Shown: one piece after another, positions 1-30,789 of the stretch
How positions within the stretch are numbered: the stretch's first letter is position 1
Layout of the letters: each line of letters opens with the position of its first letter
IMG/VR virus record: IMGVR_UViG_3300010885_004946
Location: 1 to 30,789 of that record
Length of the DNA stretch: 30,789 nt
Direction: 5' to 3' (one strand)
From: a virus
Notes under the pieces: generated by a model
Database searches by the model: none
Seen by the model: the letters and a program-made list of their open reading frames with translations, nothing else
What the model was told of the DNA's origin: nothing
Translations under genes and position numbers: made by a program

Positions 1-123
1 ATAATTCAGCCTGAGCATCGGCTGTATAAACAAAATATGTGTCATCTATGTAACCTGATTGAAAATAAGTAATATCCACTTGTTAATCCTTATGCCTTCA
101 TACGGGCGTATCCGAAATTACAG
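1..123. repeat. Terminal direct repeat, left copy
   Basis: These 123 bases are identical to the last 123 bases of the window (30667-30789). They cover the start codon region of the 897-aa fibre gene and the end of the 219-aa gene. This is what a circular assembly, or a circularly permuted or terminally redundant phage genome, looks like when cut at an arbitrary place. Because the repeat falls inside coding sequence rather than at a terminase or cos-like site, it is more likely an assembly overlap than a true physical end. Confidence 0.95.
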
Positions 124-749
124 TTATAATTGCTTTGGCTTGAATAATTGGGTCTAACACCATTAAAAGTTTCCGAACCGTAAGATTCCCATAATCTTAC
201 ATGTATTAGATTCATTGGATCATGAAAATCATGCGATGGAGCTGGTCCACTCGGAGCTTCATCATTATAAAAATCATATTTGAATATTAAATTTCTTCCT
301 AGATTAGTCGATGACAAATAATCAAAATCGTTAAAGGCATAATAACTACCATAAAATTCTTGTAAATTAGGATAATTTTGCCATCTATGTGCGGTGATTA
401 CAGTAGCAACAGTATTAGGATTGTTAGCCCATAATTTTATTGGGCCTCGGTCTAAATCTGATTGAGTTATTTTAATCCATACACTACTATGAGTCCAAGC
501 ATTCGATCCCATGGTGTAGGTAGTATTGGCAAAAACATATTCGGAACCTCTGTTATCGGCATCCCATTGACCTTGTCCATTACTATTATATCCAGCAGAT
601 GAATTTACCAGCATCCAATCACCATCTTTGGAACCAGTTGGATAACTTAATGTATTAGCATTAGTACTTACATACCCAACCAAACCAGATAATACTGGTC
701 CAGGACCTCTCGGTTTACCTATTGTATTAAGTTTAGCAATACCTAACAT
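90..749 (-). CDS. Tail-fibre-locus protein of unknown function (219 aa)
   Basis: I do not recognise a family. The protein is rich in Asn, Tyr, Ser and Trp and has no clear membrane segment or signal peptide. That composition fits an extracellular beta-structured adhesin or chaperone-like tip module. It begins in a TAATG overlap with the stop of the 197-aa gene, so it is translationally coupled, and it is followed across the circular junction by the 897-aa fibre gene. Position inside a run of tail-fibre genes is the only functional clue. It may form the receptor-binding end of one of the neighbouring fibres; this is inference. Confidence 0.75.
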   Translation of the reverse strand: MLGIAKLNTIGKPRGPGPVLSGLVGYVSTNANTLSYPTGSKDGDWMLVNSSAGYNSNGQGQWDADNRGSEYVFANTTYTMGSNAWTHSSVWIKITQSDLDRGPIKLWANNPNTVATVITAHRWQNYPNLQEFYGSYYAFNDFDYLSSTNLGRNLIFKYDFYNDEAPSGPAPSHDFHDPMNLIHVRLWESYGSETFNGVRPNYSSQSNYNCNFGYARMKA

Positions 750-1342
750 TATGCAAATCCTTTACCAAGGCTTGCATAATAAGTTGATCCATCATAATAA
801 ACAGTCAATATATCAGTAGCATTAGCAGTTGTACTTAGAGTTTTACTAGCTCCAGCAAATAACATTGAACTAGACATAGTACGACTACCAGATCCATCTT
901 GTTTAATAATCAAAGTTATAGTCTGTCCTGTAACAGCATTAGAAAATCCATTCAATGTCAAAGAACCATTTAGAATAATTTTTTGTACATTACCATTGGT
1001 TGCATCTGGTGCTATTGTTCCACTAGTTGTACCTAGATCATATGGGGTACCTTCATTGTAATCAGTTAAAGTATTTCCACTTAAAATAGTAGGAATCGAT
1101 ACTGTACCCCAACTTGCTGAAGTTCCATTAGTAGTTAAATATTTTCCATTATTACCTGTTTGTGTAGGAATTGGACTGGTACCGCCAGTAGTTGCATAAG
1201 CAAGGCTATTCCAAGCAGTTGAGCCATCTCCAAATTTTAATTTCTTTGTAGCTGTTTCTAATCCTGGTTCACCTGTGGTAAGAACGGGATTGTTTGCGGT
1301 CCAGTTTGCCGCTGTGTCGCGGCGAAGTTTAATTGTTGTCAT
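749..1342 (-). CDS. Phage tail fibre/tropism protein with Mtd_N-like N terminus (197 aa)
   Basis: The first 50 residues carry the pattern KLRRDTAANWTANNPVL, then TGEP and FGDGSTAWNSL. This matches the N-terminal domain seen in major tropism determinant and hyaluronidase-like phage fibre proteins, which anchors adhesins to the tail. The rest (about residues 60-197) is Thr/Gly/Ser-rich and predicted beta-structured, ending in a repetitive region similar to other phage fibre tails. An AAAGGATAA Shine-Dalgarno site lies just before the ATG. It sits between a collagen-like fibre gene and the 219-aa protein and is cotranscribed with both. Family call rests on motif memory, not on a search. Confidence 0.8.
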   Translation of the reverse strand: MTTIKLRRDTAANWTANNPVLTTGEPGLETATKKLKFGDGSTAWNSLAYATTGGTSPIPTQTGNNGKYLTTNGTSASWGTVSIPTILSGNTLTDYNEGTPYDLGTTSGTIAPDATNGNVQKIILNGSLTLNGFSNAVTGQTITLIIKQDGSGSRTMSSSMLFAGASKTLSTTANATDILTVYYDGSTYYASLGKGFA

Positions 1343-1356
1343 TTTGTTTTATCCTT

Positions 1357-2655
1357 TTAACTTAATTGTGTAATTAATACAGTAATTTTTCCTCGTAAAC
1401 CGCCTGAATATCCAGAGTATGAATTACCTATTGCTATCCAACCGGCATTGATATTTCTTATAAATGTTCTGGAAACATATCCATAACCTGTATTATTTGT
1501 AACAGGTTCTTCAGGCAATAATGGCATATTAGAAATATAATAACCTCCTCCATGAGCCGAAGAACTATCAAAACCTATCGAACTTGTATCAACAGCGCCA
1601 TTACCAAAATTTGGATTCCACATAAGATAAATTGCTCCTGTTCCATTTTGAGCATATAATTCCATATTAATATTAAAATTATATTTTCCGGCAGGAAGAT
1701 AAAAAGCACCTCGTTGGCTATTAGTAGACCAAATTGTTGTCCCATTAGAATACTCTTGAGGATTACCTCCTGAACCTATTGAAGCACCCGATATATTAGT
1801 TTCACCAGCAAACCAAATTGTTGTCCATCCAGGATTTCCAAAGGTATTATTATTACTACAAATATCTGGAGAATTTTGTGTATTAATATTATAACCCGAA
1901 ACAGTTGTATTATATCTATCTGTATATATAGTAGTACCACTTTCTACATAAAGATATGGTGAACCACCACCGCTTACAAGATTAGTACCAACACTATTAG
2001 CACCTGTTGATAGATCTACATAAAATCCTCTATTACTGCCACCTGTTTCAAAAAAGCGTAATCTATTTTGATAAACATCAATGGCAACTTTATTATTAAG
2101 AGAAGAATTTGTTGATGGAGTAGCAAGATGTAGTTCACCGCCTTCATCTCCACCGCCATTATTAATATAAACTTCATTATTAAAAGTTATACTGCTGGTA
2201 GAATCAAAACTACCTGTAGCACCTGTTGTACCTGTTGTACCTGTTGGTCCAATTGCACCAGTTGCACCAGCAGGTCCAGTTGCACCAGTTGCACCAGCAG
2301 GTCCAGTTGCACCGGTAGAACCAGTTGCACCAGTTGGACCTCTATAATCTTCGCCACTTGGATCACTTCCAGTAGCAGTACCGCCATCCTCGATGCCGGT
2401 TGTTGTGACAGCACTATTGCCGCCATCTAAATTTGTTGTTAGTCCTATGACTAATTGATTGTTGACAACTTCGGTAACAATCTTTGATCCACCTGCAATG
2501 GTGAATGTATCATTAAGGCTACCTGATATGGTGCCTGAATCGCCTGCTATGTTTATAGAGGCATTGTCTAGATTACTAAAGTTGTTGTCTAACTCTGTTC
2601 GAGTTAACGGTGCGCCTTTAATTGCGCGAGTTACTATCACCGGCTTGGTCATCAT
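1357..2655 (-). CDS. Tail fibre with short collagen-like stalk (432 aa)
   Basis: The N terminus ([23 protein letters not shown]) is a paralogue of the N terminus of the 488-aa neighbour ([23 protein letters not shown]), suggesting a common attachment domain. Residues about 105-148 are Gly-X-Y triplets ([16 protein letters not shown] type), expected to form a trimeric collagen-like stalk. The C-terminal 280 residues are Asn/Gly/Tyr-rich and resemble an exposed beta head with a possible receptor-binding role. The start is ATG-ATG with an AAAGGAAG Shine-Dalgarno site; by alignment with the paralogue the second ATG (2652) may be the true start. Confidence 0.85.
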
Positions 2656-2718
2656 TCTTCCTTTTATGAACGGGATAGGGAGGGTTTTACCCCTCCCCCT
2701 TTATTGCCTACTTACTTC

Positions 2719-4195
<1,477 letters not shown>

Positions 4196-4262
4196 TAGGT
4201 TGGGTTATGACTATTCTTTTATTGTGGCATCAAGGCACGAGGCCCCAATTGGTTTTCTTATA

Positions 4263-4700
4263 TTAAGCTAATGCAACTGACAAATTACCAGAAGTAATCT
4301 GGAATGTGTCGCCGCTTAAAATTGATTTGCTTGTTGTTACTGCTCCGAAGAACAATACATTACCAGCCGTAGCGGCATCCATTACTGCAATATGAGTAAT
4401 TGTTCCCCAATCAGCTGTTGCTGTTGGAAAGGTAATTGTTGCGTTTGTTGCGCTGGTTGTTACAGCAGTTAGACCAGAACCAGTTGTAGTTGGTGTGGCA
4501 AAAGTTGCTGCCTGACGAGCGTATCCAGTACCTGAAGTACTTGTTTCGTCTGTAAGTGTTCCATTTTGTAGGTTAGCTAATGCATTACCTGATGTGTTAT
4601 TGAATAAAGCAACATAGCGTCCGCTAGGTTGTGTGTATGCGGTTGCGGTTAGTACATGTGAAAGTACTTTTACTTCTAAGTATGAACTTGCGGCTGACAT
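4263..4700 (-). CDS. Phage structural protein, tail-fibre-associated (145 aa)
   Basis: The protein is a widely seen small phage structural type: an N-terminal helix (SSYLEVKVLSHVL), then the pattern YVALFNN, GYARQAATFATP, ITFPTATADWGTITHIAVMDA, and LFFGAVTTSK..LSGDTFQI. Homologues usually lie in tail or fibre clusters of uncultured aquatic phages; the exact role is not established. It is the first gene of the adhesin operon, with a TTAAGGAGA Shine-Dalgarno site and an upstream TAAATA element, and is followed by the collagen-like fibre gene. It probably forms part of the fibre attachment or capping structure. The family call is from recall of the ADWGTITH signature. Confidence 0.8.
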   Translation of the reverse strand: MSAASSYLEVKVLSHVLTATAYTQPSGRYVALFNNTSGNALANLQNGTLTDETSTSGTGYARQAATFATPTTTGSGLTAVTTSATNATITFPTATADWGTITHIAVMDAATAGNVLFFGAVTTSKSILSGDTFQITSGNLSVALA

Positions 4701-4744
4701 AAAAATCTCCTTAAGGGTTATGTATCGATTTCGCGAATCTCACT

Positions 4745-4754
4745 AGTATTTACC
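4745..4754 (-). promoter_or_regulatory. TAAATA promoter-like element of the adhesin operon
   Basis: On the minus strand the sequence reads GGTAAATACT, about 45 nt before the ATG of the 145-aa gene, with a good Shine-Dalgarno site between them. The divergent plus-strand gene has a near-identical GTAAATACT (4822-4830). The match to the T4 late consensus TATAAATA is 6 of 8, so the call rests on the recurrence of TAAATAC in the intergenic gaps of this genome. Confidence 0.5.
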
Positions 4755-4820
4755 ATAAACCTAAAAAATCATTAGAAAAACCCTAAAAACTCAGATAAAA
4801 GGTCAAAAAAGTTTGTCGAT

Positions 4821-4830
4821 CGTAAATACT
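4821..4830 (+). promoter_or_regulatory. TAAATA promoter-like element, leaderless arrangement
   Basis: CGTAAATACT is followed by the ATG of the 143-aa gene with exactly four bases (CTTG) between TAAATA (4823-4828) and ATG (4833). No Shine-Dalgarno sequence is present. If this is a -10-type element, transcription would begin at or next to the start codon. Confidence 0.5.
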
Positions 4831-4832
4831 TG

Positions 4833-5264
4833 ATGGATGCGAACAAATTAAAAGCGTTAATTGACAAAGTCGCTATCGTCAAAGATATAGGTGTTGATAT
4901 AGGGCCTAATGGAAAAACATTAACTGGCCATGGTAAAGCACGGCCTAAAAAAATCAAACAAATTATAATGAATGAGTTTGGTGAAGAAGAAGAAATTGAA
5001 ATAGAAGAAATTATGTACAATCCAACTTTGGGTTATGCTATTGTTGGATTAAAAGAACGCCATGCTGTGTGCGAATTAGGTTGTGGTGAAGTAGTAACTA
5101 ATCAAAAGATACAAAAGAAATTAATCTTTACACCAGAAAGACATTGGCGTACTTATTGTACTAATTGTAAAAAGACTGTGGGTCCAGATGGAGAATTAAT
5201 CTATGGTCAAATGGCCACACAAAATGCCTTTTCTAAACACTTTTTTAACAAGCAAGATAAATAA
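4833..5264 (+). CDS. Cys-rich putative zinc-binding phage protein (143 aa)
   Basis: The family is not recognised. Four cysteines (about C80, C84, C109, C112, pattern CELGC...CTNC) could bind one zinc ion. The middle contains an acidic stretch (EEEEIEIEEI, about residues 51-60) and the N terminus is a Lys-rich helix. I chose ATG 4833; an in-frame TTG lies three bases upstream, inside the promoter-like element. It is one of only two plus-strand genes, sits alone between two minus-strand blocks, and its stop is only 3 nt before a strongly folded RNA with its own terminator. It may be a regulator or RNA-binding protein; this is speculation from composition and context. Confidence 0.75.
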   Translation: MDANKLKALIDKVAIVKDIGVDIGPNGKTLTGHGKARPKKIKQIIMNEFGEEEEIEIEEIMYNPTLGYAIVGLKERHAVCELGCGEVVTNQKIQKKLIFTPERHWRTYCTNCKKTVGPDGELIYGQMATQNAFSKHFFNKQDK

Positions 5265-5267
5265 TTA

Positions 5268-5388
5268 TGTTAGGGAGATAATGTAATACAAGGCTTTGCA
5301 TTACATGTTCTGACGCCGTCCTAAACGGTAGTTTCTCCGGGGTTACAGCCATTACCCCTTATTTCTCTGTTCTGAGATCTCCCTAACA
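5268..5388 (+). ncRNA. Candidate structured RNA closed by a 12-bp stem
   Basis: TGTTAGGGAGAT (5268-5279) pairs perfectly with ATCTCCCTAACA (5377-5388), enclosing 97 nt. Inside are a hairpin ATGTAAT/ATTACAT (5281-5287/5300-5306) extended by CAA/TTG across one mismatch, a hairpin CCGT/ACGG (5316-5319/5325-5328) with loop CCTAA, and GGGGT/ACCCC (5339-5343/5354-5358). GTTCTGA occurs twice, at 5307-5313 and 5369-5375, in the junction. The fold is a multi-branch junction without an open frame. Two more hairpins follow (5389-5416 and 5420-5437), then a plus-strand terminator. A U-G pair (5390/5415) in the 5389-5416 stem favours the plus strand. It is not a tRNA and matches no RNA family I know. Confidence 0.65.
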
Positions 5389-5438
5389 CTTATTTGTTTC
5401 CTAATAGACAAATAGGCATTAAAATTCTCCAATTTTAG

Positions 5439-5464
5439 ACACCCACCTAGTGGGTGTTTTTTTT
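5439..5464 (+). terminator. Rho-independent terminator after the 143-aa gene and RNA
   Basis: ACACCCAC (5439-5446) pairs with GTGGGTGT (5450-5457) across a three-base loop, followed by a run of T from 5457 to 5464. It ends the plus-strand gene-plus-RNA unit just where the convergent minus-strand gene (stop at 5463-5465) begins. An AT hairpin, TAAAATT/AATTTTA (5420-5437), precedes it. Confidence 0.9.
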
Positions 5465-5645
5465 ACCATTTATTTTCTGGACAATGGAATATTGGAATGA
5501 ATGTCTTAACAGTCATAAGACATCCGCATACTCCGCATTTATCAGTGTGTTGATTAAATTTTGGACACATTAAACAAACCCCATATCGTTCTTTGGCTTG
5601 AGGATGTTGTATAAATTTGGTAATAAGTTCTGCTAATGGGTTCAT
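5463..5645 (-). CDS. Small Cys-rich protein, DUF6171-like (60 aa)
   Basis: Six cysteines (C24, C27, C37, C40, C42, C55) fall in the pattern CxxC-x9-CxxCxC ... HCP..KW, which I recognise as the DUF6171-type small zinc-ribbon-like protein often found beside tail genes of aquatic phages. Its function is unknown. The ATG overlaps the stop of the 937-aa fibre gene (ATGA), so it is translationally coupled and is the last gene of the tail operon. It may help fold or assemble the fibre, or be a zinc-binding accessory; neither is shown. Confidence 0.75.
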   Translation of the reverse strand: MNPLAELITKFIQHPQAKERYGVCLMCPKFNQHTDKCGVCGCLMTVKTFIPIFHCPENKW

Positions 5646-8455
5646 CTTCTTATTTCTTGTATAATAGCAAACCCCGGCCCGCCATCATATGGTAAATCTA
5701 CTGAAAAATCTGCACCATAAGCAGGATTTTTTAAATATGCGTGAAAAGTAGCACCTCTAGCCATTGGTAATGTTGAAGCAAATGCATTACCATTACCTCC
5801 ACGGCCATAATATGAATATTTCCAATAACTTACTTTTCCAGATACACTAACAGAGGTACTAACACCGGGATATAAAGATCCACCTATAGCCAATACATTG
5901 GGATTACCAATTGTTATTACACAATCATAATCTGTAGCACCCGGAGGATAAGTAATTCCTGCTTTTCCACCATCATTTGATAGATAAACATTTGAAATTC
6001 TAATTACATCATTAGTTTGAAATCCAAGATTAGCCCAGGTTCTTCCGCCAACTCCTCCTCGAGCATCTACACTATATTTTCCATCGGTACTCCAATCAAC
6101 AATAAAATCTATATTAGTATTATTATTAATTCCTCTACCTGTAATAGGAAAATTAGAAAACCAATATGATGGTATATTAATTGGATTAACTGTAATAGAA
6201 GTTCTATTTGGTGTTATTATTAATAAATTTTCATCAATAGTATTGCCTACAAATGCGGTAGGAGTTTGACTTGGGCCACCACCCTGGCCTCCCCAACCGA
6301 CCATAGCTTGTGGATTTAATTTACTATTAAATCCTCTTCCACCTAACCATCCATCAGGTAAATTATAATGATTATATGAAGGATTCACTTGTAAAAAAGT
6401 AGTATAACTATTTAATGCACCAGCACCGCCCATACCTTTTCCTAAACTATTCGGTTGTTGGCTTGTGCCATTTTGTGCATTATAAATTTCGGTATAATTT
6501 GCTACAAGGCTTGGACTACCCGGTGCATTATAATAATGATTATCAGTACCACTATTAGCAGTTAATCCTGAATTTCCGCTTGCGCCACCACTAGATGGTG
6601 TATTTTGATTGTTAGATCCATTATTCAATGCATTTACTGTAGTTCCTGCACTAGAACCTCCATACGCAATATATCCAAGGAAAGAAGTATCGCCTCCATT
6701 AGTTCCCGGACTCCAATAATATGAATAACTAAATGTTGAACTTCCACCATAAGCACCGGGAGCAGGAGGAGAATATGCTGGCATAGTAGCTGATTGTTGT
6801 GCACCTCCACCGGTAATTCCACCGGCACCAACAGTTAATGTAAACGATGGCGGATTATAAACACCTAATCCTTGCCCGGGCAAAGAAACATTTTCATGAT
6901 AAAGATAACCGCCACCGCCACCGCCTCCAACATTAGCATTACCTTGACCAAGAGTTCCAGCCAAAGCAGCCGCACCGCCGCCGCCACCACCGACTAATTC
7001 TACATTAAACAAATTATAATAATATGAATCAAATGGTAAAATTAAGGTATAAGTGCCCGGGCCGGTATAATTCCATGTATTTAAAATCTCTCCATGTTGT
7101 ACTCCGCTATTACTAATTAATGATACAGAAATAGTAATATTTGTTAATGTAGATTCACTTGTATCTGTACTTTTAGTTTGAACATAAGTCCAAGTGTCCG
7201 AAGTAGCCCCCGGCGATCCATGATAATTTAATCCATTAGAACGAAATAATGTGTTAATTTCTGATTTAGTTCCAGTAAGTGTTATTGGGTTTCTTGGTGT
7301 TAAATTTGTAGTACTAAACATTCCGCTATTACTAGATGTTAATACAACAGTAAATTGAGTACCTGTAGGATCAGGATCAGTAATCATAGGATCATTTGCA
7401 GAAAATACTGAAGATGTTGTCATATAATTAAAGGCAGTATATGTTGATGGACAATTAGTATTTTGAGTAATAGAACCAAATTGAACTGTTTGTGTTCTAC
7501 TAATAACAACTAATCTAGGAGTAGTTAATTGATAAGTTAGTGTGTAATTAATCCTTATATCACCTCCGGGAATTAATGTAATATTTTTTAAATTAGCATT
7601 AATCTGTGCTCGTGTTCCAGTTAAAGTTAAAACTTTACTAGTATTATTAAATGAACTGGTAGCACCGCCTGTACTAGACATAGATAAAATACCTTGTACA
7701 TCGCTTGGAGTAATGGTAACTGTATATCCAGTACTATCCGAATATGAATAATCTAAAATTTGTACAGTCGGTGTAATTATTTCTGTAGTATCTTCATTAT
7801 AAAATAATGTTGCAGGATTAGGACTAAAAGTATAATAAGGTCCAGTTGTAAAATAAATTATATTATTAGCAGTTACCGCTTCACATGGTAATCCTAAATT
7901 GTCCTGTACAAATCCAGAATCGATAGTTATATAATAACTTGTATTATCTCGAAGATATGTAATTAAATTTATAGTACAATTAGTACCGCTTATTATGACA
8001 TTTGTAGTATCAGTAGCATTAATACTAACAACAAGTCCAGAACCGTTATAAAGTTTTAAAGTACCTGAAGTTCCTTGTAAAATTTGTCTATTAAATGACA
8101 AAACAACATTAGTATTACCAAAGTTAGTTTGTCCAGGAGTTGGATTACCTGAATTATAAGTAGGTCCTAAAGTTGGTGTAACAAAAGATAATGAACTAGA
8201 TGCAAGTGCATTTCCATCGCTATCTTTAAAAAATCCACTAGGTAAATTTATATTATAACTTGTATTTTTAGTATAAGTTATACCTAAATCAGTCATAACA
8301 AAATTGGCAGTAGTCTGCGGTGTTATACCAAGAAAATTGGAAGCATTAAATGTTGTTGTTGATAATAATTGGCCGGATAAATTACCTAATCTTCTTGCTG
8401 AACAAGTAATTGTACTTGTACTTGTTAAAAAAGCTCCGTTTAATCTAATTGACAT
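5642..8455 (-). CDS. Large tail fibre: Ig-like, repeat and Gly-rich domains (937 aa)
   Basis: Domains in order: an N-terminal region including a Big_5/SbsA-type Ig-like domain (about residues 95-205; VVLSFNRQILQGTSGTLKLY ... GFVQDNLG); two related modules (about 205-325 and 330-450), each ending in a TLTGT(R/K)..IN motif; then from about residue 485 a Gly-rich region beginning VELVGGGGGG that runs to near the C terminus. Gly-rich sheets like this cap the receptor-binding tips of several phage fibres. It follows the gpJ-like tip gene with only 3 nt between stop and start, and overlaps the DUF6171-like gene. Most likely a central or side fibre that contacts the host surface. Confidence 0.85.
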   Translation of the reverse strand: MSIRLNGAFLTSTSTITCSARRLGNLSGQLLSTTTFNASNFLGITPQTTANFVMTDLGITYTKNTSYNINLPSGFFKDSDGNALASSSLSFVTPTLGPTYNSGNPTPGQTNFGNTNVVLSFNRQILQGTSGTLKLYNGSGLVVSINATDTTNVIISGTNCTINLITYLRDNTSYYITIDSGFVQDNLGLPCEAVTANNIIYFTTGPYYTFSPNPATLFYNEDTTEIITPTVQILDYSYSDSTGYTVTITPSDVQGILSMSSTGGATSSFNNTSKVLTLTGTRAQINANLKNITLIPGGDIRINYTLTYQLTTPRLVVISRTQTVQFGSITQNTNCPSTYTAFNYMTTSSVFSANDPMITDPDPTGTQFTVVLTSSNSGMFSTTNLTPRNPITLTGTKSEINTLFRSNGLNYHGSPGATSDTWTYVQTKSTDTSESTLTNITISVSLISNSGVQHGEILNTWNYTGPGTYTLILPFDSYYYNLFNVELVGGGGGGAAALAGTLGQGNANVGGGGGGGYLYHENVSLPGQGLGVYNPPSFTLTVGAGGITGGGAQQSATMPAYSPPAPGAYGGSSTFSYSYYWSPGTNGGDTSFLGYIAYGGSSAGTTVNALNNGSNNQNTPSSGGASGNSGLTANSGTDNHYYNAPGSPSLVANYTEIYNAQNGTSQQPNSLGKGMGGAGALNSYTTFLQVNPSYNHYNLPDGWLGGRGFNSKLNPQAMVGWGGQGGGPSQTPTAFVGNTIDENLLIITPNRTSITVNPINIPSYWFSNFPITGRGINNNTNIDFIVDWSTDGKYSVDARGGVGGRTWANLGFQTNDVIRISNVYLSNDGGKAGITYPPGATDYDCVITIGNPNVLAIGGSLYPGVSTSVSVSGKVSYWKYSYYGRGGNGNAFASTLPMARGATFHAYLKNPAYGADFSVDLPYDGGPGFAIIQEIRR

Positions 8456-8458
8456 CTG

Positions 8459-11400
8459 TTAAGCATCCTGAGTTGATAAAGAAATATTTGGTGATAACGC
8501 TGGAATAGTACCTACGGTAGATCCATTACTTACTATATTAGCAGATCCAGTTCCTCTTGTAACAGCTCTATCATAACTTGCTACTACGGTAGTACCACCA
8601 CCTCCAGTATTAGTCGAAGGAGTAGATCCATTATTATCAGTAATCCAAGCAACTGTAGTTGTATTAGCTATTTGTGTGTTACCATTTATTCCACAAACAT
8701 CTTTAACACAATTACTGGTCATCTTTAAACAATAATTAATACCTGGATCAAAATCTTTAGTGACATTTATCCATAAGGTATTTCCGCTGACCCATGCAAG
8801 TTCGCTTGTATGAGCATTTGAAAAGTTTTTACTTAAATCAATTGTTTGGAACAAAGAACCACCAGTAGTCTGAATAGTAATTGTGCCTGTTGTTTGTAAT
8901 ACTACTGCTTCATTATATACCAATCCTATGTTGGACTGTATATAGACTTTGGAATGCGGAGTTGTCTCAGCAACATTTGGTAATGTTTCTGTGATATATT
9001 TTGATAAAGTTACAGCACTACTTGAACAAGTACTCAATGCAACTTTAATTGGATCACCGGCAACGGAATAAGCAGATGCTGTACCTGTATGGAATTTCCA
9101 AGTTGTAGGACTTAAAATAGCAGGACTCAAACATCCATTATTAGTAACGAAACCAGCTGGCATTAAAATATAATAATCAACACCAAGATCTCTAGTAGAG
9201 AATGGCAATGATACAATATTTTTATCAATAATGGCTGCACTGGCGGCTACTGTGCCTGCTAATGTACCATCACTTTTATATAAAGAAGCAGTTCCAGAGC
9301 CTTTACTCAATGCCGCATAATCTGCACTAAATCTAATAGAATAATTTCCACTTATTGGAGCATTATCGGCATCGGTTTTATAATCGTATAATGGATCAGG
9401 ATATGTACTTCTAACTGTAGGATAATAATTCACAGGGGTTAAGAAACATGGAGTGGCACCGCCGCCAGTTCCTCCTCCACCTGTACCTGTACCACAATCT
9501 CCCGGAACCCAATTAACACCATTCCAAATTAAACATTGATTTGTTGTTGGTGCAGTTGTTGATGTATCAACATCATTTAAAGCATCTATACTGGCATTAA
9601 TACTAACAACACCGGCATTGCTAACACTAATACCAGTACCACCACTTACACTTCCATTGAATACACTATTAACAGCACTTTTAACTTGTGTTACAGTATC
9701 TGGACTAATACCAAATAAGCTGGCTAGTTCATCTGCTGTTTTACTAGCGATATCACCCCAATTGATCTTGCCAGCAACATAAAATGCCAAGGCACCTAAT
9801 GCTAATTTAGCACCAGTACCACTTGTTAAACTGTTACCTGCACTATCAACAACTGGCGCACTATACGGAAGTACATCAGGAGCCTGTATGTAAGTATAGG
9901 CCAGGCCTGCACTTGCTGGACTAAATGCACTTGTACCTTGGCTATTGGCCGCACGAACTTTAAAATACCAAGTGGCTGTTTGTAATTCAATTGTTTTGAA
10001 TTGAGTTGTAGTTCCGCTGGTAAATGGTCCTGAGTTTGGATTTCGAGTACTGCCTTGGAATTTATAAACAGTACCATCACTAGATGCCCAAAACTCCATA
10101 TCAGTAACAACACCTGTTGGAATAGTTGCAGTAACAGTAATACTAGGTTGGCTACTGATAGTTGAACTGGTTAATGTTGGAGCAATAGGAGTAGCAATAG
10201 CACCTAAATTGGGAATACTATAACCCGGGCCTATTGTAGGAATAAATGAACTTATATTGCTAACTGTATAGACATTATCATCATAAGCTAGGCCAGTAAC
10301 TTCTATTGTTAGTTCACCAGTTTCACTTTCGGTTTTGACTAATTTAATTACACGGAATGGTTTATTGGTAAATCCATAAGTTCCATTGGTTAAGCCAAAT
10401 ACATCTCCCACTTGAAGATTATAACTAGAAAAATCGGTTTTGAATACGACAACTAAATCTTCTCGGCTTTGTCGCAATAAAATATTGGCAATGATTGTGG
10501 CCTGTACCACATTATTAATTAGGCCGTATTGTACTTTGAGAACATTAATTGGTTCGTTGTAATCCAATGCCGCGGTAGATAAATCTGCTCGCACATAATT
10601 GCTTTGATCACGCAAATAAGCATAAGGAAATTGAACTTCAACACTATTATAAAAAGTATCTAAAGCAGTTCCAGTTGCATTGACTTGTCCAAGGATATTG
10701 CTATCATTAAATGTAAATGATTGGGCTGTTACTTTTTGGATAAGTACAGCCCATTGTCCACTACTAATATCATATGTAATATAACTTGCCGCTGATGCCG
10801 CAATTAGATCCATATTGGTTAAGACTTTTTGGCTAGTACTAATTAAACCATTAATTGTATAGCGTTGTTGTGCTGAATAAGGACTATATGTTACACTTTG
10901 GGCACTATAGGTATTCAATGCACTAACACTTGAAGTATTAATAAGTCCTGATGGAATATTTGCGCCATATAATCCATTGGTCATATAATCATACAAGCAA
11001 TCGCCAGGTAAAGTCATTGTATTACATACATGGAATTTTAAATTTGGAATATTATGCTGACCTTTACTTTGGTCATAATTTAATTTAACAATAGCAAAGA
11101 TGGTATTATTAGCATTATAGGTATTATCCCAGCCGGGCATAATAGTATAAGCCGCATTAGGAACTGTACCAGTAATAGGAGTAGTAGTGCCTGGTTGGCA
11201 TGGCAACATTGGATAAGCACTTCCACCCTTATAAAGGTAAATGCCCATTAGGCCGCTTGGATTTGTATCTACAACACCAGTATCATCTGTGACATAATCA
11301 ACAGTTGTACCATCTGATTTAAATGTAATTTTTTTATTGTCTAGATAGATATTATCAATAGTAATACTACTTGCGGAGCCTGTACTTAATAAGTTACCTG

Positions 11401-11698
11401 TTGTTTCGCATAAAACAATTGCCGCGTACATTGATTTATTGTTATTGGTTAATTGTACATCTATAATTGTACCATTAAAATAACTTTTACCATAAGCAAC
11501 TGGAATTTTATTATCTGTTGCTGGCGGAACTTGTATACGATTGCTGACAACACTTGTAGTTCCAGAACTTGGAGGTTGTTGGCTACCCGATACCCAACGC
11601 ATCAGACCAAAAGCCGCGGCTACACGGACTAGACTTTGGAAAACACCAGAGCCACTAGCCCATTCAAACATTCCACCTATAGCATCTAACCAACCCAT
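8459..11698 (-). CDS. Tail tip / host specificity protein, lambda gpJ-like (1079 aa)
   Basis: The N terminus (a short helix GLMRWVSGSQ, then NKIPVAYGKSYFNGTIID and YAAIVLCETTGNL) matches the start of gpJ-like tail-tip proteins of siphoviruses. The middle holds typical tip-protein segments (LRDQSNYVRADLSTAALDYNEPIN is within 20-25 residues of its catalytic-free core), then a fibronectin type III-like domain (about residues 505-600; TWYFKVRAANSQGTSAFSPA). The C-terminal third has two Ig-like domains of the SbsA type (about 765-885 and 905-1030). It lies downstream of tape measure and two small tip proteins, the usual order. SD AAGGAT precedes the ATG. Confidence 0.88.
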   Translation of the reverse strand: MGWLDAIGGMFEWASGSGVFQSLVRVAAAFGLMRWVSGSQQPPSSGTTSVVSNRIQVPPATDNKIPVAYGKSYFNGTIIDVQLTNNNKSMYAAIVLCETTGNLLSTGSASSITIDNIYLDNKKITFKSDGTTVDYVTDDTGVVDTNPSGLMGIYLYKGGSAYPMLPCQPGTTTPITGTVPNAAYTIMPGWDNTYNANNTIFAIVKLNYDQSKGQHNIPNLKFHVCNTMTLPGDCLYDYMTNGLYGANIPSGLINTSSVSALNTYSAQSVTYSPYSAQQRYTINGLISTSQKVLTNMDLIAASAASYITYDISSGQWAVLIQKVTAQSFTFNDSNILGQVNATGTALDTFYNSVEVQFPYAYLRDQSNYVRADLSTAALDYNEPINVLKVQYGLINNVVQATIIANILLRQSREDLVVVFKTDFSSYNLQVGDVFGLTNGTYGFTNKPFRVIKLVKTESETGELTIEVTGLAYDDNVYTVSNISSFIPTIGPGYSIPNLGAIATPIAPTLTSSTISSQPSITVTATIPTGVVTDMEFWASSDGTVYKFQGSTRNPNSGPFTSGTTTQFKTIELQTATWYFKVRAANSQGTSAFSPASAGLAYTYIQAPDVLPYSAPVVDSAGNSLTSGTGAKLALGALAFYVAGKINWGDIASKTADELASLFGISPDTVTQVKSAVNSVFNGSVSGGTGISVSNAGVVSINASIDALNDVDTSTTAPTTNQCLIWNGVNWVPGDCGTGTGGGGTGGGATPCFLTPVNYYPTVRSTYPDPLYDYKTDADNAPISGNYSIRFSADYAALSKGSGTASLYKSDGTLAGTVAASAAIIDKNIVSLPFSTRDLGVDYYILMPAGFVTNNGCLSPAILSPTTWKFHTGTASAYSVAGDPIKVALSTCSSSAVTLSKYITETLPNVAETTPHSKVYIQSNIGLVYNEAVVLQTTGTITIQTTGGSLFQTIDLSKNFSNAHTSELAWVSGNTLWINVTKDFDPGINYCLKMTSNCVKDVCGINGNTQIANTTTVAWITDNNGSTPSTNTGGGGTTVVASYDRAVTRGTGSANIVSNGSTVGTIPALSPNISLSTQDA

Positions 11699-11714
11699 AT
11701 ATTATCCTTAAATC

Positions 11715-12368
11715 TTATTGACTCATTGTTTGTGCAACCACAGGATTAATTGCCGCTGTTGGAGTTATACCACCAAAATCAAATACAGCATCTTGTAACA
11801 TGGCCACACGACTAAACGCATTATCTCCGGGAAACCAATAGTTTTCATCCGCTTGATTAGTTCTACGGCCACTTTCTTGTTTGTTCAATACTGCTAATGT
11901 ACTAGCGCAACTTAATGCAATAGTTGTTGTAACTGATTGAGTCTTTTGATCATTCCATTGTTCATCAATACTAAAATTGTTAACTACTCCAACAAATTCA
12001 AGCAATGGATTACCAGTAATGTTTAATAAATTACCTACACTATCAAAAAACGCACGGCGAATTTCTACAGGTGCCGCCTTGATAGGACTTTTAACAATAT
12101 CTGCCATATATTGGTTAGGAATACCACTTAGAGTAATAACCACATCGGCTTGACTTGATTTAAGTTCATTGGCCATTTGTGTAATACCCATTAGAGTACC
12201 TACAGCAGGATAAACATAATTATTACCATCACTTTCTCTAATGGTCACAGGTGTATTGTGATTACTAAAACGCACAATAATTTGACTGCCGCTTTCTGTA
12301 AACACAATGCGTACAAATGTTGCTTGTTGTAGGCTTTGATATCCGCTTAAATTTAAAGCTGTGGTCAT
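11715..12368 (-). CDS. Minor tail / tip protein, DUF1833-like (217 aa)
   Basis: The pattern VRIVFTESGSQIIVRFSNHNTPVTI near the start and IPNQYMADIVKSPIKAAPVEIRRAFF in the middle fits small siphovirus tip proteins annotated as DUF1833 or similar, which sit between the distal tail protein and gpJ. The C terminus (residues about 155-217) includes RRTNQADENYWFPGDNAF and is likely surface-exposed. No lysozyme or NlpC/P60 catalytic motif is visible. The start overlaps the stop of the 194-aa gene (ATGA). Role in building the tip complex is inferred from position and the family resemblance. Confidence 0.75.
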   Translation of the reverse strand: MTTALNLSGYQSLQQATFVRIVFTESGSQIIVRFSNHNTPVTIRESDGNNYVYPAVGTLMGITQMANELKSSQADVVITLSGIPNQYMADIVKSPIKAAPVEIRRAFFDSVGNLLNITGNPLLEFVGVVNNFSIDEQWNDQKTQSVTTTIALSCASTLAVLNKQESGRRTNQADENYWFPGDNAFSRVAMLQDAVFDFGGITPTAAINPVVAQTMSQ

Positions 12369-12949
12369 AGTAAACTCTCAACAAATACAAATGGGCCAGT
12401 CCATTGAATAATATTACCTGGAGTAATTTTATAATCAGGAATTTGAATACAGATTAATTTAAATGAACAAGCAGATCCTACAGTAAGACTATAAGTGCCA
12501 CTAGCTTCTAATACAGGACGATTTAGTACTGCATTGGTAGCAGTCACATCACCGTATACAGAATAAACCCTAGGTTGTCCAGTTAACTGTACAATATCAC
12601 CGCTTTTTAATTTGGTTCCACTACCACCACTAACAGTTGCTAGGTTAGAGCCTTGAGTAACAGTCATTGTTGTTGGTGCAACTGTACCTTGGTAAGCAAA
12701 TAAACTAAAATGACTAAAATTTGCGTAAAATGCAGTTAGTCTATCTAAGTTATCTATTGTTTCAATATAGCTTCTAACACTAGTATCATTGTATCTTAAT
12801 CCACTGCTTGGGGTTACTGTAAAACGCCAAATAACTCCGCCGCGACTTAATGAACGAACTGTTTGATCTCGTGCTATTGTTGTTGCGACAACGCCGCGTT
12901 TATTAATCTGAATATCTTCAGCATTGTCTATAATCCATTGGAAACTCAT
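12365..12949 (-). CDS. Putative distal tail / tip protein (194 aa)
   Basis: The protein is beta-rich, begins MSFQWIIDNAEDIQINKRG, and has a middle segment TQGSNLATVSGGSGTKLKSGDIVQLTGQPRVY that looks like an inserted beta-barrel module. It sits between tape measure and the DUF1833-like protein, where the distal tail protein of siphoviruses is normally encoded. ATG overlaps the tape measure stop (TAATG). I am confident it is a tail-tip component by order; the exact equivalent (distal tail protein or gpM/gpL type) is not settled. Confidence 0.75.
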   Translation of the reverse strand: MSFQWIIDNAEDIQINKRGVVATTIARDQTVRSLSRGGVIWRFTVTPSSGLRYNDTSVRSYIETIDNLDRLTAFYANFSHFSLFAYQGTVAPTTMTVTQGSNLATVSGGSGTKLKSGDIVQLTGQPRVYSVYGDVTATNAVLNRPVLEASGTYSLTVGSACSFKLICIQIPDYKITPGNIIQWTGPFVFVESLL

Positions 12950-15303
12950 TATCTAAATCCTCCGCCCGGAATCATATTTTGTCCGCGCAATGTTACTGCA
13001 TAAATGAAGCTAGGGTCTTGAGCAACCATCTGTTGGAAACTACGAGCATCAACAGCATTAATATTGTATGTCACATTAGTTCCCATAGCACCATTTGGAG
13101 TTACTGTTTTACCAGCGGCTCCACTAATAATTTCAGGACCGCGCTCGCCAACAAGTACAGGATTATTAGTTGGGATAACACCACCATCGGCAAATCCAAG
13201 CAATTTTCCTAACCCACCAAACAAACTGCCGCCGCCTTGTGTGCCACCAGTCATACCACCTGCTGAGAATAAATTGGCAAATAGCTGTTTGATTTGACTG
13301 CGTAGGATATCTTCTGCTATACTTTGTAATAATTGGTCAAAACTTAGTTTACCTGTCTTGGCAAAATTAACAATTACATCTTCCATGCCTTTGGTTGCAT
13401 CATCGAATAGTTTTTTGGCAGTACTAGCACCATCTTGTGCATCTTGTTTATATTGATTAAACGCCAATTTCCAACCATTGCTCCAATCTCTACTTGCTTC
13501 AATTTCAGATTTGGTTGCTTCGAGTACAACTTCTTGTTTTTCTTTGATACCTTTGATAGTATCTTGTAGTACCTTATCTGCTTTTAAATCATCATCTGTA
13601 GTTTGAGAACCTAATTGAGCACGACGCTTTTCAGTTGCCAATTTAATGTATTCATTAGTTTGTTTTTGTACATTGGCAATTTTCTTTTGATCACTAGACA
13701 TTGTCATTTCATCAATATTAATTTGAATATCAGCAAGTGTCTTTTGGATTTTGATTTGGTCTTCTTTTAACAATAATGCCATTTGATCAGCATCATTATT
13801 TTTAGCCTTCATTGCGGCAGCTTCTCCTGCGGCAGTAGTATACCCTTTTTGGGCGGCAGTTAAATCAGCAATAGCTTTCTTTAAAGTTCCTTGAGTATAG
13901 TATGCATCGGTTTCTGGACGGGCGGCTTGAGCTTCTTTTAATTTGGCCTGTAATTCGCCTATCTTTTTAGCAAATTCATCACGAACACGAAGCTCTTCAT
14001 CCATTTTAGCTTTAGCTTCATTGCTCATGCCAGCTGTTGAATCTTTGGCTTTTAAATCATCAATTTGTCTTTGGATATTTTCTTTGAATAGTCTTGTTTG
14101 CTCTTTGATAGCCTCATTCATATGGGCATATTGAGTATAGACTTCTTGTCCGCTAGTTGATCGTTTATTATTTAGGTCAACTTCTTTCTTAGCTTCTTCA
14201 TTACGGGCTTGGTTGGCTTTGGTGCTATCTTCGATAATTTTATTCATCGCGGCTTCAACACCAAAAAATACAGCCAAGCCGGCTACAACTTTAAGTACAA
14301 GGTTAAGCAATGCACCTAGTCCGGTAGCATTGGCCGCAATTGCTTCTGCAATACTAAATTCTTTAAGTGCAATAGCGGCAGCTCTAACAGCAGTTGCCAT
14401 TTCAACAAAAGCTACACCATAAGCAACAATCTTAGCGGCAAAATTAAATGCAATTACGGCAGCAATAGTAGCAACAACATCTTTAAAAATTCTTTGGAAT
14501 TCTTGAACACTAACAGTTGCATCGCCCATTGCTTTAAAGATTGGTTGGAATACACTCAATACAGCAATTTTAAAATTCTGTAGATCTTGCATTAATGAAC
14601 GATATGCTTTACCAGCATCATCTAATACAGGACCAAATTCATCAAACTTATCTTTAGTCTGTTCAAATTGTTTAGCAACTTCAGTTAATGGAATACCGCG
14701 GAAACTTCTAGATAATAATTCAACTTCAATACGGTTACGCTCAGCACTAGGTGGTAATGCCGCTAGAGCATTTAATGTTTCTTTGAATAAAGTTGGATCA
14801 TCTTTATCTTTAAGATCTTTTAAGCTAATTCCAATGCGTTCAAAAGCATATTGTTGAGCAAGGCCGCCTTGACGGGCTTGGTCAAGTTTCATATAGAACA
14901 TTTCAATACCGCGGCTAGCGGCCTGTGCTGTTCCACCTGCTTGCATTGTGGCTGCTTGGAAAGCTACTAATTCACTTGTTGTAAAATTAATAGCACGGGC
15001 AGTCATAGTAATATTATTTGCCCAATCCATCCAATTTAATAATTGTTTGGCAGCATATAAACTTACTAATTGGTTCTTTAACTGAGAAACACCTTTGTCT
15101 AAATCATCAAAAGCATCTTTGGCTTTTTTAGATTCCTGTGCAATACCTTTCATGGCAGTTGTTGCTGAACCATTTAAGTTTTGGAACATCTGTTGTGTTC
15201 CAATGGTTTGTTTACCTAATTCTCCTAAACGAGATCGTGCTTCATCAAGTGCCTTATTCAGGTCACTAGCATCACCACCTAAGGTAAAATTTAAATCTGC
15301 CAT
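12949..15303 (-). CDS. Tail tape measure protein (784 aa)
   Basis: The protein starts MADLNFTLGGDASDLNKALDEAR, the standard opening of tape measure proteins, and is dominated by Ala/Lys/Gln/Glu-rich helices. A hydrophobic section (about residues 275-360) contains possible membrane-inserting helices (VVATIAAVIAFNFAAKIVAYG, LVLKVVAGLAVFFGV). The C terminus is Gly-rich, with the GGVIPTNNPVLVGERGPEII pattern typical of this family. At the usual 1.5 Angstrom per residue the tail would be close to 120 nm. Upstream lies the gp10-like gene one base away; downstream the tip genes. Confidence 0.95.
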   Translation of the reverse strand: MADLNFTLGGDASDLNKALDEARSRLGELGKQTIGTQQMFQNLNGSATTAMKGIAQESKKAKDAFDDLDKGVSQLKNQLVSLYAAKQLLNWMDWANNITMTARAINFTTSELVAFQAATMQAGGTAQAASRGIEMFYMKLDQARQGGLAQQYAFERIGISLKDLKDKDDPTLFKETLNALAALPPSAERNRIEVELLSRSFRGIPLTEVAKQFEQTKDKFDEFGPVLDDAGKAYRSLMQDLQNFKIAVLSVFQPIFKAMGDATVSVQEFQRIFKDVVATIAAVIAFNFAAKIVAYGVAFVEMATAVRAAAIALKEFSIAEAIAANATGLGALLNLVLKVVAGLAVFFGVEAAMNKIIEDSTKANQARNEEAKKEVDLNNKRSTSGQEVYTQYAHMNEAIKEQTRLFKENIQRQIDDLKAKDSTAGMSNEAKAKMDEELRVRDEFAKKIGELQAKLKEAQAARPETDAYYTQGTLKKAIADLTAAQKGYTTAAGEAAAMKAKNNDADQMALLLKEDQIKIQKTLADIQINIDEMTMSSDQKKIANVQKQTNEYIKLATEKRRAQLGSQTTDDDLKADKVLQDTIKGIKEKQEVVLEATKSEIEASRDWSNGWKLAFNQYKQDAQDGASTAKKLFDDATKGMEDVIVNFAKTGKLSFDQLLQSIAEDILRSQIKQLFANLFSAGGMTGGTQGGGSLFGGLGKLLGFADGGVIPTNNPVLVGERGPEIISGAAGKTVTPNGAMGTNVTYNINAVDARSFQQMVAQDPSFIYAVTLRGQNMIPGGGFR

Positions 15304-15304
15304 C

Positions 15305-15640
15305 TTATTTTGCTCCCATTATCCTTTGTGCTAATGCTTTAGCTAAGTTCTTCATGAAGAATTGTTTTGTAGGTTCCGACATACCGTATGGAGCTTGCTT
15401 ACTTCCTCGCATTCTACCATTAGAAAATACACGACCATTATCTAATACTTTGGCATATGGATAATTTGCATTAATTACATTGCCGGATAAAGTTGTTTGA
15501 CTTCGGGCATTTCCAGTATCTTTAGGTGTAATTTGTTTAAAATATTGAAAAGTAGAAGGCATAATTTGAGGGACTAATTGTTTTAATCCTTGTAATTTCC
15601 GATCAATTAGTGTTACATCTAAATCGAATTTAAAACTCAT
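15305..15640 (-). CDS. HK97 gp10-like tail/neck protein (111 aa)
   Basis: The sequence TPKDTGNARSQTTLSGNVINANYPYAKVLDNG matches the DTG ... YA..L(E)xG signature of the HK97 gp10-like family, small proteins that complete the tail or the head-tail joint. The C terminus is helical and basic. Unusually for the family, it lies between the tail chaperones and the tape measure rather than beside the connector genes. It ends one base before the tape measure ATG, so the two are cotranslated. Confidence 0.72.
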   Translation of the reverse strand: MSFKFDLDVTLIDRKLQGLKQLVPQIMPSTFQYFKQITPKDTGNARSQTTLSGNVINANYPYAKVLDNGRVFSNGRMRGSKQAPYGMSEPTKQFFMKNLAKALAQRIMGAK

Positions 15641-15648
15641 ATTAGCTC

Positions 15649-15891
15649 CTATTTGTCATTCTTTGCTCGTTCAAGCATTTTCAACATTTCTGCTTCATTT
15701 GGGCGGGAAGCTGAACTTGCCTCCCCATTTGCTCGCTCATTTTGATGTTTGTTCCAACGACTACTAACATCAAGAACATACAAATCTAAAGTTGTAGCAT
15801 TATCTAATGCATAACTTGGAAGGCAATTGTATCTATGGGCAAGGTTATCCAGCGTAATTGCTAGCATAACCTCTTTGTCATCCCAATTCAA
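15649..15891 (-). CDS. T-like extension of the tail assembly chaperone, made by -1 frameshift
   Basis: This frame has no convincing start of its own: the only initiation codon near its 5' end is TTG and no Shine-Dalgarno site precedes it. It stays open upstream as far as the slippery heptamer (15906-15912) at the end of the 100-aa gene. A -1 slip there continues through VIGGEL into NWDDKEVMLAITLDN, giving a fusion of about 185 aa, like lambda gpGT. The domain is helical and acidic to basic, ending in an NEAEMLKMLERAK helix. In lambda the T part binds the tail tube protein during assembly. Confidence 0.75.
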   Translation of the reverse strand: MNWDDKEVMLAITLDNLAHRYNCLPSYALDNATTLDLYVLDVSSRWNKHQNERANGEASSASRPNEAEMLKMLERAKNDK

Positions 15892-15902
15892 CTCCCCGCC
15901 AA

Positions 15903-16205
15903 TTACTTTCCCAAACGGCCTACAATTAATGTTACTGCTTTCATCATGACAGGAGCTGGAAGACTTACATCATCCGTAATAATTTCTTTACCATTGTCAT
16001 CAAGTATGAGTCTGCGAACAACATTAATCATTTCGCTATTATCTTCGCCTTGTGTGGCGGCTAATTTCATAAATGTATGCAATGGTTGGCGATCCCAAGT
16101 CCAGAACTCAATAGGTTCTCCATTGCCGTATTCAGCTACAATAGCCTCATCGGTAATTTCTAATTTAATCAGTTGGGGTTTTGCCGCTAGTTGTGATAAT
16201 TTCAT
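15903..16205 (-). CDS. Tail assembly chaperone, lambda gpG-like (100 aa)
   Basis: The gene follows the tail tube region and precedes the tape measure, where gpG-type chaperones lie. The protein begins MKLSQLAAKPQLIKLEITDEAIVAEYG, like other tail chaperones, and ends GRLGK with the stop immediately after the slippery site. It is expected to coat the tape measure protein and recruit tube subunits; it is normally absent from the virion. The ATG overlaps the stop of the 59-aa gene upstream (ATGA). Confidence 0.8.
   Translation of the reverse strand: MKLSQLAAKPQLIKLEITDEAIVAEYGNGEPIEFWTWDRQPLHTFMKLAATQGEDNSEMINVVRRLILDDNGKEIITDDVSLPAPVMMKAVTLIVGRLGK
15906..15912 (-). other. Programmed -1 ribosomal frameshift site, GGGAAAG
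   Basis: Read on the minus strand in the frame of the 100-aa chaperone, the last codons are TTG GGA AAG TAA. This places the heptamer G-GGA-AAG exactly in the phase needed for a -1 slip, and it is the same heptamer used by phage lambda G-T. After slipping, translation avoids the TAA and continues into the 80-aa frame. The agreement of position, phase and gene order makes chance unlikely. Confidence 0.85.
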
Positions 16206-16381
16206 CTTTTAATCTCCTGTCTATTAATCAATTCATTTGCTAACACTAGTAGGAATGATATCCTACCGTTAACTTTTTCTAAATCTTTTTTAGCGCAACG
16301 CAACTCATTGGCTGCCTTGGCTATCTCTGGAATTAAAGTATCCAGTAAATCCTTTTCCGTCTTGGTATCTAAGACATCCAT
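16202..16381 (-). CDS. Small coiled-coil protein upstream of the tail chaperone (59 aa)
   Basis: The protein is almost wholly helical (ELRCAKKDLEKVNGRISFLLVLANELI) with a likely coiled coil. An ATG 15 bases upstream (16396) falls inside the Shine-Dalgarno region; GAGGAG at the normal distance selects the ATG at 16381 (MDVLDTKTEK). It is the first gene after a terminator and a TAAATA element, and its stop overlaps the chaperone start. No family recognised; probably a tail-assembly accessory. Confidence 0.65.
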   Translation of the reverse strand: MDVLDTKTEKDLLDTLIPEIAKAANELRCAKKDLEKVNGRISFLLVLANELINRQEIKR

Positions 16382-16399
16382 AAATCTTCTCCTCATTCA

Positions 16400-16407
16400 T
16401 ATTTATT
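16400..16407 (-). promoter_or_regulatory. TAAATA promoter-like element of the tail operon
   Basis: The minus strand reads AATAAATA, one base from the T4 late promoter consensus TATAAATA. It lies between a minus-strand terminator and the Shine-Dalgarno site of the 59-aa gene, so it is well placed to start the tail transcript. Confidence 0.5.
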
Positions 16408-16411
16408 GTAG

Positions 16412-16440
16412 AAACAAAATAAGGGCTATAAAAGCCCTTA
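16412..16440 (-). terminator. Rho-independent terminator after the tail tube gene
   Basis: TAAGGGCT (16420-16427) pairs with AGCCCTTA (16433-16440) with a five-base loop; on the minus strand it is followed by TTTTGTTT. It would end, or attenuate, transcription coming from the head operon and isolate the tail operon. Confidence 0.8.
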
Positions 16441-16459
16441 TCTTGCAATCTAAAACAGA

Positions 16460-16969
16460 TTAACTTACTGTACCGCCAGTTTGTGTCACGGTGTACTCGC
16501 CTACAACAGCGATATTGCATGGTGTTACCCATACAGGTGCTGTAGCAGAAATAGTTGGTGACAAACCAGTGATATAGCCTTGACCTAAGATCAAGTAGTC
16601 GTTAGTCGTACTGGTCAAGTCTTGCACTTTGATTTGGAATGCAATTTTAACCTTGTTACGGCTTAAGCCCATAATACCTTGAGCGGCTACTGTGTCAGTC
16701 TGAACTGAACCCACAGTTGTTCCGAAGAAAGTAGCTGGGTCTACAACTAAGTTCATTGTTACTTCGTTAGTTGCAGTGGTTGGTACTTGGAGTTTGGCTG
16801 AAGCATCTAATTGTGACCAAACATGGACATCATTAGCATTCTTTACAGTCATATCCATAAGTGCTGGGATACTTAATGGTGATCCCCCTAGTGTTGTAGT
16901 GCCTGTAGACACATCGATTTTCAATGTTATCTGACTAGCACTACCAGGACCTGGATTAATATAACTCAT
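16460..16969 (-). CDS. Major tail tube protein (169 aa)
   Basis: A beta-rich protein without long helices, beginning MSYINPGPGSASQITLKIDVSTGTTT, followed by WSQLDASAKLQVPTTATNEVTMNLVVD and ending in a second beta block (GEYTVTQTGGTVS). Length and place (after the tail terminator-like gene, before the chaperones) fit the tube protein of siphoviruses. AAGGA Shine-Dalgarno site. It is followed by a terminator, consistent with high expression from the head operon. The call rests on gene order and composition. Confidence 0.75.
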   Translation of the reverse strand: MSYINPGPGSASQITLKIDVSTGTTTLGGSPLSIPALMDMTVKNANDVHVWSQLDASAKLQVPTTATNEVTMNLVVDPATFFGTTVGSVQTDTVAAQGIMGLSRNKVKIAFQIKVQDLTSTTNDYLILGQGYITGLSPTISATAPVWVTPCNIAVVGEYTVTQTGGTVS

Positions 16970-16978
16970 TTTTTTTCC

Positions 16979-17389
16979 TTATAGTGGTATTAATTTTACG
17001 AAATGAAACTCAAACTCTGTAACTAATGCATCTTCCATAAAATGTGTTCTAACATCACACAGTCTCTGAATAACAGCTTGGTTATTCAATTCAGGTGTAA
17101 GTCTTGCATCTTTTATGGTCTGCACAATAGTTTCATAATTTGGAATCGGCTGTTTTGCATCAGTAATTAAGAACGCACGGATATTAGTATGTTCATTGGT
17201 TGCTCCGCTACCATCTAATGCGTTTAACGCAGTTTCTTGGTTAACTTGATCAACATCAACATAGATATGTTTCTTATTCTTAAAGTAAATGGGATTACCA
17301 TCGGTTGAATACGGAAGGTGCTCCGCGACAATAGCAGGAGTTAGACTCCTTTTATTGAGATTCAAATAGTTAACAATAGCTGTTCTCAT
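16979..17389 (-). CDS. Putative tail terminator / minor tail protein (136 aa)
   Basis: The protein begins with a helix (TAIVNYLNLN) and mixed alpha/beta sequence, with the C-terminal strand pattern VTEFEFHFVKLIPL typical of tail terminator-like proteins. It lies between the connector and the tube gene, the normal place for a gpU-like protein that closes the tail tube at the head. ATG overlaps the upstream stop (ATGA). No sequence motif is specific enough to prove the role. Confidence 0.6.
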   Translation of the reverse strand: MRTAIVNYLNLNKRSLTPAIVAEHLPYSTDGNPIYFKNKKHIYVDVDQVNQETALNALDGSGATNEHTNIRAFLITDAKQPIPNYETIVQTIKDARLTPELNNQAVIQRLCDVRTHFMEDALVTEFEFHFVKLIPL

Positions 17390-17898
17390 CTTACTCTATG
17401 AAGTCTAAAATTACCTGGACGCTTTTCAGTCTTGGCAACATTTCCATCTGCATTAACATCATACCAATCTCCGTTATTGATTAACTCAGTAAACAGTAAT
17501 TGATACTTTGCTTGATAGAAACCAATCTTATGACGCTCTGCATTATCTTCTTTGCTAAAATCAGCGATCTTAGGTAGGATATAATAATACATTGCATAGA
17601 ACACACACAAATCAATAAAGTCTGTTTGTCTTGCTATGATAAGTTTGGGATTAACATCTGGAACATCATCAGCATTAACGAAACTAGGATTCAGAGTGGT
17701 AGCTAGGTATAAATCTCTCCACCAGTCTGAATACTTGATTTGCGTTAGAATGCGTCCTGTTGCTTTGATTAAAAGCTCCTCTATGACATCATCCGTGAGG
17801 CCTTCGTTGTTTTCAAACAATCGCTGGTCAGCATCAAGAACATCCTGATACTCAGCGAAGCTGATTACATTACTGGAATTGTCAGTTATGAAGGCCAT
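17386..17898 (-). CDS. Putative head-tail connector / adaptor (170 aa)
   Basis: Mostly helical, with segments DDVIEELLIKATGRILTQIKYSDWWR and DFIDLCVFYAMYYYILPKI resembling the bundled helices of connector proteins of the gp6/gp15 type. It directly follows the major capsid gene and precedes the terminator-like gene. The protein would form the ring beneath the portal. Confidence comes from gene order and helical character. Confidence 0.65.
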   Translation of the reverse strand: MAFITDNSSNVISFAEYQDVLDADQRLFENNEGLTDDVIEELLIKATGRILTQIKYSDWWRDLYLATTLNPSFVNADDVPDVNPKLIIARQTDFIDLCVFYAMYYYILPKIADFSKEDNAERHKIGFYQAKYQLLFTELINNGDWYDVNADGNVAKTEKRPGNFRLHRVR

Positions 17899-17909
17899 CT
17901 CGTTGCCTA

Positions 17910-18779
17910 TTAGTTGATTTGGTTGTCAGCAGTGATACGAACACCATGTAGTACATTCAATGTTGTAGCACCTGCAACAGCTTTCAATACTACATCAGTA
18001 GCACGAGCCGCTGGCAAATACAATGTGTTCATGTCAATTGAACCACGCATAGCGTGACCAAATGCTGTCTTAGCAAATACAGCGTTAATACTATCTGTAC
18101 CACTAGTAGCAACTAAAGCACTTTCGTAAATCTCAACACCAGCAACTGTGCCAATGTAGAAACCACGCAATACATCGTTACCTAAGTCACTTGGATTAAT
18201 CAAGCCAGTTGCACCAGCGTAAGGAATAGTTGCAGTTAGGTTCTTCTTCAAGTTGTAAGCAGCCGCTGGGCTTACTACAGCATAGAAAGGACCTGTCAAA
18301 CGAGCTTGACGCAATGTAGCGGCTGCTTTCAAAATGTCAGCAACAACTAATTCGTGTCCTGAACCGCCTAGGTCATCATAGTAATTTAATGATGCAAACT
18401 GGCTGAACACTTGCTTGTCTAATGACTCAGCAATAGCACGACCTGATTGGTCACCGATCTGTGCGAATACATCGCTGTATGCGCTGTCACGGATCATATC
18501 AGTGATTTGGTGATACACAACATGCTCGCCCAATGTGATTGTAGCGGCGTTTGTGTTTGTTTGTTTAGCTGTACTTCCTGCTTCATCAGCAATTAGGTCA
18601 GCAACAACACGATCCCATACTGGAACTTGTAAGTTCTTACCAGTGTGGATTGGAGCGTCAAAAACTGTTACTAGTTGACGAGCTACGCTTGTCTCGTACG
18701 CTTGGTATTGAGCCTGAGTAACCAGGTTTGCAAATAATTCACTATTAAGCGAGGTATTTGTATTTGATGGATATGACAT
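17910..18779 (-). CDS. Major capsid protein, HK97 fold (289 aa)
   Basis: The opening MSYPSNTNTSLNSELFANLVTQAQYQAYE, then HTGKNLQVPVWD, GEHVVYHQITDMIRDSAYSD, and DILKAAATLRQARLTGPFYAVVSPAAAYNLKKN in the middle are typical of compact HK97-fold capsid proteins. The C terminus includes VAGVEIYESALVA and AFGHAMRGSIDMNTLYLPAARATDVVLKAVAG. It follows the scaffold gene and has a strong AAAGGAA Shine-Dalgarno site, as expected for the most abundant virion protein. No prohead protease is seen, so maturation may occur without cleavage. Confidence 0.9.
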   Translation of the reverse strand: MSYPSNTNTSLNSELFANLVTQAQYQAYETSVARQLVTVFDAPIHTGKNLQVPVWDRVVADLIADEAGSTAKQTNTNAATITLGEHVVYHQITDMIRDSAYSDVFAQIGDQSGRAIAESLDKQVFSQFASLNYYDDLGGSGHELVVADILKAAATLRQARLTGPFYAVVSPAAAYNLKKNLTATIPYAGATGLINPSDLGNDVLRGFYIGTVAGVEIYESALVATSGTDSINAVFAKTAFGHAMRGSIDMNTLYLPAARATDVVLKAVAGATTLNVLHGVRITADNQIN

Positions 18780-18796
18780 TTTAATGTTCCTTTAAT

Positions 18797-19483
18797 TTAA
18801 TTTTTTCGTCGGGCCATCTCTTTAGCATATATCTGACGATGGCTTGCTAATTTGAGGTCTAACTTTGTGATATCAATGGGTCCAGAAGCTCCCTGGTCCA
18901 CATTGGATCTCGCGTTTGTCGTTGTTGGAGTTGGACTAACAAAATGCGGATTCGAATCGAGAAATTCGCGCACTAAATCTTCTACTCCTAGCGGTTCTCC
19001 TGAATCACTGTATCTAACAGTACCACGGGAATCTACCACTTCAACTTCTCCGTCATTATTCAAACGAACATTATTGGCTAATAGTGCCTTGACTTGATCT
19101 GCATTAACAGCACGGTATTTGGCTGCGGCGCTTACCAACGGCGTATTGACCTTATATTCTTTGATGACAGAGTCTCTTTTTTGGATTTCTGCATCCTTTT
19201 TCTGAGCCAATTCTTGTAGAGTCTTTTCAAACTCACCGCGCTTCATTTGTTCAGCTGTACGGCGTTGTTCCGCTTCTGCTTTTAATGAGCGTAGTTCTTC
19301 AGGATCACCTAACTCTTGGTAAGGTTTAAGTAGTTTCTTTTCTAATGACCCTTTCATGCGAGCCATCATGTTGTCAACTTCCTGTTGAGTATAAGATTTT
19401 GTTTCAGTTTGTGCCTGATTTTCATTAGTAAATGTAGGATCAGTTCCTAGGTCTAAAGCCGATTGATTATTTGAAGAGTTCAT
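18797..19483 (-). CDS. Capsid scaffolding protein (228 aa)
   Basis: A Gln/Glu/Lys-rich coiled coil (about residues 30-110) followed by a disordered Thr/Ser-rich linker (about 170-200) and a short basic C-terminal helix (ASHRQIYAKEMARRKN) is the usual plan of scaffolding proteins, whose basic tail touches the coat. It lies directly before the capsid gene. AAGGAGG lies about 12 nt from the ATG. A short hairpin and a CATAAATA element occur upstream. Confidence 0.85.
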   Translation of the reverse strand: MNSSNNQSALDLGTDPTFTNENQAQTETKSYTQQEVDNMMARMKGSLEKKLLKPYQELGDPEELRSLKAEAEQRRTAEQMKRGEFEKTLQELAQKKDAEIQKRDSVIKEYKVNTPLVSAAAKYRAVNADQVKALLANNVRLNNDGEVEVVDSRGTVRYSDSGEPLGVEDLVREFLDSNPHFVSPTPTTTNARSNVDQGASGPIDITKLDLKLASHRQIYAKEMARRKN

Positions 19484-19519
19484 CGTGGACTCGCGCCTCC
19501 TTAAAGAGTAAATTGTATT

Positions 19520-19539
19520 AACAGCACACCCGTACTGTT
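19520..19539 (-). promoter_or_regulatory. Small leader hairpin before the scaffold gene
   Basis: AACAG (19520-19524) and CTGTT (19535-19539) can pair across ten bases. It lies between the CATAAATA element and the Shine-Dalgarno site, so it would be in the 5' leader of the scaffold-capsid transcript. The stem is short and may be chance. Confidence 0.3.
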
Positions 19540-19546
19540 GGTTTAA

Positions 19547-19554
19547 TATTTATG
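19547..19554 (-). promoter_or_regulatory. TAAATA promoter-like element of the scaffold-capsid operon
   Basis: CATAAATA on the minus strand, one base from TATAAATA, in the 104-base gap (19484-19587) before the scaffold gene. It would give the head proteins their own transcript with a leader of about 60 nt. Confidence 0.45.
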
Positions 19555-19587
19555 TAATATACCTTTATTGGGTACAATTACAGGTGT

Positions 19588-19770
19588 TTATCTACCTCGT
19601 CCGGTGTTACGCATTGGTTTATTAGCGGCACCTTTGTATCCGTTGGCATAGGCAGCACGGCCTTGAGCGGCTGCTTTAGCTTGAGCTCCAGCACCTGTGT
19701 ATACCTTACCAGTTGTACCCCATTGATAACCGGACTTTCCTGAACTAGTCGTTGCTTTGTGTACTGGCAT
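19588..19770 (-). CDS. Small basic phage protein, GYQWG family (60 aa)
   Basis: The protein reads as a small basic Gly/Ala-rich type that I recall from many phages: MPVHKATTSSGKSGYQWGT, then GKVYTG, AAAQGRAAYANGYKG. Function is unknown. The start is ATG 19770 with AAGGGT upstream, four bases after the stop of the 32-aa gene. An alternative 66-aa frame overlaps it but has no family likeness and I discard it. It is probably a minor head or DNA-associated protein given its charge and position. Confidence 0.7.
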   Translation of the reverse strand: MPVHKATTSSGKSGYQWGTTGKVYTGAGAQAKAAAQGRAAYANGYKGAANKPMRNTGRGR

Positions 19771-19774
19771 GGCA

Positions 19775-19873
19775 TCACTTACCCTTAGGCAAATTCAAGC
19801 AAGGATCATTAGGAATCTTGCGATTGCCATGTTGTAATGGATTTGGATTTGGTTGGTTTCCGTTTGGTAACAT
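19775..19873 (-). CDS. Very small Asn/Pro-rich protein (32 aa)
   Basis: An open frame of 33 codons starts at ATG 19873, two bases after the stop of the 109-aa gene, with GAGAGGAAAATAAT upstream as a good Shine-Dalgarno site. It ends at TGA 19775, four bases before the next ATG. The tight spacing on both sides and the ribosome site support a real gene. The sequence (MLPNGNQPNPNPLQHGN...) has no known match; it contains one Cys and a Lys-rich end. Confidence 0.6.
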   Translation of the reverse strand: MLPNGNQPNPNPLQHGNRKIPNDPCLNLPKGK

Positions 19874-19874
19874 A

Positions 19875-20204
19875 TTATTTTCCTCTCTTTTTATCCCATT
19901 TAAGGGGGTTGGTTGAAACATTCTGTTTAACATCTTTGGTTGGTTGAATTACACGGCCGGGAAAGTTCATACGGCCCGGTTGAGCACTTTGTAATGCTGT
20001 ATAAAGCCTATCATTGTTAGGGCCATAGCTTTCATTGCCTTGTGGAGCCTTGGCTGGCATTTGTTCGCCACGCACACCACGGATTGGTTGGCTAGGATTC
20101 TTTAGGTTAGTTTCGTTAAATGGTTTGCCTACGGGTTTGCCTGCTGTGCCTTGCTTACCATAATTGAACTTTGGTGCTGAATTAACTTGCGGTTTCATCG
20201 CCAT
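19875..20204 (-). CDS. Disordered basic protein of unknown function (109 aa)
   Basis: Rich in Pro, Gly, Asn, Lys and Gln with no predicted secondary structure; it ends in a basic tail (NPLKWDKKRGK). The start overlaps the end of the Dps-like gene by 23 bases, using GGAGATGGAA as Shine-Dalgarno site; ATG 20198 is a second possible start. It lies between the Dps-like and scaffold genes, so it may be a minor head protein or a DNA- or scaffold-binding factor. No family recognised. Confidence 0.7.
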   Translation of the reverse strand: MAMKPQVNSAPKFNYGKQGTAGKPVGKPFNETNLKNPSQPIRGVRGEQMPAKAPQGNESYGPNNDRLYTALQSAQPGRMNFPGRVIQPTKDVKQNVSTNPLKWDKKRGK

Positions 20205-20709
20205 TTTCCATCTCCAAAGGTTCTATATCTGTGCCAGTAAGGTCACTTTGTTCACCAAGGATAGCATCTACCATCCATTGTGTCTTGCGGTGTTCGTTGA
20301 TGCGATCGCCCAAGAAGTTCTGTAGGCCGTATTCACCTATGCATCCAGCTAGGTAAGCGGCATCTTGTAAAGTATTAACAAGAATATCAAGGTCACTATC
20401 GATTGATTGAAAAATAACCATTGGATCTGTAATAGATTCAGGAGGATCCTCAAGTTGGGTGCCATTCATAATATCGCGGTAGTCTCCTTTTGGGAAAACA
20501 CCTAATCGGCGCAGTTGTTCTGCATAGTCGTCAATAGCTTCTTGAGCATCTTCGTATATGTGCTCTAACATCTTGTGATATTGAGGAAAGTCCTTGCCCA
20601 TCACAGTCCAATGGAAATTGTGCGTCTTTAGGTAATAGGTAAAGTTATTACCAAAGGCAGTATAGAGTAAATCTATTGTTTGTTGTACTTGTTTAGGATC
20701 TATCTTCAT
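20182..20709 (-). CDS. Dps/ferritin-like iron-binding protein (175 aa)
   Basis: The first 150 residues match the Dps four-helix bundle. The residues of the between-subunit ferroxidase centre are present at the right spacing: H33 in NFHW, H45, E49 (Asp in many Dps proteins), D60 and E64. Dps proteins form 12-subunit shells that oxidise and store iron and can protect DNA from oxidative damage. The C-terminal 25 residues are an acidic tail, not the Lys-rich DNA-binding tail of E. coli Dps. Its ATG overlaps the portal stop (ATGA), so it is coexpressed with packaging and head genes. Whether it is in the virion or acts in the cell is open. Confidence 0.9.
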   Translation of the reverse strand: MKIDPKQVQQTIDLLYTAFGNNFTYYLKTHNFHWTVMGKDFPQYHKMLEHIYEDAQEAIDDYAEQLRRLGVFPKGDYRDIMNGTQLEDPPESITDPMVIFQSIDSDLDILVNTLQDAAYLAGCIGEYGLQNFLGDRINEHRKTQWMVDAILGEQSDLTGTDIEPLEMENGDETAS

Positions 20710-22235
20710 AATGGTCTCATTGTTAAGGTCTTACGCTGATATGTGTTAGGTAAAGACGGATTCGCTCCCGGCCTTGGTGTTATTGGTGTTGTTTTACCGT
20801 TAGCATCAATGCTAACAGGACCAGCGGCACTAGGTTCAGTAACCGCAGGTTGTGGTTGTTGGGTATACATATCTTCATTTAAGAAAGGATTACCTGGACC
20901 TGCTTCTTCAATAGATAAATCTTCGCAGAGTAATTGCATTAATTTTTGGTCAATGAGTGCCAGGACTTGTGGGCTGGTAGCGGCAACCTTGGCAACTTGC
21001 AGTTTTGTATATTCTGATTGTTTGTCCTGGATGCCATAACCGTCTTGGTAACGAATTTCACCAGTGAACTCATTTAAACCTTGATACTTGGCAAAGATAT
21101 CCCACATAGCTTCTTCAGCTAGCTCTAAGTTCTTAGCCTTTTCAGCTAATTTGGCATTGAGCAATTGGAATTCAGTTTGCATTGCAACACCTGATAACAA
21201 TTTAGCGGCAGTAGCACGAACTGAACCTGTGTTAGCCATTAGGTCAATAGCGGCAACACTATGGTCAATAGCTTGGTAAATGCTAGAAATCTGTGCGCTA
21301 TTAGTTTCAAGAAGGTAAGGTTTCAAACCTGAATCTAAATTTTCTGGCATAGCAATAATGGAACCTGCACCACTTGATGCTTGTGTTTCATTTGTCTTAA
21401 CTAGGCTAGGATGGTTGTCAAGTCTAACGGCTTGTTCGACTTCACTTAATTGGTTATAAATGAATTGTTGAGTTTTGGCAATGTCTTGAATATCGCTTGT
21501 ACCAAATCCGCGAACAATACTACGCTGACTATACACACAAATCATAGGAATGAATCCTAGGCCATTTGGTTCTATATTTTGAGCAAGTTCTTCGCGAGTG
21601 TCGTAATTAATCTCATGCGTAGTAATAGTCTCTGGTGTCCATTCTTTAATAGTTTGGACACTACCGTTGATTTCTTCTACATATTTTACATAGACTAATT
21701 CGTGTTTACCACTAGCGGCACGCTCCCAGCGCCAGTCAATAACAACTAATGGGCTTAGGATTGACACATAAGGACGAACACCCACAGCCATCTCATCAGC
21801 TTTGGTAATAGCACCTACATCAGGCTTGGCTACCATGATCCAGCAGTGGCCAAACACGCTGGCCCATGTACTGACTTCTTTCATAAAGTGATCCAATGTG
21901 CGGCCATCTAGGTCCGCATCATCAAGGAAATCTTCTACTTCTGGCATACCATCTAAGTTGCCTAGATCACGCTCTGGGGCTTCTTGGAATAAGAATGAAT
22001 TATAAACATTAATCACGCTTTTGCAATGGTTATGCAAGGGTGTTTGGTCTAGGCGTTGGCCGTATTCGCTGTCTGTTTCTAATTGGTAACGAGTAAGCAA
22101 TTGGTAACGCTTGTAATCTTCGCCACCCATATAGCTGACTAATAAAAAGCGCCAGTTTGCGCGATTGTAGTTGTAAAAACGGTTGGGGGAGGCAATTCGC
22201 CCCAGCTGTTCGTCAACTATTTGAATTGTACTCAT
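20706..22235 (-). CDS. Portal protein (509 aa)
   Basis: A long mostly helical protein following the large terminase. The N-terminal part has the portal-like YNRANWRFLLVSYMGGEDYKRY and KSVINVYNSFLF segments; the middle has EIRYQDGYG and long helices (LNAKLAEKAKNLELAEEAMWDIFAKYQ, about residues 365-390) for the clip and stem; the C terminus is Pro-rich and disordered. It forms the 12-subunit ring through which DNA enters. ATG overlaps the terminase stop (ATGA). Confidence 0.9.
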   Translation of the reverse strand: MSTIQIVDEQLGRIASPNRFYNYNRANWRFLLVSYMGGEDYKRYQLLTRYQLETDSEYGQRLDQTPLHNHCKSVINVYNSFLFQEAPERDLGNLDGMPEVEDFLDDADLDGRTLDHFMKEVSTWASVFGHCWIMVAKPDVGAITKADEMAVGVRPYVSILSPLVVIDWRWERAASGKHELVYVKYVEEINGSVQTIKEWTPETITTHEINYDTREELAQNIEPNGLGFIPMICVYSQRSIVRGFGTSDIQDIAKTQQFIYNQLSEVEQAVRLDNHPSLVKTNETQASSGAGSIIAMPENLDSGLKPYLLETNSAQISSIYQAIDHSVAAIDLMANTGSVRATAAKLLSGVAMQTEFQLLNAKLAEKAKNLELAEEAMWDIFAKYQGLNEFTGEIRYQDGYGIQDKQSEYTKLQVAKVAATSPQVLALIDQKLMQLLCEDLSIEEAGPGNPFLNEDMYTQQPQPAVTEPSAAGPVSIDANGKTTPITPRPGANPSLPNTYQRKTLTMRPL

Positions 22236-23506
22236 ACTCTCATTCCTTGAATTGTGGGGCCTTTATGTGCAACTTGGTGGCCAAATCTTTGAGGCACAAA
22301 CGGCATCATGTCTAAATCTCTACGCACTGGGAACAAATAATCGACCAAATAACCCAGTGCGTCATTCATGTGGTCATAGCCGCTGTCTTTATCCGGCTGT
22401 GTTGTGCCTTCCTTATAGGTATGGCGTTCTAATGATTCTATCGTGTATTTACACGAATTTGCAATATATAGGTGTCTTTTACCGTCAGAACTGCCTAGTC
22501 TGGCATTGACAGCATTGATACGATCTCTTACTTGAGTGTGGCTATTGGGGGCCTTAACAACAAAGCCGGCGTTCGCGAGGATGGTAAGGTCAGTGGCTCC
22601 TCCAGCACTTGTCTTTCTTTGCCTTGCGGCTGGGTCAGGATACACAAAGATCTTACTACGCGGATACCGGCTTTTAAGTTCGTCACACATCTCTTGGGTG
22701 TTAGATCCAAAGATCCTGAGTTCATCAATGACATATAAATCGTCTCCTCTCCTAATGGCAACAACTGCTGACATAGGATCAATGTTAAAGTCCATGCCTA
22801 TGTACAGCATTGAGGTATCTACATCCGGTATGTCGTTAAAACAATTGCCATTGCGGTCAAAAGCATAATAGATTCTGCCAGCATAGGTTTCGAATGTAGC
22901 CATAAACTCTTGTCTAAACTGGCGTTCATCAAGATCTCGCATAGCCGCATCAACTTCTTCTTTAGTGACATTGCCGCCTTCGATAGTTGTGTAACTAAAT
23001 GATTTCCAAGCACTGGGATACTCCTGTTCCATTTGATATAGTTCATAAGCCCAGTTGGCAATACCTTTAGGAGTACCAATAAACATGGCTTTACCCTCGC
23101 GGTCAGCAAGGGTGGGTCGCAAGACTTCGAAGAATGCTTCTGGATCTACATCAGCAAACTCGTCCATTATTAGATAATCCAAGCCTACACCACGAAGGCT
23201 ATCTTCATTGTCTGCGCCCTTAAGGGCAATGGTTGATCCATTCTTGAGAATGATACTTAATTCGGATTCGTTTGCTTTGCGGACCCAGCGTAGGTCTTGT
23301 AGCTTTTGTTTCAGTTTGCGCCAGACAATCATCTTGGCCTGCTTGTAAGTAGGTGCTACATACCATACTTCCTGATCTGGGACTCTAGCATGGAAACAAA
23401 GTTCTCTTATTGCCAAATGGGTCTTACCAAAGCGCCGCCCAGCCACAACAACCTTAAACCTATGGTCATCATCCGCGATAGTTTGTTGTGGTACGCTTAA
23501 TGCCAT
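22232..23506 (-). CDS. terL: Large terminase subunit (424 aa)
   Basis: ATPase motifs: Walker A GRRFGKTH (residues 23-30), Walker B YLIMDE (111-116), coupling motif MFIGTPKG (141-148). The nuclease domain begins with YIGMDFNIDP (first catalytic Asp about 239), followed by a second acid in DLYVIDELRI. I chose ATG 23506 (MALSVPQQ), which overlaps the stop of the 95-aa gene as TAATG; a start 29 codons upstream (23593) would overlap that gene and adds no conserved sequence. It pumps DNA into proheads and cuts it. Confidence 0.95.
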   Translation of the reverse strand: MALSVPQQTIADDDHRFKVVVAGRRFGKTHLAIRELCFHARVPDQEVWYVAPTYKQAKMIVWRKLKQKLQDLRWVRKANESELSIILKNGSTIALKGADNEDSLRGVGLDYLIMDEFADVDPEAFFEVLRPTLADREGKAMFIGTPKGIANWAYELYQMEQEYPSAWKSFSYTTIEGGNVTKEEVDAAMRDLDERQFRQEFMATFETYAGRIYYAFDRNGNCFNDIPDVDTSMLYIGMDFNIDPMSAVVAIRRGDDLYVIDELRIFGSNTQEMCDELKSRYPRSKIFVYPDPAARQRKTSAGGATDLTILANAGFVVKAPNSHTQVRDRINAVNARLGSSDGKRHLYIANSCKYTIESLERHTYKEGTTQPDKDSGYDHMNDALGYLVDYLFPVRRDLDMMPFVPQRFGHQVAHKGPTIQGMRV

Positions 23507-23793
23507 TAATGAGTTATGATCTTGATAATAGTTTCTAAATGGCCAAAGATCAAGCTGAGCATGGTCAAGGCAGCGCCTCCAACCCATACCCATTTGTTTT
23601 TAAAATCTTTTAGATCATCTAGAAGAGCCATGACTCTAGCATGTTCTTTAGAATTTTCTTCGCGAACATGGTTCAGTTGGTCGATTAGTTTATTGTGGCT
23701 TTCGGTAAGTGTATCACGAAGATCATCTATCTTCTCTGTGACACCATCCATCTTTGTTTCTAGTACTGCAACACGCTCATTAGTTGTAGGCAT
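23506..23793 (-). CDS. Coiled-coil protein with C-terminal membrane segment, XhlA/holin-like (95 aa)
   Basis: A heptad-rich helix (about residues 5-65, RVAVLETKMDGVTEKIDDLRDTL and on) is followed by one hydrophobic segment (about 69-90, WVWVGGAALTMLSLIFGHLETI). This layout matches XhlA-like haemolysin/holin accessory proteins of phages. It lies between the two terminase genes, with TAATG overlaps on both sides. It is the only candidate lysis protein in the genome; no endolysin is seen. It could instead be a membrane anchor for packaging. Confidence 0.7.
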   Translation of the reverse strand: MPTTNERVAVLETKMDGVTEKIDDLRDTLTESHNKLIDQLNHVREENSKEHARVMALLDDLKDFKNKWVWVGGAALTMLSLIFGHLETIIKIITH

Positions 23794-24299
23794 TATAGTT
23801 CACCATCGCTCCAAGGTAAAGGTTGGTTTGCGGATGAATCCTGGGGATTGTCGGATTGTCCCAAGATATTTTTGCCCAGCCAAATTAACAATGTAGCATT
23901 ACCGCCCATGGCTACTTTAAGCTGAGCGGCTCGTAATCTGCGTTTAAGTTCTGCACGGCCTTTTGCAATATAATCCGCAAAGTTGTATTTTAGGGTATCT
24001 GGCTTGACTTGGAACCAGTCTGCCATCTCTTCTAGGGTACAGCCCATTGCGGCCAGCTTCCATACTTCATCAGGAGGAACTACCCGCTTGGTAGCCCCTC
24101 TCCCAACAACTAAGCCGTCCTTAGTAACTGTGCCCCATTTTGGCTGTTGACGGGACTTGTATTCCCATTTAGGATATTCTTGCCCTTGTGGCGCCTCAGC
24201 AGAAATCACACATTCGCAGTCGTGCTCATGTGTGCATTCTGGTTGTTGATTGTTTGGTGGAGTCGCGACTACTTTGCCGCTGTCTATTATTGTGGCCAT
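23793..24299 (-). CDS. terS: Small terminase subunit (168 aa)
   Basis: The N-terminal 70 residues are Cys/His-containing and disordered (CTHEHDCEC). A helix-turn-helix (about residues 75-120, VPPDEVWKLAAMGCTLEEMADWFQVKPDTLKYNF) is followed by LRAAQLKVAMGGNATLLIWLGKNILGQSD, the pattern typical of phage small terminases that bind DNA and start packaging. Next to the 95-aa protein and the large terminase. The ATG is exactly four bases after a TAAATA element and no Shine-Dalgarno site is present, so the transcript could be leaderless. Confidence 0.88.
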   Translation of the reverse strand: MATIIDSGKVVATPPNNQQPECTHEHDCECVISAEAPQGQEYPKWEYKSRQQPKWGTVTKDGLVVGRGATKRVVPPDEVWKLAAMGCTLEEMADWFQVKPDTLKYNFADYIAKGRAELKRRLRAAQLKVAMGGNATLLIWLGKNILGQSDNPQDSSANQPLPWSDGEL

Positions 24300-24303
24300 C
24301 TTG

Positions 24304-24309
24304 TATTTA
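24304..24309 (-). promoter_or_regulatory. TAAATA promoter-like element before terS
   Basis: TAAATA is followed by CAAG and then the terS ATG (four-base spacing), in the 45-base gap between genes. No Shine-Dalgarno sequence is visible. Confidence 0.45.
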
Positions 24310-24344
24310 CTTAGAATACAAGAATATGCTTAGAAAAGCGGTGA

Positions 24345-24569
24345 TTATTTCTTTAAAATGTCTTGTTGCTGTAACAAACAAGTACCTACAGCTTCACTAA
24401 GCACACCTTCGTTTTGTTGAAGTTGTTTAATTAACTGTGTTTGTTGCTCTAGCATTTTGCTTAATTGCAGTTGGTTAAGTTGTAGTTCTTTAATATAATT
24501 GTCAGCGGCGCCAGCACGGGCATTCAACTGCATAAGCATATCGTATGGGTCAACATTAAACTGTATCAT
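24345..24569 (-). CDS. Small Gln-rich coiled-coil protein (74 aa)
   Basis: The protein is a continuous Leu/Gln-rich helix (NQLQLSKMLEQQTQLIKQLQQNEGVL), expected to form a coiled coil. A TTG two codons upstream (24575) is in frame, but ATG 24569 is the natural start. It overlaps the end of the 144-aa gene. Not recognised; small helical proteins before terminase genes are sometimes packaging or regulatory factors. Confidence 0.65.
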   Translation of the reverse strand: MIQFNVDPYDMLMQLNARAGAADNYIKELQLNQLQLSKMLEQQTQLIKQLQQNEGVLSEAVGTCLLQQQDILKK

Positions 24570-24990
24570 GGTCAAATTCCATTAGGTTACCAAACATATT
24601 AGGTTGAGCATCATATGTTTGTATTAGGATTATTTCGTAGTCAGTACCTTCAAACAGCTTGTTCCAGCGATCTATAGGGGCCATTGCAAAGTCTTTTGGC
24701 AAGTTCTTTTTGGTCTTACCGCGGGCTTCATTGGCCATATCAGTAATGATATCTGCTACACTTCTATTTACACCCTGAGTGGTTCTAAAGCCCTTTAATG
24801 GCTGTCTAATGAAGTCATTTAGTTCACTGTCGCTTTCTACTGCACCAGCAACTTCTGTAATTACTTCTTTAATATGTCTGCACAAGACCTTACGCTGTTC
24901 CAGTGTTTGCTTCAGATAAGTTGTTGCATAACTGACTCCTTCACGGGGTTCCATAACTTGTTTCTTTTGATACCTGATTGTTTTAGCCAT
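24556..24990 (-). CDS. Hypothetical phage protein (144 aa)
   Basis: The start ATG 24990 (MAKTIRYQKK) overlaps the stop of the HNH-like gene by eight bases (ATGGCTAA); the open frame extends 19 codons further but inside that gene. The protein is helical and charged: residues 1-50 are basic, the middle (SELNDFIRQPLKGF) is mixed, and the end (EIILIQTYDAQPNMFGNLMEFDHDTV) is acidic. I recognise no family. It lies in the early part of the packaging operon. Confidence 0.65.
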   Translation of the reverse strand: MAKTIRYQKKQVMEPREGVSYATTYLKQTLEQRKVLCRHIKEVITEVAGAVESDSELNDFIRQPLKGFRTTQGVNRSVADIITDMANEARGKTKKNLPKDFAMAPIDRWNKLFEGTDYEIILIQTYDAQPNMFGNLMEFDHDTV

Positions 24991-25384
24991 TTTTCTTTGT
25001 CCTAGTTCTTTTTTGTATATCCATACCTCTGTGTCTTTTATATCCACCTAAAGCCCTTTTATACATACCTTGTTTTTGACATTGTTCTGTGCGGGTAATT
25101 AAAGTAATATTCTTTTTAGTCCAGGCTTTTTCCCAGTCAATGCGTGTCATTACCAAGTTATCTCCGCTTCGGCCTCTTTGATCCCAATAGCCATCCCACA
25201 AGGTAAAAAAGTCTTCAAACTCAAGTTCAAATTCTTCACCTCTGTATCTTGCCTGTGCTCGGACTTTTAAAAATGGATTATACATGGAATGTTTGTATGG
25301 ATCCGGGCCACATTTCCAAACATGTGGGCGTTCAATTCCAGCGGCATGTAGGCCTGTATTTCTGTGTCCTGGTTGTTTTGGCAT
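24983..25384 (-). CDS. Possible HNH-nuclease-related phage protein (133 aa)
   Basis: The C-terminal part (MTRIDWEKAWTKKNITLITRTEQ) follows the pattern L-x-RID ... N-x-x-(I/W)-x-T-x-x-EQ common at the end of HNH and homing-type nuclease domains. The N-terminal part contains PHVWKCGPDPYKHSMYNPFLK and many basic residues. No clear catalytic His pair is visible, so it may be a DNA-binding remnant. HNH proteins encoded beside terminases often help packaging in HK97-like phages. It is preceded by TATAAATA and a perfect AAAGGAGG Shine-Dalgarno site, making it the first gene of the packaging-head operon. Confidence 0.6.
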   Translation of the reverse strand: MPKQPGHRNTGLHAAGIERPHVWKCGPDPYKHSMYNPFLKVRAQARYRGEEFELEFEDFFTLWDGYWDQRGRSGDNLVMTRIDWEKAWTKKNITLITRTEQCQKQGMYKRALGGYKRHRGMDIQKRTRTKKNG

Positions 25385-25410
25385 TGCTTGCCTCCTTTAA
25401 TCTTATGTTG

Positions 25411-25418
25411 TATTTATA
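25411..25418 (-). promoter_or_regulatory. TATAAATA element, exact T4 late-promoter match
   Basis: The minus strand reads TATAAATACA, an exact match to the T4-type late promoter core, nine bases after the T-run of a terminator and about 26 nt before the ATG of the HNH-like gene, with AAAGGAGG between. The same terminator-spacing-promoter unit is found at 27548-27586. Confidence 0.65.
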
Positions 25419-25427
25419 CTATATAAC

Positions 25428-25449
25428 AAAAAAGCCCTGATATCAAGGC
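25428..25449 (-). terminator. Rho-independent terminator overlapping the 63-aa gene end
   Basis: On the minus strand GCCTTGATATCAGGGC (25449-25434) can fold as GCCTTGA..TCAGGGC with a T-G pair, followed by six T. It overlaps the stop codon of the 63-aa gene and separates it from the packaging operon. Confidence 0.75.
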
Positions 25450-25634
25450 AATTGGCTGTATCGCTTCAAAATGTATTGAACATAACGGCGTTGTTTTTGA
25501 CTGAGCTTTTTATTCTCTCGCCAGTAGCGTAAAACATTACCAATAAATTCAAATTGTCTGGCAGTTACTTGCCAATGTATTTCTGGATGTAGTAACCAAT
25601 ATTCAGCATCCTGCATTAAAATTTCATCTATCAT
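25443..25634 (-). CDS. Small hypothetical protein (63 aa)
   Basis: The protein is helical and rich in Trp, Arg, Lys and Tyr (EYWLLHPEIHWQVTARQFEFIGNVLRYWRENKKLSQKQRRYV). The basic C-terminal half could bind nucleic acid. It is transcribed divergently from the glycosyltransferase gene, with TTAAATA six bases before its ATG and no clear Shine-Dalgarno site. It ends in a terminator, so it is a one-gene unit. Family not recognised; a small regulator is possible. Confidence 0.65.
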   Translation of the reverse strand: MIDEILMQDAEYWLLHPEIHWQVTARQFEFIGNVLRYWRENKKLSQKQRRYVQYILKRYSQLP

Positions 25635-25640
25635 ATAGTG

Positions 25641-25661
25641 TATTTAAGTGATCAATAAATA
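25641..25661. promoter_or_regulatory. Divergent, back-to-back TAAATA elements
   Basis: The 31 bases between the two divergent ATGs hold TTAAATA on the minus strand (25641-25647) and AATAAATA on the plus strand (25654-25661), around a central TGATCA palindrome (25649-25654). TAAATA lies 6 nt before the 63-aa gene ATG and 4 nt before the glycosyltransferase ATG. There is no room for two conventional -35/-10 promoters with leaders. Confidence 0.5.
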
Positions 25662-25665
25662 TAGT

Positions 25666-26724
25666 ATGACTAAACGAATATGTGTGTATGCCATCGCACT
25701 TAATGAGGCTAAATTTGTAGAAAAATTCAGTGCCAGCTGTGAAGGTGCTGATCTAGTTGTTATTGCTGATACTGGATCCACTGACAATACAGCAAGCCTA
25801 GCTAGATACTTGGGAATAACTGTTTATGATATCAGCATCAAACCTTGGCGCTTTGATCACGCTCGCAATGCCGCATTGGCTTTGATTCCTGATGATATTG
25901 ATATCTGTATTAGTTTGGACATGGATGAAATACTTGTTCCAGGATGGCGCAAGATCATAGAAGATGCTTGGACTCCTACTACGACTCGTATGCAATACAG
26001 ATTCAACAATGGTATGGGTAATGTATTCAATGCTACTAAAGTACACAGTCGTAAGGGTTATAGTTGGCATCATTTGTGTCATGAGATGATTGATATAGAT
26101 CCACGCATGACACAGACTTGGGCAGTTAGCAATGAGATCTTAATTGAACACCATCCTGATCAAACCAAAAGCCGCGGACAGTATTTGCCCATGCTTAGAG
26201 CCAGTGTTACAGAGCGTCCGCATGATAGCCGAGACAGTTGGTATTTGGCTCGTGAATTTTATTACCACAAAGATTGGGCGCAGGCAATTAAAGAATGGGA
26301 TCGTTATTTGACCTTACCCGGTGCTACTTGGCATCATGAACGCAGTTTTGCTCTGCGTCATATGGGCAAATGCTATATGGCTTTAAAGGATCATACAAAA
26401 GCACTTAAACATTTTAGAATGGCTATAGATGAAAGCCGTTATATTCGTGACACTTGGATGGATCTAGCACAGGCCTGTTTTGAACTAAAGCAATGGCAAG
26501 AATGCTTTTATGCCGCCACACAAGGTCTTACTATTACAGAAAGAGAATATGTGTTTACCTCTGGCCCAGAGCCTTGGGGATGGAAATTGTATGACCTAGC
26601 CGCATTGGCAGCATATAATCTCAAGATGAAAGAGCAAGCCATTGATTACGGCGCAAAGGCCCTTGAACTGAATCCTACAGATGCTAGACTGCTTAAAAAT
26701 GTTGAGTACTATCTAGCCCTTTGA
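25666..26724 (+). CDS. Glycosyltransferase family 2 with C-terminal TPR-like repeats (352 aa)
   Basis: The N-terminal half is a GT-A fold of the GT2 type: ICVYAIALNEAKFVEKF, DTGSTDNT (nucleotide binding, about residues 35-42), FDHARNAALALIP, and LDMDE (metal-binding DxD, about 86-90). The C-terminal half (from about residue 180) has TPR-like helical repeats (AIKEWDRYLTLPG, KALKHFRMAID, AIDYGAKALELNP). A GTG six codons upstream is in frame but falls in the promoter-like element; ATG 25666 is preferred. Such enzymes may modify virion proteins, the host surface or phage DNA; the target is unknown. Confidence 0.88.
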   Translation: MTKRICVYAIALNEAKFVEKFSASCEGADLVVIADTGSTDNTASLARYLGITVYDISIKPWRFDHARNAALALIPDDIDICISLDMDEILVPGWRKIIEDAWTPTTTRMQYRFNNGMGNVFNATKVHSRKGYSWHHLCHEMIDIDPRMTQTWAVSNEILIEHHPDQTKSRGQYLPMLRASVTERPHDSRDSWYLAREFYYHKDWAQAIKEWDRYLTLPGATWHHERSFALRHMGKCYMALKDHTKALKHFRMAIDESRYIRDTWMDLAQACFELKQWQECFYAATQGLTITEREYVFTSGPEPWGWKLYDLAALAAYNLKMKEQAIDYGAKALELNPTDARLLKNVEYYLAL

Positions 26725-27086
26725 TCTTTTAATCGTTTCTTTCTTTTCTTAGCTCGAACTTTGTTTCTTTCAATTCGCTCTTCTGGAGTTAGATGCGTGG
26801 GATGTCTTATGGGTTTATGAGTGGATATGTAACTCATAAAATTAATCAAGATTAGACTTAATCTTGTCGTGGTAATTCTATTACGAACAAGATTATTCTC
26901 CATGGATCCTATATAGGCATTACAACCTCTGTGTAATACACCCCTTAATGATCCTGTCTTGTGGTCATGATCCAATACTGACTCAAGAGGATCCATATGT
27001 TCAAAACACAAAGCACATAATCCATGTTGTTCTTTGTAATATTGTTCTCTAAGAACTCGTATATCTTTCTGTTTTATCTTAATCAT
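26709..27086 (-). CDS. Endonuclease VII-like junction-resolving nuclease (125 aa)
   Basis: The zinc and catalytic motifs of the T4 endonuclease VII family are present: C24xxC27, then VLDHDHKTG (D39-H40-D41-H42) and RGVLHRGCN (H52, C55, N56), with H52 where T4 has Cys. The enzyme cuts branched DNA such as Holliday junctions, for example before packaging. The C terminus is very basic. It converges on and overlaps the glycosyltransferase gene by 16 bases. TATAAGTA lies four bases before the ATG, with no Shine-Dalgarno site. Confidence 0.88.
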   Translation of the reverse strand: MIKIKQKDIRVLREQYYKEQHGLCALCFEHMDPLESVLDHDHKTGSLRGVLHRGCNAYIGSMENNLVRNRITTTRLSLILINFMSYISTHKPIRHPTHLTPEERIERNKVRAKKRKKRLKDQRAR

Positions 27087-27090
27087 TGAG

Positions 27091-27118
27091 TACTTATAAA
27101 GAGCGAATGCTTCGCTCT
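27091..27118 (-). promoter_or_regulatory. Hairpin plus TATAAGTA element before the endonuclease VII-like gene
   Basis: The minus strand has AGAGCGAA-GCA-TTCGCTCT (27118-27100), followed immediately by TTATAAGTACTCA and the ATG. TATAAGTA (27098-27091) differs by one base from TATAAATA, and the spacing to ATG is four bases. The hairpin may end upstream transcription, repeating the terminator-then-promoter order seen elsewhere. Confidence 0.5.
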
Positions 27119-27191
27119 AACTTTCGCTTGTCGCTCAAGTTATTTTCTTTTTATTAATTGTTTTAATATTATGTAGGGCAACACTACAGTC

Positions 27192-27217
27192 AGACGGAAC
27201 CGTTTAAGGTTCCGTCT
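27192..27217. terminator. Strong 10-bp hairpin in the long intergenic region
   Basis: AGACGGAACC (27192-27201) pairs perfectly with GGTTCCGTCT (27208-27217) across GTTTAA. On the plus strand it is followed by only TTG, on the minus strand by no T-run, so it may be an RNA end structure or protein site as well as a weak terminator. Confidence 0.5.
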
Positions 27218-27228
27218 TTGTCATTATG

Positions 27229-27540
27229 TGAGGGTGTCACAGCCGAGACATTGGAAATAGGTATTTTACTGTTGCTAATGGGTGCTAATCTTGCCCAACC
27301 TACATCGCTTCACTTTCGTGCCCAGACCGCGTTCCTAGTTGTCTGAAGTTTTATAGCCAGTGTTCCGTACGCTAACATTCGTACTATATCAACTTACAGC
27401 CAGTGGGCTTCCATCAATATGTTGCGTGTTCCAGCTATCACCCTGGATTTTTCCACAGCTCTATTCGCGATCCGGCGAGCTAACCTTATGTGTTAGATGA
27501 TTTGCCTGTGTATTTGCCATGTTTGCCTAAATGTATTCTC
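27229..27540 (-). ncRNA. Candidate structured RNA made of serial hairpins
   Basis: About 310 bases without a credible open frame contain a string of short perfect stems: TGTC/GACA (27235/27247), TGGG/CCCA (27279/27294), CAGAC/GTCTG (27323/27341), GTACG/CGTAC (27367/27380), AGCC/GGCT (27398/27406), CCAG/CTGG (27431/27443), AGCTC/GAGCT (27457/27477) and CTAAC/GTTAG (27480/27492). On the minus strand CACTGGCT occurs twice, on both sides of the GTACG hairpin. TATAAATA (27548-27555) is placed to start a minus-strand transcript about here. No tRNA, tmRNA, RNase P or group I core is recognised. It could instead be an origin. Confidence 0.45.
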
Positions 27541-27570
27541 TACAATGTATTTATATTTTATATTAAAAAA
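27449..27570. other. Origin-like cluster: DnaA-box match, short iterons, AT-rich segment
   Basis: TTTTCCACA (27449-27457) fits the DnaA box TTWTNCACA. ATTTGCC occurs at 27500-27506 and 27512-27518, and GTTTGCC at 27521-27527. An almost pure A/T segment follows (27546-27570). The arrangement resembles a small replication origin, but the motifs are short and overlap the candidate RNA and promoter. Confidence 0.3.
27548..27555 (-). promoter_or_regulatory. TATAAATA element facing the candidate RNA
   Basis: An exact TATAAATA followed by CA, nine bases after the T-run of the 27565-27586 terminator. No gene starts within the next 460 bases, so a transcript from here would be non-coding up to the endonuclease VII-like gene. 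Confidence 0.6.
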
Positions 27571-27586
27571 CCCTGACAAACAAGGC
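27565..27586 (-). terminator. Rho-independent terminator of the adhesin operon
   Basis: GCCTTGTTTGTCAGGG (27586-27571) followed by six T on the minus strand. Flanking AAAA and TTTT lengthen the stem with one mismatch. It would end the long adhesin transcript that starts near 4750 and crosses the circular junction. Confidence 0.7.
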
Positions 27587-27639
27587 TTTTGAAGGAATGG
27601 ATGAGGGGATAGATGCTCGTCTGCCAATGCGTTGATGCC

Positions 27640-27691
27640 TAGTATGGAAACGGACAAAACATACTAATTCATCCTGCCCTCGCGGTCCGTT
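27640..27691 (-). ncRNA. H-type pseudoknot in the 3' region of the adhesin operon
   Basis: TAGTATG (27640-27646) pairs with CATACTA (27660-27666), 7 bp. In the 13-base loop, AACGGAC (27649-27655) is a perfect complement of GTCCGTT (27685-27691) outside, giving two interlocked 7-bp helices. GGATGA (27598) and TCATCC (27670) could close a longer stem around it. It begins six bases after the stop of the 111-aa gene and lies before the terminator, so on the minus strand it would be a structured 3' UTR. The function is unknown. Confidence 0.6.
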
Positions 27692-27697
27692 AACCTC

Positions 27698-28033
27698 TTA
27701 CGCAGAACGATTCTTTACACGAACTCTAAAATTTCTGCGATCAATCAAGCCATTACTTGTAGTAACTGTACATGTAACTGTATAGGTACGCTCTTTTTGG
27801 CCGCCTGATAATTTGATATAAGTCTGTGTACCACCACCTGCAATGCCACTTTGAACATTGATAATTGGTTGTGGATCGTTGGCACGAACTTGTAATTCAT
27901 AAACAGCATTGCCAATTGTATCACCTGTGGTCAACCATTGGCTCCAATCAAATGTATAAGTTAGTACTGCTACTGGGTCTTTATCAATGGTTAATAATTC
28001 ATTGATAATTTGAAATCCTGTTGATGCTGTCAT
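27698..28033 (-). CDS. Small Ig-like structural protein, fibre-tail adaptor-like (111 aa)
   Basis: The pattern KDPVAVLTYTFDWSQWLTTGDTI near the start, then QTYIKLSGGQKERTYTVTCTVTTSNGLIDRRNFRVRV at the end, is that of small beta-sandwich phage proteins often annotated as fibre-tail adaptors (a D-W-S-xW-L..GDTI start and a GR.d.R.f.v.V end). They are thought to join fibres to the tail. It is the last gene of the adhesin operon; AAAGGATAA lies upstream of the ATG. The call is from recall of the family pattern. Confidence 0.75.
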   Translation of the reverse strand: MTASTGFQIINELLTIDKDPVAVLTYTFDWSQWLTTGDTIGNAVYELQVRANDPQPIINVQSGIAGGGTQTYIKLSGGQKERTYTVTCTVTTSNGLIDRRNFRVRVKNRSA

Positions 28034-28051
28034 TTTTATTATCCTTTAATC

Positions 28052-30745
28052 TTAATGAGTTACTGTATAATTTGATAGTGTTTCTGGCGAAATTACCCAT
28101 CCTCTATCTTCATATTCAATATACCAAACTAGACTTGTATCTATGCGTGATTTACCGCCTGCGGCTATAATTGTGAAATGGCTACTCATGTTAGAACCAA
28201 ATTGCTTGGTTGTAGCAACATTATTCAATCCGCCAAAGAATGTACTTGTACTGTGCAATCTACTAGTAAATCCAGCTGTCTTAACAGTATTAGATTGTAA
28301 GGTTGAGCGGCTGATTAAATTACCACTACCTGTTACTAATCTATAACGCTCAGCACTAGCAGTAAATGTTGATTGACTAGACAATTGAGCACTTGTACGA
28401 CGAATCTTCAATACAGCCGCTTGCAATTGACTAATTGAATTTAATTGAGCAGTTGCTTGACTAATATGTCCAAGTACAGCACGAACACTTGATGTTGAAG
28501 TTAATCTAGCTTCAACAGAATCAGTTACTTGTTCAACTCCAGTTAATCTTGAAGTTACATTTAATTGTGCTGAAATTCTTCTTATTCTGGTAGCATTTGC
28601 TGTTAAAGTGAAATTATCAACCATTAAATCAGCAAATTGTTTAGTTCTAATTACCTGTGCTGATAATGTACTTGTTGAAGTTAAATTAGCTTGACCAAAT
28701 TGTGATTTACCTAGACTTGCTCGTATAGAACTTGTTGATGCTAGATAACCTCCATTCCATGGTAAGTTATCATCATCGATATCATTATTAAAATGTAACA
28801 ACGCAGTTACATTAGGTCCATTACCCCAAGGTGTAGTTGGAACTGTATATGTTGTATCAGTTGGTTGGCTTAATAAATCTCTAGTTAATAAAAATTCATC
28901 AATATAAAATGCACCGCGGCTATATTTGACATCAGTAGCGAAACGACCAATATACATTGGACTATTATTATATCCTAATGTTCCTTGTGGAGCAAATGTA
29001 GTTCCAACCTTTGATCCATTAAAAAATATAGCACCCGCAGTATCACTATGTACAACACGAATATGGTTCCATTGTCCGCTATGCAATCCGCCAGCAATAT
29101 AATTACCAGCAGTATTACCCGAACTATCTTGTTCATTAATGGTTATTACAGTATTATTATTATTTTGATGTGTAAATTCAATACTAAAACCTGCGGCACT
29201 ATTAATATCTTGTTGGTATAATACACCAGCAACATATTGATAATCACTATTTTCTATGTATAACCAGAAATCAAGTGTACGCCATAGATTTAAATATTGA
29301 CCTGGTTCATAATAAACACTTGGTTGACGATTTGGTAATTGTCCATCAAAGTCAATGCGTCGCCAACTTGAGTTATTAAAATTATAATAATCATTAACCA
29401 CCCAAGTACTATTACCATAGGCTATACCACTATAGAATTGATTACCATCAAGAGCCCTAGTTCCATCAATCCATGGAGTAGTTGTACTTGGGGTTGTAAA
29501 TGGAAGTTCAGCAATAGACCAATTGGTACCATTAGCACTTATTAAAATTTTACTTTGATGATTACTATCAACGCTGGTTCTTGCTACAAATAATCCGTTG
29601 TTATATACAACTTGTATAATATCTTCTGTAGTACCACTAGAACTAGAATAAAAAGTAACTTGATGATTAGAATCATATCTGCGTTGTTCTAAATCATCAG
29701 TTCTTGCAGTATAGATTATACCGCCTGAGCCAACAAATACCCATTGGTTACCATCAGTTGCAACACTTAAAAATTGCTTTGATCTTAATGATGCATCGGA
29801 TACATTAACATAACTTTGTCTCCAAGTTTCTCTAGTGGTTGGAGGAAGATCCCAACCAAAATCTATCATAGGACCACGCTGACTATCATAACCAACGGCT
29901 ACAGTTAAAAATCCATTTCTATCAAATCCATAAACTGGATCAGTATAAGTTATTGGATATCCTGCTATGGCATTTAATCCTCTTGGATCATTAGGAACAT
30001 AATCACTAAAAGTAGTTGTCCAAGTAGATAAATTGGTACTATAATGTATCGAAGTTGTAACACTTTGAGTACCTACAGCAAAATAATATCCAGAATTATA
30101 AATGATATCATAAAATCCAGAATTAATATTAGGAGTTATAGCGGACCAAGTTATACCATCAGTACTGGTGTAAAATATAGGAGAAAAATTATTGGATAGA
30201 TTACTACCTTTAATAATAAATTGATTATTAAGATATTTGATCCATGTTCCACCATTAGTACTCCAACCTTCTGGAAGGTTATTTGTAGTTGTAGTCCAAG
30301 TTATACCATCAGTACTTGAATAAGTGTATCTAGTATTTGGTCCTGCATTGCTAATAGATTCAGAACTACTTAAAGCAATAAATTTTCCATTGCCATAAAC
30401 TGGACCAAAATCAACACTACCACCATTATTTCTGGCATCAAAGCGTAGGCTGGCTCCAAATTTCTTAATAGTACTATCGAATCCAATACCACCATAATTT
30501 GCGCCACTAATAATAAATGGATCAATATATCGAGTAGTACCATCGAGTACAAGACGAGGTGTTGAGAATCTACTGGTTAAATTGGCTTCTGCTAATTGTA
30601 TACCATATTCATGATTTGGTATTATTGGTCTAGCTGTTAGATCACAAGTGATATTACTTGAGGTAGATAATTCAGCCTGAGCATCGGCTGTATAAACAAA
30701 ATATGTGTCATCTATGTAACCTGATTGAAAATAAGTAATATCCAC
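28052..30745 (-). CDS. Large tail fibre with Asp-box, LamG-like and Ser/Thr repeat regions (897 aa)
   Basis: The start is GTG 30745 after AAGGAT. Residues about 20-75 contain two copies of an A-x-L-x-S-x-S motif (AQAELSTSSNITCDL, AEANLTSRFS). From about 100 to 440 are beta-propeller-like repeats with Asp-box motifs (STDGITWTT, STDGITWSA, SANGTNWS). A LamG/concanavalin-like domain (about 470-640; WNHIRVVHSD, FYIDEFLLTRD) follows. From about 670 to 860 the A-x-L-x-S-x-S motif returns in at least six copies (GQANLTSTSTL, SAQLNVTSRL, EARLTSTSSV). Both sugar-binding-type modules fit a receptor-binding fibre. The gene ends the fibre block at the circular junction. Confidence 0.85.
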   Translation of the reverse strand: MDITYFQSGYIDDTYFVYTADAQAELSTSSNITCDLTARPIIPNHEYGIQLAEANLTSRFSTPRLVLDGTTRYIDPFIISGANYGGIGFDSTIKKFGASLRFDARNNGGSVDFGPVYGNGKFIALSSSESISNAGPNTRYTYSSTDGITWTTTTNNLPEGWSTNGGTWIKYLNNQFIIKGSNLSNNFSPIFYTSTDGITWSAITPNINSGFYDIIYNSGYYFAVGTQSVTTSIHYSTNLSTWTTTFSDYVPNDPRGLNAIAGYPITYTDPVYGFDRNGFLTVAVGYDSQRGPMIDFGWDLPPTTRETWRQSYVNVSDASLRSKQFLSVATDGNQWVFVGSGGIIYTARTDDLEQRRYDSNHQVTFYSSSSGTTEDIIQVVYNNGLFVARTSVDSNHQSKILISANGTNWSIAELPFTTPSTTTPWIDGTRALDGNQFYSGIAYGNSTWVVNDYYNFNNSSWRRIDFDGQLPNRQPSVYYEPGQYLNLWRTLDFWLYIENSDYQYVAGVLYQQDINSAAGFSIEFTHQNNNNTVITINEQDSSGNTAGNYIAGGLHSGQWNHIRVVHSDTAGAIFFNGSKVGTTFAPQGTLGYNNSPMYIGRFATDVKYSRGAFYIDEFLLTRDLLSQPTDTTYTVPTTPWGNGPNVTALLHFNNDIDDDNLPWNGGYLASTSSIRASLGKSQFGQANLTSTSTLSAQVIRTKQFADLMVDNFTLTANATRIRRISAQLNVTSRLTGVEQVTDSVEARLTSTSSVRAVLGHISQATAQLNSISQLQAAVLKIRRTSAQLSSQSTFTASAERYRLVTGSGNLISRSTLQSNTVKTAGFTSRLHSTSTFFGGLNNVATTKQFGSNMSSHFTIIAAGGKSRIDTSLVWYIEYEDRGWVISPETLSNYTVTH

Positions 30746-30789
30746 TTGTTAATCCTTATGCCTTCATACGGGCGTATCCGAAATTACAG
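30667..30789. repeat. Terminal direct repeat, right copy
   Basis: Identical to bases 1-123. It contains the start of the 897-aa fibre gene and the end of the 219-aa gene, so joining the ends restores an uninterrupted operon (219-aa gene then 897-aa gene, 14 bases between stop and GTG). Confidence 0.95.

Follow-up and report, generated by a model that had tools for sequence, protein, structure and literature searches.

A structured small RNA linked to a cysteine-rich protein gene in tailed phages of about 28 to 31 kb

A group of ~28–31-kb tailed phages, mostly from fresh water, carries a new family of small RNA that travels with the gene for a small cysteine-rich protein, here called P143. The family is described from the window, the whole 30,789-nucleotide stretch of viral DNA that was analysed (IMG/VR record IMGVR_UViG_3300010885_004946), and from 20 further sequence variants found in IMG/VR phages. 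Sequence comparison among these variants yields the RNA's structure and covariation, its strand, the positions of its promoter and terminator, and its obligate linkage to P143. On this basis we propose that a new RNA, transcribed independently and late in infection, forms with P143 a ribonucleoprotein (RNP) acting on translation, a proposal for and against which we find the balance about even. The result is a well-supported, previously uncatalogued structured RNA of uncultured lake phages, with an obligate protein partner outside known families.

In the window the RNA is a strongly folded, multi-branch molecule closed on itself (5269–5387, plus strand; z about −5 to −6). The segment 5250–5480 folds at −69.9 kcal/mol versus −43.0 ± 4.5 for dinucleotide shuffles (z = −5.97), none of 200 shuffles folding as well, and the core by itself gives z = −4.9. 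Its parts (Table 1) bear out the initial annotation, made from the letters of the window, which had described a 12-bp stem around three hairpins, with a further two hairpins and then a terminator behind it. The two extra hairpins, one A+T-rich (5389–5416) and one with a UUCUCC loop (~5420–5438), do exist but are clade-specific and lie outside the conserved core. A GTTCTGA repeat, likewise pointed out at first, is present at 5307–5313 and 5369–5375 but does not belong to what is conserved, the first copy being kept in the window's clade only and the second in the window and L040 only. The conserved heart of the molecule consists instead of P1, of UACAGCCAUU in the loop of P4 and of CU-rich single strands, none of which had been singled out.

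Table 1. Features of the RNA–P143 cassette in the window
Feature	Position	Strand	Remarks
TAAATA promoter element of P143 gene	4823–4828	+	4 nt before ATG; predicted leaderless mRNA
P143, 143-aa protein	4833–5264	+	C80-x3-C84, C109-x2-C112, conserved HW; basic, putative zinc-ribbon-like C-terminal domain
ATAAATAA, putative late promoter of RNA	5257–5264	+	overlaps P143 stop codon; invariant in 21/21 variants
12-bp closing stem	5268–5279, 5377–5388		TGTTAGGGAGAT pairs with ATCTCCCTAACA
Conserved RNA core	5269–5387	+	predicted +1 = G5269
P1, 5' strand	5269–5279	+	partner 5377–5387; extra pair T5268–A5388; 5 compensatory pairs, 11 distinct rows
P2 hairpin	5281–5306	+	apical part with UACAAGGCU = class I loop; CU-rich class II loops in other clades
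GTTCTGA, P2/P3 junction	5307–5313	+	kept in window's clade only
P3 hairpin	5312–5333	+	stem variable; missing from shortest members
UCUCC, P3/P4 junction	5334–5338	+	unpaired; anti-Shine-Dalgarno-like
P4 hairpin	5339–5358	+	loop 5344–5353 = UACAGCCAUU; core GCCAU in 20/21 variants
UUCUCUG, 3' of P4	5363–5369	+	unpaired in most members
P1, 3' strand	5377–5387	+	from P1 pair counting
Two clade-specific hairpins	5389–5438	+	second with CUCC loop (AAAAUUCUCCAAUUUU), also in L229 and L041
Intrinsic terminator of RNA	5437–5464	+	hairpin 5437–5459, then T-run

The element does not code, as had been noted, because its length runs from 71 to 134 nt in relatives and a reading frame is nowhere kept. Fold energy by itself leaves the strand undecided, because the minus strand of the window reaches a comparable fold (−41.0 versus −39.5). 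This near-equality, together with the Shine-Dalgarno (SD)-like AGAGAA that precedes ATGGCTGTA in the window, could be taken to favour an element acting as DNA (a cruciform, or a site of recombination or packaging) or else something on the minus strand, for instance a tiny ORF that starts ATGGCTGTA. We consider this extremely improbable: G–U pairs occur in most plus-strand folds, for example a U–G pair in P1 of L041, promoter and terminator both point along the plus strand, the cassette is found in either orientation relative to the late genes, and the ORF is rejected since the minus-strand frames of relatives end at differing short lengths. The original assignment to the plus strand is thus supported by the orientation of promoter and terminator and by the U–G pairs in homologues.

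Homologues were reached by several independent routes. A 145-aa tail-type neighbour (phrog_240) led to IMG/VR relatives, the closest of which have P143 followed by the RNA with re-coded stems; the RNA loop pattern led to L119 and L123, a P143 profile to L201 and L204, and a covariance model combined with the P143 profile across 50 records to G011 and G008. G023 is the weakest P143 profile match (E = 5e-6), yet the RNA is present there. A pattern of P1 plus loop, using no protein information, recovered 21 contigs, six of them new, and in each of the six the RNA lies behind P143 or its C-terminal part. The first RNA pattern, GTTCTGANNNCGTCCNNNNCGG, gave 26 matches and was dropped because the window's relatives do not conserve those letters. 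Scanning genomes with the loop pattern gave 57 matches, roughly the chance level, none with a P1 stem, and neither tblastn of P143 against phage records nor a single-protein search of IMG/VR returned a match. The set analysed comprises 21 variants (19 without near-copies) from about 30 contigs, mostly of freshwater phages. Fold z-scores lie between −3.1 and −5.9 in 20 of the 21; L045, the most distant RNA, has no GCCAU and folds weakly (z = −1.6).

Most variants have GTTAGGGAGA/TCTCCCTAAC as P1. The helix is re-coded in L119 (GTTAGGCAGG/CCTGCCTAAC), L201 (GTTAGGGAAGG/CCTTCCCTAAC), L204 (GTTAGAGAGG/CCTCTCTAAC), L041 (GTTAGAGAGA/TCTCTCTGAC, which includes the U–G pair), L225 (GTTAGTAAG/CTTACTAAC), L221 (GTAGGGGAG/CTCCCCTAC), L227 (GTAGCGGAG/CTCCGCTAC) and L045 (GTGCTAGG/CCTAGCAC). 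Counted over 11 distinct rows, P1 is 93% paired, with double-sided changes in 5 of its 11 pairs and a covariation score of 0.291 versus 0.114 when shuffled (0/500 shuffles). P4 is 91% paired, with double-sided changes in all five pairs and a score of 0.836 versus 0.269 (0/500), in a count that leaves out L204 and L225, where P4 is shifted. Register-shifted controls collapse for both helices; sliding P1 out of register leaves about half of it paired, or less. Helix segments were cut by hand for these counts because the variable stems defeat alignment of whole sequences; those of P2 and P3 are wholly re-coded among homologues. The initial annotation had named a lack of compensatory changes or of conservation as what would count against it, an objection that falls away because P1 and P4 covary beyond shuffles.

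The P4 loop is near-invariant, reading UACAGCCAUU, UACUGCCAUU or UAUUGCCAUU, with L204 and L225 retaining GCCAU only. In statistics that ignore shared ancestry, 18 of the 19 non-redundant RNAs leave GCCAU unpaired, versus 0.5 expected from shuffles, and an unpaired UCUC, CUCC or UCCU occurs in all 19 versus 11.2 in shuffles. P2 loops fall into two classes, UACAAGGCU and CU-rich. The CU-rich loops (UCUCC/UCUCU) are complementary to the SD sequence and GCCAU to an AUGGC start; because conserved single strands thus complement sequences of translation initiation, we favour control of translation as the RNA's putative activity.

P143 is represented by 24 distinct sequences, 101–170 aa long where complete and 26–60% identical among carriers. 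Residues C80, C84, C109, C112 and W105 are invariant and H104 nearly so. The C-terminal domain is modelled with confidence as β strands that end in a helix (pLDDT averages 78 and is ~90 over residues 70–140), and it is basic in 19 of 19 members (pI 8.4–10.1). We regard it as zinc-ribbon-like, with putative zinc binding. Searches of the Pfam, PHROG, NCBIfam and PDB families found no relative, and BFVD yielded proteins of uncultured phages only (best identity 34%). A PDB sequence search proposed cytochrome c2 and sirtuin-like proteins, which were rejected because they share the Cys motifs only (E ≥ 0.01). The model gave PDB fold matches at E > 0.9 and resembled no solved fold convincingly, RNA-binding folds included; the candidates from VIA, profilin (Z 4.1, the best), the zinc region of MqsA (2.6) and a dsRBD (~2.4), were too weak to be kept.

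In every carrier with upstream DNA the RNA lies directly behind a P143 homologue, and the flanking genes vary. Across 50 phage records the strong matches of the RNA model coincide with P143 carriers, and the distant P143 homologues of G008, G011 and G023 have the RNA behind them in re-coded form. Because the pair persists while its neighbourhood takes at least four forms, and does so in both orientations relative to the late genes, we argue that it is one unit, as in the two-part cassette of RNA and 143-aa Cys-rich gene originally proposed. Some related phages carry the tail-type neighbour gene but not the RNA. Since RNA and P143 always travel together, they probably work as a pair. The linkage, the basic zinc-type domain and the closed RNA together suggest that the RNA core and P143 likely form an RNP. 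The suggestion that the RNA is the partner of the protein has accordingly gained strict co-occurrence, from which physical binding is a further step that we infer.

How the RNA is produced is indicated by the motif ATAAATAA, whose end lies 4 nt ahead of the first base of P1 (that of TAAATA 5 nt ahead) in all 21 variants. Most others resemble the window in that the motif overlaps the P143 stop codon; L204, whose stop codon is ~40 nt further upstream, keeps the motif at the usual distance from P1, which ties ATAAATAA to the RNA. A plus-strand terminator follows within 20–75 nt of P1 in nearly all homologues, L040 having no clear one, and a search for σ70 promoters ahead of the RNA found none. 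The RNA is thus probably a free transcript of ~130–195 nt with its own promoter and a predicted start and end; of the origins first considered, a free small RNA is the one that this fixed distance supports, as a prediction. Alternatively, the RNA would never be free, forming a cis-acting 3' UTR element that stabilizes the P143 mRNA or lets P143 autoregulate its own transcript. Every P143 has an RNA behind it, beginning 5–40 nt after the stop codon on the same strand with a common terminator, and read-through from the P143 promoter would take in the RNA, as for a processed 3' UTR; phage zinc proteins that control the mRNAs they bind also exist (Mu Com). This alternative is nevertheless unlikely, if the strongest of those considered, since a separate ATAAATAA is fixed relative to P1 rather than to the stop codon, and an element controlling decay needs no near-invariant loops across phages whose P143 proteins are only 26–60% identical.

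The putative promoter of this predicted transcript resembles those of T4 late genes (TATAAATA), in which an 8-bp TATA box precedes the start by about one turn of the helix and a −35 element is absent (PMC2988020). Here too a TATA-type box is found, ATAAATA ending 5 nt before the predicted +1, with no −35 element; position −13 varies. Unlike in T4, the phage is of 30 kb, leaderless ORFs often follow the motif, and gp55, gp33 and gp45 are not recognized in the window, where a diverged one could be missed; no late sigma factor was recognized among the window proteins either. A fixed T4-late-like promoter and a terminator flank the RNA, which suggests a free and probably late transcript, its timing being deduced from the promoter type. 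The same hexamer precedes genes: nearly every P143 gene has TAAATA 4–5 nt ahead of its ATG (the motif is missing in L225 and spaced differently in L045), and in 12 related contigs 42 of 184 TAAATA occur 3–5 nt before an ATG versus ~5% for permuted hexamers, the genes served including the terminase small subunit and a glycosyltransferase. In the window, TAAATA-4 nt-ATG occurs at 24309 (−), 25656 (+) and 4823 (+), ahead of the terminase small subunit, glycosyltransferase and P143 genes, and likewise in relatives; the glycosyltransferase start is probably 25666 rather than 25648, and all three mRNAs are predicted to be leaderless. Intergenic TAAATA motifs in the window point toward gene starts on their own strand. 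Nine are found versus 3.5 (maximum 11) in a simple shuffle of intergenic DNA, and because this excess is modest we base the promoter assignment on where the motif lies and how well it is kept.

In the mechanism that we propose, the RNA would be transcribed alone, probably late, from its T4-late-like TAAATA promoter, reaching from the first base of P1 to the terminator. P1 would hold the two ends of the molecule to each other and support P2, P3 and P4. P143, co-inherited with the RNA, would be made as a leaderless message from its own TAAATA promoter and would bind the RNA core through the basic zinc-ribbon-like domain, forming an RNP in which CU-rich strands and GCCAU loop would be exposed to the initiation regions of target mRNAs (SD GGAGA, start AUGGC). 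Were the pair to control translation in this way, the type of message, leaderless or SD-led, would decide which messages are translated, and leaderless phage messages might, speculatively, escape the control. An extension that we find improbable sees here a new class of phage RNP, made of a dedicated late RNA and a dedicated zinc-ribbon-like protein that are co-inherited, that blocks SD-led translation through anti-SD and anti-AUG loops while leaderless phage messages escape, and that may serve a replication-gene-poor, helper-dependent tailed element with T4-type late promoters. Predictions exist for the start site, the partner and the invariant nucleotides, so the function can be tested directly in vitro.

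The same loops could also act without P143: a trans-acting antisense RNA would pair its P4 loop (anti-AUGGC) and the flanking UUCUCU/UCUCC (anti-SD) with translation starts in mRNAs of the host, the phage or a helper phage, P143 being a linked but separate gene. The order and spacing of the loop and the 3' CU motif would let them complement an SD-(about 8 nt)-AUGGC sequence, the unpaired CU motifs exceed shuffles, and in L201, L221 and L227 the next downstream ATGGC, read by eye, shares an 8-nt match with the variant loop. In the other members, however, downstream loop matches are missing or span 6 nt, the ATG of L221 opens a three-codon frame only, and many genes start with AUGGC. Among the window's genes, none combines an AUGGCUG start with a matching SD, and its genome holds no convincing target of the P4 loop. 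As the strict linkage to P143 would also go unexplained, we regard an RNA acting without the protein as doubtful, and prefer the RNP.

The RNA belongs to none of the known systems tested. As the initial annotation had proposed, it was compared with Rfam 15, where it matches no family at gathering thresholds; the best score (21.9 bits versus a threshold of 42), for the PsrR1 sRNA, was taken as chance and aligns with 5383–5461, the clade-specific 3' tail outside the conserved core. The Staphylococcus RNAs RsaA and RsaE are structured sRNAs with C-rich (UCCC-type) loops complementary to the SD sequence. The present RNA is likewise structured and shows CU/C-rich loops of this complementarity, the unpaired motif counted above in all 19 RNAs (11.2 in shuffles, shared ancestry ignored); unlike them, it is phage-borne, adjoins a dedicated protein gene and has a long terminal closing stem and a near-invariant GCCAU loop. 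With type III toxin–antitoxin systems (ToxIN) it shares the two-part unit of small protein gene and structured RNA. Unlike in ToxIN, the RNA contains no tandem repeats and comes after the gene, not before it; P143 matches no toxin family in Pfam or NCBIfam, PADLOC gave one stray match (E 0.0055), and the fold search was uninformative. GOLLD, ROOL and other ornate phage-associated RNAs are also structured non-coding RNAs known in lake metagenomes and phages, but they are several hundred nucleotides long and of other structure, whereas this RNA has about 120 nt and a cognate protein gene. No reverse transcriptase, as a retron would have, was found among the window proteins. By its loops the RNA would appear to work most like the C-rich-loop anti-SD sRNAs, its shape recalling φ29 pRNA and its layout RNA–protein two-part systems.

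The likeness to φ29 pRNA, a small phage RNA whose ends are closed by a stem and whose hairpin loops can pair mutually, raises the prospect of an RNA with a structural or packaging role in the virion, whose loops could kiss (P2 GGCU with P4 AGCC; P3 AUGGC with P4 GCCAU). A late-type promoter, placement among virion genes and loop complementarity in many members would fit. By inspection, however, the GGC partner for GCC is missing in L028, L044, L201, L229 and L225, so that internal loop–loop pairing is not universal and is not kept by covariation, the Rfam Phage_pRNA covariance model found no match, relatives sharing the tail-type gene do without the RNA, and pRNA is part of a different packaging machine in another type of phage. 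We judge a packaging role very unlikely, and translation control by the RNA–P143 pair remains the preferred reading.

A 123-bp direct repeat at the ends of the window identifies it as a complete genome of 30,666 bp. G004, G005 and G008 are also closed, at 28–29 kb (repeats of 99, 87 and 127 bp), and DSL-LC06 (29.8 kb, circular) looks similar to the window genome. Recognized genes of the window encode virion, packaging and fibre proteins, a glycosyltransferase, a Dps-like protein and endonuclease VII; no polymerase, helicase, primase or sigma gene was recognized among its proteins, and ten more proteins of G004, G005 and G008 that have no window homologues include no recognized replication, polymerase or sigma gene either. 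The lack of recognized replication and polymerase genes together with the T4-type promoters raises the question of helper dependence, which is possible for this phage group. The Dps/ferritin-like protein (PF00210, E 2.3e-20; PHROG 'DNA binding protein') is encoded at 20182–20709 (−) in the head gene cluster.

Further elements were noticed outside the cassette. Downstream of it, CCGTTCTGATGTGTGACGG recurs in L204 and L123 and GGGCCGAATGTNATACC in L204 and L045, neither being present in the window. At 27087–27560 (−), ~450 nt behind a TAAATA (27553, −) contain no long ORF and finish in a terminal GACGGAACC..GGTTCCGTC hairpin, possibly a further non-coding transcript. The region 27597–27705 (−) scores 50.7 bits (threshold 60; E 2.2e-7) with Rfam RF02496, Atu_At1, an sRNA of Rhizobiales, and is 84–94% conserved in several phages of the window's clade; this candidate second small RNA hints at an alphaproteobacterial host.
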